DNA of 64,000 bases from Bacteroidia bacterium (GTDB lineage: Bacteria; Bacteroidota; Bacteroidia; J057). Positions 1 to 64,000 of the stretch are shown in pieces (within the stretch, counting starts at the first letter, position 1; each line of letters opens with the position of its first letter). The notes beneath the pieces were generated by a model, which did no database searches, was not told the DNA's origin, and saw only the letters and a program-made list of their open reading frames with translations. Both the position numbers and the translations under genes were made by a program. The stretch covers positions 4,092,001 to 4,156,000 of the forward strand of contig JAWPMV010000001.1 of assembly GCA_033391075.1 (NCBI GenBank), in the 5' to 3' direction.

Positions 1-1070
1 CAGTAACTCCGGTTCCGGAATAGGTACCTCCTGCAGGAAGTCCACCTCCCAGTCCAGCTTGTATGCCCGCACTAATACAAACATCTGCCAAAGCAGCAAA
101 ACTCACAGTAGGTAAGGCATATATTTCCAGGATGGTATTGGCCGTTTTGCTACAGTTATTGCCATCTGTATAGGTATAGGAAAGGATATGCACACCTGCT
201 CCTGCTGTAGTGGGATTCAGGCTAAAAGTATTTCCATTTCCATCATCGGTAACACCCGGGCCGGAATAGGTCCCCCCGGCAGGAGACCCTCCGCCCAGGC
301 CGGTTTGAACAGCTGCATCAACACAATATCCTGATACAGGTGAAAAGCTAACTGTGGGTAACGCGAATATCTCAACGTCATCATCTGCAGTCGTGCTACA
401 GCCATTCGCATCCGCATAGGTATAGGTAATCGTATGAATTCCGACACCGGCTGTAATAGGATCAAAGGTATAGGTCAATCCATTGGCATCATCAATCACG
501 CCTGGACCTGAATACGTACCTCCTGTTGGAGTTCCTCCCCCCAATCCAAATTGAAAAGGAGCTTGTTCACATAGGTCTGCCGGGGCAGTGAAGCTGACTA
601 GCGGTATATCGAAAACTTCTATATCATCATTAGCTGCACTTGTACAGCCATTTCCATCCGTATATGTATAGGTCAGGGTATGAGTGCCCAGACCTGCAAT
701 CCCCGGATCGAAGGTATAGGTCAATCCATTGGCATCGTCCGTTACTCCTGTTCCAGAGTAGATACCCCCTGTTGGACTTCCCCCTCCTTGCCCTGTCAGG
801 ATTCCGTCATTTATACATACATCCGGGCCGGCCGAATACGTAACTGTGGGTTCCGCATAGACGACCACATCATCTGTGATGCTATTGGTACATCCATTTA
901 TATCCGTATAGGTGTATGTTAAGGTCTTGGTTCCGACCCCTGCGATGGCTGGATCAAAGGTATACGTTAAACCATTCGCATCATCTGTTACGCCAGGTCC
1001 GGAATAGATGCCGCCAGTGGGTGTGGCTCCTCCAACTCCTGTGAGTACAGGGTCATTGATACAAAGGTCC
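1..1070 (-). repeat. In-frame tandem repeat, ~246 bp period
   Basis: The word encoding YSG recurs at about 12, 259, 505, 751 and 997 on the plus strand, a spacing of ~246 bp (82 codons). Copies differ by many substitutions but keep the GG-TPTGG-YSG, TYTFDP and TYTYTD-NGC blocks. The copies lie inside the reading frame of the surface protein, so this is a protein repeat rather than a CRISPR or satellite array. Confidence 0.9.
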
Positions 1071-1519
1071 GCTGGAGCTGTGAAGCTAAGAATAGGATTG
1101 TTGACATTTGTTGTGGCAGCAGCTCCCAAGGTACAAGTATTGGGCGTTGCATCCGTAGCAGTTGTTAATTGGATGCTTAGTGCTCCTGCCGTAGTAGGTG
1201 TAAAATTGACAGTAGCCGTCGGATTATTCATACTCAATTGCGGCTGCGCAACTCCTCCGACCGTGTAATCCACCAAAATGGGATAGATAGGGCTGCTAGA
1301 GGCACTTGCATCAAAGCTGATGCTAAAAACTTGTCCCAGACATACGTTTACCGGGACACTTACTGTCACATCGCATTGAGCATAGCTTGTAAAAGAGTAA
1401 AAAATGAAGAGGCAACTTAGGAGAGTTGCTCGCCAAAGTCGGGTAAAGAGAGCAAGTCGGTGGCTGTTTGCTGGTCCTTTATTTGGCCAGACTGAATTGC
1501 CAGGGTAATTGTTAACCAT
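1..1519 (-). CDS. Large secreted repeat protein (SprB/PKD-like tandem repeats), 5' part only
   Basis: An uninterrupted minus-strand frame starts at ATG 1519-1517 and is still open at the window edge (506 codons seen). Residues ~25-48 form a signal peptide (LLSCLFIFYSFTSYAQ, cleavage likely before CDV). A ~95-residue unit follows, then five copies of an ~82-residue repeat with core YSGPGVTDDANG, a TYTFDP strand, and TLTYTYTD-NGC. This looks like the extracellular Ig/PKD-like repeats of very long Bacteroidota surface proteins, many of which leave by T9SS; the C-terminal sorting signal would lie outside the window. Role inferred: adhesin or gliding-type surface protein. The frame reading and repeat are direct observations; the family name is by resemblance. 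Confidence 0.85.
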   Translation of the reverse strand, partial: MVNNYPGNSVWPNKGPANSHRLALFTRLWRATLLSCLFIFYSFTSYAQCDVTVSVPVNVCLGQVFSISFDASASSSPIYPILVDYTVGGVAQPQLSMNNPTATVNFTPTTAGALSIQLTTATDATPNTCTLGAAATTNVNNPILSFTAPADLCINDPVLTGVGGATPTGGIYSGPGVTDDANGLTYTFDPAIAGVGTKTLTYTYTDINGCTNSITDDVVVYAEPTVTYSAGPDVCINDGILTGQGGGSPTGGIYSGTGVTDDANGLTYTFDPGIAGLGTHTLTYTYTDGNGCTSAANDDIEVFDIPLVSFTAPADLCEQAPFQFGLGGGTPTGGTYSGPGVIDDANGLTYTFDPITAGVGIHTITYTYADANGCSTTADDDVEIFALPTVSFSPVSGYCVDAAVQTGLGGGSPAGGTYSGPGVTDDGNGNTFSLNPTTAGAGVHILSYTYTDGNNCSKTANTILEIYALPTVSFAALADVCISAGIQAGLGGGLPAGGTYSGTGVT

Positions 1520-2185
1520 AGAGAATTCTAAATAAGTGTGTGTTGTACTTGAGATAATTCTTTCCCAGCACGAAAATTGATTTTCGCGAGATCATTAAAT
1601 GAGGTACCCCAAAGCTTCACTATGGCCGCTGTTCAAACCAGAACCTATAGGAGGCTTTCCCACAGGCTTTAGGAAATGCGCCAAAGCGGGATCAATAGGA
1701 ATTCAGGGCGATCCTGAAACATATAAATGTTGAGGTCCTGAGATGCGGCTAGCCAGGGAGGGGGCATAGCGATTGAAATCCAGTATTCAGGACATTGTAA
1801 GAGGCAGGTTTTCTTCAGCTTTTAAAGCAAGGTACTTTATCAGCATAGGCGATTGTTATAAACCCAAATAAAAGACACCTGTTTACTCCGCGCGACCAGG
1901 GAGTCAATGTCAACAGGTGCTATAAAAGAATGAAGAAATGAAATGTATTTCTGGCCCAAACAAAAATTAATTCAGGCCTGTTTCTTCAGACCTTTAACCA
2001 AATGTAAATACTTCCGTTAATCCAAATCCACGTTTTTTATCGATGTCTGAAAAGAATTGATAAGTGTAGAAAAATTCTTGATTACTGTAAGGAGGCTTTC
2101 TTCTGGGAATTTTACTTATGGTAAGTTGTACCAAATCTGCATTATTCGCAGAAAATCAATATATTAGGTTATAAATACTGCTACA
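1520..2185. other. 666-bp intergenic region with two hairpins
   Basis: This gap separates the divergent repeat protein (-) and cytochrome operon (+). I see no convincing gene; the best minus-strand frame (about 1767 down to ~1670) is only ~31 codons. It contains a 7+7 bp palindrome at 1571-1586 (CGAAAAT-TG-ATTTTCG) and a longer hairpin at 1876-1919. The word AGGAGGCTTTC occurs twice (about 1650 and 2090). No good TAnnTTTG promoter box was found just before 2186; TATATTAG near 2158 is the nearest match. Confidence 0.6.
1876..1919. other. Imperfect hairpin, possible terminator or structured leader
   Basis: CACCTGTT (1876-1883) pairs with AACAGGTG (1912-1919), and inside it ACTCC (1885-1889) pairs with GGAGT (1900-1904). 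A-rich sequence precedes it and TATAAAAG follows. No gene ends nearby on either strand, so a terminator role is not supported by position. Confidence 0.4.
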
Positions 2186-4156
2186 ATGAAATTCAGGGCC
2201 ATTCCCATATTATTATTGGTCCTCTCATTCGCCATTATACCTGAGAGTAAAGCCGAAGACCGTCCGAGAGAAAAACATTATCAACGGACGGTCAGGCCTA
2301 TTATGCGCAAACATTGCAATTCCTGCCACAATCAGGAAGACAAAAAAGGCGGATTGAATCTTGAAAAATATGATTTCACTTTTGGCATTGTTCGAGATGG
2401 GGAGCTATTCACCCGGGTAGTAGAAATGGTAAAGGAAGAAAGTATGCCTCCGGACTTTCGCCCTCGAATGAAACAGAAGGAAATCGATACCCTCACTTTT
2501 TATCTGAATAAATATATTGAAGATGCCCTGGCTGAAAAAGATCCGGGCCTCATTCCTCCCCGAAAACTCAACAATCGGGAATACAGATATTGTGTAGAAG
2601 ATCTCTTTGGTATAAAAATCAATACCGATTCTCTTTTTCCTTCTGAAGCTTCAGGAGGTTCGGGTTTTGATAACCAGGCTCGGGTTCTTTATCTCACTCC
2701 TTTACAAATGGAACGCTATTATGAAGCAGCGGAGATCATTTTGGAGGAATTATACACAGATAGTGCAAAATGGGAACATTTTGTTCCTAACTATCAAGTT
2801 CCCTTTCGCGAGTCAATACGGGTTTGGTGGAATAAATGGTGGAAGGAAGAAGATATATCTTTAGCACACCCTATGAAAACGGCGAGAGAAATCCTCCTGC
2901 CTGTCGCAACAAAAGCCTACCGAAAATTTCTCAATGCGAAAGAACAACAACAATTGCTGAATTTTTTCAAAGAGGTCTATCTCGCTTCTCGAGGCGAGGA
3001 AAAAGCTTTTGATCTGGCGATGAAAGAGACCTTCAAGGTCATCCTTTTATCTCAAAATTTCCTGTACCGACAGGAAAATGATCCGGATATCTCAGGTGCT
3101 TACCCGATTAGCTCCTTCGAAATGGCTTCTCGTCTTTCCTTTTTCCTTTGGTCCAGTTTTCCAGATCAGGAATTACTCGAATTGGCCTATAGAGGAGATC
3201 TGCAATTACCAGAAGTACTGGATCAGCAAGTCAAGCGAATGCTTTTTGATCCCAAAGCTCAAAGAATGGGTGAGAGTTTTGCCTTAAACTGGTTTGAACT
3301 CAATAAAATGAAAGCGCCGGATTTCCAGGTCGATCCAAAGACATATCCCGAATTTACCCCCCTCCTGAGAGATTTGATGTTAAAAGAAGTCGAACTTTTT
3401 TTCAATCATGTCCTGACGGAAAGTCAAAATTTCACAGACCTTATAAACAGTGATTACACCTACCTGAATAAAGAGCTGGCAGCCCATTATGGCATCGAAG
3501 GAGTGGAAGAAGAAGGATTTGAGATGAATTGTCTGGAAGATAATGCTAGAGGAGGCGTATTGGGTATGGCTGGTATTCTGACCTCTACTTCTCTCCCAGT
3601 GCGCACCAGTCCTGTCCTCAGAGGAAAATGGGTATTGGAACAATTGCTGGGGACTCCGGCTCCACCTCCCCCACCCAATATTCCTGATCTCGAGGAAAGC
3701 CAACATGAAGGTGCAGATGAATTGAGTCTTAGAGAATTGCTCTTAAAACATCGCGATGATCCGGCTTGTAAATCCTGTCATTTACAAATGGATCCTTTGG
3801 GCTTAGGACTTGAAAATTTCGACGCAATTGGGAGATGGAGGAAAACCTATGATAAACATCCCATAGATGCTTCTGGAGAACTCGCTAGTGGAGAAGCATT
3901 TGAGGGACCAGCGGAATTGAAACAAATACTTCTGAATAAAAGAGAGCTATTTGCCAAAAACCTGAGTAAAAAGATGCTCTCCTTCGCTCTCGGCAGGTCC
4001 TTACAGTTTAAGGACACGCCTTCCATTCGCCACCTCAGCAAACATCTGTTGGAAAATGATTTCCATACGATCAGCTTTGTTCAAGAGGTAGTGAAATGTT
4101 ATCCCTTTACTCATAAAAAAAGTGATCGACCTGTAGAAGAAATTTATTCCTCATGA
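2186..4156 (+). CDS. DUF1592/DUF1588/DUF1585 planctomycete-type cytochrome c protein
   Basis: 656 aa, signal peptide at residues 1-23. A haem-c motif CNSCH lies near residue 45 in a PSCyt1-like N-terminal domain. DUF1587-like sequence (LNNREYRYCVEDLFG) starts near residue 128, followed by DUF1595/DUF1592 (SFEMASRLSFFLWS, ~310-330), DUF1588 (RGGVLGMAGILTSTSLPVRTSP, ~450) and DUF1585 near the C-terminus. A second CKSCH lies near residue 530, so two haem sites are likely. The family is common in Planctomycetes, Verrucomicrobia and some Bacteroidota; its substrate is unknown, with exported redox or polymer catabolism suggested. It overlaps the next gene by 4 bp (ATGA), indicating an operon. Confidence 0.9.
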   Translation: MKFRAIPILLLVLSFAIIPESKAEDRPREKHYQRTVRPIMRKHCNSCHNQEDKKGGLNLEKYDFTFGIVRDGELFTRVVEMVKEESMPPDFRPRMKQKEIDTLTFYLNKYIEDALAEKDPGLIPPRKLNNREYRYCVEDLFGIKINTDSLFPSEASGGSGFDNQARVLYLTPLQMERYYEAAEIILEELYTDSAKWEHFVPNYQVPFRESIRVWWNKWWKEEDISLAHPMKTAREILLPVATKAYRKFLNAKEQQQLLNFFKEVYLASRGEEKAFDLAMKETFKVILLSQNFLYRQENDPDISGAYPISSFEMASRLSFFLWSSFPDQELLELAYRGDLQLPEVLDQQVKRMLFDPKAQRMGESFALNWFELNKMKAPDFQVDPKTYPEFTPLLRDLMLKEVELFFNHVLTESQNFTDLINSDYTYLNKELAAHYGIEGVEEEGFEMNCLEDNARGGVLGMAGILTSTSLPVRTSPVLRGKWVLEQLLGTPAPPPPPNIPDLEESQHEGADELSLRELLLKHRDDPACKSCHLQMDPLGLGLENFDAIGRWRKTYDKHPIDASGELASGEAFEGPAELKQILLNKRELFAKNLSKKMLSFALGRSLQFKDTPSIRHLSKHLLENDFHTISFVQEVVKCYPFTHKKSDRPVEEIYSS

Positions 4157-5529
4157 AATCTAGCTGGAATCTATCGCGAAGACATATGCTAAAAGGTATG
4201 GGGGCTAGTATTGCCCTTCCCTTCCTTGAAGCAATGATTCCTCAGAGATTATTCTCTCTTTCAAAATCCCCAAAAAGGCTAGCCGTACTCTTTGCCCCAA
4301 ATGGAGTATGTCCCGGGAAATGGGCGCCTGAGAAAGAGGGAAAGGACTTTGAACTATCTCCTATCCTTCAACCGCTTAAAGGCTTTGAGGATAATCTGCT
4401 TGTTCTTCAGCAATTGATGAACATGAAATCCGTCAATAGCTATGACGGACATTATACCAAGACCGCCAATTTCCTTACCTCTGAGGAAATAAGTAAAACC
4501 ATAGGAACCAATGTACATTCTGGTGGAGTTTCTATGGATCAATTGATCGCCCAAAAAGTGGGAGGAGAAACCCTCTTTCCATCCCTGGCTTATGGCATTG
4601 ACAGAATCTCCAGTGGAGTGGATGTAAATGTAGGACTCACCCGGCTTTATGGTTCTTCTATTTCCTGGAAAGCTCCGACTCAACCCTGCGCAAAAGAGAT
4701 TGATCCTCGCTTTGCCTTTGATCGCTTGTTTGGAAGAGTAGTTCCCGGCAAGGTAGTTAAGGAAGAAAATCCCTGGAAAAAAAGTATCCTGGATGTGGTT
4801 CAGGAAGATGCAAAATCCCTACAAAAGAAATTGGGGATTGCTGATCAAAATAAACTGGAAGAATATCTGGAGTCCATTAGATCTATTGAGATGAGACTGG
4901 GCAATATTGAGAAATTGGAAGAATTTGAGAAAAGCCTTTCTCCGGATATTAAGCAGGAACTCAAACAGATGGATATCCGCATAGATGAGTATGTCGATAT
5001 CACTGCAGGAATTGATATTACAGAAAAAGTCCGCCTGATGCTGGACATCATAGCCCTCGCATTCTGGAGCGATGCCAGTCGCATAGCTACCTTTATGTTT
5101 GGCAATTCGGTTAGTGGCCGGAACTTCTCCTTTCTGGAAGGCGTCCATGCAAATTTCCATTCCCTTTCCCATCATTCCAATGATCCCAGGCGCATGAAAC
5201 AGTATGAGCTGATCAATACCTGGCATATGGAGCAGTTGGCATACTTCCTCAACAAATTGAGGTCTATGCAGGAAGGTGATGGCAATCTCCTGGAAAACTC
5301 TATGGTCCTCTTTGGTTCAGGTTTAAGAGATGGCAATCGACATTCTCCCTACAATCTTCCTATCCTTCTGGCGGGTAAAGGAGGAGGTAGCCTAAAAAGT
5401 GGCCAACACCTCATTTTTGAAAAAAATACTCCTTTCGCCAACCTTCACCTGAGTTTGATGAATGTAATGGGATGTCAGATGGATTCCTTTGCAGACAGTA
5501 CAGCTGAACTTTGCGAAATCCTTGTCTAA
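4153..5529 (+). CDS. DUF1552 domain-containing protein with Tat-like leader
   Basis: 458 aa. The N-terminus has a twin-arginine-like leader (SRRHMLKGMGASIALPFLEAM). The body fits DUF1552, including LAVLFAPNGVCPGKWAP and the conserved C-terminal LHSLSHHSND-like region (FHSLSHHSNDPRRMKQYELIN). DUF1552 is the standard partner of DUF1592 proteins and is remotely related to the alkaline phosphatase/sulfatase-like DUF1501 group; no activity has been proven as far as I know. Its ATG overlaps the stop of the preceding gene, so translation is probably coupled. If the Tat leader is real, it is exported folded. Confidence 0.9.
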   Translation: MKSSWNLSRRHMLKGMGASIALPFLEAMIPQRLFSLSKSPKRLAVLFAPNGVCPGKWAPEKEGKDFELSPILQPLKGFEDNLLVLQQLMNMKSVNSYDGHYTKTANFLTSEEISKTIGTNVHSGGVSMDQLIAQKVGGETLFPSLAYGIDRISSGVDVNVGLTRLYGSSISWKAPTQPCAKEIDPRFAFDRLFGRVVPGKVVKEENPWKKSILDVVQEDAKSLQKKLGIADQNKLEEYLESIRSIEMRLGNIEKLEEFEKSLSPDIKQELKQMDIRIDEYVDITAGIDITEKVRLMLDIIALAFWSDASRIATFMFGNSVSGRNFSFLEGVHANFHSLSHHSNDPRRMKQYELINTWHMEQLAYFLNKLRSMQEGDGNLLENSMVLFGSGLRDGNRHSPYNLPILLAGKGGGSLKSGQHLIFEKNTPFANLHLSLMNVMGCQMDSFADSTAELCEILV

Positions 5530-5532
5530 ACT

Positions 5533-6993
5533 ATGGCAGCTGTTCGGAGCAAGAAATTACTACTAAGTATCCTGCTGGGAATAAGCAGCCTGATCCTCCT
5601 ATATCTTGGATTGAACTCAAACATGGATGCTGATGGAGGCTTTATTGGCTATCTCGGCCGTTTTCACCCCCTCATTGTTCACTTCCCCATAGTTCTGGTA
5701 GTCTTAAGTCTGATTATAGAACTTGTGGAAGTTTGGAGAAAAGACCTCATCCACAAACAGTTAAAAACTGCGCTGCTTTTTACAGCCATTGCCAGTAGTC
5801 TCCTTTCTGCATATCTGGGCTATTTCCTCTATCAATCTGGCGAATACGAAGGTCAACTCATTAACGATCATATGTGGGGAGCTATTTACCTGAGTCTGAT
5901 TTTATCTTTGGCAGGAATAGCTGCTCTATATGAAAAGAAAAGCTTCAGAATAGCAGGGATAATTCTGGCAAATTTGCTACTCATCTATACCGGACATCTG
6001 GGGGGGAGTCTGACGCATGGGGAAAATTACCTCTCCGAATTCTTCACAAATATCGAAGCTGAAGATACCCCCATCCTGCAAAAATCCAGAGACGATATTC
6101 TGGTCTTTGAGGATTTGGTTCTGTCTGTTTTTCGGGCGAAATGCCTGGCTTGCCACAATGAAAACAAGGCCAAGGGAGGATTGGTGATGGATTCTTACAA
6201 AAGCCTGCTTGCAGGAGGTAAAAGTGGAAAATCTATGCTTGACAGCCTTCAGGCAGAAGAGGGAGAACTCTTTAAACGATTGAAGCTTCCCCTATCCCAT
6301 GAAGAACATATGCCTCCTTCTGGCAAAGCTCAATTGAAGGAGGAAGAAATTGCGATTCTGGATCTCTGGATAAAAGCAGGTGGAAAGAATGCCCACAAAC
6401 TAGGGGAATTGAATAGGGATCCTGCCCTTGATAATTTGATTGATGCATACATACCCAAAGTGGCTCAGTTGCAAGTACTGGAAATGAAGGAACAAAGATC
6501 TCATAAAGAGATTTCGCAGGAATTGATTCCACTGGCTCAGGATTTAGGATTTGTAGTAGAAAGTGATTCAGGAGAAGATTCCCTGAAATTTATCCTGTCC
6601 ATGAAACTACCTCCTGAAGCAATTGGAGATGAAGAACTCATTGAATTATTGCCCTATGGCGATTACATTTCCCGTATCTCTCTCATTTCTTCTGCAGTTA
6701 CGGATGATGGTCTTTATACTCTCGGGCAGTTAGGAGGTCTCAAAAAGATTGTCCTGGCCAAAACCTGTGTCAATGGTTCTGGTCTGATATATCTTGCACA
6801 TTTGGATGATCTGAAAAGTCTTAATCTTTCTGAAAGTTTTCTGGATGATGTTGGAGCTTTAGAACTCATCCATTTGAAACAATTGGAGGAGGTTTATTTA
6901 TTGAATGCCGAACTAAGCGAAAAACTTCGAATTGCCCTGGACGAATTTCTCCCAAATACGGATCTTAAACTGGAAGAAGGACCTTTATACTAA
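5533..6993 (+). CDS. DUF2231 membrane protein with cytochrome c and leucine-rich repeat domains
   Basis: 486 aa, starting 3 bp after the preceding stop, third gene of the operon. Residues ~10-160 hold four to five membrane helices with FHPLIVHFPIVLVVLSL, typical of DUF2231. A PSCyt1-like cytochrome domain follows (CLACHN near residue 207, then HMPPSGKAQLKEEEIAILDLWIKAGG). The C-terminal third has leucine-rich-repeat-like segments (LVLAKTCVNGSGLIYLAHL, LKSLNLSES). This architecture commonly accompanies DUF1592/DUF1552 genes. It may anchor the exported redox proteins to the inner membrane; that role is inferred. Confidence 0.88.
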   Translation: MAAVRSKKLLLSILLGISSLILLYLGLNSNMDADGGFIGYLGRFHPLIVHFPIVLVVLSLIIELVEVWRKDLIHKQLKTALLFTAIASSLLSAYLGYFLYQSGEYEGQLINDHMWGAIYLSLILSLAGIAALYEKKSFRIAGIILANLLLIYTGHLGGSLTHGENYLSEFFTNIEAEDTPILQKSRDDILVFEDLVLSVFRAKCLACHNENKAKGGLVMDSYKSLLAGGKSGKSMLDSLQAEEGELFKRLKLPLSHEEHMPPSGKAQLKEEEIAILDLWIKAGGKNAHKLGELNRDPALDNLIDAYIPKVAQLQVLEMKEQRSHKEISQELIPLAQDLGFVVESDSGEDSLKFILSMKLPPEAIGDEELIELLPYGDYISRISLISSAVTDDGLYTLGQLGGLKKIVLAKTCVNGSGLIYLAHLDDLKSLNLSESFLDDVGALELIHLKQLEEVYLLNAELSEKLRIALDEFLPNTDLKLEEGPLY

Positions 6994-6995
6994 AA

Positions 6996-7022
6996 ATAGC
7001 GCAAGGCAAAACCTTGCGCTAT
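6996..7022. terminator. Bidirectional intrinsic terminator
   Basis: A perfect 11-bp stem (6996-7006 with 7012-7022, core AGCGCAAGG/CCTTGCGCT) with a 5-nt CAAAA loop is flanked by A-rich and ATAAAA sequence. It sits between the convergent ends of the cytochrome operon (+) and the TonB receptor (-). Confidence 0.85.
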
Positions 7023-7044
7023 AAAACAGTTTATAAGGGCGTCA

Positions 7045-9471
7045 TTAGAAATCTATCTGAAAACTGAATACAGGTACCAGACCACTTTGAAATCTGTTTT
7101 GCAGGCGATTAAATCCCGGATCATAGATTTGATCTCGTATATTTCTTCGGTTGGTTACATTTTGTACATCCAGTGAGAGGATATAAGCCGTCTTTTTCAA
7201 GTTTTTTCTATAGGCAATCCGAAAGTCAATGCGATAATAAGTACCCACACCCAGAGCAAAGGCCTGTCCCGGCTGTTCGACAAACTCTCCCTGCAATTTG
7301 GAAGCGGCTTCATCTCCGGGAGTAAATCTCAATCCCCCATTGAGTACAGAGCGGGCACCTAGTTGAAGACTTCCTCCCTTTTTCAAGGGAATTTCTGTTC
7401 CCCCCATCAGGCTTTGATTGTAGCGGCTGTTATAGCGAGTATTGTAGGTCTCACCATCCGAAGCAACATAATTACTCTCGTAAACTGATCCGGTAAAGAG
7501 GAAGAAGAATCCCTGAGAAAAGTATTTTTCAAAGGTCAAGTCTAATCCAAGATTTGTACCCGTTCCATTACTGACCAGTGCACGATCTCCATATCCATCT
7601 CTCAAATTCAGCAACATAAAATCACTAGGCTCTGAATCCGGGCTAATTGGAAGATTAAATAGTCTCTGGTAATAAGTCTCTAGCAGCAAACGTGTCCTGT
7701 TTTCGAAGATTTTCTCATAGGCCAAAACCGCATGATGTGCTCTTATCATGTCCAGATCGAGATTGGGCTGAGTAGTTTCTCCATTCCGTTCTACTTCGGT
7801 GAAGTAGGAACCTAGTGGTAAAATCTGACTGTGAAGACCATAGGCAAGGCTTATCGATTGCCTGGCCGGCATTTGATACTTGAGAGAAAGTCTCGGATCA
7901 ATGGCTCCGGAATTATTAAGACTGAGCATACTCGCATGTACTCCTGCATTGAGTGTCAATCGATCTGATGCATGAATCTTGAACTGGCTATAGGCCTGTA
8001 ATAATTGGGAACTTCCTTCCCCTTCCACCAGGGTTCCAAAGGCATTGGTTTCGGCATTTCTCTCCTCATGATTAAAACCATAATTGATGTGGCTGGCGAT
8101 GATGCCATTTTTCATGGTGAGGCTGGGAGAAAATTGTCGACTGTAGAAAATATGGGAGGAAATACGTGTATTTCTATAGTCTTCTTTTTCGAAAGGGGTT
8201 TCATCCAGGCTAGTCCAGTCAATTTCTTCCTCCAGCATATCTGGGTTAGGACTAGGCACTACAGTTCGGATATCCAGGGTATCATCATTGTCGATCACCT
8301 GATTGCCAGAAACTGCTACCACTGCTTTCAAGAAAGATTTATTATCTATCAAACGGGTATAAGTAATTCCTGCAGCTCCAACCCGAGTCAAATAGTCTCT
8401 GGTAGTTCTGTAAGGTCGACTCCAGCTCAGGCTATCTTCTACCGGATCCCATAGTTCTTCACTCAGCCCTCCCATTCCGAATATCGTCCAGGTATTTTTC
8501 AGGTCTTTGGAGGGAAGGTATATATTAAAGGAAAGGTCCTGAAAATTGTTGTCTATCCTTTCGCCCACCAATCTGAAACCTATATCATTCAGAATTCCCA
8601 AAGTAGAGTAACGATAATTGACCAAATAGGAGCTTTGTCCCTTCTTGATGGGGCCCTCTAAAGCCAGGTCGGTTCCGAGTAAGCCGAATTTGAAGCGACG
8701 CTCTGACTTTTCTGTATTTCCCCTTCTAAAGCGCATATCAAATACGCCTGAGGTTGCATTTCCGTATTCTGCCGAAAAAGCTCCCGTCGAGAAGTCGGAT
8801 TTTGCCAATAGCTGAGCAGAAAATACGGTGATCCCTCCTCCGGATGATCCCTTGCGGGCAAAGTGGTTAGGATTGGGAATATCAATCCCTTCCAGTCTCC
8901 ACAATAATCCGGCAGGAGAATTTCCCCGAATGATGATATCACTATTATTGTCCTGAGAAGCCTGAACTCCTGCAAAACCCATGGCCATACGGCTGGGGTC
9001 ATTGAAAGAACCGGCATAGCGCTGGGTTTCCTCTACACTGAAACTCCTCATACTTACGGGATTGAAAGAGTTGATGGCCTCATGAGGATTATCATCTCCT
9101 CCGACAGTAATATCAACTCCTTCCATTTGGATACCGACTTCTACCAACTGAATATCCAGCACCATTTCTTTCACTGAATTCAGGATGAGGTTGTCGGTAA
9201 CATAGTCTTCAAAGCCAATGAATGTACATTTCACAATTTGGCGACCTACGGGAACTCCTACAATTTTAAAGCTGCCCGTTTCATCAGAAACGGCCCCTTT
9301 CATAGGACTTAAATCTTGAACTACTAGCGTGGCACCAGCTATGGGTTGCTGTGTGTCCTTATTGATAACTCTACCTCTGATGGTTTGTGTTTGAGCGAGC
9401 CCGAGGTAGGGAAATAAGCTCGCCAAAAGGATTAGGATGTGATTCTTCATGTTCTTGATAAATTGATGCAA
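7045..9471 (-). CDS. TonB-dependent receptor with carboxypeptidase-regulatory domain
   Basis: 808 aa. Signal peptide (MKNHILILLASLFPYLGLAQ) starts at Met8 (9450), so the start may be 9450 rather than 9471. Residues ~30-110 are a carboxypeptidase-regulatory-like beta domain (IRGRVINKDTQQPIAGATL). The plug follows (ASQDNNSDIIIRGNSPAGLLWRLEG... EYGNATSGVFDMRFRRG), then a ~550-residue beta-barrel ending in an aromatic residue (SFQIDF). No SusD-like partner or TonB-box-specific neighbour is present, so the substrate is unknown. It is transcribed alone, toward the terminator at 6996-7022. Confidence 0.92.
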   Translation of the reverse strand: MHQFIKNMKNHILILLASLFPYLGLAQTQTIRGRVINKDTQQPIAGATLVVQDLSPMKGAVSDETGSFKIVGVPVGRQIVKCTFIGFEDYVTDNLILNSVKEMVLDIQLVEVGIQMEGVDITVGGDDNPHEAINSFNPVSMRSFSVEETQRYAGSFNDPSRMAMGFAGVQASQDNNSDIIIRGNSPAGLLWRLEGIDIPNPNHFARKGSSGGGITVFSAQLLAKSDFSTGAFSAEYGNATSGVFDMRFRRGNTEKSERRFKFGLLGTDLALEGPIKKGQSSYLVNYRYSTLGILNDIGFRLVGERIDNNFQDLSFNIYLPSKDLKNTWTIFGMGGLSEELWDPVEDSLSWSRPYRTTRDYLTRVGAAGITYTRLIDNKSFLKAVVAVSGNQVIDNDDTLDIRTVVPSPNPDMLEEEIDWTSLDETPFEKEDYRNTRISSHIFYSRQFSPSLTMKNGIIASHINYGFNHEERNAETNAFGTLVEGEGSSQLLQAYSQFKIHASDRLTLNAGVHASMLSLNNSGAIDPRLSLKYQMPARQSISLAYGLHSQILPLGSYFTEVERNGETTQPNLDLDMIRAHHAVLAYEKIFENRTRLLLETYYQRLFNLPISPDSEPSDFMLLNLRDGYGDRALVSNGTGTNLGLDLTFEKYFSQGFFFLFTGSVYESNYVASDGETYNTRYNSRYNQSLMGGTEIPLKKGGSLQLGARSVLNGGLRFTPGDEAASKLQGEFVEQPGQAFALGVGTYYRIDFRIAYRKNLKKTAYILSLDVQNVTNRRNIRDQIYDPGFNRLQNRFQSGLVPVFSFQIDF

Positions 9472-9811
9472 TTAGGAACATGAGCAAATTAGCGGGAGGA
9501 CAAGGGAATTGATAAAGGCATTTTAGGCCTTCTTCTGCTCAATTATGTATAATGAATAAATCAGGACAAGTCTGTTCTCTTCTTTCCGAGGATTTGCAAG
9601 AATTCTCAGGGATGAAAGATGATTTTGGGTTTTTCGCAAAAAGTATGGGCAGAATTACGGGAAATACCCAAATGAAGTCTTTTGGGAGAAAAAGGTTCAT
9701 GTAAGAAATTGACCAAATGATACGGAAAAATGAACGAATGGGGATAGAAAGAGTCTTGAAGGCATTGCTTTTAGCTACCTTTAGTTAGCTGAAGAATCCC
9801 TTTAAACCAGA
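9472..9811. other. 340-bp divergent intergenic region
   Basis: It lies between divergently transcribed genes starting at 9471 (-) and 9812 (+). It contains a candidate plus-strand promoter (9756-9783). For the minus strand I found only boxes with wrong spacing (around 9713). No small gene or hairpin stands out. Confidence 0.6.
9756..9783 (+). promoter_or_regulatory. Candidate Bacteroidota-type promoter
   Basis: TTG at 9756-9758 and TACCTTTA at 9776-9783 (7 of 8 to TAnnTTTG) are separated by 17 nt. A transcript would start near 9790, about 20 nt before the ATG at 9812. Confidence 0.4.
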
Positions 9812-11491
9812 ATGTATATGAGGCAGATGCAGAAAATGCTGCTTGCATGCTTACTCCTGATTATCCCTGGCTTCTTCTATCCTCTTTCCGGTCAAACCAC
9901 CAATGTGAGTGGTGTGATTAACCAGTATTTTTCCGTTACAGCCATAGATGCTTCCAATGAAAGTCTGACCTTATCAACTTCTGCGGCAAGCTTCAATACC
10001 AATGATGAAATCCTGATCATTCAGATGCAGGGAGGCACGATGGAAAATGCTGATAATGCCAATTTCGGAAATGTAACGAGCATAGGAGGAACGGGTTTGT
10101 ATGAACGGGCCACCATTTGTGGCAATACGGGTAATGAGATCAGCCTTCAACACACATTGAGTCAATCTTTTGATGATCCGGCGGCAAGCAATGCCGTAAT
10201 TCAGGTGATAAAATTCAGCTCTTATGTGGATGTCAATGTGAACGGGAGTCTTTTTGCTCCGGCCTGGAATGGAGCTACTGGAGGAGTACTTGTACTCTCA
10301 GCATCCGGAACAATCAGCCTCAATGCAGATATCAACCTAAATGGATTGGGATTTCGAGGAGCCGCAACTGAAACCATGAATTCAGGATGCGCGGGTATGC
10401 CTTTTTTCAGCTTTGACCAATACTTTTATGCACAAGCAGATCAGGGGGGAGCGAAAAAGGGAGAAGGAATTATTCCCTATGAAGCCAATAAAGATTACGG
10501 CAAAGGAGCTCAGGCAAATGGCGGAGGTGGTGGAAATGAGCATAATGCAGGAGGAGCTGGTGGAGCCAATTATGGGAATGGAGGACAGGGAGGAGAAAAG
10601 ACAACAGGAGGCTCTTTTACCTGCTATGGAAATCATCCGGGAGTCGGAGGAAAAAACCTTCAGACTTTTATCAATGCGTCAAACATGATGAGTCTTGGTG
10701 GCGGCGGCGGTGCAGGAAATGATAATGATGGAGAATCTCAGGATGCTGCACCGGGAGGAGGGATCGCAATCATCCTAGCAGATCAAATAGAAGGGAATGG
10801 ATTCAGTATATCGGCCAGGGGAGAAAATGCTGCAGCAGCAGCTGGAGATGCTGGTTCCGGAGGAGGAGCTGGGGGAAGTATCCTTTTGAGCACCAATGGC
10901 TTTGGTGCTACAAATCTGAACCTTGATGTAAGTGGTGGACAAGGGGGAAATGCCGGCATTGCAGCCAATTGTCTCGGACCGGGCGGTGGCGGAGGTGGTG
11001 GTCTGATCCGAACCGCTACAGCGCTGAGTGTAAATGTAATCAGCAATGTCGCTGGAGGAGCTTCCGGTGTAATTAATGCTTCGGTAACGCTTGCCTGTGC
11101 GGGTTCTCAAAGCTCTGCAACAGATGGACAAGCAGGGGCTGTAGTCAATGTGGCTCTGCTTCCTCAAAGTAGCACCGCAAGTTCATGTGTACTGGCTGCC
11201 AGGCCTCGGATAGAAGAGCTGGAGGAAAGCGAGATACTGGACATTCAAGTATATCCCAATCCTGTAAACCGAGGAAATGAAATAGAGATTCTATTGGAAA
11301 GTGAAAAAGATATTTGGGGCTATGTGGATCTTCTTGATCTGAAAGGAAGTAAAATCCTTCAACAGAATTTTGAAAAAAATGTAGGCAAAACCAGGCTCGC
11401 ATTCCCAACTCATGAGCTTCCAAAAGGAATATATCAGCTGAGAATAATATTGAACGCCCGGCTATATACAAGTCGTTTAATTATCCAATAG
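9812..11491 (+). CDS. Glycine-rich secreted protein with T9SS C-terminal sorting domain
   Basis: 559 aa; signal peptide at residues ~7-28 (LLACLLLIIPGFFYPLSGQ). Residues ~30-165 are beta-rich. Residues ~200-400 are strongly glycine-rich with GGGGG, GGAGGANYGNGGQGG and GGGGAG stretches. The last ~80 residues are a type-A T9SS sorting domain (YPNPVNRGNEIEILLES ... LPKGIYQLRI ... RLIIQ). It should therefore be exported by Sec, moved through the outer membrane by T9SS and anchored or released. The catalytic or binding role is not recognisable. The glycine-rich region resembles low-complexity extracellular matrix or ice-binding-like proteins only superficially. Confidence 0.88.
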   Translation: MYMRQMQKMLLACLLLIIPGFFYPLSGQTTNVSGVINQYFSVTAIDASNESLTLSTSAASFNTNDEILIIQMQGGTMENADNANFGNVTSIGGTGLYERATICGNTGNEISLQHTLSQSFDDPAASNAVIQVIKFSSYVDVNVNGSLFAPAWNGATGGVLVLSASGTISLNADINLNGLGFRGAATETMNSGCAGMPFFSFDQYFYAQADQGGAKKGEGIIPYEANKDYGKGAQANGGGGGNEHNAGGAGGANYGNGGQGGEKTTGGSFTCYGNHPGVGGKNLQTFINASNMMSLGGGGGAGNDNDGESQDAAPGGGIAIILADQIEGNGFSISARGENAAAAAGDAGSGGGAGGSILLSTNGFGATNLNLDVSGGQGGNAGIAANCLGPGGGGGGGLIRTATALSVNVISNVAGGASGVINASVTLACAGSQSSATDGQAGAVVNVALLPQSSTASSCVLAARPRIEELEESEILDIQVYPNPVNRGNEIEILLESEKDIWGYVDLLDLKGSKILQQNFEKNVGKTRLAFPTHELPKGIYQLRIILNARLYTSRLIIQ

Positions 11492-11608
11492 TCGAAAGCA
11501 AGAAAATCCCATCTTAAGAATAGTTTTCTCTCAGGAAATTCAGGATATTCCTAAAGCAACATCTTCTTCGTCTGTAGCGTTTGAAGTATGTGAATCTAGG
11601 CAAAACAC

Positions 11609-13867
11609 ATGAGAAGACTATTAGGTAGTTTAGGGGTCCTATTAGGATTATGCGTTCCGTTCTTCCTTCAAGCCCAAAGTCTCGAAGGGAAAATTCAACA
11701 CAAATTTAGTGGTAAAGCCCTGAAAGGGGTTAAAATTCTTGTTATCAATCAGGAAAGGAGTTTTCAATCCGATAAGGAGGGGAGATTCCGGATCGAAGAA
11801 TTGGAAGTAGGAACCAATTGGATTGAGATCAGTCATCCCGGATTTAGGACCCAGAAAAAAGAACTCTTCTTTGCCAAGGATTTTCAAGACGAATATTGGA
11901 CAATAAATCTTTGTCCGGGACCTTCCACTCAATTTGATGAAGAAATCAGTCTCGGAACAAAAACAGAGATACCCGTTCATGAATCTCCCTTTTTTACACA
12001 GGAATTTGATCAAGTCGAATTTCGGGAATATGCCTCCCGCAATATGAGCGAAGCCCTCCTAAAGATTCCGGGGATGTGGGTTCGGGAATTTGGGCCTGCC
12101 CAAAGCAGTCCTATCATCAGAGGGCTGGGAGGAGACTTCAATAGCTTATTGGTTGATGGAATTCGTACCAATCATTCCCTGATGGGCAAGTTCTCTCCAA
12201 GTATCCTTGGCAGTGTTGATCCTTTTCATTTACAATCCGCCGAGATTTTATTTGGTTCTGCTTCTACTCAATATGGCTCAGATGCATTAGGAGGAGTCGT
12301 TTCTCTTCAAAGTAAAGATCCTGATTTCTCAGACGATGGAGTCCAATTTCATGGCCATAGTTTGTTTAGGTTTCTGGGACAGGGAAGTGAGCAAAGCGGA
12401 GCAGGAGCCCTGGAATTAAATAGTTCCCGATTAGCAGTATTGAGTAGTTATAGCAGGCGAAATTTGGGAGGACTGATCCCAGGGAGTTCAGGAGAGAATT
12501 TCCAACAAGAATCAGCCCTTCTTAAAGCCAAACTAAAAATAAGTCCTCGGCATTTATTTAGCATATCCTATCAGAAACATATCCAGCGAAACGCCCATAG
12601 CCGTGAATCAGGAAGGCCCGTTGAGCAATTGCAGGACAAACTCAAACCCTTGCAATGGCAAATGGCTCATGCGCGCTTCAGTTCTCAAAGCAAAAATAAA
12701 TGGTTTAAAGAAATGCGAATCAGCGGGGCCTTTCAGCAATATGATGAGAACCGCGAGCAAGAGCTCCCACAAGAGAATCTGAGTCGAAAAGAAGAAAATC
12801 AGAGTAAGATTTGGACTGGCATATTTGAGGTTCACTCCCAACCCAATATTTACTGGGATATCGTTTCTGGTGTTGAAGTCTATCAGGAAGGCATCCAAAG
12901 TCAGGCTTTTCAGGGAAGAAGCGGATTGGGAGATTTAAATATTGTAAATCCACGTTACTTAGATCAGGGGCAAAGCGGAAGCATGGACATATACAGCTTG
13001 CACACCTTTAAACTGGTAAAATTAAGGCTGAGTCTGGGAGGTCGGGCACATAGGAGTCTCATTAAAGCAGAAGATCCTGAATTTGGAGATCAATCCCTCA
13101 ATCCAAATGCCTTTAGTGGTAATATCAGTGCCGTATATCCCTTAACCAAACATATATTTTTCTCCTCTTCTTTCAATACCGGCTTTCGCAATCCCAACAT
13201 ATACGACATAAGTAGTTTTGGTACGCAGGAGGATCGTTTCGAACTTCCCACAGACAGTCTGGCTGCAGAAAGATCATTTAGCTCTCAAATAGGTCTGAAG
13301 GCAAAAACACAGAGCTTTATTGGTTCTCTCGTTCTCTATCGAACTCGTCTAAATGACCTGATTGACTATTTACCCGGAAACTATTTGGGAAATTCTGTTT
13401 ATGAAGGCAGACAGGTAGTTCAAAAGGTCAATAGCGGACAGGCTTATATTCAGGGTATTGAGGCCTCTCTTGAAATTCCCCTGAGCAGGAGCATGGCTTT
13501 TTACGGGAGCATTATGTACACTTCTGGTGAAAAGATGGAGGATCAGACACCTTTAAGTAGTATTGCTCCTTTGAATGGCAGGCTGGGATTTCGTATGCGA
13601 GCAAAATCCGGCGTTTGGACCCGCCTAGAATGGCAGAAAGCTGGGCGACAAGATGAATTGTCCATTTCAGATCGAACCAATCCTTATATAGGCCCTAATG
13701 GAACTCCCTCCTGGAATGTATTGAATTTGCATGTTGGCTATGACTTTAACTGGGGCTATATGACCCTTGGCGTTCAAAACTTCTTTGATCAAAACTATCG
13801 GGTTCACGGCTCGTATGTAGATGGTATTGATCGGGTGGTTCTTCTCTCAATGCAACTCGGATTTTAA
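11609..13867 (+). CDS. TonB-dependent receptor (BtuB/haem-receptor-like)
   Basis: 752 aa with signal peptide (residues 1-22, ending FFLQAQ). It has a short carboxypeptidase-regulatory-like domain (residues ~24-95), a plug (ALLKIPGMWVREF, SPIIRGLGGDFNSLLVDGIR, TQYGSDALGGVVSL) and a beta-barrel. The C-terminus (NFFDQNYRVHGSYVDG ... LSMQLGF) resembles vitamin B12, siderophore or haem receptors. It starts 117 bp downstream of the glycine-rich T9SS gene, possibly under its own promoter: TAgcgTTTG at 11575-11583 has one extra base between the boxes. Substrate unknown. Confidence 0.9.
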   Translation: MRRLLGSLGVLLGLCVPFFLQAQSLEGKIQHKFSGKALKGVKILVINQERSFQSDKEGRFRIEELEVGTNWIEISHPGFRTQKKELFFAKDFQDEYWTINLCPGPSTQFDEEISLGTKTEIPVHESPFFTQEFDQVEFREYASRNMSEALLKIPGMWVREFGPAQSSPIIRGLGGDFNSLLVDGIRTNHSLMGKFSPSILGSVDPFHLQSAEILFGSASTQYGSDALGGVVSLQSKDPDFSDDGVQFHGHSLFRFLGQGSEQSGAGALELNSSRLAVLSSYSRRNLGGLIPGSSGENFQQESALLKAKLKISPRHLFSISYQKHIQRNAHSRESGRPVEQLQDKLKPLQWQMAHARFSSQSKNKWFKEMRISGAFQQYDENREQELPQENLSRKEENQSKIWTGIFEVHSQPNIYWDIVSGVEVYQEGIQSQAFQGRSGLGDLNIVNPRYLDQGQSGSMDIYSLHTFKLVKLRLSLGGRAHRSLIKAEDPEFGDQSLNPNAFSGNISAVYPLTKHIFFSSSFNTGFRNPNIYDISSFGTQEDRFELPTDSLAAERSFSSQIGLKAKTQSFIGSLVLYRTRLNDLIDYLPGNYLGNSVYEGRQVVQKVNSGQAYIQGIEASLEIPLSRSMAFYGSIMYTSGEKMEDQTPLSSIAPLNGRLGFRMRAKSGVWTRLEWQKAGRQDELSISDRTNPYIGPNGTPSWNVLNLHVGYDFNWGYMTLGVQNFFDQNYRVHGSYVDGIDRVVLLSMQLGF

Positions 13868-13885
13868 ATAAAAATCTGATTTTCC

Positions 13886-13916
13886 TTTGAATCATCGATT
13901 ATTTGCATACATTTTG
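13886..13916 (+). promoter_or_regulatory. Bacteroidota-type promoter for the DUF4292 operon
   Basis: TTTG at 13886-13889 and TACATTTT(G) at 13908-13916 are 18 nt apart. The expected transcript start near 13922 is ~10 nt before the ATG at 13932. Confidence 0.55.
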
Positions 13917-13931
13917 TACGGATAGTTTTAA

Positions 13932-14729
13932 ATGACCCAAACTCCAGGAATGAATTGTATAAGTAAGCTACTTATTATCCTCCCCCTATTGGCCTTGCTA
14001 AGTTTGCAATCATGCAAAGGCCTCAAGAAAAAGCAAGGTATACAGGCTGAAAAAGCCTGGAAAACAACCATTTCCAATGCTTCAAAAGAGCGGGTCGAAT
14101 ACAAGACCCTGGAACTTAGCGGGAAAGCACAATTGGATATCGAGAAAATGGGCGTCAATAATATGGGCGTCAGTTATCGCGTCAGCATGGAAAAGGACAA
14201 AAGAATCTGGATCCGTGTGAGCAAGCTGATCGAAGTTGCTCGTATTCTCGCAAGGCCGGACTCACTCTTCGTACTCGACAAGATCAATCGCAGATACATT
14301 GCCTGTGATTATGCACTTGCTGAAAAGTTTACCGGACTGGAAATGGATTTCGAATTATTGCAAGACCTCATATTAGGAAACTTCAATCCCATACCGGAAG
14401 AATTGAGCCCCGGTTTGCAAGAAAATGGTGTGCAAACATTTACGGGGGAGAAAGCAGGCACAGACTTCACTTATAAAATTGATAATTCCACCTTTAAGGT
14501 GAAAGAAATAAAGGCTGTGAATAGCGGATTAAAGCAAAACACGGTGATAAGCTATAGTGATTTTTCGGAGAAAGCATCTACCTTGATGCCTCAAAACACC
14601 TCGATTTCGGTGTTATCCCCAGAGGAAATCTCGATTGACTTATCTCACAGAAAAGTGGACCTTAATCCTTCGGATCCCAGCTTTTCATTTAGGGTACCCA
14701 GTTCTTATGCCAAAAGAGGCTGTAAATAG
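13932..14729 (+). CDS. DUF4292 lipoprotein (LolA/LolB-like fold)
   Basis: 265 aa lipoprotein; lipobox L-Q-S-C (LLALLSLQSCKG, Cys near residue 29). An internal Met at residue 7 (13950) is an alternative start with an equally good signal. The body fits DUF4292 (YRVSMEKDKRIWIRVSKL, ADARI-like SLFVLDKINRRYI, NFNPIPEE), a Bacteroidota family resembling outer-membrane lipoprotein carriers. It is followed with a 23-bp overlap by an M23/EnvC-like gene. From memory, this DUF4292-M23 gene order is conserved in Bacteroidota and suggests a role in envelope assembly or septal peptidoglycan processing. Confidence 0.85.
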   Translation: MTQTPGMNCISKLLIILPLLALLSLQSCKGLKKKQGIQAEKAWKTTISNASKERVEYKTLELSGKAQLDIEKMGVNNMGVSYRVSMEKDKRIWIRVSKLIEVARILARPDSLFVLDKINRRYIACDYALAEKFTGLEMDFELLQDLILGNFNPIPEELSPGLQENGVQTFTGEKAGTDFTYKIDNSTFKVKEIKAVNSGLKQNTVISYSDFSEKASTLMPQNTSISVLSPEEISIDLSHRKVDLNPSDPSFSFRVPSSYAKRGCK

Positions 14730-15882
14730 AATCACCTACCTTGTACTCTTATTGGGACTTCTTTTAGGAGCCTCTGGAGAGAGTATTGCCCAAAGTAAAA
14801 AGCAACTCCAACAGGAATTAGCCCTTACCAATGAGTTTATTGCTGAAACCCGTAAGAATCAAGAGATCAGTTTTACCGAGTATAATCTCCTGAAAGAGAA
14901 GATGAGACTTCGAAATGAATTGCTCAGAAAACTCAAAGGAGAAATTAATGAGAATCAAAAAGAGATTGAATCTTTGGATGCCATTATTTGCAAAATGGAA
15001 GAAGACATCATCAATCTGAAATTTAATTACTCTCAAACTGCTAAAGCTACCTATCTTAGCCATGACCAGTCCAACTTCTGGCTTTCTCTACTAAGTTCGG
15101 GTTCTCTATCTGAAGCCTATTACCGAATGATGTATTATCGTCAGTTTAGTAAGCACAGAAAGCAGCAGATAGAACTTCTGAAAAGAAGCCAGCAATACCT
15201 GATCGAAAAATCTATCAAACTCAATGAGAAAACAGAGTTTAGGAAAGTACTGGTAGCTGAGCAGATGGAAAGTGAAAATATCCTCAAAAAAGAAGAAGGA
15301 ACAGCGGAAGAAATCGCCAGCAACCTCAAAAGTAGATATGCTGAGTATAAGGCCAATAAACGCAAGGAAAAGCAATTGGTTAAAACAGCGATCAATAAAA
15401 GCGAAAAGTCCTGGGATGCAGTCTATTCCAGTACACAGGGAGAGAGCAAGAGTAGTTTCACCGGTAAGAAAGGATTGCTTAATTGGCCGGTAAAAAGAAG
15501 TCGTTGCATCATAACCGGCAAATTTGGTAAGACTGAAGATGCTTATGGAAATCCGATTACTAATGATGGGCTTTTCATCAGAACTCAGGTAGGAGAACCC
15601 ATTTTATCTGTTTTTGATGGTACAGTTACGGCAGTGCAAAATCTTCCGCTGGGAGGCAAGATGGTAGTGGTAGCTCATGGAGATTACCGGACCACTTATT
15701 CTAATTTGGATAGGGTTATTGTTCGAAAAGGAGATCAGATCAGCAGTGGCCAAAGAATCGGCACGATACATACCGACAGCCGAACAGGGGAAAGCGTATT
15801 ACAATTCCTCATCTATAAACTTCCCGGGACTTTTGTCAATCCGGAATTGTGGCTGGCAGACTATACCAGGGGGAGTGATTGA
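14707..15882 (+). CDS. EnvC-like murein hydrolase activator (degenerate LytM/M23)
   Basis: 391 aa from ATG 14707, preferred over the longer frame from 14635 because a signal peptide (ITYLVLLLGLLLGASGESIAQ) begins just after it. Residues ~25-240 form a long coiled coil rich in Lys, Glu and Gln, as in EnvC. Residues ~280-385 are an M23/LytM fold (EPILSVFDGTVTAVQNLPLGGKMVVVAHGDYRTTYSNL). The catalytic positions are replaced: the HxxxD site reads LFIRTQ and the final HxH reads LQF. It is therefore probably an amidase activator and not an endopeptidase. The 23-bp overlap with DUF4292 implies coupled expression. Confidence 0.85.
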   Translation: MPKEAVNRITYLVLLLGLLLGASGESIAQSKKQLQQELALTNEFIAETRKNQEISFTEYNLLKEKMRLRNELLRKLKGEINENQKEIESLDAIICKMEEDIINLKFNYSQTAKATYLSHDQSNFWLSLLSSGSLSEAYYRMMYYRQFSKHRKQQIELLKRSQQYLIEKSIKLNEKTEFRKVLVAEQMESENILKKEEGTAEEIASNLKSRYAEYKANKRKEKQLVKTAINKSEKSWDAVYSSTQGESKSSFTGKKGLLNWPVKRSRCIITGKFGKTEDAYGNPITNDGLFIRTQVGEPILSVFDGTVTAVQNLPLGGKMVVVAHGDYRTTYSNLDRVIVRKGDQISSGQRIGTIHTDSRTGESVLQFLIYKLPGTFVNPELWLADYTRGSD

Positions 15883-15899
15883 CTCCTTTGCACAATCCC

Positions 15900-15921
15900 C
15901 ATTCCCCTTGAAATGGGAATG
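15900..15921. terminator. Weak hairpin after the EnvC-like gene
   Basis: CATTCCC (15900-15906) pairs with GGGAATG (15915-15921). There is no T-run behind it, so its role as an intrinsic terminator is doubtful. It lies between convergent genes ending at 15882 (+) and 16018 (-). Confidence 0.35.
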
Positions 15922-16017
15922 CCCGCAAGGCCAAATCAAAGATTTATGATGTGTATTCTATAAGAAGTCCGAAGAGGTCTATTCTCTTGCATGAAGAAAC
16001 AGGGCTGTCGCGAAAGT

Positions 16018-16527
16018 TTAATTAAAAACCACCTCTATCTCATTTGATTCAACTTTCCCCACCCAGATCCCAAACTTACGGGCAAGGCCGTCTGTCTTGT
16101 TTTCATAGGTCGCTTTGAGGGTAGCTTTTATTTTTTCTCCATACAGATCCGGAATTCCCTCCCAAACACCTGTACTCATATCCACTTCAAGAATAATCGT
16201 TTCCCCCGGCATAGCCACCCAAAAATCAGGAAAATCTCCATCCCAGGCTGTAGGAGTCTTTTTTCGGATTGTATGCTTCTCCCCTTCCACTTCCCAGAGC
16301 ATATTGAGATTGAAAAAGCCCCAGGTATTCCAGTCCTTCCACAACTTCAAGGTCTCTGTAGAGGTATTGGTCATCAGGATATGAAAGCGTGGATAACGAT
16401 CTAAAACGATCTCTCTTTCGCCTGCAGGATTACTGATCGGTACGACCAGTTTCATTTCCCAATCTGCCTGAGAAAAGGCAAGATGGAAGCAAAAGGATAA
16501 AAACAGAAAGGAGAAAAAGCTTTTCAT
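16018..16527 (-). CDS. Small secreted beta-rich protein of unknown function
   Basis: 169 aa with a clear signal peptide (FFSFLFLSFCFHLAFSQ, cleavage near residue 20). The mature part alternates hydrophobic residues (FHILMTNTSTETLKLWKDW, MPGETIILEVDMSTG), suggesting an Ig-like or beta-sandwich fold. I recognise no family. It is the last gene of a minus-strand run and is separated from the TPR gene by ~120 bp containing a hairpin, so it may be independently transcribed. Confidence 0.65.
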   Translation of the reverse strand: MKSFFSFLFLSFCFHLAFSQADWEMKLVVPISNPAGEREIVLDRYPRFHILMTNTSTETLKLWKDWNTWGFFNLNMLWEVEGEKHTIRKKTPTAWDGDFPDFWVAMPGETIILEVDMSTGVWEGIPDLYGEKIKATLKATYENKTDGLARKFGIWVGKVESNEIEVVFN

Positions 16528-16557
16528 AGTACAAGCTAAGGAATAGGTAGCAAATGG

Positions 16558-16598
16558 GAATCCCCACGAAAGAGTCTAAGACTTTATCATGGGGATTC
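16558..16598. terminator. Hairpin between TPR gene and secreted-protein gene
   Basis: GAATCCCCA (16558-16566) pairs perfectly with TGGGGATTC (16590-16598). The 23-nt interior can form a smaller AGTC/GACT stem. It lies ~50 bp downstream of the TPR gene (end 16650, minus strand). The T-run is weak. Confidence 0.5.
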
Positions 16599-16649
16599 GA
16601 AGTTCGGCATTCTGCCGATAGAAAAAAATGTCTTTCCTAATATCTGTAT

Positions 16650-17399
16650 TTACAGTTGTTTCAATTGGTGCTTCACATAGGCGGGGATCTTAAATCCTTT
16701 CAACTCTGCCATAGCAAGGTAATCATTGGCTTTATCCTTGTCGCCCATTCTCATGTGTGCAAGTCCCAGGTAATAAGGAAAGTATGCCTGATCTCCCAAC
16801 TGCTTCCTGGAGGCCTTGAAGTATTTGATCGCTTTTTTGGTCTCCCCTATTTCCAGGTAAGATCTTCCGGCCAACATACGCGCATCTGCTGCTGCCTTAT
16901 TGCTTTCTGCATTCAGGTATATGCGCATAGCCATTTCACTAGATTGAATGGCATCCAGATATTGCTTTTGATTATAGTGAACCAAAGCCATTCCATAATA
17001 AGCTTCAGGATGTCCTGGAAAGTGTTGGAGAAGGGTTCTATACTGAGATATAGCCATTCCGTACTCTTCACTCATTTGATAAATGGCTGCTAGTTCCTGA
17101 TGAGCTTTTAGCCCTCTGGGGAATACTTTCAGGGATTTTTGGTAAGCGATAGCCGCACTATCCAGTTCACCACTTTCCCGGTGATACTTACCCAAAGAAT
17201 TCAATGCCTGATAATATGCAGGATCGGTTTGGATAGCCTGCTTGCAAAAAGCCTTGGCCTCAGGAACCTTTCCTTTTTCAAAAGCAGCCTCAGCCTTGCT
17301 ATAAAAGGCCATAGCTTCAGTTGAACCAGATTGGGAGAAATTTTGTGCTAAAAGGGGGGAAACTAAGCAAGTCAATAGAATGACCAGTGAATATTTCAT
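16650..17399 (-). CDS. Secreted tetratricopeptide repeat protein
   Basis: 249 aa; signal peptide at residues 1-18 (VILLTCLVSPLLAQ). Five to six TPR units follow (e.g. AEAAFEKGKVPEAKAFCKQAI, YYQALNSLGKYHRESGELDSAA, AYYGMALVHYNQKQYLDAI, YFPYYLGLAHMRMGDKDKAN) and occupy nearly the whole mature chain. It is a periplasmic or outer-membrane scaffold; the partner is unknown. A 192-bp gap with no features separates it from the DUF58 gene upstream on the same strand. Confidence 0.8.
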   Translation of the reverse strand: MKYSLVILLTCLVSPLLAQNFSQSGSTEAMAFYSKAEAAFEKGKVPEAKAFCKQAIQTDPAYYQALNSLGKYHRESGELDSAAIAYQKSLKVFPRGLKAHQELAAIYQMSEEYGMAISQYRTLLQHFPGHPEAYYGMALVHYNQKQYLDAIQSSEMAMRIYLNAESNKAAADARMLAGRSYLEIGETKKAIKYFKASRKQLGDQAYFPYYLGLAHMRMGDKDKANDYLAMAELKGFKIPAYVKHQLKQL

Positions 17400-17591
17400 G
17401 TGCGGATTGCCTGTTGGGTTTTAAGAATGTTTTGAATTACAATAGGCAAGGTTTTACAGTAGAAAGCTAGTATCAAGCCAAGCTTTTTCCAAACCATTAG
17501 CACGGGAACGGCTACAATGGCTTCCTTAATGGTCAGGAAGTCATGTAATATTTCGTAAATAATCAGGTAATTTTCAGAAATGAGAAAAGCT

Positions 17592-18518
17592 CTACTGTAG
17601 ACTTCTTCTCTTGACCAGATAATCTGTCAGAACTTTATCGTAGGATTGCTTGATATCCACTTCTACGAAGTCTATGCTAAACTCATAGCAACGCTGTTTA
17701 AAACGAGCTTTAAAGGCTTTCATCATTTCCTGGTACTTGCCACGAATCTGGTTAGGCAGGACTTCAATTTTTTCGCCACTTTCCAAATCTTTCAGAATGA
17801 TAGGACGATTGGGGAATTCAAAATTTTCCTCTGTATCCCGATCCAGTAAATGAAAAACCAGGACCTCATGTTTTTCATGACGAAGGTGTTGAAGGGCCTT
17901 AAAAAGCTCATCTCCATCTTCTATCTGGTTAAACAAATCCGTAATCAGCACCACAAAAGATCTCCGATTGAATTTTCTCGCTACCGTATGCAGGATTTTG
18001 GCGGTGGCAGTTCTTTTGGTGAATTGGGTTGCACTTTGAACTACTTCTTCCAACTTCTTGAAGATGGGCACCAACCAGGAGTAACGAGATTTTGCGGGTG
18101 CAAAAAAGGTAATTTCTTCATCAAAAAGAGTCATTCCTGCAGCATCTCTTTGATTGATCATGAGGTATTGAAGGGCAGCAGAAAGATAAGCCCCATACTC
18201 CATTTTACTCATGCCTTTTTGTGGGTACCGCATGGAATCACTCACATCCAAAACCACCTGACAACGCAGGTTAGTTTCTTCCTCAAAACGTTTCGAAAAA
18301 AGTTTATTGGTCTTGCCATATACCTTCCAGTCGATATTCTTCAATGACTCGCCTGGATTATAAGGTCTATGTTCTGCAAATTCTACAGAAAATCCGTGAT
18401 AGGGACTTTTGTGCATCCCTGTGATAAAACCCTCAACGATAAGCTTGGCTTTGATCTCAATATTCTTTAGTCGGCTTACTACAAGCGGATCAAGGTATTT
18501 TATGGCGGATTTCTGCAT
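17592..18518 (-). CDS. DUF58 domain-containing protein
   Basis: 308 aa, soluble. The DUF58 signature is present: FAEHRPYNPGESLKNIDWKVYGKTNKLFSKRFEEETN. A vWA-like core follows with a MIDAS-type D-x-S-x-S (DVSDS) near residue 92. DUF58 proteins normally accompany a MoxR AAA ATPase and BatABCDE genes; none is visible here, so this copy is isolated in the window. Likely a cytoplasmic chaperone or assembly partner for envelope complexes, inferred from the family. Confidence 0.88.
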   Translation of the reverse strand: MQKSAIKYLDPLVVSRLKNIEIKAKLIVEGFITGMHKSPYHGFSVEFAEHRPYNPGESLKNIDWKVYGKTNKLFSKRFEEETNLRCQVVLDVSDSMRYPQKGMSKMEYGAYLSAALQYLMINQRDAAGMTLFDEEITFFAPAKSRYSWLVPIFKKLEEVVQSATQFTKRTATAKILHTVARKFNRRSFVVLITDLFNQIEDGDELFKALQHLRHEKHEVLVFHLLDRDTEENFEFPNRPIILKDLESGEKIEVLPNQIRGKYQEMMKAFKARFKQRCYEFSIDFVEVDIKQSYDKVLTDYLVKRRSLQ

Positions 18519-18547
18519 AGTTTAAAGGTACGAGGAATTTCTGGGAA

Positions 18548-18605
18548 GTGTTCACGTATTCTGCTGTACATGAATTCTGGAAAAATTACGAGAACACGAG
18601 AACAC
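18548..18605. repeat. Dispersed intergenic repeat, copy A
   Basis: It contains GTGTTCACGTATTCT (18548-18562), TTCTGGAAAAAT (18575-18586) and AGAACACGAGAACAC (18591-18605). Positions 18575-18605 match 22151-22181 at 29 of 31 bases. It sits directly downstream of the LytTR gene (minus strand, end 18611) and may double as its terminator. Confidence 0.7.
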
Positions 18606-18610
18606 AGGAG

Positions 18611-19351
18611 CTATAGCTCCGATATCTGCTGCATCACCTGGCTCTTCTTACGACTACTGACTGGCACATTAGAATCATCTGCCATGACGATATACCCACC
18701 ATCGATCTTCACGAATTCACGAATGTACTCAGTATTGACCAGGTGGGATTGATGGACGCGCATGAAACCAGAATCGCTCAGCATGCCATCAAATTCTTTC
18801 AGGGTTTTGGTAACGAGCAATTGCCGACCTCCTTTGAAATAGAAGATGGTATAATTAGTACTGGATTCGCAGCGAATGATTTCCGACAAATGGACGACAT
18901 GAATCTTTTCCAGGGTGTTGAGTGCCAGACGATTCATAGGTTTTTTCTCCTTTACATTGTCCAAAAGGAGGTCTAGTCGTTCTTGTTGGCTTCCCAGGGA
19001 CTTACGGGCCTTTTCTACGGCAGCCAAAAGATCATCAGGGTCTATGGGTTTGAGAAGATAATCAATGGCTGAAAAACGAAAAGCCTGGATTGCATAGGCA
19101 TCCGAAGCAGTAGTAAAGATGACACCGAAATTGATTTCCCCAAATATTTCCAGCAAATCAAATCCACTTCCATCCGGCATTTGTATATCCAGAAAAACGA
19201 TCTGAGGTTTCTTTTCACGGATCAATTTAGCACCCTTTACTACCCCTTCCGCTTCTCCTATGATCTCCAGTTCCGGGCAGTAGCTGGCCAGATCAGCTGC
19301 CAAGGTATTTCTTGCTTCAGCTACATCATCAATAATTACTGCGGTCATCAT
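18611..19351 (-). CDS. LytTR-family response regulator
   Basis: 246 aa. N-terminal receiver domain (residues ~3-115) with acidic pocket D8/D9, phospho-acceptor D55 (FLDIQMPDGSGFDL) and the conserved Lys in DYLLKPID. C-terminal LytTR DNA-binding domain (~145-240: EIIRCESSTNYTIFYFKGG, GFMRVHQSHLVNTEYI). LytTR regulators usually pair with a membrane histidine kinase of the HisKA-7TM/YehU type; none is visible nearby, so the partner is elsewhere. It lies 23 bp after the LAS peptidase gene, probably the end of a five-gene operon from PspC. Confidence 0.93.
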   Translation of the reverse strand: MMTAVIIDDVAEARNTLAADLASYCPELEIIGEAEGVVKGAKLIREKKPQIVFLDIQMPDGSGFDLLEIFGEINFGVIFTTASDAYAIQAFRFSAIDYLLKPIDPDDLLAAVEKARKSLGSQQERLDLLLDNVKEKKPMNRLALNTLEKIHVVHLSEIIRCESSTNYTIFYFKGGRQLLVTKTLKEFDGMLSDSGFMRVHQSHLVNTEYIREFVKIDGGYIVMADDSNVPVSSRKKSQVMQQISEL

Positions 19352-19374
19352 AGTACGAAGCTAGGAAATTATCA

Positions 19375-20208
19375 TCACAACTGCACGTGGAGATGGTCAT
19401 CATGCCTTACCGCCCTGCAACCATGAAATCGCACCTTATTATAATTAAGGCCAAGTCTCTGTTTAAGATGGGGTTCCAGGAGAATTTTTCCCGCTCTGGA
19501 ATCATTCACCAAAATTCTCACATAGGCTTTCATCCGAATTTCATCCAAAATCATTTTCTCTTCTGAAGTAGAGGGCATAAAGCGAGACATCAGATCGTAC
19601 TGCCAATATCCTTGCTTTACACAATCTGCTGCTTTATCAATCTCTCCTTTTCTGGGCAAATCAGATCCTCCATAGCCCATAAAATTACGGGCCGTTCTAT
19701 GAAGTGCATCCCCACTTTCAGCATCTTTATATAAAAAGGCTATGTCTGCTTTCTTTCCATCCGAGTGACTTAGATGGGGGACTAAGGGAAAACCCTTGAG
19801 GAAGGCTAGATTGGCATCCATATAAGCAATTACAGTCCCAGGATATTTCGCCTGCATCTTATCAGCACTATCCTGAAGTAAATCCTTCAATTCTGGACTC
19901 ACATAATGTCGATTAAGAATGGCAGTAAAATAATTGAGAGGCTTTAGGTTTCCACTCAAGGGCAAAGGTACTCTTCCAAATGGTTTGGCGAGTAGGGGTA
20001 GAAGTATAAAACTGATGCAAAGATAGAAGAGCGTAAATCCAGCTATTTTCGCCAGAATTCTCTTTGACCTTTCCGGAAAGTGTTTTTTAAAATAAGGGCG
20101 AAAGCCTATGAATAATATATAAATAAGTCCTCCTAGCTGGGTGAGGATCGTCAATAATACGAAAGCCAGCAGACGTAAAAGCATACGAAAAAATCTGGCG
20201 AGGCTCAT
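19375..20208 (-). CDS. Membrane protein with LAS-type (M15/M74-like) peptidase domain
   Basis: 277 aa. Two membrane helices lie at residues ~10-36 and ~52-74. The C-terminal domain has the zinc-ligand pattern of LAS peptidases: H148-x6-D155 in SHSDGKKADIAF and H272-x-H274 at the extreme C-terminus (RHDDHLHVQL). This fits a peptidoglycan endopeptidase or D,D-carboxypeptidase of the M15/M74 (MepA) group tethered to the inner membrane. The name is an inference from these ligands; overall identity to a known family could not be tested. Its position next to an FtsE-like ATPase and PspC is consistent with envelope maintenance. Confidence 0.65.
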   Translation of the reverse strand: MSLARFFRMLLRLLAFVLLTILTQLGGLIYILFIGFRPYFKKHFPERSKRILAKIAGFTLFYLCISFILLPLLAKPFGRVPLPLSGNLKPLNYFTAILNRHYVSPELKDLLQDSADKMQAKYPGTVIAYMDANLAFLKGFPLVPHLSHSDGKKADIAFLYKDAESGDALHRTARNFMGYGGSDLPRKGEIDKAADCVKQGYWQYDLMSRFMPSTSEEKMILDEIRMKAYVRILVNDSRAGKILLEPHLKQRLGLNYNKVRFHGCRAVRHDDHLHVQL

Positions 20209-20234
20209 TTTATAATTGGCTTGGGAAGGAATCC

Positions 20235-20951
20235 CTATTGATAAAGCGGCGAATTGAGGAGGAATTCCTCAGTATCATTGTGCCTGATCAATTTTCCTTC
20301 TTTTATCTCAAGGATGCGGGAGGGGAACTTCTGGATTAAGGGATAGTCATGGGTAATGATCAATATGGCCGTACCATCTCTATTGATCTCTTGCAAGAGT
20401 CGCATAATTTCCATGCCTGCAGTTGGATCCAGATTCCCCGTAGGCTCATCAGCAATCAGGAGTTTGGGATCATTGATAAGAGAGCGGGCAATGGCTACTC
20501 TTTGTTGCTCCCCACCGGAAAGTTGGTAAGGATAAGCTTTCCCTTTACCTGCCATCCCCACTCGAATCAATACATCATTGAGTTTCTCCTTCATCGAGGA
20601 GCGATTTTTCCATCCCGAAGCCTTTAAAGCAAAAATGATATTTTCATTTACCGTTTTGTTGGGAAGGAGTTGAAAGTCCTGGAAAACGATTCCCAGCTTT
20701 CTCCTCAATAATGGGATCTGTTTTTTCTCAATATTATGTACAGAGAAAGAATCTACCTGAATAAAACCAGCATCGGGCTTAACATCTGCATAGATCAGGC
20801 GGGAGAAGGTACTCTTACCAGCACCTGTCTTACCAACCAGGTATACCCATTCACCCAAATTGATCTCACTCGAAATACCGTCAAGGACTTTTTGACCTCC
20901 AAAGGATACGGAGATCTCGTGCATGTGTACAATGATTCTGGTTCCTAACAT
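20235..20951 (-). CDS. ftsE: FtsE-like ABC transporter ATP-binding protein
   Basis: 238 aa. Walker A GKTGAGKST (residues 40-48), Q-loop in VFQDFQLLPNKTVNENI, signature LSGGEQQRVAIARSL, Walker B LLIADEPTGNLD and a switch His in ITHD. Length and LRRKLGIVFQDFQLLP match FtsE, which with FtsX controls septal peptidoglycan hydrolases through EnvC-type activators. No ftsX is adjacent; the permease at 60194-61483 looks LolC/E-like. An EnvC-like protein is encoded at 14707-15882. The start may be Met10 (20924), because MHEISVSFGG aligns better with FtsE. Confidence 0.85.
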   Translation of the reverse strand: MLGTRIIVHMHEISVSFGGQKVLDGISSEINLGEWVYLVGKTGAGKSTFSRLIYADVKPDAGFIQVDSFSVHNIEKKQIPLLRRKLGIVFQDFQLLPNKTVNENIIFALKASGWKNRSSMKEKLNDVLIRVGMAGKGKAYPYQLSGGEQQRVAIARSLINDPKLLIADEPTGNLDPTAGMEIMRLLQEINRDGTAILIITHDYPLIQKFPSRILEIKEGKLIRHNDTEEFLLNSPLYQ

Positions 20952-20964
20952 GGGTCGCTTTTGC

Positions 20965-21180
20965 TCAGACTTCTACCTTCGTGATCTTGCCATAATCTTC
21001 CATATCGTCTATGGCTTTCTGGATAATGGCAGCCTGATCAGGATTGGGGACAACCTTACTCAGACGTTCTTTTCTATTGGGACGAAAATACCCAACCAGG
21101 GTAAGATTCTCATCTCTCAATTGAATATAGTCCGGGATTTTGGCTTTCCCTTTCACCTTCATGAGGTAGTAGGTTGGCAT
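20965..21180 (-). CDS. Conserved-looking 71-residue protein upstream of ftsE
   Basis: 71 aa, soluble and charged, no signal peptide; the ATG at 21180 is 4 bp after the PspC stop and its own stop is 13 bp before ftsE, so it is embedded in the operon. The sequence (IPDYIQLRDENLTLVGYFRPNRKERL) has no motif I recognise. Tight packing, coding-type composition and a lack of competing frames support a real gene. Role unknown. Confidence 0.7.
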   Translation of the reverse strand: MPTYYLMKVKGKAKIPDYIQLRDENLTLVGYFRPNRKERLSKVVPNPDQAAIIQKAIDDMEDYGKITKVEV

Positions 21181-21184
21181 CTAT

Positions 21185-21937
21185 CTAGTTTTTGAATATA
21201 TCTCTATTCGTTCCGGCATTCCCGCCTGTTCCTGGTTTGGAACCCCGGTAACCGAACATGTCGTCATAATTGGTCGGAAGGACCATTGAGAGCAAGAGAT
21301 ACACAAAGATAGAAGCACCACCCGAAGCGAATAGGGAGGCGATGAAGGCAAAACGAATCAATACGGCAGAGATGCCAAAGTAATCCGCAATACCGCCTGC
21401 GACTCCGGAGAATACCCGATTGCTTCTGGAACGACGGAGACCTTTTTGTCTACCGGTCGTGAAGGTTTCGGCTCTTCGATAGTCGGTGCGATTTCGAGTG
21501 CTTCTATAAGAATTTTCAGTAGAGCGATCCTGTGTACGGGAACGACTCTTTTCTTCGTTTCTTGGGGGTGGCGGAGGTGCCGGTTTTGTCTTACGATATA
21601 CGTTAAGTGCCGGGAAATTGAGTTCTTTCTTGCGGAAAGCGAGTCTCATGGTTTTGAAAAAACCATATCCCAGTGCAAGGTATCCGATTACAGAAAGGAT
21701 GGGTACAAGCGCTTCAAAGAGATCCCCGATAACGGGAACCGTTCCTGCAAAGATGGTCGTAACCAGGAGACCGGCTCCTGCTACCAGCGCCATCATACCT
21801 GCAGCCCCTAATTGCGTACCCTGATCTTTAGCGACCTCTTCTTCCGCTTCTCTGATCTTTTCTATGTCATCATACATCAAAGAGGTGTCGAACTCTTCGA
21901 TTATGCTACTTCTTCTTCTTGATCTTTCTCTGGCCAT
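21185..21937 (-). CDS. PspC domain-containing membrane protein
   Basis: 250 aa. The N-terminus is cytosolic and acidic, followed by two hydrophobic segments (~44-72 and ~76-100), a basic Arg/Ser/Thr-rich linker (~115-165) and a C-terminal PspC domain (RSNRVFSGVAGGIADYFGISAVLIRFAFIASLFASGG, then a membrane helix FVYLLLSMVLP). PspC domains act in envelope-stress signalling. It is first gene of the PspC-71aa-FtsE-LAS peptidase-LytTR run, with gaps of 4 to 26 bp. Confidence 0.88.
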   Translation of the reverse strand: MARERSRRRSSIIEEFDTSLMYDDIEKIREAEEEVAKDQGTQLGAAGMMALVAGAGLLVTTIFAGTVPVIGDLFEALVPILSVIGYLALGYGFFKTMRLAFRKKELNFPALNVYRKTKPAPPPPPRNEEKSRSRTQDRSTENSYRSTRNRTDYRRAETFTTGRQKGLRRSRSNRVFSGVAGGIADYFGISAVLIRFAFIASLFASGGASIFVYLLLSMVLPTNYDDMFGYRGSKPGTGGNAGTNRDIFKN

Positions 21938-22086
21938 ATATTTTGTGAGGAAATACGATTACAGTTCTTCACCTATAGTTTACGCAGAAATTTCGATAAG
22001 TTTTCAAGAAAATCAAAATGAGTAGGTCTTTCCTGAAATTATTTATTTGATTTTGCTGAATTAGTCAAGGGATAGGAACGTTTTTG

Positions 22087-22196
22087 CGTGTTGGAGTGTT
22101 AGGGTGTTAGCGTTTTAGAGAGGGTGTTCAGGTGTTCTTGTATTCTCGTGTTCTGGAAAAATCACTAGAACACGAGAACACCAGCGCACTATAACA
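22087..22196. repeat. Dispersed intergenic repeat, copy B
   Basis: GTGTT-containing words recur on the left (GTGTTGGAGTGTTAGGGTGTT at 22089 onward, GGTGTTCAGGTGTTC at ~22124) and AACAC words on the right (22167-22196), forming a long imperfect palindrome. The core 22151-22181 matches copy A at 29 of 31 bases. It lies immediately downstream of the CHAT gene end (22189, minus strand). Confidence 0.7.
22143..22178. terminator. Perfect 12-bp hairpin downstream of CHAT protein 1
   Basis: TTCTCGTGTTCT (22143-22154) pairs with AGAACACGAGAA (22167-22178), loop of 12 nt (GGAAAAATCACT). It is the centre of repeat copy B and begins 11 bp beyond the CHAT stop on the minus strand. There is no clear T-run, so it may be a repeat structure acting as a terminator or mRNA 3' stabiliser. 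Confidence 0.5.
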
Positions 22197-25100
22197 CTTT
22201 CTTTTGGCTGCTATATCTTCTTAATACTGCATAGATCACGAGTAATAAGAAAAAGCCTATGGCCAGCATCCACCAATTCTTTTCGAACCAATTGTCTTCG
22301 ACGATGGGTTTGTCATCTCCGATGAGGGTAAAGCCTGCCCAGTAGAAGGGGTGGGCGTCAGCATGTTCGTTTAGATAATCAAGTTTGGCGAGTTGGAGGG
22401 CTTCGTCTTTGCCTTTGCCATCGGCGAGGTGCTGGTAGAAGCTTTCCATGAGGCGACGGGTAGCCGATTCCTGCACTTGCCAAAGGGACATGACCGTATT
22501 CGGACTACCGGCATGTGCAAAGGCTCGGGCCAGGGACATGATCCCCTCCCCTGCCTGGATTTTGCCTAAGCCCGTTTGGCAGGCTGACATAACGACCAAT
22601 TCGGCATTAAGTCGCATATTGTAGATCTCATAGGCATGGAGTATTCCTTCATTAGTTGGGTTGGTGCTATCAGATATTCCAGCAGCCTCCAGCATCGATC
22701 GAGGTGTGAAAGCCAAACCGGAATACATAGGATCACAATCATCTGTAAATCCATGCATGGTTAAATGAAGGATACGATAATCATTGGCTATCTCTTTGAA
22801 GCGGGCTTCGCTGGCATTGAGGGTATCGAAGCGGGTCCCATTTATATTTGCCAGAATTTCATCCAGTTCCTGGCTAGACTGCGCTAGGTCTACGAAATCA
22901 TCTTCATCAGGAAGTTCACATGTTTCTCCTCCTGCACTTTTAAAGGCTTGCACCAATTGGGATTTACTCATATAGGAAGGGGCAAAGGCAGCCATTAGGG
23001 CTTTATCTTCTGTTTCCTTGTCTTCCAGCAATTTCATCAGGGTAGCTGAGTAGGCCTGACGGATACTGAATTTCTTCATAAGAAATGGATAGCTGCGATA
23101 GTCGTAGATATCCTGCGGATACTCAGTCAATAGAGCATCCCAGGGAAGATAGCCAAGCTTGCCATCGGGAACGATGATGAGTTGGGGTTTTCCTTCGTGA
23201 GTAATTGGTTTTAATGAGTCCAGCAGCGGTTCTACAAGCACTTGGTACAAGTCATGAGCCTGCTGTGCATAATAGCTTCTAAATTCTTTATCGCTCTTGG
23301 GGGTAGTCTTTGAGCTCAGGAGAAATTGGTTTAATTCTACGTCGAAGTTTTCGGGTAAGTTGAGCTTTTGGAAGCTGACATCATCGCGATTGATGGCGAA
23401 GGCGTAAAGGGCGGTGTCTGTGCGGAAGTATTCGAGAAGGGTTTCTGAGGGAGAAAGGGTGGATTGGAGTTCCCCAAGGGAGATTACTTTTGTGTTGTAT
23501 TTGGAGCGTGCGAAGGCGGGGTGGGTTTCATTTAAATTTTCAATGATTTTATCATTTCGCTGGTGATAGTAATGAAGACTATCTTTGATTGAATTCTTAT
23601 TTAACTCCGTTTTAGAGAATCTTGAATCATCGAATTTTAATAATGACTTAAAATACAGAATTTTAGCTTCCAGGAAATGTAATTCATTCTCAATTTCATC
23701 GTTGGGCAAGAAGGTGGAAATCTTGCTCAATTCATTAAGATTAAGATATAAATCATTTGATTTAGCCTTTTCAGAAAACAAGAAACTTTGGTTCAATATT
23801 TTTTTGATCTCCTTTTTATTAGAAATTTCGTAGCCAGCCCAAATACCAATACCGTATATTTCTTTTCTTCCTTCCAGAAATGTAAACCTGTCCCTACCTT
23901 GATTAATTACCAATTTCATAGAATCGATAACTTGATCAGCCAGGGAACTTACTTTCATACTCTTTTCTAGAAGATCATAAGATTTATGGAATGTGTATGA
24001 TCGAGATAGGATTTTCGCCTTCATTTGGAGCGATAATAAAGAGTAAATATCTATGTCTTTCTCTTGTATATATTCAGACATAGATGGATAATTTTTTTCG
24101 AACTCTAAAAATTCAGTATCAACTAAACTTTTGTCAATATAGTTGACTGCGGAATCATAGCTTTCTATGTTAAAAAAGGCAGAAGAAATTCTTTCATCCA
24201 AGACCTTCTCTCTAAGACTTTTTTTCCCATTTGATGCTAGTAAAGATTTTGCCTTTTTATATTCTTTCAATGCCCTATGAAAATCATTCTTCAACAAGAA
24301 CAGGTCTCCAAAATACTGATAAAGCAAAGCTTGCTTAGGTTTATTTTCTATAAAATCCTTTGAGTATTTATATCCATCTAATGCCTTATTCAAAAATTGT
24401 TCTCCCTTATCTGTTTCTGCAGATTTTATAAATTTCATTGCAATTGTAAAATCAAAATCGGGAATCAATTTTGCCATATTGGGGCTAGATTTCAAAATCT
24501 CACTAGCTTCTTGGTAGTATCCTAAAATTTCTTCTATTTCCGTATGACCATAAGGAAGGTTTGCTAAATTTTGGAGAATTCTCAGTTTCTTATTTTTGTT
24601 CTTTTCAAAACCCAAATTCTCATACAGCCTAAACGATTTCTGGAATGCTTCTTTTGCCCTGGTAAAATTGTTTTGACTTAACCATGCATATGCGGAATAA
24701 TTAAGAATTTCGGCTTCTTTTGCCTTGGATACTTTCCTTGTAGAATAAATTTCATCGCTCCTTTTAAATGCCTTTAATGCAGCATAAGGTTTTTGTGAAT
24801 AAACCATATTCATGCCCAAATCTTGAAAGTACCTAGCCTTTCTAGGAGCATTCTCAGGGAAAAAATTTATAAGAATAGAATCTATTTTGGATAGATAATA
24901 CCGTGATTCTCTATACTTTCCCTTTGCAAGATATAACCATTGAAGTTTTGACAACAAATCAACTTCCAATGCATTTCCATAACTAGAATTTATAGGGAAG
25001 AACTCAATTAAATATGCAACATCCTCTATTTTTGTAATAACCTCATTTGAAATATTGTGTGAAATTTTAAGGTATTGACTCTTTATGAATTCGAGCGAAT

Positions 25101-25539
25101 CCAACCTATCCATCCCCATATTTAATTTAATCGCCAGGTTTATTTTTTCAATAGAACTGCTCCAATCTTGATCTCGAAGTGCTAGTCGTGCCTGATGATT
25201 AATATGTCTTATTAATGAAGAATTGGCCGTACCTTTACTTCCATCTGTGTTAGTTGATTTAAGCAGGCTATCTATAACATGGGTTCTACCCAATTCGAAA
25301 CAAGTTTCAATATAATTTTGAAAAGCTTCTTCACGATCGATTTTGGTGTTATTATCAATTGAGAAAAATTGTGCATAATGGTGATACGCACTGTCCCACA
25401 TGAATAAGTTGAAATATTCACTTGCTAATTCAATATTTGAATTAGAAACATTTAACAATTCCTTATCGTCCTGGGTATTCTCAGTCAGACAAGAAATAGT
25501 CAAAATCAAGAGTCCTGCTAAAAATACTCTAAAAGACAC
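22189..25539 (-). CDS. Exported TPR-CHAT (caspase-like) protein 1
   Basis: 1116 aa, GTG start (25539-25537) sharing its G with the TAG stop of the upstream lipoprotein gene, so it is translationally coupled. The N-terminus looks like a lipoprotein signal (LLILTISC, Cys17). Residues ~40-600 are helical TPR-like repeats. Residues ~700-1075 are a CHAT peptidase domain with candidate dyad His929 (LTMHG) and Cys987 (VVMSACQTGLG), then HPFYWAGFTLIGD. A C-terminal membrane helix (~1085-1105) is followed by a basic tail. CHAT proteins are caspase/separase relatives. The gene's last ~1.3 kb has normal GC while its 5' two-thirds is AT-rich. Confidence 0.9.
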   Translation of the reverse strand: MSFRVFLAGLLILTISCLTENTQDDKELLNVSNSNIELASEYFNLFMWDSAYHHYAQFFSIDNNTKIDREEAFQNYIETCFELGRTHVIDSLLKSTNTDGSKGTANSSLIRHINHQARLALRDQDWSSSIEKINLAIKLNMGMDRLDSLEFIKSQYLKISHNISNEVITKIEDVAYLIEFFPINSSYGNALEVDLLSKLQWLYLAKGKYRESRYYLSKIDSILINFFPENAPRKARYFQDLGMNMVYSQKPYAALKAFKRSDEIYSTRKVSKAKEAEILNYSAYAWLSQNNFTRAKEAFQKSFRLYENLGFEKNKNKKLRILQNLANLPYGHTEIEEILGYYQEASEILKSSPNMAKLIPDFDFTIAMKFIKSAETDKGEQFLNKALDGYKYSKDFIENKPKQALLYQYFGDLFLLKNDFHRALKEYKKAKSLLASNGKKSLREKVLDERISSAFFNIESYDSAVNYIDKSLVDTEFLEFEKNYPSMSEYIQEKDIDIYSLLSLQMKAKILSRSYTFHKSYDLLEKSMKVSSLADQVIDSMKLVINQGRDRFTFLEGRKEIYGIGIWAGYEISNKKEIKKILNQSFLFSEKAKSNDLYLNLNELSKISTFLPNDEIENELHFLEAKILYFKSLLKFDDSRFSKTELNKNSIKDSLHYYHQRNDKIIENLNETHPAFARSKYNTKVISLGELQSTLSPSETLLEYFRTDTALYAFAINRDDVSFQKLNLPENFDVELNQFLLSSKTTPKSDKEFRSYYAQQAHDLYQVLVEPLLDSLKPITHEGKPQLIIVPDGKLGYLPWDALLTEYPQDIYDYRSYPFLMKKFSIRQAYSATLMKLLEDKETEDKALMAAFAPSYMSKSQLVQAFKSAGGETCELPDEDDFVDLAQSSQELDEILANINGTRFDTLNASEARFKEIANDYRILHLTMHGFTDDCDPMYSGLAFTPRSMLEAAGISDSTNPTNEGILHAYEIYNMRLNAELVVMSACQTGLGKIQAGEGIMSLARAFAHAGSPNTVMSLWQVQESATRRLMESFYQHLADGKGKDEALQLAKLDYLNEHADAHPFYWAGFTLIGDDKPIVEDNWFEKNWWMLAIGFFLLLVIYAVLRRYSSQKKVL

Positions 25540-26354
25540 TACTCGTAAAATTCAATAAAATTCAGGATTTCGGGTATTTTCGAAGAATTGCAACGTATTC
25601 TCAAAAAGGAACTCTCATTCATCTTAATAATATAAGTCCTGATAAAGGTCTGATGTTCAAGGTAAAAGCCCTGGGTACTAAGTCCATTAGGACCTTTCAA
25701 ATCATAATTGACATCTACCCTGACTGGCTTAGGGTTAATATTATTATCAATTTGAATTTGATGATCATAATAATCTCGGATTTGGGTAAAAGCATCTGAG
25801 ACTCCTAAACTGCTATAATCAAACTTTGCAATAGTTATCCCGCTATCTGCATCAGCTTTTTGAAAATTAAAGTAAAGCAAATTCCCAGTTGGTATTGATT
25901 CCTCATTATTCACTTCATTTAATTCAAAAATAGACGCATAGATCCTTTCTGCATTTTCAGGATTGGCATCATGGTAGGCATCTCCACCACCTGGAGGAGG
26001 AGGTAAATTACAAGCAGGAAGGCCTTCATCAGGGCTAGCATTGCCATTTACAAAAATACCGGTGACTAAGGTATCATGTCCAATAAATGTATTATAATCC
26101 ACACCAACGGCTAATAATTCTCCACTCCATACATCATAAAAATTCCCCAAATCTCCGTAACAATCTTGGGAAGCTTCAGGACATTGTATGTTTCCACTTT
26201 CCATGCAGATCCGTAGTTTCACTGCAGGTGTATCAGGAAAACACGAAGTCTCACAATCTCCACAACACGTGCAGGATGACAAAATCCCACTGACTAATAA
26301 AACAATCAATAGGTTTTTATATCCCAATTTTACAAACTTATTTTTTGATTCCAT
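25539..26354 (-). CDS. Cys-rich lipoprotein of unknown function (CHAT operon)
   Basis: 271 aa from ATG 26354; the longer frame to 26375 begins with TTG and is less likely. Lipobox ILSSC is followed by a cluster of cysteines (CTCCGDCETSC). A proline/glycine stretch PPPPGGGD lies in the middle. The mature part is beta-rich and acidic with no family I recognise. Its stop overlaps the CHAT start by one base, and its start overlaps the preceding gene by 17 bp, so the three are one operon. Probably an outer-membrane lipoprotein partner or substrate of the CHAT protein (inference). Confidence 0.75.
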   Translation of the reverse strand: MESKNKFVKLGYKNLLIVLLVSGILSSCTCCGDCETSCFPDTPAVKLRICMESGNIQCPEASQDCYGDLGNFYDVWSGELLAVGVDYNTFIGHDTLVTGIFVNGNASPDEGLPACNLPPPPGGGDAYHDANPENAERIYASIFELNEVNNEESIPTGNLLYFNFQKADADSGITIAKFDYSSLGVSDAFTQIRDYYDHQIQIDNNINPKPVRVDVNYDLKGPNGLSTQGFYLEHQTFIRTYIIKMNESSFLRIRCNSSKIPEILNFIEFYE

Positions 26355-26886
26355 TGTAGTATGATTTTTTAGCAAAGTCGAAATTATCGGGGATCAATTT
26401 ATCTGATTGAAGCTGTTGAATGAGATTGTTAATGTATTCAATCAATATTGGATCCTGAGTTTTTCTCTTGGTTTTAGACAAATATTTACCATTGTAATTT
26501 GCTTGTATAGCTGCAATGGCTGTGATAGCTCTCAATCTTGCGATCTTATTGATATTATTAAGGTTTTCTATCGGAGATATAGGAGAAATTTTCAAATCAT
26601 TACTGTTGACCCAATCAATAAATTTAAATGAGATTATTTGGTATCTCTGATAAATATTTGCTATTAAATGTCGTGGCAAACCATACTCCACAACATCTTG
26701 CAAAAACGGAATGGCATCCTCCCCAAGAAGAAGAATCTGGTTTAACTCTCCATCAAGACATTCCTCACAAAGCAAAAATGGCATTGAATTACGTTCTATC
26801 AGACTTTTGTCTAATGGAACTACTTTTTTACTACAAGAGATTAAACTTATAGAAAACAGAATTACAATTGAACAGGTGAATTTCAT
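26338..26886 (-). CDS. Lipoprotein of unknown function (CHAT operon)
   Basis: 182 aa; signal peptide with lipobox SLISC (Cys near residue 18). The mature part is mostly helical (GEDAIPFLQDVVEYGLPRHLIANIYQ; IARLRAITAIAAIQAN), faintly like HEAT-type repeats. No family recognised. It starts 3 bp after the metzincin gene's stop and overlaps the next lipoprotein by 17 bp. Confidence 0.72.
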   Translation of the reverse strand: MKFTCSIVILFSISLISCSKKVVPLDKSLIERNSMPFLLCEECLDGELNQILLLGEDAIPFLQDVVEYGLPRHLIANIYQRYQIISFKFIDWVNSNDLKISPISPIENLNNINKIARLRAITAIAAIQANYNGKYLSKTKRKTQDPILIEYINNLIQQLQSDKLIPDNFDFAKKSYYNGIKK

Positions 26887-26889
26887 GTT

Positions 26890-28740
26890 TCAGTTATTGA
26901 GCCCAACACATGGACACTCTTTGTCATACCGATAAAAGGTATCAGTATGCCATTCTTCACAAGCACGACACGCTTGATTAAGCCTTAATCCATTAAGAAT
27001 TAGCGAAGAATATGGTTTTATGTTCATTCGCGTTATTTGCCCTAAAGTAAATTCAAATCTCCCGACAGCTCCCGAATTCATGAAATTATCGGAAACTGTA
27101 ACATTACTAATACTGTTATATTCACAATCTAATACCCCACTTGCTCCAATATGTTCTAAGCCGAAACTATGACCAAATTCATGAGTAAGTGTCTCGGAGA
27201 TAGCATTCCGAACATCAATGATTATTATATTTTCAAAAATATAAACTCCTCTTCTAGAAGCTGGAACAGTTCGCGTGATAGGATTATTATTATCATCTAA
27301 TGCTGAAATAGTAGAAGGAGGATGCAAATAATATACATTCAGTGCATTTTCAACAAAGTGGTTTGTCAAGCTAAATGTGTTTTTGAATTGTCTTTCAATA
27401 AGAGGCCTACGAGGATTACTAGCATGGTAAATAAGACTACTAAGCTGTTCCATTAAATTATCATCATCTACATTGGTGATAACAGCATTATTTACTACTC
27501 CTCTAAGATTGATTCCCGTTTGATATCTCTCGAAATTACAAGCTGCAAGCCCAAATTCCGAACTTATTTTTGAACTCCTATCTATTGATATTCCCATAGG
27601 AGTTACATTAAATAACTTAACTACTGGTTCATGCCTAGGTTTGAGGCTGATATAATAACTTCCATTAAGGCCACTATTTAAGGTCACGTGGCAAAGCTGA
27701 TTTTTTCGATTATAAATGAATAATTCAGTGTTCGGCCTATCTGATTGTAGGTTTGGGACATTAAAGAAATAAATTACTTTTCCTGGATTATTAGATTCTA
27801 TATAGTGAAATGGCCAATACAAATTATCATTAAGATGATTTCCGTTTGAATCATAACCATCGATCGAAAGAGTAGGCCTGTAAAAGTAGTTATCTGGATT
27901 TGGTAAAGGATTGGCCATGTTGAATGGAGTGGCCTCTACGCAAATGAGACTCCTAAAATAAAAAGGTCTAGGTACTGGAATTAATATTCCCAATAGAGGA
28001 ATCGAAAAAGGTAAAATCATCCGGGAAATACATGATCGAGCCCCGTCTCCACCTAATAAAGAAATTAAAGACTTCAGGGTAGTGTAATCATTCTCCGTAT
28101 AACCTGGAAAGAAAAAAGAATTTAGTTGATCCTTAAATTCATACTCGATAGAATAGTTACCAACTTTTTCAGCCTTATATAATTGCTCAATATTAAATAT
28201 AAAATTTTTGTATGAATTCTCTGAGTCTAAAATCCTAGGTACTAATTTTATATCAGCAATAACTGGGAGTAACCTTCTTTTTCCAACTATATGGCTTAAA
28301 GCAAGAACTTCCTGCTTGTTACTTTCATACAGACTCGAATCAAGCTTGTTTATTTCGATTTGTTTGATACCCTTAACAACAGTTCTTCCCTCTTTTATTA
28401 ATAGTTTTGTATTACTTAAAATCTTATAATTTCCTGTCAAAATTAGTTCATTAAAACTAAAACCAGGAGTCCTTCCAAAATCCAGAACTAAGGAATCAAT
28501 AAGATTAATTACGGAATCAGTAGGAGGTTCGAAATTAATCACCCAATCTAGTTCTGTTTTATGACTTAATGGTTTCAGGCAATATTCACAGCCCCATACA
28601 ATTGCTCGAGATTGATTATGAACTAAAGTTAAATGTTCAGGAAATAAAGAATTCGTATAAGATTGAGAAAAAACTGGCTGCCCTAGAAATAGCATAACTG
28701 TTACTATTATTTGGCAAAATCTTAGAACAAGTAATTTCAT
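26890..28740 (-). CDS. Secreted metzincin-type metalloprotease
   Basis: 616 aa; signal peptide at residues ~1-25 (VTVMLFLGQPVFSQ). A zinc motif HExxHxxGxxH is present at His520-His530 (HEFGHSFGLEH), with a candidate Met-turn at Met554 (NFMNSG), the metzincin arrangement. The ~490 residues before it are unassigned, largely beta-strand-like. The C-terminus has a Cys cluster (ACRACEEW, ECPC). It is first gene of the operon leading to the two lipoproteins and CHAT protein 1, and is divergent from CHAT protein 2. Assignment to M10, M12 or M43 cannot be made by eye. Confidence 0.8.
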   Translation of the reverse strand: MKLLVLRFCQIIVTVMLFLGQPVFSQSYTNSLFPEHLTLVHNQSRAIVWGCEYCLKPLSHKTELDWVINFEPPTDSVINLIDSLVLDFGRTPGFSFNELILTGNYKILSNTKLLIKEGRTVVKGIKQIEINKLDSSLYESNKQEVLALSHIVGKRRLLPVIADIKLVPRILDSENSYKNFIFNIEQLYKAEKVGNYSIEYEFKDQLNSFFFPGYTENDYTTLKSLISLLGGDGARSCISRMILPFSIPLLGILIPVPRPFYFRSLICVEATPFNMANPLPNPDNYFYRPTLSIDGYDSNGNHLNDNLYWPFHYIESNNPGKVIYFFNVPNLQSDRPNTELFIYNRKNQLCHVTLNSGLNGSYYISLKPRHEPVVKLFNVTPMGISIDRSSKISSEFGLAACNFERYQTGINLRGVVNNAVITNVDDDNLMEQLSSLIYHASNPRRPLIERQFKNTFSLTNHFVENALNVYYLHPPSTISALDDNNNPITRTVPASRRGVYIFENIIIIDVRNAISETLTHEFGHSFGLEHIGASGVLDCEYNSISNVTVSDNFMNSGAVGRFEFTLGQITRMNIKPYSSLILNGLRLNQACRACEEWHTDTFYRYDKECPCVGLNN

Positions 28741-28990
28741 TGGGCAAGTTATTAGAAGGGGGATATATTTAAATTATCCAAAATTTATGGACATTCACAA
28801 CTTCCCATTCACAAACTCAAAATTTAGAACAAAAAAAAAATTGGCCCTAACACATCTGTATCAATATTTCAAATAATCGGCTTGCCATAAATTCCAGATA
28901 GTGCTACATTTGTTTAGTCTACAAAATTATCCCGCCGTTTAAATATTAGCTTTTCCCATAGCTGGTCAAGTAACTTAAACTTTAGCAATC
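28741..28990. other. AT-rich divergent promoter region
   Basis: The 250 bp between the metzincin (-) and CHAT protein 2 (+) genes is AT-rich with a run of nine or more A at ~28831. It holds a plus-strand promoter at 28882-28912. I found no consensus box on the minus strand. Confidence 0.6.
28882..28912 (+). promoter_or_regulatory. Promoter for CHAT protein 2
   Basis: TTG at 28882-28884 and a perfect TACATTTG at 28905-28912, separated by 20 nt. The transcript would begin near 28919. Confidence 0.6.
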
Positions 28991-31900
28991 ATGCCTAAAA
29001 ATGCTATTGCACATATCCTATGGGAAAATGCAAACATGAGTCCGACCTTTGGACTGATGTTAATTTTTACTTTTGTAAGTTTTAATTATTCATTTTCCCA
29101 AAATAACTTCAAAAAGTCTTGCGAAGACTATTACCTGGGAATAGATGTCCCTAATTCTAAGCAACCCATATTTCTTGATGCATATGCGGAATTAAGTAAC
29201 GCTCAAGAAAGCAAGGAAAAAGTTGATTTTGACAGATACATGCTTGCTCTTGAAATGGACTTAGATACTTTAAAGTCCTTAGGCTGTTGGGAAGGATATA
29301 GCCGAGCTCTTCAAACACTTGGAGCCAGTTATTTGTCAATGGGTGCTTACATGAATGAGTTTGAGAAAGCAAAAGATTATTTAGACGAAATATTTACATT
29401 AGATTCATTAAAACTTCATTCTTCGCATCCCATTCGAACTAGCTCGGCTTATTATTTGGCTCAATTTTATGAGAGAACTTACCAAGCTGACTCCGCAATT
29501 AAATTTTTTAAGATTTGCCTTCAACATTATGGAGGAAATATAGCTAATAAAGGATTAAATATTTCCCTGATACATTTTGGATTAGCTCAAGTATATTTAG
29601 AATTAAAGCATAACATAGTAAAAGCCGAAGAACATTTTGAGAAATTTCTTGAAACAAGAAGGCATCCAGAATATGATACGTCAAAGGATTTAAGCGGATA
29701 TCACAATATTTACAAATTAGAAGGTTATCATAATTTTGCTAAAAAATATTTTATAATTGGAGATTATGATAAGGCTCTTTCATACACCTACAGATTTAAA
29801 GACTCACTTTCCATTCACCCCTTTAATATTGAAATTCGAAAAATCTACGCATCTAAACTGCTAGGAGAAATCCATTTTAAAAAAGGGGAAATTGAATTTG
29901 CCTATGAAAACTTTTTGCAGGCCAAGGAGTATTTAAAAAAATCTCCAAACTACTATAAGTCATCTTCTCTTGATTATTTTTTTATTTCACTAGGGATTTC
30001 AAAAATCCATACAGAAAATAATTCCTTCAAAGATGCTAAAAGCTCTCTCATTGAGGGAATGAAAATTCTAACAAAAGAAAACAATCCAGATAATAAGTTT
30101 CATGCAGCCTTAGGCCTTCAACAACTTGCTTACATAGAATTTTTATCGAATCAATATGAAAATTCTATGAAATCCATTGATAGTTGCGACCAACTATTAG
30201 ATCAATTTGAAATTGTGAGCGCAGATCTCAAAAGTAAAAATCTAATCCTTAGGAGTAAGATTTTGGAAAAGCGAGGTGATCTTAAAAAAGCATTAACGCT
30301 TATTAGCAAAGCTGAAAAAATGCTTACGGATAATTACTTTGAAGAGTATAATCCATACAAAAATATACTTTTAAAAGTATATAGCAGGAAAGCAAACCTC
30401 TTATGCCAGCTTGCTCAATATGGTTCTCTGGATCAAAACATGCAAAAGGAGGCTATTGAATACTACTTTAACGCAAGTACGATTTTAAAAGACTATCTCT
30501 ATGAATTAGAAAGAGAGAATAGTCTACTCGAATTAAAACAAAGTTCTTATGAACTTTTTGAAAATGCTTTAGCTTGTATTTGGTCAAATTATCAACATAA
30601 TCCAACGGAGACATTAGCTCAAAAAGCTTTCCTTTTAATGGAAAGAAGTAAAGGATCCGCTTTAGATAGGAAGTTAGTTGAAAAATATAACAATAGGCTG
30701 CTACCAAATATAGACGAGAAAAATAATCGAAATCTTCAAAAGGAATTGGCATTTCACCAGGCCCAATTGACAAAATTAGATCCCGCTGAAGATTTTTATG
30801 AACGTGAATACAGACAAATTTCTCAACGGATACTAGAGCTTGAAGAGAAATTAAACCATATTACCAAGCCCTCTAAAAAGCTTTATTCCTATGCAAATGC
30901 AGGAATAGTCGACTTCACCCAAATGTTAAATAATATAACTAAATCTGATTATGAGAATATTTTATCTTTCTACTGGGGAAAAAAATCCCTCTATAGGATA
31001 TTCTATAATTCCGATAAGGGCTTTACCTTCTATAGAACTGATAATATTGAAGCCTTGAAAACAGAAATCCTCAGACTTAGAAATGTCTTTCTAAGCTATA
31101 AACCAAACAAGGATGCAAGGGTATTACAGAATTCGTATATAGATTTCACAGAATCTGCTTATTCACTTTATAAAAGCCTGTTTGAAAATATTGAGTTGAA
31201 TAGAGCCAAAGAAAAAAGTGGAATTTTAATCCTCTCGGACGGACCTTTAGGAGTCATTCCTTTGGAGGTTTTGCTAACACAAAAGCCTCCGAAACAATTT
31301 TCCGGTTATAATGACCTTTCATATCTTGTTCGAGATTTCAACTTACACTATGCGCCATCGTTTTCATTCTTAATGAATGAAAACCTAATAAAAACAAAAT
31401 CCCAGAAATCTGAAATCCTGGCATTTAGTTATTCAGGAGAAAAAGCAAATTTCAACAAGGTTTATGCATCAATAAAACGTGGGGGGAAACTTGAAGATTT
31501 ACCAGGTTCCTATGCAGAGCTTCAAAGTATCTCCAAATATTATGATGGTTCATATCATATAGGTAATGAGGCGACTAAATCTCAATTTTTTAAGCAAGCG
31601 GGGAATTATAGCGCCTTGCATCTTTCTTTACATGGAGGTTGGGACAGTTTAGATTTCCCTTATTTGGTATTTCCTACCAATGACGCTTCAACAGATGTAG
31701 ATTTTCTGTATTCTTATGAATTAGCAGGTTCCGGGCTAAAAGCAAATTTAGCAGTTCTTAGCGCATGTGAATCAGGCCTTGGGTCTTATATTTCAGGAGA
31801 AGGAATGCAGAGTATTGCAAATAGTTTTTTAGGCGCGGGATGCAGCTCTGTTATTTTTAGTTTATGGAAAGTTGATGATAAATCCACCTCTGATTTGATG

Positions 31901-32203
31901 GAATTCCTCTACCATAATCTTAGTCAGGATAAAGAGATGAATGATGCATTATCCCAAGCCAAAAGAGACTTCCTAAAAAATACCGACCCCTATATTTCTC
32001 ATCCTGCAAACTGGTCTTCTTTTATACTTTATGGGCAAAAGAAGCCCCTTAACCAAAATAGTTGGATGTATCAGCTTCCCCTTTTTCTTTTGATTTTCAT
32101 CTCAACCTTAACTCTTATCCTTGGGATGTTATATCTACAAAAGCAAAAAAAGATAAGTACAGCTAATTCCCGGTCTCTATCCAACCCCTTCGAATTGTTA
32201 TGA
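28991..32203 (+). CDS. Exported TPR-CHAT (caspase-like) protein 2
   Basis: 1070 aa; an alternative start at Met16 (ATG 29036) gives a cleaner signal peptide (LMLIFTFVSFNYSFSQ). Residues ~60-560 are TPR repeats (ADSAIKFFKICLQHYGG, GDYDKALSYTYRFKDSL, GDLKKALTLISKAEKML). A helical linker (~570-640) and a CHAT domain (~690-1025) follow, with candidate dyad His881 (LSLHGG) and Cys926 (LSACESGLG). One C-terminal membrane helix (~1035-1055). Its architecture matches CHAT protein 1, but they diverge outside the catalytic blocks. It converges with the lipoprotein gene at 32163-32723, overlapping it by 41 bp. Confidence 0.9.
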   Translation: MPKNAIAHILWENANMSPTFGLMLIFTFVSFNYSFSQNNFKKSCEDYYLGIDVPNSKQPIFLDAYAELSNAQESKEKVDFDRYMLALEMDLDTLKSLGCWEGYSRALQTLGASYLSMGAYMNEFEKAKDYLDEIFTLDSLKLHSSHPIRTSSAYYLAQFYERTYQADSAIKFFKICLQHYGGNIANKGLNISLIHFGLAQVYLELKHNIVKAEEHFEKFLETRRHPEYDTSKDLSGYHNIYKLEGYHNFAKKYFIIGDYDKALSYTYRFKDSLSIHPFNIEIRKIYASKLLGEIHFKKGEIEFAYENFLQAKEYLKKSPNYYKSSSLDYFFISLGISKIHTENNSFKDAKSSLIEGMKILTKENNPDNKFHAALGLQQLAYIEFLSNQYENSMKSIDSCDQLLDQFEIVSADLKSKNLILRSKILEKRGDLKKALTLISKAEKMLTDNYFEEYNPYKNILLKVYSRKANLLCQLAQYGSLDQNMQKEAIEYYFNASTILKDYLYELERENSLLELKQSSYELFENALACIWSNYQHNPTETLAQKAFLLMERSKGSALDRKLVEKYNNRLLPNIDEKNNRNLQKELAFHQAQLTKLDPAEDFYEREYRQISQRILELEEKLNHITKPSKKLYSYANAGIVDFTQMLNNITKSDYENILSFYWGKKSLYRIFYNSDKGFTFYRTDNIEALKTEILRLRNVFLSYKPNKDARVLQNSYIDFTESAYSLYKSLFENIELNRAKEKSGILILSDGPLGVIPLEVLLTQKPPKQFSGYNDLSYLVRDFNLHYAPSFSFLMNENLIKTKSQKSEILAFSYSGEKANFNKVYASIKRGGKLEDLPGSYAELQSISKYYDGSYHIGNEATKSQFFKQAGNYSALHLSLHGGWDSLDFPYLVFPTNDASTDVDFLYSYELAGSGLKANLAVLSACESGLGSYISGEGMQSIANSFLGAGCSSVIFSLWKVDDKSTSDLMEFLYHNLSQDKEMNDALSQAKRDFLKNTDPYISHPANWSSFILYGQKKPLNQNSWMYQLPLFLLIFISTLTLILGMLYLQKQKKISTANSRSLSNPFELL

Positions 32204-32723
32204 TTGAATCTGTAATATTATATTCTGTGTAATGAATACTTCCAAAAGGTCCAGCCGAAGTACTACGGAAATTCCCTGTAGGAATAAGACTCCTGTCTAA
32301 ATCGGGAGTTGGTATTATTTCTGCGGTGATTATAATTGGCTCCCAAAATGGAGCCATTCCAGGATCACAAATTGGAGGTTTGGGTTTAGGAAATTTCAAT
32401 CCTGCAACTTGTAAATAAGGGCTATATTCAGCTCTAATTTGCTCAAGCGTTTTACCATCAGGTCTATCCGTATATAAGGAATGAGGTATTCCATCATCGG
32501 TACTATTGCTATTGATTATTTTGTATTTGATTTTGCTAGTCTGGAGACTTTTGTCTCCAGGGAAAACACCCACAACTTCTATTTTCTTCTGTTTTATTAG
32601 AACAGTTAAAGGATAATTTAGCTTACTATCCGGATCTTTTGCCGGAAGAAAGTCTGTAATGTAAGGAGTACATGAGCTAAATAAAACTAAAAAGCTCAAA
32701 AGGAATATCTTTGAATTTTTCAT
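32163..32723 (-). CDS. Lipoprotein of unknown function in the sigma-factor operon
   Basis: 186 aa; lipobox LFSSC (Cys18). The mature chain is beta-rich and proline-rich (FPKPKPPICDPGMAPFWEP). No recognised family. It begins 3 bp after the TPR membrane protein, so it is the third gene of the sigma/anti-sigma-like operon. Its last 41 bp overlap antisense with the end of CHAT protein 2. Confidence 0.7.
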   Translation of the reverse strand: MKNSKIFLLSFLVLFSSCTPYITDFLPAKDPDSKLNYPLTVLIKQKKIEVVGVFPGDKSLQTSKIKYKIINSNSTDDGIPHSLYTDRPDGKTLEQIRAEYSPYLQVAGLKFPKPKPPICDPGMAPFWEPIIITAEIIPTPDLDRSLIPTGNFRSTSAGPFGSIHYTEYNITDSIITIRRGWIETGN

Positions 32724-32726
32724 CTC

Positions 32727-33551
32727 TTATTTCAAATTTTGCATTGATAAATTTAGTTTCTCCGATCTTATTTTATAAGGCCCATCCTCGCTTGCTAATT
32801 TCTCTAAAATAGATCTTGCACCGGAAAAATTGCCTTCTTTTAGATATACCAGAGCCAAATACCAATTGGCATCTTGAATATATTTTCCATCAGAATTATT
32901 ATCGAGATATAGCTCAAGATCATTAATTGCAGATTCATATTTCTCCAGTTTCAATGAAGCCATAGCACGATAGAATCTCCCGATTTTTAAACTGTCATTT
33001 CCTGAATCAATAAAAACAGCAAGTTCTTTTGATGCAGCTTCAAAATTGTCTCTGGAATAAGTCTGTAAAGCATCGAATAGTAAAGAATCCAATGGATTAT
33101 CCTGAATTACTGTAGGATCGGCACTCCTTCTAGGCTGTGTGGTTTCCTGGTTACTGAGGTGTCTATAATTTTCAGCAAATAGCTTATCATTCATATTTTC
33201 ACCAGAATTAGCCATCCACCACACCCCCACACAACACACCAGAAAGAAAGCAACCGCAGCAGCCAGCTTCGCAGGCTCACGATACCATACCAAAGGCATC
33301 ACAACGGTGGGCCTCTCAAGGCCAGATTCAGTATGGGTAGAATCAGTATTCTCATCAGGTGTATTAACTACCGTGCTATCTTCCTCTAAAGCCTCTCCTA
33401 CAATTTCGCCCAGATAGATCTGTTGTTTTAGTTGTTCAAGAAGTTGAGGGTTGCGGCTGAGTTCAGATTCGAACTCCCGTTTCTCCTCGGCGCTTACTTG
33501 CCCGGCAAGGTATTTCTCTCGGAACCTGAAAGTATATTTAACGCTGTCCAT
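32727..33551 (-). CDS. Membrane-anchored TPR protein, anti-sigma-like
   Basis: 274 aa. The cytosolic N-terminus (~1-90: YLAGQVSAEEKREFESELSRN) resembles the zinc-free N-terminal regions of Bacteroidota anti-sigma-like proteins. A single membrane helix (~93-113: AKLAAAVAFFLVCCVGVWW) is followed by a periplasmic part with three or four TPR-like units (AASKELAVFIDSGNDSLKI, YESAINDLELYLDNNSDGKYI). It lies 13 bp after the sigma-like gene. This arrangement suggests a membrane sensor that holds the sigma factor; the inference rests on gene order and topology. GC falls sharply in the part of the gene encoding the periplasmic domain. Confidence 0.72.
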   Translation of the reverse strand: MDSVKYTFRFREKYLAGQVSAEEKREFESELSRNPQLLEQLKQQIYLGEIVGEALEEDSTVVNTPDENTDSTHTESGLERPTVVMPLVWYREPAKLAAAVAFFLVCCVGVWWMANSGENMNDKLFAENYRHLSNQETTQPRRSADPTVIQDNPLDSLLFDALQTYSRDNFEAASKELAVFIDSGNDSLKIGRFYRAMASLKLEKYESAINDLELYLDNNSDGKYIQDANWYLALVYLKEGNFSGARSILEKLASEDGPYKIRSEKLNLSMQNLK

Positions 33552-33564
33552 TACTCTTAGGGAA

Positions 33565-34257
33565 TTAGTAGTTTGAATTGGGAATCAGAAATGAGAGAAG
33601 CTTGTCCAGGTGTGAGATGGCTGCATCGCGTGCCGCTTCGAAACTGCTGTATCCTAGCTGCTTCAATTTGGCCGCATGCTTTTCCCTGAATTCCTCCGCA
33701 TACCATTCACGCCTGCGTTTGGGATCAAAAATTTTCAATAGGACGCGAGCCTCTTCTCCCAGAGATGCGATAAATAATTCTCTGGCCTTTTTCCTGCACT
33801 GATTGGCCCGGCTGTTGATTGTGTCTTCGGTGAGCTTGAGGGTCTCTGCCAATTGACGGGAACTCTTTCCCTCGGCCTTTCCCTGGAGAATTTCTAAACA
33901 ATTGCTGCCACTGGCTTTAAGATTTTCATGAATGAAAGTCTTACGTTCGGATTCCAGCCGTTTATTCAACTCAAGAACCGGATCCTCATAAAATGCCATT
34001 TCCACTTCCGCTGGCAATTCATCCGTAGTATAGGGTTTGCCCAATAGATTCCGGACAAGGTTTCTACAAATGCCAAAAGCATATCCTTTCTCCGATTCTA
34101 TCACTTTCACCTGCCCCTCATTGCGCTTTTTATGGTACTCCAGATAGGCATCCGACAATATATCATCGGCATCCAGTCTGCGTCCGGAATACTTGTGCAC
34201 AAATCTCTTGACGGCAGAACGAAAGTCCTCATCTGTAAAAGGATTATAATCCTCCAT
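33565..34257 (-). CDS. Sigma-70-family RNA polymerase sigma factor
   Basis: 230 aa. Region-2-like segment at residues ~10-75 (FVHKYSGRRLDADDILSDAYLEYHKKR ... KGYAFGICRNLVRNLLG) and a region-4 helix-turn-helix at ~118-160 (GNCLEIL-type start, GKSSRQLAETLKLTEDTINSRANQCRKKARELF). It is ECF-sized, but a C-terminal ~60-residue extension (FDPKRRREWYAEEFREKHAAKL) is unusual. It heads an operon with the TPR membrane protein and a lipoprotein. Its likely regulon includes the nearby CHAT and metzincin genes (inference). Confidence 0.82.
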   Translation of the reverse strand: MEDYNPFTDEDFRSAVKRFVHKYSGRRLDADDILSDAYLEYHKKRNEGQVKVIESEKGYAFGICRNLVRNLLGKPYTTDELPAEVEMAFYEDPVLELNKRLESERKTFIHENLKASGSNCLEILQGKAEGKSSRQLAETLKLTEDTINSRANQCRKKARELFIASLGEEARVLLKIFDPKRRREWYAEEFREKHAAKLKQLGYSSFEAARDAAISHLDKLLSFLIPNSNY

Positions 34258-34620
34258 GTGCAGCTAATCTTTTATGCGAACGAGTAAAAATGGATACTCT
34301 CATATACTCAGTTCAATTAGTAGTGTGAATTCTTAGGTCTTTCTAAATCAAATTCGGAAAAATTGCTGCTTTATTTTCTGAAAGGGGCTATTCACAAGAA
34401 TAGGAGGCGCTAATAAGAAGATAGAGCAAGTATTATTTCCCGTTGAGATGTAAACAAGATCACGAAAATTTTTAATTAAGTCAATTTTACGATTTATCAG
34501 ACTTATCAGGATTCCATCTAACAGAAAACTGAAGCACAAAATCAGCTGGCATACTTTTATTATCAGAAACAAATCCAAATATTTAGAGTTTCCATAAGGT
34601 AAATTCAGGAATCGCAAAAC
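34258..34620. other. 363-bp divergent intergenic region
   Basis: AT-rich gap between the sigma-like gene (-) and the carotenoid desaturase (+). A 93-codon minus-strand frame (34348-34629) spans it, but it overlaps the desaturase start and lacks a signal or family resemblance, so I do not call it. No consensus TAnnTTTG box was found on either strand. Confidence 0.55.
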
Positions 34621-36087
34621 ATGCCTCAAAAGAAAGCCATAGTAGTAGGTGCAGGAATTGGTGGATTAGCCACATCCATTCGCTTGAGATCAAAAGGATA
34701 TGAAGTAGAAGTTTTCGAAGCTTCTGAGAAAGCCGGAGGGAAACTCAATCAAATGGAGGAAAAAGGTTACCGATTTGATATGGGCCCCTCTCTATTTACC
34801 CTGCCAAAAGAATTGGATCATGTCTTTGAAACGGCTGGCAAAAATCCCCGAGACTACTATGATTACGAAAAGCTGGAACTTATTACCAAGTATTTTTATG
34901 AGGATGGTACCCAAATAGATGCCTGGGCAGAGCCTCTGCGTTTTGCCAAAGAACTCGAAGAAAAGACGGGCGAAACTGCAGCAAAGGCCTTGAAGGTATT
35001 GAAGAAAAGTTCGGAGATTTACGACATCACTTCCCATGTTTTCCTCGAACGTTCCCTCCACAAACTCAGCACCTACCTTCGAAAGGATACCCTGATCTCT
35101 ATTTTGAATTTGCATCGCATCGACTCCATGCGAACCATGCATAAAGCCAATGCAAGTCAATTCAATGATCCACGTGTCGTACAGCTTTTCGACCGATATG
35201 CTACCTATAATGGTTCCAATCCCTATGAAGCTCCTGCAACCCTGAGGATCATTCCCCATCTCGAATTCAATATCGGTGCCTATTTTCCGAAAAAAGGAAT
35301 TTATGCCATTCCTACTTCCTTATACAGTCTCGCTACTGATTTAGGGATAAAGTTTCATTTCGGAGAAAAAGTGGATGAAATTCTGGTAGAGGATAAAGCA
35401 GTTAGAGGGATTCGGATAGGCGAAAACAAGCATGAAGCAGAGGTGGTAGTGAGCAATATGGATGTCGTGCCTACTTACCGGCATTTGTTATCCAGTCAAA
35501 AAGCTCCGGAAAAAATTCTGACCCAGCCTCGTTCCAGTTCAGCCCTTATATTTTACTGGGGAATAAAGGATAGCTTCCCTGATCTGGATTTGCACAACAT
35601 TTTCTTTAGCCAGAATTACCAGGAAGAGTTTCGATATATCTGGGAAGAAAAAAGCATCTACGAGGATCCAACCATTTACGTCCACATCAGCAGCAAATGT
35701 GAAAAAGGAGATGCACCTGCAGGCAAAGAAAATTGGTTCGTCATGATCAATGTCCCCGCCAATCAGGGACAGGATTGGGAAAGTCTGATTTCAGCTGCCA
35801 GAAAAAACATCCTCTCAAAACTTTCCCGCATGCTGGGAAAAGACATTGAATCGCTGATAGAGTTTGAAGATCGCCTTACTCCCGAACTTATAGAAAGCCG
35901 AACCTCCTCCTATCAAGGTGCCCTTTACGGTAACAGCTCCAACAACAAATTCGCAGCTTTCCTCCGTCATCCCAATTTCCACCGCAAGATCAAAGGACTA
36001 TACTTTGTCGGAGGTAGCGTACATCCCGGCGGAGGAATTCCCCTCTGTTTGCTTTCAGCTCGTATCGTCGGAGATTTAATTGAGTAA
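34621..36087 (+). CDS. Carotenoid desaturase, CrtI/CrtD-like
   Basis: 488 aa flavoprotein. N-terminal dinucleotide-binding motif GAGIGGLATSIRL (residues 9-21) followed by an acidic strand end (VEVFEASEKAGGKL). It has the carotenoid desaturase C-terminal signature (GLYFVGGSVHPGGGIPLCLLSARIVGDLI). Length is normal. It may be phytoene desaturase (CrtI) or, because no crtB, crtY or crtZ is nearby, the 1-hydroxycarotenoid 3,4-desaturase CrtD often found alone in Bacteroidota. Sequence alone does not decide. It acts at the membrane in pigment synthesis. Confidence 0.85.
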   Translation: MPQKKAIVVGAGIGGLATSIRLRSKGYEVEVFEASEKAGGKLNQMEEKGYRFDMGPSLFTLPKELDHVFETAGKNPRDYYDYEKLELITKYFYEDGTQIDAWAEPLRFAKELEEKTGETAAKALKVLKKSSEIYDITSHVFLERSLHKLSTYLRKDTLISILNLHRIDSMRTMHKANASQFNDPRVVQLFDRYATYNGSNPYEAPATLRIIPHLEFNIGAYFPKKGIYAIPTSLYSLATDLGIKFHFGEKVDEILVEDKAVRGIRIGENKHEAEVVVSNMDVVPTYRHLLSSQKAPEKILTQPRSSSALIFYWGIKDSFPDLDLHNIFFSQNYQEEFRYIWEEKSIYEDPTIYVHISSKCEKGDAPAGKENWFVMINVPANQGQDWESLISAARKNILSKLSRMLGKDIESLIEFEDRLTPELIESRTSSYQGALYGNSSNNKFAAFLRHPNFHRKIKGLYFVGGSVHPGGGIPLCLLSARIVGDLIE

Positions 36088-36091
36088 ACTC

Positions 36092-36200
36092 AGTGTTAGG
36101 GTGTTTGAGTTTTAGGGTGTTAGGGTAGAGAGTAGTTTGTGATTTCGCTTCCTTTCCATCCCTAAAACACGAATACACTAACACGCAAACACCCTCTTTT
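36092..36200. repeat. Dispersed intergenic repeat, copy C
   Basis: GTGTTAGGGTGTTTG (36093-36107) and TTTTAGGGTGTTAGGG (36110-36125) on the left face CCCTAAAACAC (36160-36170) and CAAACACCCT (36186-36195) on the right. AGGGTGTTTG/CAAACACCCT and TTTTAGGG/CCCTAAAA are perfect pairs. It is more diverged from copies A and B but uses the same words. It starts 5 bp after the desaturase stop. Confidence 0.6.
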
Positions 36201-36270
36201 TCCCTTCCTCTAACACATTAAGACACAGCTCCCCATCCCTATCCCCTATTCCATAATTTTTACCCCAAAA

Positions 36271-36278
36271 TAACTTTG
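36271..36278 (+). promoter_or_regulatory. Promoter -7 box for TonB receptor/DUF4249 operon
   Basis: TAACTTTG is a perfect TAnnTTTG box 68 bp before the ATG at 36346. The upstream -33 element is weak. A leader of ~60 nt would result. Confidence 0.45.
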
Positions 36279-36345
36279 TGGCCGCGCATCTTTTTGCCCT
36301 ACTTAGCCGTCTTCTATGGCAAATGTAAAAACCTGAAAACTATTT

Positions 36346-38826
36346 ATGAACCTACTCAGAATTTCAATTCTAAGCCTTGTATTCCTGTGCTTTTGCTGGA
36401 TACAAGGCCAAGCACAGTCCTACACCATTAACGGCTACGTAAAAGATCTCAGCAATGGGGAATCCCTCATTAATGCTACCATCCTGGATGAAGCTTCAGG
36501 AAAAGGGGCCATCACGAACAATTTTGGATTCTTTAGCCTTAAACTGCCTCAGGATTCAGTCAAATTGAAACTTTCCTACGCCGGCTTTAGTCCCAAACGC
36601 ATCTCATTTTTCCTCAAGCAGGATACTACCCTCAATGTGAGCCTGGATGCCCTGACCTTAAATTCGGTGGACATCATTGCAGAGGAAGTCGAAAGAGAAG
36701 TTGACAATGCACAAATGGGAGCTGTAGTGGTGCCTATTTCGCAGGTAAAACTGATGCCGGCACTATTGGGGGAAGTCGATGTAATCAAGGCTATCCAATT
36801 GATGCCCGGTGTTCAATCCGGAAGTGAAGGTACTACCGGCCTTTATGTGCGTGGCGGTGGACCTGACCAAAACCTCATTATGCTGGATGGAGTTCCTCTC
36901 TATTATGTGAGCCATTTGGGAGGCTTTTTCTCGGTCTTCAATGCTGACGCCCTAAGTTCTGTTAAACTCTACAAAGGGGGCTTCCCCGCTCGATATGGAG
37001 GACGGCTTTCTTCTATCCTGGATATCCGGATGAAAGAAGGGAACCTCAACAAATTTGAAGGCGAAGGAAGCATAGGCTTAATATCATCCAAACTTTCCCT
37101 GCAAGGGCCAATACAGAAAGGAAAATCTTCTTTCATCATTTCAGGCCGACGTACCTACATTGATCTGCTTACCCGTCCGATTTCCAAAATTGCTTCTCAG
37201 GGAGAGGCTTCAGTAGGCTATTATTTCTATGATTTAAATGGAAAGATCAATCACCGTTTTTCCGATAAGGACCGTTTATACTTCAGCTTTTACATGGGAG
37301 ATGACAAATTTGGTGGAAGCGGAAAAACGGAAGACACAAATTATGAAGACGAATTCAAACTCGGATTAAGTTGGGGAAACAGGATAGGAGCCTTGAGATG
37401 GAATCACGTTTGGTCCAAAAATCTCTTTTCCAATGTTACGGGTACTTTCTCTCGCTATCAGTTGAAAACAAGTGCAGAAGGAAGCAGTAAATACTCGGAT
37501 GGAGATACCACCATTACTGATGTATTTGGACTGGAATATCTCTCTAGAATTCAGGATTGGGGAGGTCGAATTGACTTTGATTATTACCCTTCTCCAGCTC
37601 ATGATATAAAATTTGGGATACAGACCACCTACCATACCTTCGAACCCGGCACCATTGGTATTAATCAAAGAAGTAATGAAACCCGGGTAGACACCAATCT
37701 GGTATCAAATCTTGACTATACCTGGGAAAGTGCGATTTATTTTGAAGATAGAATAAAGATCGGGCAAAAATTCAGTGCCAATCTCGGGGTACATGCCACC
37801 CAATATCTGATCGATAAGAAAACCTTTTATACCATTCAGCCTCGACTATCTGCCCGCTTTGCCTTGAGCAAAAACGTAGCATTCAAGGCTTCCTATGTTC
37901 AGATGAACCAATTCATTCATTTGCTGACCAATTCTGGTACCGGACTCCCCATCGACCTCTGGGTACCAGCTACAGATAAGGTCCCTTCTCAATTTTCCTG
38001 GCAGGCCGCAGCCGGCGTTTCAGCTTCTCTTTGGCAAGACCAGTATCAATTGACAGTAGAAGGCTATTATAAAGAAATGACAGGCCTCATTGCCTATAAA
38101 GAGGGAAACAACTTCTTCTTCGGTGGGCTTCAATCCGGCAGTTGGGAGGAAACAGTGGAAACCGGAGGAAGAGGAGAATCCTATGGTGCGGAGGTTTTAC
38201 TCCAAAAGAAAACTGGAAAAACGACCGGATGGATCGGATATACGCTTTCCTGGAACTGGCGCCAGTTTCCCAATATCAATGAAGGCTCTCGGTTTCCCTA
38301 CAAATACGACCGCCGACATGACATCAGCATCGTAGTCAGCCATAAATTCAACAAAAGAGTATCGGTAGCAGGCACCTGGGTATTCGGTACAGGAAATGCC
38401 ATCACCTTGCCTACGGGTGGATATCCGACTTTGGCAGATCCTACCCGACAAGGAAATATCAGGTTCAGAGATGTGAATGGAGAAACCTCTCCAGTATTCT
38501 ATACTCCTTTCCGACAAATCTTCACAGACATTACGGGATATGGAAATGGAGCACAAGTATTTGAAAATGGAAGAAATGGCTTCCGGATGCAGGCTTATCA
38601 CAGATTAGACCTTGGAGTAAACTTTACCAAAGAGAAAAAATGGGGAGAGAGAACCTGGACCATTGGGGTGTATAATGCATATAGTCGCCTCAATCCTTTC
38701 GCTTACTATTTGGATGGCAATGAAAGATTCAATCCGGACACCGGACAATTCGACAGCAATCCAACCCTAAAAAAGCTGGCCATTTTCCCCATCATTCCAT
38801 CCGTCAGTTACCAATTCAAATTCTAA
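36346..38826 (+). CDS. TonB-dependent receptor paired with DUF4249
   Basis: 826 aa; signal peptide to residue ~24 (CFCWIQGQAQ). Carboxypeptidase-regulatory-like domain at ~26-105 (INGYVKDLSNGESLINATI). Plug with strongly conserved GTTGLYVRGGGPDQNLIMLDGVPLY and GGRLSSILDIRMKEG. The beta-barrel ends in YQFKF. The next gene, 11 bp downstream, encodes a DUF4249 lipoprotein, the usual partner of this receptor subfamily, analogous to SusC/SusD. Substrate unknown. Confidence 0.93.
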   Translation: MNLLRISILSLVFLCFCWIQGQAQSYTINGYVKDLSNGESLINATILDEASGKGAITNNFGFFSLKLPQDSVKLKLSYAGFSPKRISFFLKQDTTLNVSLDALTLNSVDIIAEEVEREVDNAQMGAVVVPISQVKLMPALLGEVDVIKAIQLMPGVQSGSEGTTGLYVRGGGPDQNLIMLDGVPLYYVSHLGGFFSVFNADALSSVKLYKGGFPARYGGRLSSILDIRMKEGNLNKFEGEGSIGLISSKLSLQGPIQKGKSSFIISGRRTYIDLLTRPISKIASQGEASVGYYFYDLNGKINHRFSDKDRLYFSFYMGDDKFGGSGKTEDTNYEDEFKLGLSWGNRIGALRWNHVWSKNLFSNVTGTFSRYQLKTSAEGSSKYSDGDTTITDVFGLEYLSRIQDWGGRIDFDYYPSPAHDIKFGIQTTYHTFEPGTIGINQRSNETRVDTNLVSNLDYTWESAIYFEDRIKIGQKFSANLGVHATQYLIDKKTFYTIQPRLSARFALSKNVAFKASYVQMNQFIHLLTNSGTGLPIDLWVPATDKVPSQFSWQAAAGVSASLWQDQYQLTVEGYYKEMTGLIAYKEGNNFFFGGLQSGSWEETVETGGRGESYGAEVLLQKKTGKTTGWIGYTLSWNWRQFPNINEGSRFPYKYDRRHDISIVVSHKFNKRVSVAGTWVFGTGNAITLPTGGYPTLADPTRQGNIRFRDVNGETSPVFYTPFRQIFTDITGYGNGAQVFENGRNGFRMQAYHRLDLGVNFTKEKKWGERTWTIGVYNAYSRLNPFAYYLDGNERFNPDTGQFDSNPTLKKLAIFPIIPSVSYQFKF

Positions 38827-38837
38827 GCAGCAAACAA

Positions 38838-39881
38838 ATGAACAAGTACATAGCAATTATATTTCTTAGTGGCCTATTCTTCTCGGCTTGTCAGAGGGAC
38901 CTCAATATCCCTTTGCCTCAGCATGAGCCGAAGTTAACCTTGTATGCCTTTCTTCAGGCTGGAGAACCGATTGATCTCTATGTGATGAGAAGCTTTGGAA
39001 TACTCGAAAACCTGGAAGATAAAGACGTAGCTGTCGCGGATGCAAAAGTGGAGCTTTACAAGAATGGCAACCTGATTGATGAGTTAATATATAAGGATAC
39101 CACTTTTACCGATACCCTCTGGAGATTTACCTTCAGCCCAGGTCCGGGAGAACCAGATACTACCATTTATTATACAGAGGTTTTGAATGGAGCAAAATAT
39201 TTCCCCAGCAAAGTTCTCGATGCTCCCCAAGCCGGAGAGACCTATAGGTTCGTAGCGAGCCATGCTACCTATGGAACTGCAGAGGGAGAAACCACCATTC
39301 CAGGGAAAGCCGTACTAAATGGGGTAAACTTCTATGCAGATTCCTTGTCTTTTGTAGATTCTTATGGGGATGAAATGAATTGGTCTGCCCTGGATTTAAA
39401 AATCAATGATCCGCCCGGAGAAGGCAATCACTACAACTTCATTGTGGGGGTAGATTATGAAGCAGATGATTTTCAAGGAGGATTTGAAGAACGCAGAGAA
39501 TGGAAATGGCCGGGACTGGAAATCAAAAGCGATCCCGATGGTTACACCTATATTCAGAATAAACCCTTATCCGATGAAGATTTTGATGGGCAAACAGCTG
39601 ATCGTCTTTGGTGGTTTGATTTGCCAGAAAGTTACAGATGGTCAGGGCAGGAACCACGAGAAGTAAAATATCATCGATTGCTGATACAAGGAATCAGTCT
39701 GAGTAAAGAATATGCCAGATTTCAGGAGAAATTGCAGCTACAAACCTACAATCGTCTATCAGGAATAGAGAGTGCCTTTGTTCCCAGCGAACCTGTTATC
39801 ATTCCCAATAATGTCAAAGGAGGCTATGGGGTCATTGGTTCCTTCAATGTAGCAGAAGAATATATACTCGAACTGCAATAG
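38838..39881 (+). CDS. DUF4249 domain-containing lipoprotein
   Basis: 347 aa; lipobox FFSAC (Cys18). The DUF4249 beginning is clear: LTLYAFLQAGEPIDLYVMRSFGILE, then VADAKVELYKNGNLIDEL. The mature protein is beta-rich. Likely surface or periplasm-facing partner of the TonB receptor immediately upstream (11 bp gap). It is convergent with the TPR gene at 39884, only 2 bp apart, with no separate terminator between them. Confidence 0.9.
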   Translation: MNKYIAIIFLSGLFFSACQRDLNIPLPQHEPKLTLYAFLQAGEPIDLYVMRSFGILENLEDKDVAVADAKVELYKNGNLIDELIYKDTTFTDTLWRFTFSPGPGEPDTTIYYTEVLNGAKYFPSKVLDAPQAGETYRFVASHATYGTAEGETTIPGKAVLNGVNFYADSLSFVDSYGDEMNWSALDLKINDPPGEGNHYNFIVGVDYEADDFQGGFEERREWKWPGLEIKSDPDGYTYIQNKPLSDEDFDGQTADRLWWFDLPESYRWSGQEPREVKYHRLLIQGISLSKEYARFQEKLQLQTYNRLSGIESAFVPSEPVIIPNNVKGGYGVIGSFNVAEEYILELQ

Positions 39882-39883
39882 AT

Positions 39884-40630
39884 CTAGTTTAGCACTTTCA
39901 ACTCCCTCCTCGCGATATTCAACCATTCCTTTTGGGATTGTTTGTAATGTTGTGGGGAGGCTTTTGCATAAAGGAGCATTTCATTATAAATATCCCGGGC
40001 CTGATCCTCTTTCCCCTGACTTTGGAGAAATTGAGCATAGCGACATCGAGCTTGTTCTCCGCTAAAGGTTTCTGCCAGAGCACTGTATTCGATTTCTGCA
40101 GCAGCCAGATTTCCCATTTGTTCCAAAGCCTCCGGAAGTAGCAGGTCAAATTCTGTAGGTTTATTTCCGCTCCGAAATTCACGCATACGTTCTACCGCCG
40201 CAGGAACCTGATCAAAACTCCCTAAATGGAATTGAGCATAGGCAATTCCCTTCCAGATATTGGGATCTTGTTTGCCGGGGCCTGTAGAAAGAGCCGTATA
40301 AATATCCAGCGCATCTTCATAACGCCTGGCTCTCTGGTAGCCATCAGCTAAGGCCATTCGATTTTTGAAGGAAGGAGATAATTCAACTGCTTCCTCCAGA
40401 TTTTGAATTTCTTTTTCCGGATAAAAGAAGGATCCCAGACTCTCTCCGGCTTTATCTGTAATACCCTGATCTTTTAGTTCGGGAAATTTTTCAATAAAGA
40501 AGTACAGAATGCTTCCAAAACCTGGTACAAAAAGGATAACAAAAATCCAGAAGAACTTTCTCTTCTTATAGGCATCATACATAAAGTAGATCTGGACAGC
40601 AATTACGAGGAAACTTAAAATTCGGCCCAT
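39884..40630 (-). CDS. PLDc_N-like membrane protein with TPR repeats
   Basis: 248 aa from ATG 40630; the longer frame starts with GTG at 40639. Residues ~3-50 form two membrane helices with a KKRKFFWIFVILFVPGFGSILYFF core, like the N-terminal PLDc_N module of cardiolipin synthases. The rest is soluble TPR (YQRARRYEDALDIYTALS, WKGIAYAQFHLGSFDQV, AAEIEYSALAETFSGEQARCRYAQFL). No phospholipase HKD motif is present, so it is not a synthase. Role unknown. Confidence 0.78.
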   Translation of the reverse strand: MGRILSFLVIAVQIYFMYDAYKKRKFFWIFVILFVPGFGSILYFFIEKFPELKDQGITDKAGESLGSFFYPEKEIQNLEEAVELSPSFKNRMALADGYQRARRYEDALDIYTALSTGPGKQDPNIWKGIAYAQFHLGSFDQVPAAVERMREFRSGNKPTEFDLLLPEALEQMGNLAAAEIEYSALAETFSGEQARCRYAQFLQSQGKEDQARDIYNEMLLYAKASPQHYKQSQKEWLNIARRELKVLN

Positions 40631-40781
40631 GGTGTACACGTCTAATGGTTAAATAGCGAAGTAAAAATAGTGCTTTTTTTATGATAAGCTTTAACAGAAT
40701 CGACGCAAAAAGAGCCATAAGGGTCTAAAACATTAGGAAAACTTTAACTTTTCATTAGGAATTAGACTGAGGAATCCCCCC

Positions 40782-40789
40782 TATTTTTG
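40782..40789 (+). promoter_or_regulatory. Promoter -7 box for GLPGLI gene
   Basis: TATTTTTG perfectly fits TAnnTTTG, with TTAG at 40762-40765 as a weak -33. The box overlaps the TTG (40787) that opens the longest frame, which supports translation starting at ATG 40805. Confidence 0.5.
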
Positions 40790-40804
40790 ACAAAAACCAT
40801 CAAT

Positions 40805-41569
40805 ATGAAAAAAGTCTGGATACTCTTTTTACTCTTATTGCCCCTGATGAGTCAGGCTCAGAATACAGAAGGGCAAATCTTGTTCGAAGAAAAAATGAAC
40901 ATGCACGTTGACATGGAAGTTGACGGAGAAAATGAAGAAATGATGGAGCAGCTTAAGGCTATGCTCCCGGAACATCGCATCACAAAAAGAATGTTGACCT
41001 TCACTGAAACCTCCTCTATTTACAAAAATCACAAAGGCACAGATGAGCCTATGGAACTCTCTCATGAGAGTGAAGGCATGGCTATCCACATGAAATTTGA
41101 AGAGCCGGAAAATATCCTCTTCAAAGATCTTGATGCCAATCGAAGTGTTCAACAACAGGAATTCTTCACCCGTAAATTCCTGATTAAGGATGATATCGAA
41201 AATTTTAAATGGAAATTGACTGGAGAAAGCAAAGAAGTGATGGGATACACCTGTCAGCAAGCAACTTCAGGTGAGGGGGAAGAGAAAGTCATTGCCTGGT
41301 TTGCCCCGGAAATACCTGTTTCAGGAGGCCCTGGTAAATATGGCCAGCTGCCCGGAATGATCCTCGAATTAGAGGCACAGGAAGGAAAGCTGAAAATCTA
41401 TGCAACAGCTATCACTTTTGAGAAAGTGGATAAGAAAATGATGGAAGAGCCTAAAAAAGGAAAGGTTGTTAGCCGTGATGAGTTCAAGAAGATTCAGGAA
41501 GAAAAAATGAAAGAGATGCAAATGGAAATGGGCGGTTCTGGAGGAGGAAGAATCATTATTCGAAATTAG
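40805..41569 (+). CDS. GLPGLI family protein
   Basis: 254 aa from ATG 40805, chosen because the longer frame starts at TTG within the promoter box. Signal peptide WILFLLLLPLMSQAQ. The family signature is GQLPGMILEL near residue 186, and KLTGESKEVMGYTCQQAT upstream matches the conserved region. The C-terminus is methionine-, lysine- and glycine-rich (MKEMQMEMGGSGGGR). GLPGLI proteins are exported, of unknown function, and often found with outer-membrane receptors of the type at 52514-55336, which here is 11 kb away. Confidence 0.88.
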   Translation: MKKVWILFLLLLPLMSQAQNTEGQILFEEKMNMHVDMEVDGENEEMMEQLKAMLPEHRITKRMLTFTETSSIYKNHKGTDEPMELSHESEGMAIHMKFEEPENILFKDLDANRSVQQQEFFTRKFLIKDDIENFKWKLTGESKEVMGYTCQQATSGEGEEKVIAWFAPEIPVSGGPGKYGQLPGMILELEAQEGKLKIYATAITFEKVDKKMMEEPKKGKVVSRDEFKKIQEEKMKEMQMEMGGSGGGRIIIRN

Positions 41570-41588
41570 ATTTTCATTTCGATCAAAT

Positions 41589-41623
41589 AAAAAAGCCCGC
41601 ATCTTGTGATGCGGGCTTTTTTT
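41589..41623. terminator. Strong bidirectional intrinsic terminator
   Basis: Stem GCCCGCATC (41595-41603) / GATGCGGGC (41608-41616), TTGT loop, flanked by A6 and T7. It serves both the GLPGLI gene (+) and the Oar-like receptor (-), which converge here. Confidence 0.95.
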
Positions 41624-41655
41624 ATATCTATGCTCTTAGAGAGCTTTCTTTCAAA

Positions 41656-44600
41656 TTAGAAAGAGTAACGCAGACCGATCTGGCTGTACCATCTTGCACT
41701 TCTAGTTCCAGTCTGGATCAAGCTGTAAGGCTCTCCATCCACGCCGTCAAATGCAAAGGTAGGCTGATTGGTTCCAGGCAAGAAGTCAACAAAGCGAATC
41801 AGACGGAAGTATCCATCATCTACGAAGTAAGACTTACCCCACTCTGGGTTGATCAGGTTAGCTACGTTAAAGATATCGTAAGAAATCTGTACTGTATGTC
41901 TTTTGTTTCCAACATTGAAAGAGATATCCTGAGCGATCTTCAAGTCGAAGAGGTGCTCGAAAGGAGTTCTGGAACGGTTTCTTTCAACATACTCACCACG
42001 AACAGTACTCAAGTAAGGATCAGCTTCGATATAAGCATCCAAAGCGGCCCATTGCTGAGAAGCTGTAGCAGCATCAGCAAATACAATATCGCCTTGAGAA
42101 GCAGGAACATAAATCAAAGCTCTGCTATCTTCACTATCCTCATTGGTAAAGTTGTCTCCGTTTTGGTAAACGTAAGAGAATGGCTGACCTGCTTGTCCAT
42201 TGTAGAACAAGGAGATAGTAGTTGACAGGTTTCCGTTACCATATTCGAAACGCTTGGCAAGGAAGGCACTGATTCTTGAACCGGCATCAAATGTACTTCT
42301 GGTTACAATAGGATTGTTACGTCCCATTACAGAAGTGTTATCTCTCCAGTTAGTAGAGTTGATAAATCCAGTTCCTTCAAAAAGAGACTCAGAACGAGTG
42401 AATGAGTAAGCAATGCTACCCAACCAGTTGTCAGAGAATGGTTTTTGAAGTTGTACCGTGAAGTTTCCAGTATATCCTTTGCTGGTATTATCTACCAGAG
42501 TTACTCTTGAATAGGTATCATCAACAACATCTCCACTAAAGATGGGACGCTGATCAGCACCATCAAGATTATCAGTAGAAGGAGCGAGGTTAACATTCTT
42601 CACATCCATATCGTTCAGCGCCTTCGTGAAGATTCCTTCCAATGTCAGGATAAATCCACCGGGAAGCTTTTGATCCCAGGCAACAGAAGAACGGAAGAAC
42701 TGAGGATACTTGAAGTTCTCAGCAAACAAGTCAACATCACCGGAAGGAGAAGTCAGGGTAAGACGCTCTCTCCAGGAATCAGGAGTCGCACGGAAAGGTC
42801 CGAAAGAAGCATTGAAGCTTGAGTTCAAACCATTACGGATGAACATACCGCCTGGCCATACCCAGGGCACTCTGGAGGTGAAGATACCTGCACCACCACG
42901 AACCTGAGTCTTCTGATCTCCATTAACGTCCCAGTTGAAACCGATACGAGGAGAGATCATGATAGAAGTACTAGGAGCTTTACTTGCCTGAGCACCTTTC
43001 AAATCATATCCAGCTGCTTCAAGAACGGGAATAGTTTCGCTATTGAAAGCTGCATTATCCAAAGGAGGATCATCCGTAAAAATCGGGATATCAGCGCGCA
43101 ATCCGTAAGAAAGCTTGAAGTTATCGTTGACGTCCCATTCGTCCTGTGCATAGAAAGCCAACTGCATCGCATTGAAGGTAGGCCCGAGGTTATCAGCCTC
43201 ATCACCAAATCTTACAGAAGCAGCATCGCCAGGAGTAGTTGGTTGCTCATGTCCAAAGAGAGAGAAACCAGGAGCACCACTCATGAAGAGATCCAAACCA
43301 GTCTGGATTACGTTACCATTATCATCCAAAACATTGTCATAGAAATATCTTGGAGTAGAGAAGATGGCAAAGAGGTTCTGAATTTTGAAAAATTCGTTAT
43401 GCGTTCCGAAGGTGAAGTTGTGACGACCTTTACTGATAGTCAGGTTGTCTGTAACAGTAAATACATCCTGGTTTACAATGTTTGAGTAAGAGAAATTATC
43501 TGTACCAAACAAAACCAATCCGTTTCCGTCCTGAGCCTGAACCTGAGGGAATGGATCTCCCAGAATATCACGGTCATCACGAACAGTTGTCAAACTCACA
43601 ACCAGGTTGTTGAAGACACTGCTGCTGATCGTACTTTTAAGTTCTAAAGCTGCAGAGTTGGTAGTTGAAGGGAAGAATACACCTACATTCTCGAAAGGAA
43701 GGGTAGTATTACTAGGTCTCAATACATCAGACTCAACTCCTTTTACATAAGAGTAACGAAGAGACATTTTGTTGTTCTCATTGATGTTCCAGTCCAATTT
43801 AGCCAGGAATCTATCAGTAGAACGATCCGTTGCATTGTTCAAATATCCACCAGGATTATAATTGTAGGTATTATCCAGGTAATTTACCAATTCGTCAATC
43901 TTAGCAGCATCAGCACTTCCTTGATAATCAGCAAAAGAGAAAGGCTTAGGTTCTTCATCTCTTTGAATCTCAAAGTTGGTAAAGAAGAAAAGCTTATCCT
44001 TGATTATCGGACCACCAAGTCTGAAACCGGTAGTATAAGAAGTAAAAGGATCAAGTTGTGTTCTGTTAGCGATATCATCTCCAGGTGTTTTACCTGCAAG
44101 ATTTTGATCTTTGTAGAATCCATAAACAGATCCTTCAAATTCATTGGTACCACTACGAGTTACTGCATTGATACTTGCTCCGGCGAAACCACCATATTTT
44201 ACATCAAAAGGAGCCAATACAACAGAGATCTGCTCAATTGCATCTGGCGAAATAGGACTGATACCTGCCTGTCCACCATTGGTTCCTGAGTTAGCCAAAC
44301 CAAAAACATCATTGTTAACAGCACCATCAAAGTAGATAGCATTGTATCGGTTGTTCATCCCTGCAACAGACAATCCACCACCGTTTGCATTTCCTTTCTG
44401 AGAAGGAGAAGTACGGGGATCAAGTCTTGCAAAGTCCTGAAGGAAGTTACGGTCAACCGTAGGAAGCGTATTGATTGCTTCTTTTCCTACAAAAGTCTCC
44501 GCACCTGTACGGTTACCATCGAAAAGGTCTCCGGAACCCGCTGAGATTACAACCTCTTCCAGAAGGATATCCTTGCTACTCATTCTCAGGTTTACCCGGT

Positions 44601-44913
44601 AGGTTTGACCCAAAGTAAGGTAGATCCCTTCTTGCGAAGATTGCTCATAGCCTACAAAAGTAGCAGTTACTTTGTAAGGACCACCTACACGCATGTTGGG
44701 GATACGGAAATATCCTTCATCATTGGTAAGGGTACCAAACTAAGAACCCGTAGGACCATGAATAGCAATTACAGTGGCGGCGGCTAATCCGTTGCCGTCA
44801 TCGCCAGTGACCCTTCCGTTCATTGTAGAAGTGGTCGTGCCCTGTCCCAAAGCATTGGGAACAATTCCAATGGCCAGCAAAGCCATAATCAGAATAGTAA
44901 AGGCTTTTTGCAT
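41656..44913 (-). pseudogene. Oar-like TonB-dependent receptor interrupted by one in-frame TAG
   Basis: The frame begins at ATG 44913-44911 with a signal peptide (ILIMALLAIGIVPNALGQ) and a carboxypeptidase-regulatory domain (MNGRVTGDDGNGLAAATVIAI). Codon 58 is TAG (44742-44740) inside HGPTGS*FGTLTNDEGYFRIPN. The frame then continues without error for 1027 codons, with plug motifs (KGNANGGGLSVAGMNNRYNAIYFDGAVNNDVFG) and an intact barrel ending GLRYSF. Homologues usually carry Gln at this point, so CAG-to-TAG is the simplest explanation. It may be a recent nonsense mutation, a sequencing error or a readthrough site. Downstream Met starts (44694) would lack a signal peptide. Confidence 0.85.
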
Positions 44914-44971
44914 GTTTAGTTTTTAATTAAGTTAGATAAGATTAAAAAAGAACGAATACATAAATGATAAA

Positions 44972-44998
44972 CGCGCATTTGCCAGTGGCAAATGCGCG
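44972..44998. other. Perfect 12-bp hairpin between permease and Oar-like gene
   Basis: CGCGCATTTGCC (44972-44983) pairs with GGCAAATGCGCG (44987-44998) around a 3-nt AGT loop. It is ~195 bp downstream of the permease stop and ~60 bp upstream of the receptor ATG, both on the minus strand. A T-poor tail argues against a classic terminator; it may be a leader structure or a protein-binding palindrome. Confidence 0.6.
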
Positions 44999-45191
44999 CA
45001 GTCTTTTATACTAAGTTTTGTATAGATCTTAGATTAAAATGGACCTTCCTATAAATATAAGGTCGCATTGAAGCTTTCCAATAATTTCTACTCGTGTACA
45101 TGTAACCTTTCGGTGTTTTCAGGTATCACCCTAAAAGACGCCGCAAGCTAGTCATAATTTCTAATTTTGAAAACTCCTCTTGAAGATTTAA

Positions 45192-46511
45192 TTATATCAT
45201 AACATACTGAAGTACGAAAAGCAGTACTAAAATGTATAGAATTGGATGTACGGATTTTGCATTTCCTTTAAATACATTCACCAACACATAAAACATCATC
45301 CCTATGGCGATCCCATTGGCAATGCTATAGGTAAAAGGCATGAAGATGATCAATAATAAAGCAGGAACGGATGTTTCCAAATCACTCAGATCGATCTTCT
45401 GAATACTTTCGAGCATCAGCAAACCAACCATGATCAATACCGGAGAGGTAGCTGCCGCAGGTACAATCCCGGCAACCGGTGCCAAAAATATAGCCAGCAG
45501 GAAAAATACTGCAGCACTCACCGCGGTCAATCCCGTTCGCCCTCCGGCAACAATACCCGAACCACTTTCTATATAGGTAGTAACTGTTGATGTTCCGAGC
45601 AATGATCCAATCAATGTCGCACTCGCATCTGCCAATAATGCTTTTTCCATACGAGGTAAGTTCCCATTTTCATCCAGCAAATCCCCCTTGGCTGCGGTTC
45701 CGATCAGGGTCCCAAAAGTATCGAAGAGGTCAACCAGGGTGAAACTCAGAATAACCAGGATAGCAGTGAAAATCATCCCTGCACCACTCTGCCCTTCCGG
45801 GGGGGTAAACAATCCAGCCAGATCCAGCTGAAAAGCCGTCTCTGATAAACTGATTTCCGAGAAGCTATAGGAATCCGGCAATTGGGTAACTCCCATAGGA
45901 ATACCCAACAATGTAGTACCCAATATCGCCCAAAGCATGGCAAAACGTACTTTCATAACCATAAGTGCAGTCAGGAGAACAAATCCGATGATCCCCAGTA
46001 AAACCGGAGCAGAATTCACATCTCCCAAATCCAGTACAGGTCCTTCCATATTTACGATGCCCGCATTCTTCAATCCGATCAGCGCAATAAATAGACCTAT
46101 GCCCGGAGCGATGGCAAATTTCAGATTGGCCGGAATAGCATCAATGATGCTTTTTCGTAATCCAGTAATTGTCAACAGGATAAATATCAGGCCAGAAAGA
46201 AAGACAATCGCAAGTCCTTGCTGCCAGGTGTAGCCCAATCCCATGACGACGGTGTACACAAAAAAAGCATTCAATCCCATACCTGGGGCCTGAGCAAAAG
46301 GATAGTTTGCCAATAGACCGATCAACAAACTTCCGATCGCAGAAGCAATACAGGTTGCGACCAGAACGGCCCCCGTATCCATCCCTGTTTTCCCCAGCAT
46401 TTCCGGATTGACAAAGATGATATATGACATGGTTAAAAAGGTGGTCAGACCGGCGATGATTTCTGTCCGGACGTTGCTCCCCTTTTGGGATAATTGGAAG
46501 AACTTATCCAT
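45192..46511 (-). CDS. NCS2 (AzgA-type) purine permease
   Basis: 439 aa, about 12-13 membrane helices. Family marks include the N-terminal TEIIAGLTTFLTMSYIIFVNP, the motif NYPFAQAPGMGLNAFF and the conserved LVDLFDTFGTLIGTA with TTYIESGSGIVAGGRTGLTAV. This is the AzgA/PbuG branch that imports hypoxanthine, guanine or adenine with protons. The divergent neighbouring genes encode an adenosine deaminase-like and a purine nucleoside protein, which supports purine salvage. No purine riboswitch pattern was found in the 103 bp upstream. Confidence 0.92.
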   Translation of the reverse strand: MDKFFQLSQKGSNVRTEIIAGLTTFLTMSYIIFVNPEMLGKTGMDTGAVLVATCIASAIGSLLIGLLANYPFAQAPGMGLNAFFVYTVVMGLGYTWQQGLAIVFLSGLIFILLTITGLRKSIIDAIPANLKFAIAPGIGLFIALIGLKNAGIVNMEGPVLDLGDVNSAPVLLGIIGFVLLTALMVMKVRFAMLWAILGTTLLGIPMGVTQLPDSYSFSEISLSETAFQLDLAGLFTPPEGQSGAGMIFTAILVILSFTLVDLFDTFGTLIGTAAKGDLLDENGNLPRMEKALLADASATLIGSLLGTSTVTTYIESGSGIVAGGRTGLTAVSAAVFFLLAIFLAPVAGIVPAAATSPVLIMVGLLMLESIQKIDLSDLETSVPALLLIIFMPFTYSIANGIAIGMMFYVLVNVFKGNAKSVHPILYILVLLFVLQYVMI

Positions 46512-46586
46512 GAATTTCAGCTAGTAATAATATAGTAGTTATAAAAACTTAATCTCTAAGAAGGGCATAAGTAAGTAAAAAATTCT

Positions 46587-46594
46587 TAATTTTG
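46587..46594 (+). promoter_or_regulatory. Promoter -7 box for the deaminase operon
   Basis: TAATTTTG, a perfect TAnnTTTG, lies 21 bp before the ATG at 46615. No clear -33 TTTG is seen. Confidence 0.45.
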
Positions 46595-46614
46595 GCGGAA
46601 TTTCGATTCAACCT

Positions 46615-48171
46615 ATGATAAGATATTCACTGCTCTTTCTTCTCATCATCTGCTCCAATCTCTATTCCCAAACAAATGTTGATCTCCAAGAGTATCTCCT
46701 TCAACGAGAGGCTCTGATGCAAACAGACAGTTTGGATTTTTTGAGTAGAAACACCCTTCTTTCCGTAGAAGAAAAGCTGCTCAATGAAAAAATGAAGGAA
46801 TACCAGAGGAGTATGCTTGAAGCATATAAGGCTGAGCATTTCTTTCCTCCCGCCCGCAATTTCTACCAGTCTAAAAGCCATATTGAGGCCAACCCTTTCT
46901 TTGACCTTATTCACAGGATGCCCAAAGGAGGTATTTTACATCTGCACGATCTGGCTATGACAAATGTGGAATGGATCCTTGACAAAGCCATTCACACACC
47001 TGAGATACATGTCTTTTGGGAAGAGGACAACAAAAGCTTCCTCAAAGGGAAAATGTATGCCTATAAACAGGGGCAGGCTCCGCAAGGATTTTATCCTGCA
47101 AAAGAACTGGATCAAAGAATTCCGGATTTCAAAGAAAAGTTAAAGGCTCTACTGACCTTTGACGAAAGCATTGAGGGAGATTCTGTTGATATCTGGTATG
47201 AGTTTGAAGCCATTTTCGAAAGGGTTTATGGATTCACCTATTATAAACCCGTTTTCGCTGAGTACTTTTACCAGGGACTCAAAGACCATATTGAAGACAA
47301 TATTCAACATATAGAGTTGAGAGGACGCTATGACGAACACCTCTATACCCTGGAATCCTCCACTACCCCACATGCTGAAGTCATGGCCATAATTCGGGAA
47401 GCTTATGCAAGAGCCAGAGAGTTGGATCCGGAATTTAGCATGAGCCTGATCTGGGCCAATCTTCGTTTTCTGGACAAAGAATTTATCGAAAAAGATATGT
47501 TCGCAGCGCTCGAAGCCCATAAAGAAGATCCGGATTTGATAAAAGGCTATGATCTGGTAGCGGAAGAAGACAATGGTAACCCAACCCTTTACCATGCAGC
47601 AGCATTCCTCAAACTGAAAAGGGAAATTCAGAATCAAAAGCTGGACTTCAATCTCTATCTACATGATGGAGAAAGTTCCTGGATGCATGTGAGCAATCTG
47701 TATGATGCTGTATTGCTAGGATCAAAACGTATCGGACATGGATTCAACCTTTTTCGTTTCCCACAATTGATGAAAGTGGTAAAAGAGAAAGATATTTGTA
47801 TCGAGGTGAGTCCATTGAGCAATCAAATCCTAGGATATGTTAGAGACCTGCGCATGCATCCTGCAAGTACCTATATTCGAAATGGATTGGAGGTAGTTAT
47901 CTCTTCAGATGATCCTCAACTCTTTAATTACAAAGGCTTATCCTATGATTTCTGGTCAGCTTACATGGCTTGGGAGCTGGATTTAGCTACGCTCAGGGAA
48001 TTGTGCAAAAACAGCATAGAACATGCCGCCCTTGGGCCAGAAGAAAAAGCCCATGCTATGAAAGTCTGGGAGCATCGTTGGCAAAATTTTGTCACAGATG
48101 CAATCGCAAATTGGAATATAACTTCGAATGAGACATATCTGAGGAAAAGAAAATCCTCAGAAAAGGAATAG
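46615..48171 (+). CDS. Secreted ADA2/ADGF-like adenosine deaminase
   Basis: 518 aa; signal peptide (LLFLLIICSNLYSQ). Zinc ligands His109/His111 in KGGILHLHD, a catalytic-region LHDGES (~residue 350, HAGE in classical enzymes), KRIGHGFNLFRFP, EVSPLSNQ and SSDDP (~436). The N-terminal extension and length fit the ADA2/CECR1 group rather than the ~340-residue cytosolic Add. It should hydrolyse extracytoplasmic adenosine or deoxyadenosine to inosine forms, feeding the next gene's product and the permease. Divergent from the permease by 103 bp. Confidence 0.88.
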   Translation: MIRYSLLFLLIICSNLYSQTNVDLQEYLLQREALMQTDSLDFLSRNTLLSVEEKLLNEKMKEYQRSMLEAYKAEHFFPPARNFYQSKSHIEANPFFDLIHRMPKGGILHLHDLAMTNVEWILDKAIHTPEIHVFWEEDNKSFLKGKMYAYKQGQAPQGFYPAKELDQRIPDFKEKLKALLTFDESIEGDSVDIWYEFEAIFERVYGFTYYKPVFAEYFYQGLKDHIEDNIQHIELRGRYDEHLYTLESSTTPHAEVMAIIREAYARARELDPEFSMSLIWANLRFLDKEFIEKDMFAALEAHKEDPDLIKGYDLVAEEDNGNPTLYHAAAFLKLKREIQNQKLDFNLYLHDGESSWMHVSNLYDAVLLGSKRIGHGFNLFRFPQLMKVVKEKDICIEVSPLSNQILGYVRDLRMHPASTYIRNGLEVVISSDDPQLFNYKGLSYDFWSAYMAWELDLATLRELCKNSIEHAALGPEEKAHAMKVWEHRWQNFVTDAIANWNITSNETYLRKRKSSEKE

Positions 48172-48208
48172 ATTTGTGTTCAACTTCCTATTGACCTAAA
48201 CAATACCT

Positions 48209-49273
48209 ATGAATCGCTACATCCCATTTTTCCTGGCATTTCTTTTTGCCGCTTCCTGTACCTCCCCTCAAAAAACCGAAAAACTTCCCGTCAAGCTGGT
48301 ACTCGTTTCCATGTTCGAGAAAGGCCAGGAAACAGGAGATTTGCCCGGAGAGTTTCAGTATTGGGTAGAAAGACTGCCCTTGCAGGATAGCCTTGCTTTT
48401 CCTCAGGGCTACAGACAATTGAGGTACAATCCGGACTTGCAGGTATTGGGAATTATGACCGGAGTAGGAAACATCAGAGCTGCAGCTTCTATTATGGGCT
48501 TGGGGATGGATGAAAGATTTGATCTTAGGGATGCCTACTGGTTAGTAGCAGGTATTTCCGGAGTTGATCCCGAGGATGCTCCTACTGGTTCGGCAGCCTG
48601 GGCAGAGTGGTTGGTCGATGGAGATTTGTCTCACCAGATCGATGCGCGTGAAATTCCGGAGGATTGGACAACCGGCTATTTTCCCCTAAGGAAAACAAAA
48701 CCCTACGAACAACCCAAGCAGGAAGATGATGAAGGTGCAGTAGCGAGACTCAATCCTCAAATGGTTGACTGGGCCTATCAAATGACCAAAGATATCGAGC
48801 TGGCTGACAACGAAAAGATCAAAACCATGCGCGAGCAATATACGGGCTATGCGGTTGAATCAATGAAACCTATCGTAATGAAAGGAGACCAATTAGCGGC
48901 CAGCACCTATTGGCATGGAAAGCTATTTAATGAATGGGCAAATGACTGGGTGAAGTATTGGTCGAATGGAAAGGGAAACTTTGTCACTTCTGCTATGGAG
49001 GAAATGGGGACCTATCATGCCCTGGATAGATTGGAGAAAGCCGGAAAAGTGGATAAAGAACGTTTACTCGTTCTCCGCACTGCCTCCAACTTCACCATGC
49101 AATGGCCTGGCATCACCGCTCAGGAAAGTATTGCTGGGGAAAAATTGGGCAAAGGATATACCGCTTATATTCCTTCTCTCGAAGCTGCTTACCAGGTGGG
49201 GAGTCCTGTTGTACTTGAGATTGTCAACAATTGGGATAAATACAAAGACCAGCTGCCAGGTACAGCTCAGTAA
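48209..49273 (+). CDS. NUP-family purine nucleoside protein (permease/phosphorylase-like lipoprotein)
   Basis: 354 aa; lipobox AASC (residues ~14-17). The body matches the purine nucleoside permease (NUP) family: VLGIMTGVGNIRAAASIMGLGMDERFDL, WLVAGISGVDPEDAPTGSAAWAEWLVDGDL, VLRTASNFTMQWPG. NUP was named from a yeast transporter, but its sequence resembles nucleoside phosphorylases and it lacks membrane helices here. A role as a periplasmic or outer-membrane nucleoside-processing lipoprotein is therefore more likely (inference). It lies 37 bp downstream of the deaminase. Confidence 0.85.
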   Translation: MNRYIPFFLAFLFAASCTSPQKTEKLPVKLVLVSMFEKGQETGDLPGEFQYWVERLPLQDSLAFPQGYRQLRYNPDLQVLGIMTGVGNIRAAASIMGLGMDERFDLRDAYWLVAGISGVDPEDAPTGSAAWAEWLVDGDLSHQIDAREIPEDWTTGYFPLRKTKPYEQPKQEDDEGAVARLNPQMVDWAYQMTKDIELADNEKIKTMREQYTGYAVESMKPIVMKGDQLAASTYWHGKLFNEWANDWVKYWSNGKGNFVTSAMEEMGTYHALDRLEKAGKVDKERLLVLRTASNFTMQWPGITAQESIAGEKLGKGYTAYIPSLEAAYQVGSPVVLEIVNNWDKYKDQLPGTAQ

Positions 49274-49284
49274 ATACTCCAAAA

Positions 49285-50082
49285 ATGAAAACCCTCTATT
49301 TCATAGTATTCTCGATTAGCCTCTTGTTTTTATCCTGCGAAGGCCCGAAACCTAAAGATATCCGCAATGAATATCTAAGGAATAATCTTTCAGATGCAGA
49401 TTATCAAAAAGGGAAAGAGCTTTTACATAAAATGCAAGAGGCTTATGGAGGTAAAAATAACTGGCTGGACAAAAAGCAAGCTCGTTTTGTCCAAGTCGCA
49501 GACTGGTATGGAAATAATATAATTGGTCGATGGGATACCCTGCCACAGATATTTGAGATGATATCTGAGTTGGGTGAAGATAATAGTTCCCTGATCCTGA
49601 AAAATGGGCCTACACAAGGTACTTATTGGGCCATAAAAAATGGAGAAACCTTTAGCAAGGAAGAAGGAAAGGAAGTGAAAGAAGAGAATGAAACCATGAA
49701 GGATAAGCTCCTGTTCAAAAACTATTGGTTCCAGTTTCCCTTTAGAATATCAGAGGCAGAACATATCATCTATGCTGGTCAGGAGAAAGTGGGTGAAAAA
49801 GATTATGAACTCATTTATGCCATTTGGGGCAGTGAAGAAGCAAATGCAGAGTATGATCAATTTATTCTATACCTTGACCCTGCTACCTTTTTCATAGAAT
49901 ACCTCTATTTTACCGTAAGAGATAAAGCAAGGATTCTGGCATTATCCGCTCGATTCGATGACTTTAAATCTATCGATAATATTAGCCTTCCCCATAGTCA
50001 ATTCGTCACCAAAGGTAAACCCGGGGCAGATGGCCTGAAGTTCCATGAAAACCATTATTTGGAAATCGAGTGGCTTCCCTAA
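49285..50082 (+). CDS. Lipoprotein of unknown function, purine cluster
   Basis: 265 aa; lipobox LFLSC (Cys18). The mature part reads HKMQEAYGGKNNWLDKKQARF...NIIGRWDTL and QFILYLDPATFFIEYLYFTVRD, like LolA-fold outer-membrane proteins that bind hydrophobic ligands. I do not assign a family. It starts 11 bp after NUP, so it is probably co-transcribed with the purine genes. Confidence 0.72.
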   Translation: MKTLYFIVFSISLLFLSCEGPKPKDIRNEYLRNNLSDADYQKGKELLHKMQEAYGGKNNWLDKKQARFVQVADWYGNNIIGRWDTLPQIFEMISELGEDNSSLILKNGPTQGTYWAIKNGETFSKEEGKEVKEENETMKDKLLFKNYWFQFPFRISEAEHIIYAGQEKVGEKDYELIYAIWGSEEANAEYDQFILYLDPATFFIEYLYFTVRDKARILALSARFDDFKSIDNISLPHSQFVTKGKPGADGLKFHENHYLEIEWLP

Positions 50083-50362
50083 TTAGTAGATTTTTACACT
50101 TTTTTTTATCCCCATGTTGACATAGCTAGTTGCTTTGGGGTCTTATCCTATTGAGAGGATTTATCCTCCTTAGCTATCGTACACATTTCAATCAACCCTC
50201 TAAAACACCCTGCCGGTCATTACAGGACTGACCCTCCAGCAATAGTGGATATTTCTGGCTGATCCACCATATACCTATGCCAGGCGCGAAACTGAAAAGC
50301 GCATGAGAAAGAATTACCGAGTTAAGGAAAACACAATAACACAACTCACAATGAATGTAAAC

Positions 50363-51133
50363 ATGAAAAAGAACCTAATTATTACCCTAACAGCCACCAT
50401 ACTACTCACGATCTCTCCCCTATTTCAGGCTTGTAGCCAGGAAGAAGTGGGAATTGAACAAGTTCGAAATGAAGAAATCTTGCTATTTCAAACAGAAATA
50501 CAAGAGCTCTTTTCTCATGTAAGTGAAGCTATGCGAGGAAATACAGCGAACAAGGCCTCCAAGCTCAAGGAAGTATTTAAAAATGTCTTGTGGAGTACAT
50601 ACGAAAGCCAGGATTCCTTCGACAGCTTTGACCTGCAATATAAAAGAATGAGTACAGGCTCCAGCCTAACTAAAGCTTCAGAATATACAGAGCTCCAGAA
50701 GCTCATTTATTCTTTTGATACCTATGAAGAAGCTGTTTCTAAATTGAACCAAAAACTGGAAGAAGGGCAAGGTAACGAAGTAGAACAGCAAACTTATGTT
50801 GTCATGATAGGAATCCTAAATCTATTCAATGAACATCCAGACGAATTTGAAAAATTCTTCCGCACCAAGGGGGAAGGAGAAAAAAGAGCCAAAAAATGTG
50901 GTTGGTGGGAATCCTGGGGAGAATGTGCTTCAGGAATTATAGGGGGAGCCCTTGAAGGAATAGTAGGTGGATGTACAAGCGTTGGAGGAACAGCAGCAAT
51001 TGTCGGAGCGATTGGAGGCCCATTTACTGCCGCAAAAGGAGCGGTTGTTGGCTGTATTGGTGGCGGAGTGGTAGGTGCTGTTTATGGAGGCTTAAATGGT
51101 GCGACTGGCAATTGTGATGGTTGCGGCGAATAA
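50363..51133 (+). CDS. Lipoprotein with cysteine-rich glycine-zipper tail
   Basis: 256 aa from ATG 50363; ATG 50351 and the longer frame from 50303 are possible but place the signal internally. Lipobox LFQAC. Residues ~25-175 are helical and acidic, without known motif. The last ~75 residues switch to a Gly/Ala-rich zipper with six cysteines (CGWWESWGECASG, GGALEGIVGGC, GGGVVGAVYGGLNG, CDGCGE). This tail resembles glycine-zipper segments of class II bacteriocins or pore-forming proteins. A small membrane-protein gene follows after 11 bp. Confidence 0.7.
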   Translation: MKKNLIITLTATILLTISPLFQACSQEEVGIEQVRNEEILLFQTEIQELFSHVSEAMRGNTANKASKLKEVFKNVLWSTYESQDSFDSFDLQYKRMSTGSSLTKASEYTELQKLIYSFDTYEEAVSKLNQKLEEGQGNEVEQQTYVVMIGILNLFNEHPDEFEKFFRTKGEGEKRAKKCGWWESWGECASGIIGGALEGIVGGCTSVGGTAAIVGAIGGPFTAAKGAVVGCIGGGVVGAVYGGLNGATGNCDGCGE

Positions 51134-51144
51134 ATACCCTAATT

Positions 51145-51369
51145 ATGGAGAAATTCAATAAAATTACCCGCGTATTCATATTTTTTGCTTACGCAACTTC
51201 CATTTTACATTTCATCAATGATTTTCAGGAGCAGGTTCCGCTTATAGGAAACTATGAAGGTTGGAGGTTTTATGCAGGTCTAATCAGCCTCTTCTTTAAC
51301 TTACTTCTCATATCTAGCCTTCTCATTTTTTTTAAGCGAATATTCACCTGGGCCTGGCTAGAATCATAA
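51145..51369 (+). CDS. Small membrane protein following the glycine-zipper lipoprotein
   Basis: 74 aa from ATG 51145; the longer frame opens with TTG 51121 inside the previous gene. Two membrane helices (ITRVFIFFAYATSILHFI and FYAGLISLFFNLLLISSLLIFF) joined by a short polar loop. No known family. Its size, topology and position recall immunity proteins for pore-forming peptides, but that is an analogy only. Confidence 0.6.
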   Translation: MEKFNKITRVFIFFAYATSILHFINDFQEQVPLIGNYEGWRFYAGLISLFFNLLLISSLLIFFKRIFTWAWLES

Positions 51370-51414
51370 TTTAGATGAAAGGGAGTAAATCTCAGAAAAT
51401 GAGAGGTAGTCTCT

Positions 51415-52260
51415 TTAGTCTTTGCTCAAGTAAATCCCATCGGATTTCAACTCAATCATTCTTTGTTTGTAAAGAGATCCGATGGCTTTTTTGAATAGTT
51501 TTTTGCTGATCCCAAATTTCTGACGAATAGCATCAGGATCACTTTTATCCGTAAAAGGTAGAAAACCCTCAGCTTTCCGAAGAGCACTAAGGATCAGATC
51601 GGCATTAGGTTCGATACTGGCAACACCTATGGGTTCCAAACTGATGTCCAGTTTCCCATCTTCGCGGACCTGTTTTACATAGCCTTTGATTTCCTGACCG
51701 AATGCCAATTCCCGGAATAGTTCATTATTAAAAATGAGGCCTTTATAAGCTTGATCGACAATAACACTGACACCCATATCACTTTTTCCACGGACAATCA
51801 GGTCTACTTCCCGTCCTCGGGTCAAAACTCCCACAGGACTCTCTTTCAAAAAAGAATCAATTCGACTGCTAGCAACCAGCCGATCACTCAGATTGTCCTT
51901 GTAGAGATAAACCAGATAAGATTTATTCTGCTGCATCTTATTCTTCTGGTTTTTAAAAGGAACCATCAATTGTTTCTCCACCAAACCCCAATCTAAAAAT
52001 GCACCCACATTATTCACTTCCGCTACTTTGAGATAGCCAAATTGATTCAAAATCAATAAAGGTTCCTCTGTAGTGGCCACTTTGCGATCCTGGGTATCTC
52101 TATAAACAAAGACCCGAACCATTTTCCCAGGTTCCATCTCTTCCAATAAATACTTATTGGGAAGCAAGACTTCTTCCTCTCCGTCTACAGCCTTGAGGAA
52201 TAAACCGACCGGGCTGCTCCGATTGATCAATAAATCCTGGTAAATACCAATTTCAATCAT
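51415..52260 (-). CDS. CvfB-like S1 RNA-binding protein
   Basis: 281 aa from ATG 52260; the longer frame to 52293 starts at TTG. Several S1-like domains: ~30-65 (VLLPNKYLLEEMEPGKMVRVFVYRD), ~75-125 (VNNVGAFLDWGLVEKQLMVPFKNQ), ~150-215 (DMGVSVIVDQAYKGLIFNNELF... GYVKQVREDGKLDISL). The C-terminal winged-helix-like region (FTDKSDPDAIRQKFGISKKLFKKAIGSLYKQRMI) is the CvfB/YitL hallmark. It binds RNA; in Staphylococcus CvfB affects virulence gene expression. Solitary gene here. Confidence 0.88.
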   Translation of the reverse strand: MIEIGIYQDLLINRSSPVGLFLKAVDGEEEVLLPNKYLLEEMEPGKMVRVFVYRDTQDRKVATTEEPLLILNQFGYLKVAEVNNVGAFLDWGLVEKQLMVPFKNQKNKMQQNKSYLVYLYKDNLSDRLVASSRIDSFLKESPVGVLTRGREVDLIVRGKSDMGVSVIVDQAYKGLIFNNELFRELAFGQEIKGYVKQVREDGKLDISLEPIGVASIEPNADLILSALRKAEGFLPFTDKSDPDAIRQKFGISKKLFKKAIGSLYKQRMIELKSDGIYLSKD

Positions 52261-52389
52261 ATCATTTTCATCAAAAGCCCTGCAAGTTGCCAAAAAAGCC
52301 CAGCAATGCCAATCTTCTTGCCCGCTTCAACCCTTATTCATTAACAATATTTTAACCTTTTCTTTAGAATTCAGCATCATTATATGAAT

Positions 52390-52397
52390 TACCTTTG
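52390..52397 (+). promoter_or_regulatory. Distal TAnnTTTG box upstream of outer-membrane receptor
   Basis: TACCTTTG is a perfect box ~115 bp before the ATG at 52514. It might drive a longer leader; no clear -33 was seen. Confidence 0.3.
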
Positions 52398-52486
52398 GTC
52401 CAGTTCGATCTGTTTTGTGAATGAAACTATTGGGTTCAAACGTGGAAAAAGGAGTTGAAGCAAAATTTTTATTGACTCCTCTTTTG

Positions 52487-52494
52487 TAAGTTTG
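52487..52494 (+). promoter_or_regulatory. Proximal promoter -7 box for outer-membrane receptor
   Basis: TAAGTTTG perfectly fits TAnnTTTG 20 bp before ATG 52514. TTTT/TTG at 52466-52474 is a possible -33 element. The leader would be ~12-15 nt. Confidence 0.5.
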
Positions 52495-52513
52495 TTGTAA
52501 GCCCTTAGTATTT

Positions 52514-55336
52514 ATGAAATCCCCACATTTACTACTTGTCTTTTTCTTGCTGTCCTTTTCTCAACTTCTTTTCGCCCAAAAGAGTTCGCTTGAGCTTGTT
52601 GGGAAAATTATCGATGAGGAAAATCAGCCCCTGAAAGGAGCTACTGTTGTAGTCCTTAATGCTGCTGATTCTATTATGGTCAGCTTTGCCCTTTCCAATA
52701 AAGATGGAAGCTTTAAATTTCGGCGCATCCCTGTCGGGGAATACCTTTTACAGGTAACCTTTATTGGATACAAAAAGATTTCTCAGGAACTGAACATCGA
52801 TCAGATAGATCAGGAAACAAGAGATATCGGTACCATATTAATGGAAGAACAGGACCTGAGTTTGGATGAGGTAGCTATAGAAGCCGAGCAAACTCCCATT
52901 CTCCTAAAAAAAGATACGGTAGAATACAATGCCGGCTCATTCAAAGTGCAGCCCAATGCAGCCGTAGAGGATCTCCTGCGAAAATTGCCGGGCGTAGAAG
53001 TAGAACGAGATGGAAGTGTAAAAGCACAAGGTGAAAATGTCCAGAAAATTCTGGTAGATGGTAAGGAGTTTTTTGGAGATGATCCCACCATTGCCACTAA
53101 AAATCTTCCAGCCGATGCAGTAGACAAGGTCCAGGTTTTTGATAAGAAATCAGAAATGGCCGAATTCTCGGGAATTGATGATGGAGAGCGAAATAAAACC
53201 ATTAACCTCAAACTAAAAGACGGAAAGAAGCAGGGAGCTTTCGGAAAGATCAGAGGAGGATATGGAACAGAAGATCGATATGAAGGGAATTTCAATATCA
53301 ATCGTTTTAGCAAAAAGCTTCAGCTTTCAGCCCTGGGTATGTTCAACAATACCAACCAACAAGGCTTCTCTTTCAATGACTATATTCAGTTCATGGGAGG
53401 TCTGGGCAATATGATGTCATCTGGCGGCGGAGGAGGAGGAGGAGGAATGAGCCTCAGCATAAATGGCGGAGGCATGGGTATTCCTCTGGGCATGAATCAG
53501 GCAAATGGCTTTACCACTACCAATGCAGGAGGGATAAATTTCAACTATGACTTCAATAAGAAAACCGAATGGCAAAGTTCCTATTTCTACAATGAAGTGA
53601 TCACAGATCTGGATCGAAGTACCAATCGCCAGAACTTTATCAACGATGGAGACTTCTTTACCGAAGAAAAGCAGCTACAGGAAAGCAGAAGCAAAAATCA
53701 CAGGTTCAATTTCAACCTCAAACATAAAATTGATTCTAGCCAGAACCTCATTTTTCGGGGAAACATTGGTTTCAATGATGGGAGCGTGATGAATAATAGC
53801 GAAAGACTGACCCTCAATACAGAAAGAAATCCGGAAAACAACAGCCTTCGGGATAATACCTCTGAGGGAAATCAATTGAATCTTTCAGGCACCCTAATTT
53901 ATCGCAAGCGCTTCCAGAAGAAAGGAAGAACCTTTAGTACTTCATTGAGTGTGAGTGATAGAGATAATGATCAGGAAGCTTTTATCAATTCGATCAATAG
54001 CTTTTTCGATCCTAATCCCTTGTTCGCATTTGTGGATACCGTAAACCAAAGTCAATTTCAGAATACGAAAACTACCAATTATAACCTCAGGCTAAACTAT
54101 ACAGAGCCTCTTTCAAAGGGCCTTTATTTAGGACTATCAGCTTCCCATAGAAACAATCAGTATGACCTGATCAGGGATGTATTTGATTTCGATTTACGGA
54201 ACCTTGATCCCTGGGTAAGAAATGAGATTTTGAGTAATTTTTATGACTCTGATTATCGATACAATCGCTTTGGGACCGACCTCAGGGTCAATAAGAAAAA
54301 GCATACGATGAGTATAGGAGTAGATGGCCAGCAGTCTTCTCTTAAAGGTACTCCCGGAAATACAGGGCTTCCCATCAACCAGGAATTTTATGCCCTTTTG
54401 CCCAAAATGAATTGGAACTGGGACATCGCTACAGCAGAAAATCTGAGTTTCAACTATCGGACAAATCTTCGCGAGCCCAGTCTGGAACAATTACAACCGA
54501 TTGTTGACAATAGTGATCCCCTCAGTATTTATGAAGGAAATCCCAATTTGAGACCTGAGTATTCTCATAATGCCAGCCTGCATTATATGAAATATGACCA
54601 GTTCAGTTTCACCAGCTTTATGGTGATGGTCAATGCAACTTATACTCAATTTAAAATCACCAATGCCAGATTTGTAGATAGTCTCTTCAGGCAGATAACC
54701 TCACCAGTCAATGTGGATAATGATCTTCGGGTAACCACTTACCTGAACTTTAGTACTCCGATCAAACCTTTGGGGATCAAAATTGGCTTAAATGGAAATG
54801 TAACTGCCATGCGTAGCTTCCTCTTCCTCAATGAAGTTGAGAACCTCGTAAATCGTCTCAACAGCTCTGTGGGGCTTCGTATCGACAATCGCAACAAAGA
54901 CGTCATTGATATCAGTGTGGGAGCTACTTTCGGCCATAATCTCACGGATTACTCTGTGAGTAGTGAATTGAACAGAACCTTTCTGAATCAGAGCTATAAT
55001 GCGACCCTCATTCTCAACCTCGGCAAGAGCTGGAATGTAGAAACAGATATTGACTACAATATCTACACAGATGATGAATTTGGGCAACAAAGTATTCCCC
55101 TTTGGAGAGCCAGCATTTCCAGATTTATCCTAAAAAACAATCGAGGTCAACTCAAACTCTCTGCCTTTGATATGCTTCAGAGAAACCTCGGATTTAGTCG
55201 AAATAGTAACTTCAACTACATAGAAGAAATAAGTACCGCCACCCTAAGTCGCTACTTCCTGCTTAGCTTCACCTACTCCTTATCCAGAGTAGGCTTGAAA
55301 AGCGAGGGTCAGGGAGGAGGCTTTATCATGCACTAA
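52514..55336 (+). CDS. Outer-membrane beta-barrel receptor (TonB-like, glycine-loop type)
   Basis: 940 aa; signal peptide (LLVFFLLSFSQLLFAQ). Carboxypeptidase-regulatory domain (~27-105: LVGKIIDEENQPLKGATVVVL). Plug-like region with the subfamily marks DTVEYNAGSFKVQPNAAVEDLL, RKLPGVEVERDGSVKAQGE, ILVDGKEFFGDDP. A polyglycine stretch (SGGGGGGGGMSL) and GGGMGIPLGMN near residues 300-325 form an exposed loop. The barrel ends FIMH. Related genes often neighbour GLPGLI genes; here the GLPGLI gene is ~11 kb away. Substrate unknown. Confidence 0.9.
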   Translation: MKSPHLLLVFFLLSFSQLLFAQKSSLELVGKIIDEENQPLKGATVVVLNAADSIMVSFALSNKDGSFKFRRIPVGEYLLQVTFIGYKKISQELNIDQIDQETRDIGTILMEEQDLSLDEVAIEAEQTPILLKKDTVEYNAGSFKVQPNAAVEDLLRKLPGVEVERDGSVKAQGENVQKILVDGKEFFGDDPTIATKNLPADAVDKVQVFDKKSEMAEFSGIDDGERNKTINLKLKDGKKQGAFGKIRGGYGTEDRYEGNFNINRFSKKLQLSALGMFNNTNQQGFSFNDYIQFMGGLGNMMSSGGGGGGGGMSLSINGGGMGIPLGMNQANGFTTTNAGGINFNYDFNKKTEWQSSYFYNEVITDLDRSTNRQNFINDGDFFTEEKQLQESRSKNHRFNFNLKHKIDSSQNLIFRGNIGFNDGSVMNNSERLTLNTERNPENNSLRDNTSEGNQLNLSGTLIYRKRFQKKGRTFSTSLSVSDRDNDQEAFINSINSFFDPNPLFAFVDTVNQSQFQNTKTTNYNLRLNYTEPLSKGLYLGLSASHRNNQYDLIRDVFDFDLRNLDPWVRNEILSNFYDSDYRYNRFGTDLRVNKKKHTMSIGVDGQQSSLKGTPGNTGLPINQEFYALLPKMNWNWDIATAENLSFNYRTNLREPSLEQLQPIVDNSDPLSIYEGNPNLRPEYSHNASLHYMKYDQFSFTSFMVMVNATYTQFKITNARFVDSLFRQITSPVNVDNDLRVTTYLNFSTPIKPLGIKIGLNGNVTAMRSFLFLNEVENLVNRLNSSVGLRIDNRNKDVIDISVGATFGHNLTDYSVSSELNRTFLNQSYNATLILNLGKSWNVETDIDYNIYTDDEFGQQSIPLWRASISRFILKNNRGQLKLSAFDMLQRNLGFSRNSNFNYIEEISTATLSRYFLLSFTYSLSRVGLKSEGQGGGFIMH

Positions 55337-55357
55337 ACTTAATATCAGATATTCCAG

Positions 55358-55382
55358 GGGGCAGTTTTCACTGCCCCTTTTT
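55358..55382 (+). terminator. Intrinsic terminator
   Basis: GGGGCAG (55358-55364), TTTTCA loop, CTGCCCC (55371-55377), then T5. It starts 21 bp after the outer-membrane receptor stop. Confidence 0.9.
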
Positions 55383-55401
55383 CATTCATGTAAATTATTT
55401 C

Positions 55402-55410
55402 TACCTTTTG
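55402..55410 (+). promoter_or_regulatory. Candidate promoter for DUF5995 gene
   Basis: TACCTTTTG (near-consensus TAnnTTTG with one extra T) lies ~18 bp before ATG 55428, right after the preceding terminator. Confidence 0.35.
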
Positions 55411-55427
55411 CTGTATTTGGAAAAGCT

Positions 55428-56228
55428 ATGAGTAATTCAGCCCTAAAGCCCATCTACATCAATCGCGAAACCTGTAGTATTGATGAAGTGATCGATCAAT
55501 TAGGTCGGATCATAGACTGGGCGGAAGAACAAAACAATCCCCTTGGCTTCTTTCCGGCTCTTTATCAAGCCGTTACTATCCGAGTTGCAAATGGAATCAA
55601 AATCCAGCGATTTGCAGATGGAGGAGGCATGGAAAAGTTGGACGTAGTATTTGCCAATCGCTATTTTGAAGCCCTTGATCGGTACCTCAAAAGTGAAAAG
55701 ACTACCCAATCCTGGAAACTGGCTTTCGATCAGCATCAGAGAGATGACCTGATTGTATTGCAGCATCTTTTACTGGGGATCAATGCACATATCAACCTGG
55801 ATTTAGGACTATCAGCAGCCAAAGTTGCTAAAACTGCAGGTCAACTGAAGCAGGTAGAAGCTGACTTTCTGGAGATAAATTATTTATTGCAGGAGATGAT
55901 CGAAGAGGTTCAAGATAGATTGAATACCTTTTCCCTGATTTGGAAGTCAGCTGATTTCCTTCTGGGCAAAGCAGATGAGCTCATGGCATCCTTCAGCCTA
56001 AAAAGATCACGGAAATTAGCCTGGAAGATTGCTGAGGAGGCCTATTTACAGGCCGATCCCTACGCTCCCAGTTTCATAGCAAGTATGGACAGAAAAGCAG
56101 AGAAGATGGGCAAAGTTATTTTATCTCCTCCCAACTTCATGCTTACGACCGGACTAAGACTTATGGGCAAATTTTCCTTTACAGATGCTAATGCGATTAT
56201 CTGTGAACTCAGGAAACCCTATGACTAA
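55428..56228 (+). CDS. DUF5995 family protein
   Basis: 266 aa, soluble, all-helical. The family core is clear: PALYQAVTIRVANGI, RYFEALDRYL, LLLGINAHINLDLGLSAA and WKIAEEAYL. The function of DUF5995 is unknown. The HINLDL segment with nearby His and Asp residues hints at a metal- or haem-binding helical bundle (inference). Its last 4 bp overlap the end of the convergent aldo/keto reductase gene. Confidence 0.85.
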   Translation: MSNSALKPIYINRETCSIDEVIDQLGRIIDWAEEQNNPLGFFPALYQAVTIRVANGIKIQRFADGGGMEKLDVVFANRYFEALDRYLKSEKTTQSWKLAFDQHQRDDLIVLQHLLLGINAHINLDLGLSAAKVAKTAGQLKQVEADFLEINYLLQEMIEEVQDRLNTFSLIWKSADFLLGKADELMASFSLKRSRKLAWKIAEEAYLQADPYAPSFIASMDRKAEKMGKVILSPPNFMLTTGLRLMGKFSFTDANAIICELRKPYD

Positions 56229-57223
56229 GGCTTATTTTTTAGTATTCCCTCTATCTCATCCAGCTCTGCCTCAGAAAAAGATAAATTGTTTAGACTATCC
56301 AGAGAGTTAGCCAATTGAGCGGGTCTACTTGCTCCTATCAAAACAGAGGTAACTCTATCATCTTTCAACAGCCAGGCAATGGCCATCTGAGCAAGACTTT
56401 GCCCCCTTCTTTCTGCTATGGCATGCAGGGCTCTTATTTTTGTAAGAACCTCCTCATTGACTTCATCTTTTTGCAGAAAACCATGCGATTTTCCTGCACG
56501 TGAATCTGCCGGAATCCCTTTCAAATATTTATCAGTCAGCAGGCCCTGAGCAAGAGGAGAAAATGGAATGCATCCTACTCCTTTATCTTCCAATACATCT
56601 AACAAAGCCTCTTCAACCCATCTCACCAACATAGAATATTTGGGTTGATGGATAAGACAGGGAGTTCCCAGGCTATCCAGGATTTCCACAGCTCTTTTCG
56701 TTTGCTCTGCATCGTAATTAGAGATGCCCACGTAGAGGGCTTTCCCCTGCCGAACAAATAGATCCAGGGTGGCCATGGTCTCCTCCAATGGAGTTTCCGG
56801 ATCAGGTCTGTGAGAATAAAAAATGTCAACATAGTCCAGTCCCATTCTCTTGAGACTTTGGTCCATACTGGCAACCAGGTATTTCTTAGAGCCCCATTCT
56901 CCATAGGGGCCGTCCCACATGAGATAACCGGCTTTAGAGGAGATGATGAGTTCATCCCTATAAGAACGAAAATCTTCTTTCAGGATGCGGCCGAAGTTCT
57001 CTTCCGCCGAACCAGGAGGTGGACCATAATTGTTGGCCAGGTCAAAATGGGTTATTCCACGGTCAAAAGCCATTCTGAGCATGGCTCGACTATTTTCGAG
57101 TACATCTACATGACCGAAATTATGCCAGAGTCCCAGAGAGATCGCTGGTAATTTCAGGCCACTGTTTCCACAACGACGGTATTGCATCGTTGCATATCTT
57201 TGAGGAGAAGCTTGGTAGTTCAT
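56225..57223 (-). CDS. Aldo/keto reductase, YghZ-like
   Basis: 332 aa from ATG 57223; the longer frame (to 57286) opens at TTG and overlaps the neighbouring gene. AKR barrel with catalytic Asp/Tyr in HFDLANNYGPPPGSAEENFG, Lys in ISSKAGY and His in FYSHRPD. GPPPGSAEENFG is the YghZ/AKR14 signature, whose E. coli member reduces L-glyceraldehyde 3-phosphate and methylglyoxal-type aldehydes using NADPH. C-terminal cofactor loop IGASRPAQLANSL. Probably aldehyde detoxification in the cytosol. Confidence 0.92.
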   Translation of the reverse strand: MNYQASPQRYATMQYRRCGNSGLKLPAISLGLWHNFGHVDVLENSRAMLRMAFDRGITHFDLANNYGPPPGSAEENFGRILKEDFRSYRDELIISSKAGYLMWDGPYGEWGSKKYLVASMDQSLKRMGLDYVDIFYSHRPDPETPLEETMATLDLFVRQGKALYVGISNYDAEQTKRAVEILDSLGTPCLIHQPKYSMLVRWVEEALLDVLEDKGVGCIPFSPLAQGLLTDKYLKGIPADSRAGKSHGFLQKDEVNEEVLTKIRALHAIAERRGQSLAQMAIAWLLKDDRVTSVLIGASRPAQLANSLDSLNNLSFSEAELDEIEGILKNKP

Positions 57224-57267
57224 AAGTAATTTTCTTATCGGAAGATGAGATATTTCCCTAAGAAAAA

Positions 57268-58017
57268 CTACTTTTCCGGATACCAATTTCGCAATCTTAC
57301 CTCAACTTTTTCATTGCCACTATTGACGAGTTTTTTAAAGGCTTCTACATCACTGAATTTTCCGCCGCCACCCCGATAATGAAAAGGGTATACAATTTTG
57401 GGAGAGAATTCAATCACAGCGCTGGCAGCGGCCTCGACATCCATCGTATAGGGCAAGTTCATACAAACAAAGGCATAATCAATGTTCTTCAGGGCTCGCA
57501 TCTCCTGAATATCCTCGGTATCTCCAGAAACGTATAGTCTTTTTCCTCCGATGGTAAGCACATATCCATTCCCTCTACCTTTGGGGTGGCGAGAATCAGC
57601 TGTTTCAGGAAGGTTGTACATAGGAATAGCCATAATTTCTATTCCCTGGGTCTCCATTTTGGAACCATTGGATAAAGCAAAATCAGAAGCATAGCTTAAG
57701 TCCCCCAGTTTATCTATGACGGCTTTAGGAGCAATGATTTGTGCTTTGGAAAGATCCAGTTTCTCCAGGGTTGATTTGTTCAGGTGATCCCCATGGATAT
57801 CTGTTATCAATACCAAATCCGGCGCTTCAAAATTCTCGAATTTTTCCGGACCACCATAAGGATCTACATATACCGTCAATCCGTTCCATTCGAGTACCAT
57901 AGTTGCATGGAGAACCGGATGGATTTTCAGGCTCCCCTTTTCCGTTTTATGCTCATCTGTTTGGGCAAAAAGCAGGAAGGGGATACTTAGTAGTAATAGC
58001 GCGATCAATCTTTTCAT
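57268..58017 (-). CDS. Secreted MBL-fold metal-dependent hydrolase
   Basis: 249 aa; signal peptide (LIALLLLSIPFLLFAQ). UlaG-like metallo-beta-lactamase fold: VYVDPYGGPEKF, the metal motif ITDIHGDHL (the first His of HxHxDH is Asp here), YVSGDTED and VYPFHYRGGGGKF. Exported members of this group are common in Bacteroidota, substrate unknown. It lies 44 bp upstream of the AKR gene on the same strand and may be co-transcribed. Confidence 0.88.
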   Translation of the reverse strand: MKRLIALLLLSIPFLLFAQTDEHKTEKGSLKIHPVLHATMVLEWNGLTVYVDPYGGPEKFENFEAPDLVLITDIHGDHLNKSTLEKLDLSKAQIIAPKAVIDKLGDLSYASDFALSNGSKMETQGIEIMAIPMYNLPETADSRHPKGRGNGYVLTIGGKRLYVSGDTEDIQEMRALKNIDYAFVCMNLPYTMDVEAAASAVIEFSPKIVYPFHYRGGGGKFSDVEAFKKLVNSGNEKVEVRLRNWYPEK

Positions 58018-58063
58018 ATCTGTTAATTTGAATTAGCTTTTCGGAAGGGAATTAATTTCCCCT

Positions 58064-58108
58064 AAAAAAAGAAACTGATTTGAGAAAAAATGTTCCCAAA
58101 TCAGTTTC
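58064..58108 (-). terminator. Intrinsic terminator for the PKD membrane protein
   Basis: A perfect 12-bp stem GAAACTGATTTG (58071-58082) / CAAATCAGTTTC (58097-58108), followed on the minus strand by T7 (58070-58064). It lies just beyond the stop at 58127. A second small palindrome GGGAA-TTAAT-TTCCC lies at about 58047-58061. Confidence 0.88.
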
Positions 58109-58126
58109 AGATTTATCAGATTACCA

Positions 58127-59989
58127 TTACTGCAAACACTGCAGCACAGGATTGGCATGCATGGATACAGCAAGTATCACTGCCAGTACACCCATAGCAA
58201 TAAAAATCGCTATCTGAGTAATCGTATGCTTGTCCTTACATCTCCGCTGATAATAAATAGCGGTTATAATGCCGAGAAATAGCATAATGAAGAATAAAGG
58301 AAGATAGCTTTCGAAACATTCGCCGATCAAGGCGGAGAAGATGGAGGAGCCAATCAAGCCTGTCGCGAGGATTAATAGGATATTGCAAATCCGGGGTCCA
58401 CAAGCAGATTTTTTCCCTAACACAGCCCAGATAAAACCCAGGATCATAGTCGCAAACGCAAGGACAATTGTCCAGGTGTACATATGATCTGTGGGAGCAC
58501 CTTCTATGGCTTGCCCCATATTGACACCGACATAGCAGGTAATAACAGCACCCATGAGCATGGTAAATAACAAAGCCAGCACATATGGGAAGGCTTTCAT
58601 GTACCAGGGGCAGGTGTCGGCTACCAAACCAGGAACATGAACACAAATATCGGATTCTCCTTTACACGTACCAGGCCCTACGGTATCCAATGCTATAATT
58701 ACCGGACGATTGTCCTCTTGCTCTCTTTTCAGAACCAATGTAAGTTCCGGTCCATCCGTAACTTTGATTTGTTCTTTACCTTCATCCTCCCACGACCAGA
58801 TAAATTGTCTGGGGGAAGCACCGGTAAATGCGGCTTTGATGGTAAATTGAACATGACTATCACTAAGTTCCCTTTTATCGGTCTGTTTGACTTCTCCAAT
58901 AACCGGACAATCAACAGGCGAGGGATCGAGCCTTACACTGGTGATTACTGAGCTTTCACAAGTTTCAGGTCCTTTACCATCCACGCTCACCTGATGCGTA
59001 GAAAAGTCATCTCCATTTTTATAGGTATGTGTGGCTTTTAATCCATCCGGTCCTTTCTTAACTACTTTATCACTTCCATCTCCAAAATCCCAGGTATAAG
59101 TAAGGTGAGGATTGTCAGCTTTTTCCAGAGTCGCAACAAAATCAATGGTAGTTTCCTTTTTGTCCTGGGATTTTTCACGCTTAGTTTCTTCTACGCTCTT
59201 TAGAGCTGGATGCTCTCTTCCCGGAATCTTTATCCCTATCGATTCCGAATCTCCACATGGACCAGGTCCTGAACTTGTTACACTGACCGTAAATCTTACG
59301 TCATCACCAAAAGGTCTTTCATAGGTATGCTTTACTTCTGGTTTTTTGGTTTTGATAGGATCACTACCATCGCCCATATTCCAGGTAAATTCTTCTATTC
59401 CTTCTCCTTCGACCCGTAGGTGAAAGCTTGCATTTATAAGCTTGTCATCCGGATAACTGTAGGTATAATGAGAGAATCTGATTTCCGGACAGTCCTCAAC
59501 AATATGAATCTCATTGGAGCTATGCGGGAAGAAAGATCTTTTAGCTTTAAAATTAGTTAAGAAGGTCCAACCACTTTCGCCAAAATTGCGTTCATCTACA
59601 TACTTTTTCCTAATCTCAGTTGGAGCATTTGCCATTTGCTCCCAATTATCCCCAATCATTTCATTCCCTCCACTTAAGCCAAATCCTTTACTTGCATCCA
59701 GTGCGTCTCCAAATACTTTGGAAATTTCGACTGCATTATTGCCTTTGTCATCTTTTACCCTTTTTGCAAAATATCCCCCTAATACCGTGAACTCTCCATC
59801 GGGTCCTTTTAGGGCAGTATTTACCAGGGTTTTCCCGAGGATAGCAGCAGTATCTATATCATTTTCAGTAGCGCCCTTGTGGGTAGAAAAGACGACGCCA
59901 TATCTTTCAAATCCTGGCCTCTCTATGGGACCGGATCTTAGATTGAATTGCTCCAGTAAAACAGGAGGAGGAACAAGAGATTTTCTCAT
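58127..59989 (-). CDS. Signal-less PKD-domain protein with five C-terminal membrane helices
   Basis: 620 aa. The start is fixed: an in-frame TAA lies one codon upstream of ATG 59989, and the N-terminus (MRKSLVPPPVLLEQFNLRSG) is not a signal peptide. Residues ~1-165 are an unknown domain. Residues ~168-450 hold three PKD-like domains (FTWNMGDGSDP; YTWDFGDGSDK; FIWSWEDEG). Residues ~460-612 have five hydrophobic helices with several cysteines. A strong terminator follows, and TATTTTTG (60087-60080) is a candidate promoter box. Family unknown to me. PKD domains are normally extracellular, so the topology is odd. Confidence 0.82.
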   Translation of the reverse strand: MRKSLVPPPVLLEQFNLRSGPIERPGFERYGVVFSTHKGATENDIDTAAILGKTLVNTALKGPDGEFTVLGGYFAKRVKDDKGNNAVEISKVFGDALDASKGFGLSGGNEMIGDNWEQMANAPTEIRKKYVDERNFGESGWTFLTNFKAKRSFFPHSSNEIHIVEDCPEIRFSHYTYSYPDDKLINASFHLRVEGEGIEEFTWNMGDGSDPIKTKKPEVKHTYERPFGDDVRFTVSVTSSGPGPCGDSESIGIKIPGREHPALKSVEETKREKSQDKKETTIDFVATLEKADNPHLTYTWDFGDGSDKVVKKGPDGLKATHTYKNGDDFSTHQVSVDGKGPETCESSVITSVRLDPSPVDCPVIGEVKQTDKRELSDSHVQFTIKAAFTGASPRQFIWSWEDEGKEQIKVTDGPELTLVLKREQEDNRPVIIALDTVGPGTCKGESDICVHVPGLVADTCPWYMKAFPYVLALLFTMLMGAVITCYVGVNMGQAIEGAPTDHMYTWTIVLAFATMILGFIWAVLGKKSACGPRICNILLILATGLIGSSIFSALIGECFESYLPLFFIMLFLGIITAIYYQRRCKDKHTITQIAIFIAMGVLAVILAVSMHANPVLQCLQ

Positions 59990-60079
59990 TTCTTAGAGTT
60001 TAAGGTGTTTCAATACAAGAGATTGGGAAAAGCATTCTAGGTGACTATTTTTAATATGGGCAAAAAATTTCATAATTGC

Positions 60080-60087
60080 CAAAAATA
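60080..60087 (-). promoter_or_regulatory. Candidate -7 box for PKD membrane protein
   Basis: Read on the minus strand, TATTTTTG (60087-60080) fits TAnnTTTG about 90 bp before the ATG at 59989. The -33 match is weak. Confidence 0.35.
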
Positions 60088-60193
60088 AAGCCCTCCATAT
60101 ATCCGAAATAGCGGAAAATTACTAGAAGCTATACTACTGAAAACCCTTAATAGTCAGGGAGAAAGGAAATAAATAGCAGGCTGTTTATAATGC

Positions 60194-61483
60194 TTAGTCG
60201 AAACGAATTGCCTTCAAAGGACTGATTTTATCAATCACCAGGGTAGGGATAAACATGAAAATGGTACTGATTAAAACAACCGCCAGATTTACCGCAAAAA
60301 AGCTACTCCATTCCCAGGAAACAGGCACCGTATCGATAAAGTAATCTGCCTGGGGAATTTTCAACCAGGAGAAGGTGTATTGGGACCAAAGGAGACCTAA
60401 TCCCAAAATATTGCCAAATATGACTCCGAGGCTAATGAGGAAAAAGGCATTGAATATAAAAAGTCTTTGTACCCGTCCGGAAGACAAGCCAAGGGCCTTC
60501 AATATCCCGATGGTCTTGGTTCGCTCTATAATCGAAATAAGAATTACGCCCGTCATATTGATGATAGCCACAACCACCATGAGCCCCAGAATGACCCATA
60601 CATTCTGGTGTTGGAGATTTAACCAGTCAAAAATCTCGGGCATTATATCTGTGATTGCTCTGGCTTTTTGATCTATTCGAGCCACTTGTGTAATCGAGTC
60701 TGTGGTCTGTATCAGATTTGAAGGCTCTCGTTGGACCAGCGGAAGGCCACTCAAATTGAGTTTGTAGGGTTCATAATTATCAAAACTTTTGAGGTCCACT
60801 TCCAAACCTGAGACCTGATTATCCTCCCATTTCCACACCTGCCGCAATCGATCTATATGACAAATCATAAATTGATTGTCAAACTCCTCCATACCGGTTT
60901 CATAGATTGCCGCAACTTTAATGGTTCGTATCAATTTATTGCCGGTTCGGGATTGAAAAATCAGGCGCGCCCGATCTCCAACTTCCAGCCCAAAGTTCTG
61001 AGATTGTTTTTTCGAAATGACTATATCCTTGGAAACAGAAGAGCCCGAATAGTCGGGTATTTCACCTTCCAGCAATACTGATTCTATATATTTCCAGTTA
61101 TAAGCAGAATCCACTCCTTTCAGCATTATGCCATCCCAGGACTCTGAAGATTGCATGACCGCAACATGGTGGATGTAGGGACTCACAGATTCAACATTGG
61201 AAACAGAAAGAATAGAATCCCGCAAACTCTCGGAATAGGTAATGGGCACAGCTTCCATGATTTTATGCTTATCCTCCAGATAATGAGTAAGCACCACATC
61301 CGCGCTAAAGCCAACAACCTTCTGTTGAATTTCCGTTTCAAAGCCAGTAACTACCGACAAGGCAATCTCCATAGTAGCCGTAGCCAATGCTATACTTAAA
61401 ATGTAAAGCTTGATTACGAGACCCGTTGCAGCTCTTTCACTACCAAAGGTCATTCTGCGGGCAAAGAAGTATTCGAAATTCAA
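60194..61483 (-). CDS. LolC/LolE-like ABC transporter permease
   Basis: 429 aa of FtsX/MacB-type topology: one N-terminal helix (~23-47), a large periplasmic domain, then three C-terminal helices (~293-316, 340-366, 395-420). The family core is IINMTGVILISIIERTKTIGILKALGLSSGRVQRLFIFNAF. The N-terminus FFARRMTFGSERAATGLVIKLYILSIALATATMEIALSVVTGF fits the lipoprotein-releasing LolC/E group. Such permeases need a LolD ATPase; none is adjacent. It may extract lipoproteins from the inner membrane, which fits this lipoprotein-rich genome. Confidence 0.88.
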   Translation of the reverse strand: MNFEYFFARRMTFGSERAATGLVIKLYILSIALATATMEIALSVVTGFETEIQQKVVGFSADVVLTHYLEDKHKIMEAVPITYSESLRDSILSVSNVESVSPYIHHVAVMQSSESWDGIMLKGVDSAYNWKYIESVLLEGEIPDYSGSSVSKDIVISKKQSQNFGLEVGDRARLIFQSRTGNKLIRTIKVAAIYETGMEEFDNQFMICHIDRLRQVWKWEDNQVSGLEVDLKSFDNYEPYKLNLSGLPLVQREPSNLIQTTDSITQVARIDQKARAITDIMPEIFDWLNLQHQNVWVILGLMVVVAIINMTGVILISIIERTKTIGILKALGLSSGRVQRLFIFNAFFLISLGVIFGNILGLGLLWSQYTFSWLKIPQADYFIDTVPVSWEWSSFFAVNLAVVLISTIFMFIPTLVIDKISPLKAIRFD

Positions 61484-61551
61484 AAGATATCCTTTATCGT
61501 TGAGAGCAAACTATTAGTTGAATAAATGCGAAAATCATTCCCGGGCTAATT

Positions 61552-61579
61552 TTTGCTCCTGTAAATTATTGTAAATTTA
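61552..61579 (+). promoter_or_regulatory. Candidate promoter for namZ
   Basis: TTTG (61552-61555) and TAAATTTA (61572-61579; 7 of 8 to TAnnTTTG) with 16 nt between, ~25 bp before ATG 61605. Confidence 0.4.
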
Positions 61580-61604
61580 GCCTTTCAATTTATTTCGTGC
61601 ACAA

Positions 61605-62915
61605 ATGGAATCCGCCAAATATACCAAAATAAGCCTCATATTACTTGTAACGATCACTTGTTTTCTAAGTTTCGCTTGTGAGGGAAGTGGCCAGAATAAT
61701 TCTTCTGCCGAACAAAAGGCTGTAGAAATGAGGGAAGGAGAACAAGTAGACGAGCAAAGCAAGCGCAGAGCCGCACTCAAAACAGGTCCTGAAATGCTTT
61801 TTGAGCAGCATTTGGCTAAGCTTGAGGGGAAATCCATCGCTGTTGTAGCCAATCATACCTCCCAATTCCGCAATGGAACCCATCTAGTAGATAGCCTCAT
61901 AAGTACAGGAATAAAGGTCGAGAAAGTTTTTGCTCCTGAACATGGATTCAGAGGTACGGCAGATGCTGGAGAAGCGGTAGAAAGCGGTAAAGATGCAAAA
62001 ACAGGTCTTCCTATCATCAGTCTTTACGGTAAAAATAAAAAGCCGAGTAAAGAACAGATGGAAGGGCTGGATATGGTCATCTTTGATATTCAGGATGTGG
62101 GTTCTAGACATTATACCTATATCGGTACCATGACTTATGTGATGGAAGCCTGTGCAGAGAAAGGCATTCCTATCATGGTTCTCGACCGTCCCAATCCCAA
62201 TGGCTGGTATGTAGATGGTCCGGTCTTGAAAGCCGGAAACAATTCCTTTATCGGCATGCACGAAATTCCCATTGTCCATGGAATGAGCATCGCGGAATAT
62301 GCTAACATGGTCAATGGAGAAAACTGGCTAGCAGATGGCCTAAAGGTAGAACTCGAAGTGGTTCCCTGTGAAGGCTACGTACATAGCATGCGCTGGGAAG
62401 ATACCGGTCTGGACTGGATTCCCCCCTCTCCTAATCTCGGTACTGAATACAGCGCATATTTATATCCGGCCATTTGTTGGCTGGAACCAACTCCAGCCAG
62501 TGTAGGAAGAGGAACACATGATGCCTTTACTATTGTAGGTGCCCCCTGGTATACACCCGCAGCTGGCAGCTACAAAGGCCTGGAAACTGAAGCCTATAGT
62601 TTTACCCCTGTTTCTTTAGCAGGCAAATCAAAATACCCCAAGTTTCAGGATGAAACCTGTAAGGGGATAAAATTCTCGAACCGAGTTTCAGGCAAAGCCC
62701 TCCTGATTGCAGGTATAGAAATTATAAAAGAACTATACGCACAGGCACCCGATAAAAAAGCCTTCTTCAAAAAAGGGTTTAACAAATGGCCGGGAAGCGG
62801 TGAATTTCAACAACAACTGGAATCTGGAGTACCAACAGAAGAAATTTATACTTCCTGGCAGGAAGAGATTAGGGCATTTCAGCAGATTAGAAACAAATAT
62901 TTGCTTTATCCTTGA
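61605..62915 (+). CDS. namZ: NamZ-like exo-beta-N-acetylmuramidase (DUF1343) lipoprotein
   Basis: 436 aa; lipobox SFAC (Cys ~25). DUF1343/GH171 motifs: VVANHTSQFRNGTHLVD, APEHGFRGTADAGEAV, FDIQDVGSRHYTYIGTM, LDRPNPNG, WIPPSPNLGTE and GRGTHDAFTIVGAPW. Characterised NamZ enzymes release terminal MurNAc from peptidoglycan fragments for recycling. Export as a lipoprotein matches periplasmic cell-wall salvage. It is transcribed alone between the LolC/E-like gene (divergent) and a glycosyltransferase. Confidence 0.92.
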   Translation: MESAKYTKISLILLVTITCFLSFACEGSGQNNSSAEQKAVEMREGEQVDEQSKRRAALKTGPEMLFEQHLAKLEGKSIAVVANHTSQFRNGTHLVDSLISTGIKVEKVFAPEHGFRGTADAGEAVESGKDAKTGLPIISLYGKNKKPSKEQMEGLDMVIFDIQDVGSRHYTYIGTMTYVMEACAEKGIPIMVLDRPNPNGWYVDGPVLKAGNNSFIGMHEIPIVHGMSIAEYANMVNGENWLADGLKVELEVVPCEGYVHSMRWEDTGLDWIPPSPNLGTEYSAYLYPAICWLEPTPASVGRGTHDAFTIVGAPWYTPAAGSYKGLETEAYSFTPVSLAGKSKYPKFQDETCKGIKFSNRVSGKALLIAGIEIIKELYAQAPDKKAFFKKGFNKWPGSGEFQQQLESGVPTEEIYTSWQEEIRAFQQIRNKYLLYP

Positions 62916-62984
62916 TCCTGAGGCAAGTTTTCGGCAATAAAGGACATTTTCTAAGCTTGATCTTAGGCTATCCCTAATATTTCC

Positions 62985-62992
62985 TAAATTTG
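62985..62992 (+). promoter_or_regulatory. Promoter -7 box for glycosyltransferase
   Basis: TAAATTTG perfectly fits TAnnTTTG 23 bp before ATG 63015. The -33 may be TTAG (62963-62966). Confidence 0.5.
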
Positions 62993-63014
62993 CCGACCAA
63001 TATCACCGAATGCT

Positions 63015-63971
63015 ATGGATATTTCTGTTGTAGTGCCTTTATATAATGAAGATGAATCAATTCCAGAATTGATGGAATGGATTGATCGTATCATGAAGGA
63101 GAATAACTTCAGCTATGAAGTTTTGATGGTTGATGATGGGAGCAAGGATAAATCCTGGGAAGTTGTGCAGGGCATGACAGAGAAGTATCCACAATTGAAG
63201 GGGATTCGGTTTGGGCGAAATTATGGAAAGTCTGCGGCCCTTCATGTAGGCTTTCAGGCGACTCAGGGAGATGTGGTCATTACTATGGATGCAGATCTGC
63301 AGGATAGTCCAGATGAAATCCCGGGATTATATAAAATGATTGCTGAAGATGGTTTTGATCTGGTGTCCGGCTGGAAGAAGAAACGCTACGACCCTATTTC
63401 CAAAACCATTCCTTCCAAATTCTTCAACTTCATCACCCGCAAAGTTTCGGGCATCCATAATCTTCACGATTTCAATTGTGGTTTGAAGGCCTATCGCAGT
63501 GAGGTAGTAAAAGCCATAGAAATCTATGGAGAAATGCATCGGCAAATCCCACTCATTGCAAAATGGGCCGGATTTGAGAAGATAGGGGAAAAGGTAGTTG
63601 AGCACAGAGCCCGTAAATATGGAGTCTCTAAATTTGGCTTAAACCGATTTATCAACGGTTTCCTCGATCTTTTTACCATCGTATTTACGCAGAAGTACTT
63701 AAAAAAGCCCATGCACTTTTTCGGTACATGGGGCGTATTATTTGCTGTAATCGGAGGCTCTACCCTGGCCTATCTGGCTTTTATCAAATTGGCTCTGGGC
63801 GAAGGACTCGGGCATAGAATTCCCGCCCTTATGTTCGGCTCTGTTACAGTACTTCTAGGATTTATCCTGTTTAGTACGGGTCTCCTGGGCGAAATGATCA
63901 GTAGAACTGACCCCAATCGAAATTCCTATCGCATAGCTGAGACGGTAGGAGATATGGTCAAGGTTGAGTAG
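63015..63971 (+). CDS. Family 2 glycosyltransferase, DPM1/GtrB-like
   Basis: 318 aa. GT-A nucleotide-sugar fold: VVPLYNEDESIPEL, MVDDGSKDKSW, the DxD-type MDADLQDSPDEIP, and HDFNCGLKAYRSEVV. Two C-terminal membrane helices (~235-258 and ~268-292) as in polyprenyl-phosphate glycosyltransferases (GtrB/ArnC/DPM group). It probably moves a sugar from a nucleotide donor to undecaprenyl phosphate at the inner membrane for envelope glycan or protein glycosylation. A second ATG at 63010 is out of frame. Its stop is 29 bp before the window end. Confidence 0.92.
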   Translation: MDISVVVPLYNEDESIPELMEWIDRIMKENNFSYEVLMVDDGSKDKSWEVVQGMTEKYPQLKGIRFGRNYGKSAALHVGFQATQGDVVITMDADLQDSPDEIPGLYKMIAEDGFDLVSGWKKKRYDPISKTIPSKFFNFITRKVSGIHNLHDFNCGLKAYRSEVVKAIEIYGEMHRQIPLIAKWAGFEKIGEKVVEHRARKYGVSKFGLNRFINGFLDLFTIVFTQKYLKKPMHFFGTWGVLFAVIGGSTLAYLAFIKLALGEGLGHRIPALMFGSVTVLLGFILFSTGLLGEMISRTDPNRNSYRIAETVGDMVKVE

Positions 63972-64000
63972 CCTCTCTAAACCCTTCCTGACCCCTTCCG

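Follow-up and report, generated by a model that had tools for sequence, protein, structure and literature searches.

The window, by which we mean the whole 64,000-nucleotide stretch analyzed here from the 9.5-Mb genome of a Bacteroidia bacterium, contains a locus of eight genes, whose open reading frames all lie where a preliminary description of this DNA had placed them. Three of them form an operon on the minus strand, headed by the gene for a 230-aa ECF sigma factor (33565..34257). It is followed after 13 bp by the gene for a 274-aa membrane protein with a TPR domain, a putative anti-sigma factor (32727..33551), and then by that for the 186-aa lipoprotein LP3 (32163..32723). The plus-strand gene for CHAT2 (28991..32203) is convergent with this operon, and its end overlaps the end of LP3. 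On the other side of CHAT2, a divergent intergenic region (28741..28990), presumed to contain both promoters, leads to a second minus-strand operon encoding a 616-aa metzincin-like secreted protein (26890..28740), the 182-aa lipoprotein LP1 (26338..26886), the lipoprotein LP2 (25539..26375; a 278-aa ORF with the likely start at ~26354), and CHAT1 (22189..25539). LP2 is coupled to both LP1 and CHAT1, with overlaps in both gene pairs. All three lipoproteins bear lipoboxes, and LP1 matches no family above the cut-off. The divergent region and the coupled lipoproteins had been recognized in the preliminary description, but its layout has to be corrected in that, of the two CHAT genes, CHAT1 alone shares the metzincin operon, whereas CHAT2 converges on the sigma operon from the opposite strand. 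The locus is flanked by genes for CrtD, a carotenoid desaturase, and for a membrane protein with a PspC domain (window positions 34621-36087 and 21185-21937); neither seems to be part of the module.

Both CHAT1 and CHAT2 score far above the Pfam cut-off of 24 bits for the CHAT domain (PF12770), with 196 bits (E 1.2e-57) and 153.5 bits (E 1e-44), respectively, and both carry TPRs upstream of this domain. Their His/Cys dyads, His929/Cys987 in CHAT1 and His881/Cys926 in CHAT2, are intact exactly as had been claimed, and the two residues (CHAT2 numbering) are invariant across 76 aligned CHAT proteins. We thus regard CHAT1 and CHAT2 as TPR-CHAT proteins and predicted peptidases. The AlphaFold2 model of CHAT2 (mean pLDDT 83.9) shows a caspase-like domain preceded by a long TPR superhelix and followed by a C-terminal helix; His881 lies beside the strand 873-879 and Cys926 just past the strand 920-923. 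Foldseek matched the model to separase, Csx29 (with Csx30) and DdvA. When the CHAT-domain profile was compared with the PDB, convincing matches were obtained only for DdvA (8rot, E 8.9e-7) and Csx29 (E 4.6e-5 to 5.5e-4), the last match (E 2.1) being noise. In Myxococcus xanthus, DdvA acts as the anti-sigma factor of DdvS, an ECF sigma factor, and the signal inactivating DdvA was unknown in 2015 (PMC4374960). Csx29 cleaves Csx30, which inhibits an ECF sigma factor (PMC10028731).

The earlier claim that both proteins possess an N-terminal export signal and a C-terminal membrane helix also held. The signal of CHAT1 contains a lipobox-like TISC, and in both proteins the hydrophobic helix is followed by a positive tail. 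An export signal is present in most CHATs examined and a C-terminal helix in 82 of 122, with the tail being more positive in 73 of these 82. The predicted topology supports the proposed periplasmic location: TPR-CHAT proteins are most likely periplasmic and usually anchored in the inner membrane via the C-terminal helix. In total, 36 CHAT matches were found in this genome. Many of the further CHATs are short, lack a signal peptide and start with a sequence like '(V)IFLAFAND' (L036:5641-10125, L038:3508-9774, L042:8648-11172). They adjoin nSTAND-type NTPase-like proteins starting with '(S)PFKFLDxY...FFGR' and constitute a separate, cytoplasmic CHAT family of many copies. Another TPR-CHAT paralogue in this genome (L033:3273-10040) has lost both catalytic residues, adjoins a T9SS-secreted subtilase and has no sigma pair; it is perhaps a pseudo-protease. 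In a relative, three TPR-CHAT genes lie nearly in tandem (L083:2009-12503), with no sigma pair within the 19 kb examined.

The domain matches of the 230-aa protein identify it as an ECF sigma factor, with 44.6 bits for TIGR02937 (cut-off 42.9, E 1.1e-11) and 25.3 bits for Sigma70_r2 (cut-off 24). The 274-aa protein is composed of a helical anti-sigma domain (residues ~8-58), a transmembrane helix (~93-115), a linker and a TPR domain (153-271), and its structural model (pLDDT 83.5) shows the same helical N-terminal domain, single transmembrane helix and TPR domain. The reading of this pair as sigma and anti-sigma factors was upheld by the family of the membrane TPR protein: among its 69 sequences, 54 matched the NCBIfam anti-sigma model NF052375 (best E 1.1e-12), and 24 matched PRK13920. 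The match of the window member itself is weak (E 6.5e-4, 19.8 bits, below the curated cut-off of 100), and it is as a member of this family that we consider it a putative anti-sigma factor. A profile of the N-terminal region gave weak PDB matches to 3hug (0.0065), which we take to be the SigL/RslA pair, to the separately solved anti-sigma domain of DdvA (0.25), to RsrA (0.89) and to RskA (1.2). Because positive residues in these proteins accumulate on the N-terminal side of the transmembrane helix, the N-terminus is predicted to be cytoplasmic and the TPR domain periplasmic. Together with the export signals and C-terminal helices of the TPR-CHAT proteins, this topology implies that the two proteins most likely share the periplasm.

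A search of the genome with the membrane TPR protein returned paralogues near TPR-CHAT genes, and mapping the CHAT neighborhoods revealed nine loci with a sigma factor, a membrane TPR protein and a TPR-CHAT protein. The sigma factor of the window shares only 13-27% identity with those of the other loci, which makes the modules old copies. All nine strong anti-sigma genes of this genome lie near a CHAT gene, against 0.26 expected. As the profile used had been built from the same nine genes, the decisive linkage test is the one made outside this genome. Of the 51 anti-sigma genes in four well-assembled relatives, 32 had a strong CHAT gene at a distance of 10 kb or less (3.3 expected), and 25 had one at 5 kb or less (1.8 expected). 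A neighborhood survey across Bacteroidota, proposed in the preliminary description, thus found the association of CHAT and sigma genes to be non-random, with the sigma factor linked in relatives. Abundant CHAT and sigma genes could meet by accident, as the 36 CHAT matches in one genome might suggest, but an excess of about ten-fold or greater that recurs across the phylum contradicts this, and we give coincidence hardly any credence.

Of the 83 membrane TPR genes in the survey, 67 come immediately after a sigma gene, at a median gap of 3 bp and with 61 of the 67 at 30 bp or less; 66 have a CHAT gene within 9 kb, and 55 have both. The 55 triads are arranged convergently (23), divergently (21) or on the same strand (11), and the named scan and the maps place triads in Saprospirales, Chitinophagales, Cytophagales, Bacteroidales, Flavobacteriales and other Bacteroidota. 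In some Bacteroidales loci (L101, L135, L158), the CHAT gene lies between the sigma and anti-sigma genes and is read in the opposite direction to both. Seen from the CHAT side, 61 of 128 CHATs longer than 700 aa have a sigma pair within 9 kb, which is a minimum, as many contigs are short or end nearby. The catalytic His and Cys are kept in all 62 sigma-linked CHATs, and they are lost in just 2 of 66 unlinked ones, which is not a significant difference. Several loci (L045-L048, L050, L052, L053, L067, L079) harbor TPR-anti-sigma genes, nearly all with a sigma gene, and have no CHAT nearby. Such pairs may control other outputs or work with a CHAT in trans.

The remaining genes of the window did not recur in this way. 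The metzincin-like protein was called a secreted metzincin in the preliminary description; it does contain the HExxHxxGxxH motif (HEFGHSFGLEH, residues 520-530) and a downstream Met, but its score for Pfam M43 (22.8 bits) falls just below the cut-off of 23. It had no match in 60 relatives, 12 of them of the same family, and neither LP3 nor LP2 had a match in the 40 relatives searched for each. The idea that the metzincin, three lipoproteins and both CHATs act as one dedicated proteolytic cascade, which the coupled operon metzincin-LP1-LP2-CHAT1 and the shared divergent region had made attractive, is thus very improbable, also because the partner genes at other modules are unrelated secreted proteins that differ from module to module. 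We rejected the exact gene set as a conserved system. The core that does recur comprises the sigma factor, the anti-sigma factor and the TPR-CHAT protein, with the other genes of the locus being local extras.

The genes between sigma and CHAT at other modules nevertheless have features in common: 40 of 45 look exported, compared with 66 of 201 background genes, and 40 of 45 lie on the CHAT strand. Among 38 intervening genes scanned, 15 encode a T9SS sorting domain and two are subtilases; others contain PKD, lipase or adhesin-like domains. These observations could indicate that the CHAT protein is an output of the circuit. The TPR domain of the anti-sigma factor would sense an envelope signal alone or via another protease, and the freed sigma factor would induce the CHAT protein and its secreted partners, several of them proteases or T9SS cargo, for action on other targets in the periplasm or at the surface. 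That the CHAT gene often lies outside the sigma operon, in divergent or convergent orientation to it, fits such an output. However, dyad enumeration upstream of sigma and CHAT genes found no convincing shared sigma promoter motif, nor was one found in the divergent region (28741..28990). Moreover, both solved relatives tie the CHAT domain to the anti-sigma side of the circuit, DdvA by fusion and Csx29 by cleavage. We therefore prefer a role as trigger and consider the output role unlikely, although it deserves serious weight.

An exported CHAT protein may thus form a switch together with a sigma factor and the membrane protein inhibiting it, so that a protease acting beyond the inner membrane turns on genes inside the cell. 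We predict, with a probability of roughly 0.45, a three-gene switch in which the TPR-CHAT protein is the trigger that cuts the anti-sigma factor. In the resting state, the ECF sigma factor would be held in the cytoplasm by the single-pass anti-sigma factor with its periplasmic TPR domain. Some periplasmic or surface event would activate the TPR-CHAT protein, which would then recognize the TPR domain of the anti-sigma factor and cut its exposed periplasmic linker in a site-1 cleavage. The remaining stub could be degraded, for example, by an M50 site-2 protease, a gene for which is present in this genome. Release of the sigma factor would finally induce the locus together with its locus-specific secreted proteins. 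We infer the binding, the cleavage, the order of events, the signal and the target promoters of this scheme. Counting against the switch are the 19 of 51 anti-sigma genes in the four relatives without a nearby CHAT gene, the 67 of 128 long CHATs without a sigma pair within 9 kb (in part owing to contig ends), the negative search for a common promoter motif and the low NF052375 score of the window anti-sigma factor. A conserved Arg in the anti-sigma linker was considered as the CHAT site and rejected, as it is just as frequently met where anti-sigma proteins have no CHAT and does not discriminate between the two groups. A phage or defense context was rejected as well: there was no PADLOC defense assignment, and no relative of the anti-sigma factor was found in viral contigs.

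The evidence for coevolution is mixed: anti-sigma and CHAT trees are uncorrelated in this genome (rho -0.10, P 0.63), which also speaks against the switch, whereas a correlation is seen overall as well as in a second genome (rho 0.69, P 0.001). As a tentative extension, the paralogues could constitute a parallel, envelope-facing, caspase-like family in which each CHAT cuts its own anti-sigma factor and the secreted products of each locus, frequently cargo of the T9SS or proteases, serve as baits, ligands or effectors. This would be a receptor-like array built on a split version of the DdvA and Craspase logic.

Known systems provide parallels for the module. RseA/DegS/RseP likewise involves a single-pass anti-sigma factor with a periplasmic domain, an M50 protease is encoded here too, and we propose a periplasmic site-1 protease; that protease is a PDZ serine protease there and a candidate CHAT peptidase here, where the sensor domain is a TPR. 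Class I anti-sigma factors of the RskA, RslA and RsrA type share the helical N-terminal domain and the closely coupled ECF sigma gene but differ in having no periplasmic TPR. According to a survey, only 6% of Bacteroidetes ECFs adjoin class I domains (PMC7406223). If the switch is true, the phylum, in which few ECFs were found beside a known anti-sigma type (PMC7406223), would gain a concrete candidate for the site-1 protease.

The preliminary description knew of no system with this exact set of genes. Indeed, no exported CHAT-sigma module was described in the literature searched for CHAT with sigma or anti-sigma factors, a scope that did not extend to subscription papers, preprints and the main ECF classification paper; the relevant matches were papers on Craspase. 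The claim has to be narrowed, however, because CHAT is already tied to the control of sigma factors both in Craspase (PMC10028731) and in DdvS/DdvA. Craspase (Csx29/Csx30/CASP-sigma, type III-E CRISPR) resembles our module in uniting a TPR-CHAT protein, a sigma inhibitor and an ECF sigma factor in one locus (PMC10028731), and Csx29 is among the few PDB matches to the window CHAT by both sequence and fold. Craspase is, however, activated by RNA via Cas7-11 and is cytoplasmic, whereas here the CHAT proteins have export signals and the anti-sigma factor is a membrane protein. A PADLOC scan of the eight window proteins found no Cas7-11, gRAMP or CRISPR effector, with only marginal CARF matches to the sigma factor.

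DdvS/DdvA (PDB 8rot, 8rw5, 8rlz), the best PDB match, likewise combines an ECF sigma factor, a transmembrane anti-sigma factor and a related CHAT domain; our statements on DdvA are based on PDB titles, profile matches and PMC4374960. In DdvA, the anti-sigma, transmembrane and CHAT parts are joined in a single chain, whereas here the anti-sigma factor and CHAT are two separate proteins, the CHAT protein has its own signal peptide and C-terminal anchor, and many paralogous modules exist per genome. No CHAT ORF with an anti-sigma domain, as in a DdvA-like fusion, was found in the loci examined. The single chain of DdvA, and the TPR domains that CHAT and the anti-sigma factor both carry in the same compartment, could suggest that CHAT is a sensor or holder binding the anti-sigma factor, with catalysis used for self-processing only or not used in signaling. 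The strict conservation of His and Cys in the sigma-linked CHATs makes such a holder distinctly improbable. Csx29/Csx30 has been viewed as a CRISPR specialty and DdvA as a lone anti-sigma factor of myxobacteria whose trigger was unknown. If the split, exported form is widespread in Bacteroidota, caspase-like sigma control would be a general mode of bacterial signaling. The link of CHAT to sigma control was known from DdvA and Craspase; what sets this module apart is a CHAT protein that is both split from the anti-sigma factor and exported. Overall, we read the module as a split, exported member of the DdvA/Craspase theme, with a CHAT that probably cuts or gates the anti-sigma factor.

Follow-up and report, generated by a model that had tools for sequence, protein, structure and literature searches.

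A single in-frame TAG in an otherwise intact Oar-like TonB-dependent receptor gene of a Bacteroidia bacterium: probably a recent nonsense substitution

The Oar-like receptor gene and its neighborhood

The window, that is, the whole 64,000-nucleotide stretch of DNA that was analyzed, comes from a Saprospiraceae-like bacterium and carries on its minus strand a long gene that is interrupted once, at codon 58, by an in-frame TAG (Table 1). Translation gives 57 codons, the TAG, 1027 sense codons and a terminal TAA. The encoded protein has, in this order, a CarboxypepD_reg-like domain, a Plug domain and an OMP_b-brl_4 barrel (41.8, 34.9 and 188.8 bits, respectively, all above the Pfam cut-offs), and the gene is therefore an Oar-like TonB-dependent receptor gene. 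A signal peptide is predicted by inspection at approximately residues 1–23, while the remainder of the CarboxypepD_reg domain, the Plug and the barrel all lie past the TAG; consequently, signal peptide and barrel do not share one uninterrupted frame. A sequence search of the PDB returned no relative.

Table 1. Features of the receptor locus, in window coordinates.
Feature	Position	Strand	Basis or remark
Oar-like TonB-dependent receptor gene	41656..44913	-	1086 codons, including internal TAG and terminal TAA
In-frame TAG, codon 58	44740..44742	-	translation and domain match
57-codon N-terminal fragment (signal peptide, start of CarboxypepD_reg-like domain)	44743..44913	-	translation
ORF from Met74, 1012 aa, lacking the signal peptide	41656..44694	-	mechanical ORF calling
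TonB receptor Plug domain (PF07715)	44179..44442	-	profile match
OMP_b-brl_4 outer-membrane barrel (PF25183)	41848..43860	-	profile match
Xan_ur_permease (PF00860)	45192..46511	-	co-directional, just upstream of receptor; syntenic in L033–L035
Adenosine/AMP deaminase family protein	46615..48171	+	neighbor gene
Purine nucleoside permease family (NUP, PF06516)	48209..49273	+	neighbor gene
Palindromic GC-rich stem with A and T runs	41589..41623	.	sequence inspection
Near-perfect 13-bp hairpin between purine permease and receptor genes	44971..44999	-	sequence

Upstream of the receptor gene lies a divergently arranged purine cluster (45192–49273), whose linkage to the Oar-like receptor is partly conserved in relatives. 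The Xan_ur_permease gene is found directly upstream and in the same orientation in three of the closest relatives (L033–L035), in L033 and L034 a NUP gene is found at the corresponding genomic positions, and in Rhodocytophaga (L066) the receptor homolog adjoins deaminase and NUP genes. The linkage of the receptor with purine permease and nucleoside genes is thus conserved in L033–L035 and L066, and the gene neighborhood suggests that the receptor probably serves to bring purine nucleosides across the outer membrane. As no such linkage was seen in the 2.5-kb flanks of most of the other, distant homologs, this prediction of a substrate, which is open to experimental testing, applies to the present branch of Oar-like receptors only.

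Two palindromic elements flank the receptor gene. The stem downstream of it is likely a bidirectional terminator common to the receptor and the convergent gene; the receptor gene appears to be the last of its transcription unit, and so the TAG should have no polar effect. Rfam matches near 41532–41672 were sub-threshold and lay around this stem, and were discarded. The 13-bp hairpin on the upstream side, a possible terminator or attenuator, occurs once in about 2.4 Mb of the genome, and the intergenic regions of L033–L035 aligned with it lack such an element.

The reading frame, its homologs and the age of the stop

The original prediction had placed a TAG at codon 58, followed by 1027 intact codons, and both translation and a domain match over the stop bear this out. 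The CarbopepD_reg_2 match (44545–44820) runs across the codon and is reported with one TAG. Mechanical ORF calling starts at codon 74 (position 44694), the first in-frame ATG past the stop. A bypass of the TAG by frameshifting found no support, since the two other frames close soon on either side of the site.

A scan of the genome contigs and of related genomes, all of these from outside the window's own genus, recovered many full-length homologs. The four closest, from Saprospiraceae/Lewinella metagenome-assembled genomes (L033–L036), are 76–77% identical to the receptor and all intact, and the conserved position of the permease gene backs their orthology in L033–L035. The prediction had named decay of the gene in relatives as an observation that would count against it; the relatives that we looked at have intact genes. 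Of the 92 aligned homologs, none contains a stop within the first 260 residues as far as these are matched, and in 30 homologs the frame was followed downstream of the codon-58 site and is uninterrupted. Because all 92 homologs run free of stops through the matched N-terminal region, a chance junction of two open reading frames is excluded for the gene at 41656–44913. The homologous frame is hence broken by a stop that its relatives do not have, as is the case in a nonsense pseudogene or null allele.

Homologs had been expected typically to carry Gln at this place, which holds only in part: Gln is the commonest residue over the 92 homologs, but with 23 occurrences it is in the minority (Val 20, Lys 12, Thr 11, Arg 9, Met 5, and others), and the closest four have Met, Met, Met and Val. 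These orthologs do not settle which codon was ancestral in the window lineage.

Aside from the TAG, the gene bears the marks of a sequence under selection until recently. The intact orthologs L033 and L035 differ by a dN of approximately 0.03 and a dS of approximately 1.1 (dN/dS of approximately 0.03), indicating strong constraint. Relative-rate tests, in which the window lineage was set against four intact orthologs with four outgroups, detected no excess of changes in the window lineage (50 vs 76 and 45 vs 77, among others), ruling out an old decay of the gene. Moreover, the receptor violates 5 of 216 conserved columns, in the middle of the range of intact homologs, and neither a second stop nor a frameshift was found in it. 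Assuming neutrality since the stop arose, its age is bounded at about 0.03 substitutions per site when nonsense changes alone are counted, and at about 0.01 if indels make up 5–10% of changes, a share that is assumed. With no second lesion and a normal rate, the stop is at most strain-level in age, or an error.

Decoding of TAG and the background of internal stops

TAG is an ordinary terminator in the window's genome. In a sample of about 2.4 Mb (2.46 Mb fetched, with small overlaps), 994 long ORFs end in TAA (575), TAG (230, 23%) or TGA (189). Release factor RF1 is encoded (487 bits). A search for a suppressor tRNA-CUA had been proposed; the Rfam model found 49 tRNAs, all of which were typed through their loci, and no CUA anticodon that would read UAG is among them. 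The sole match to the PylS profile scored 24.1 bits against a cut-off of 178.15 and is probably a generic class II synthetase. Outside the window, in the same genome, dense arrays of seven and six tRNA genes (L170:9617-10463 and L171:9670-10357) lie about 36 kb apart; some of these genes have odd sizes and low model scores, their isoacceptors duplicate those found elsewhere, and together they resemble the kind of tRNA array that a phage or mobile element carries.

When stops with coding-like sequence on both sides were sought in a dicodon scan, the codon-58 TAG ranked high. At the sites that scored better, a start codon lies only a few codons away from the stop, which is the pattern of gene junctions, and the other sites that were read through turned out to be gene junctions, antisense-like frames and a small decayed PIN-like gene. 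Besides the codon-58 TAG, no clean stop in the middle of a gene was found in the approximately 2.4 Mb sampled, and among the genome's 91 CarbopepD_reg_2 and 61 ABC_tran matches no other has an internal stop. The PIN-domain-like case (L218:15248, plus strand) consists of a TAG in a short frame that soon ends again further downstream, and looks like a decayed small gene. In addition, two Plug domains were matched within short frames of 137 and 481 codons (G000:C1:4577494-4577766 and G000:C3:109097-109297), and these receptors are possibly broken as well.

Origin and consequences of the stop

Based on these results, the TAG is probably real, a nonsense substitution that arose very recently in a single-copy gene for an Oar-like receptor. 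Translation would then stop after 57 residues, within the CarboxypepD_reg-like domain, and the only in-frame restart would be at Met74 or later, yielding a protein that lacks the signal peptide, such that no receptor would be expected in the outer membrane. The allele would be present in the organism and not just in the assembly, and no functional receptor would be made. Such losses can be tolerated, or even selected for, where the culture lacks the substrate or where the receptor is exploited by a phage or bacteriocin.

A base-call or assembly error, which would leave the organism with a sense codon at this place and a normal, intact gene, is an unlikely explanation, albeit one of some weight. 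Everything else in the receptor gene looks functional, and an error would just as well leave the gene without further decay; likewise, a sporadic error would look just like this lone clean stop in about 2.4 Mb and among the domain matches surveyed. On the other hand, the very rarity of clean single stops indicates an assembly of good quality (five contigs, 99% complete), and an error of this kind requires a substitution that happens to create a stop, as approximately 3% of random substitutions in the receptor gene do. Rarity by itself is compatible with a mutation and an error alike. The original prediction had listed a very recent change, an error, a phase-variable or regulated stop and a readthrough site as options; the former two fit all of the data, while readthrough, recoding and phase variation are disfavored. 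It is improbable that the stop is read through at a useful frequency, by near-cognate decoding or as a regulated stop, to give some full-length receptor. The frame past the TAG is indeed intact and constrained, and in Escherichia coli readthrough of some premature stops can be measured (PMC11126739). The RNA 3' of the TAG folds slightly better than its shuffles (z of -1.66, with 15 of 200 shuffles as good), which is a weak point in favor and falls short of a strong downstream structure, so that a recoding hairpin was rejected. Against readthrough also stand the lack of a stop in the matched region of all homologs, the presence of RF1 without a suppressor tRNA, and the three bases after the TAG, TTT (UUU in the RNA), as the same reporter study in E. 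coli found readthrough to be favored by downstream sequence high in G and low in T, and lowered by a change to T (PMC11126739). That low-level readthrough keeps a dose-limited receptor, shielding the cell from phage or bacteriocin and permitting some uptake, is very improbable.

Outer-membrane receptors frequently vary in phase in other Bacteroidota, which speaks for the TAG being one state of a reversible switch operated by recombination or slippage. Nevertheless, the change is a point substitution, the site shows no evident repeat, and even the most similar paralogs of the same genome reach only about 31–32% identity, which makes a gene-conversion donor unlikely; neither slippage nor gene conversion is thus a likely switch, and we give phase variation hardly any credence. 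Reassignment or dual meaning of TAG, either pyrrolysine-like or as Gln or Tyr, has nothing in its favor apart from the single codon, while stop usage, RF1, the tRNA inventory and the low PylS score all speak against it; it was rejected, its probability being practically negligible.

The strain is unsuited for inferring the function of the receptor, and automated annotation would either place the start of the gene at Met74 or call it a pseudogene.

Comparison with known systems

The gene at 41656–44913 shares its domain order with Oar-like TonB-dependent receptors and aligns over the full length with many Bacteroidota homologs, but has a premature stop. The Oar protein of Myxococcus exports the PopC protease (PMC11658791), whereas the neighbors of the present gene point to purine nucleosides instead. 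Programmed stop-codon readthrough in bacteria likewise has a lone in-frame stop that is flanked by coding sequence; here, in contrast, the stop occurs in no homolog, no decoding factor was found and the 3' context is unfavorable. No account of TonB receptor pseudogenes in Bacteroidetes came up in a literature search. Single-nonsense pseudogenes and null alleles of bacterial isolates similarly have one stop, no further decay and normal constraint until recently, and no difference from them was found in the receptor gene. Altogether, the gene is best read as a very recent single-nonsense null allele with ordinary loss of function, or else as the product of a base-call error, and not as a case of special decoding.
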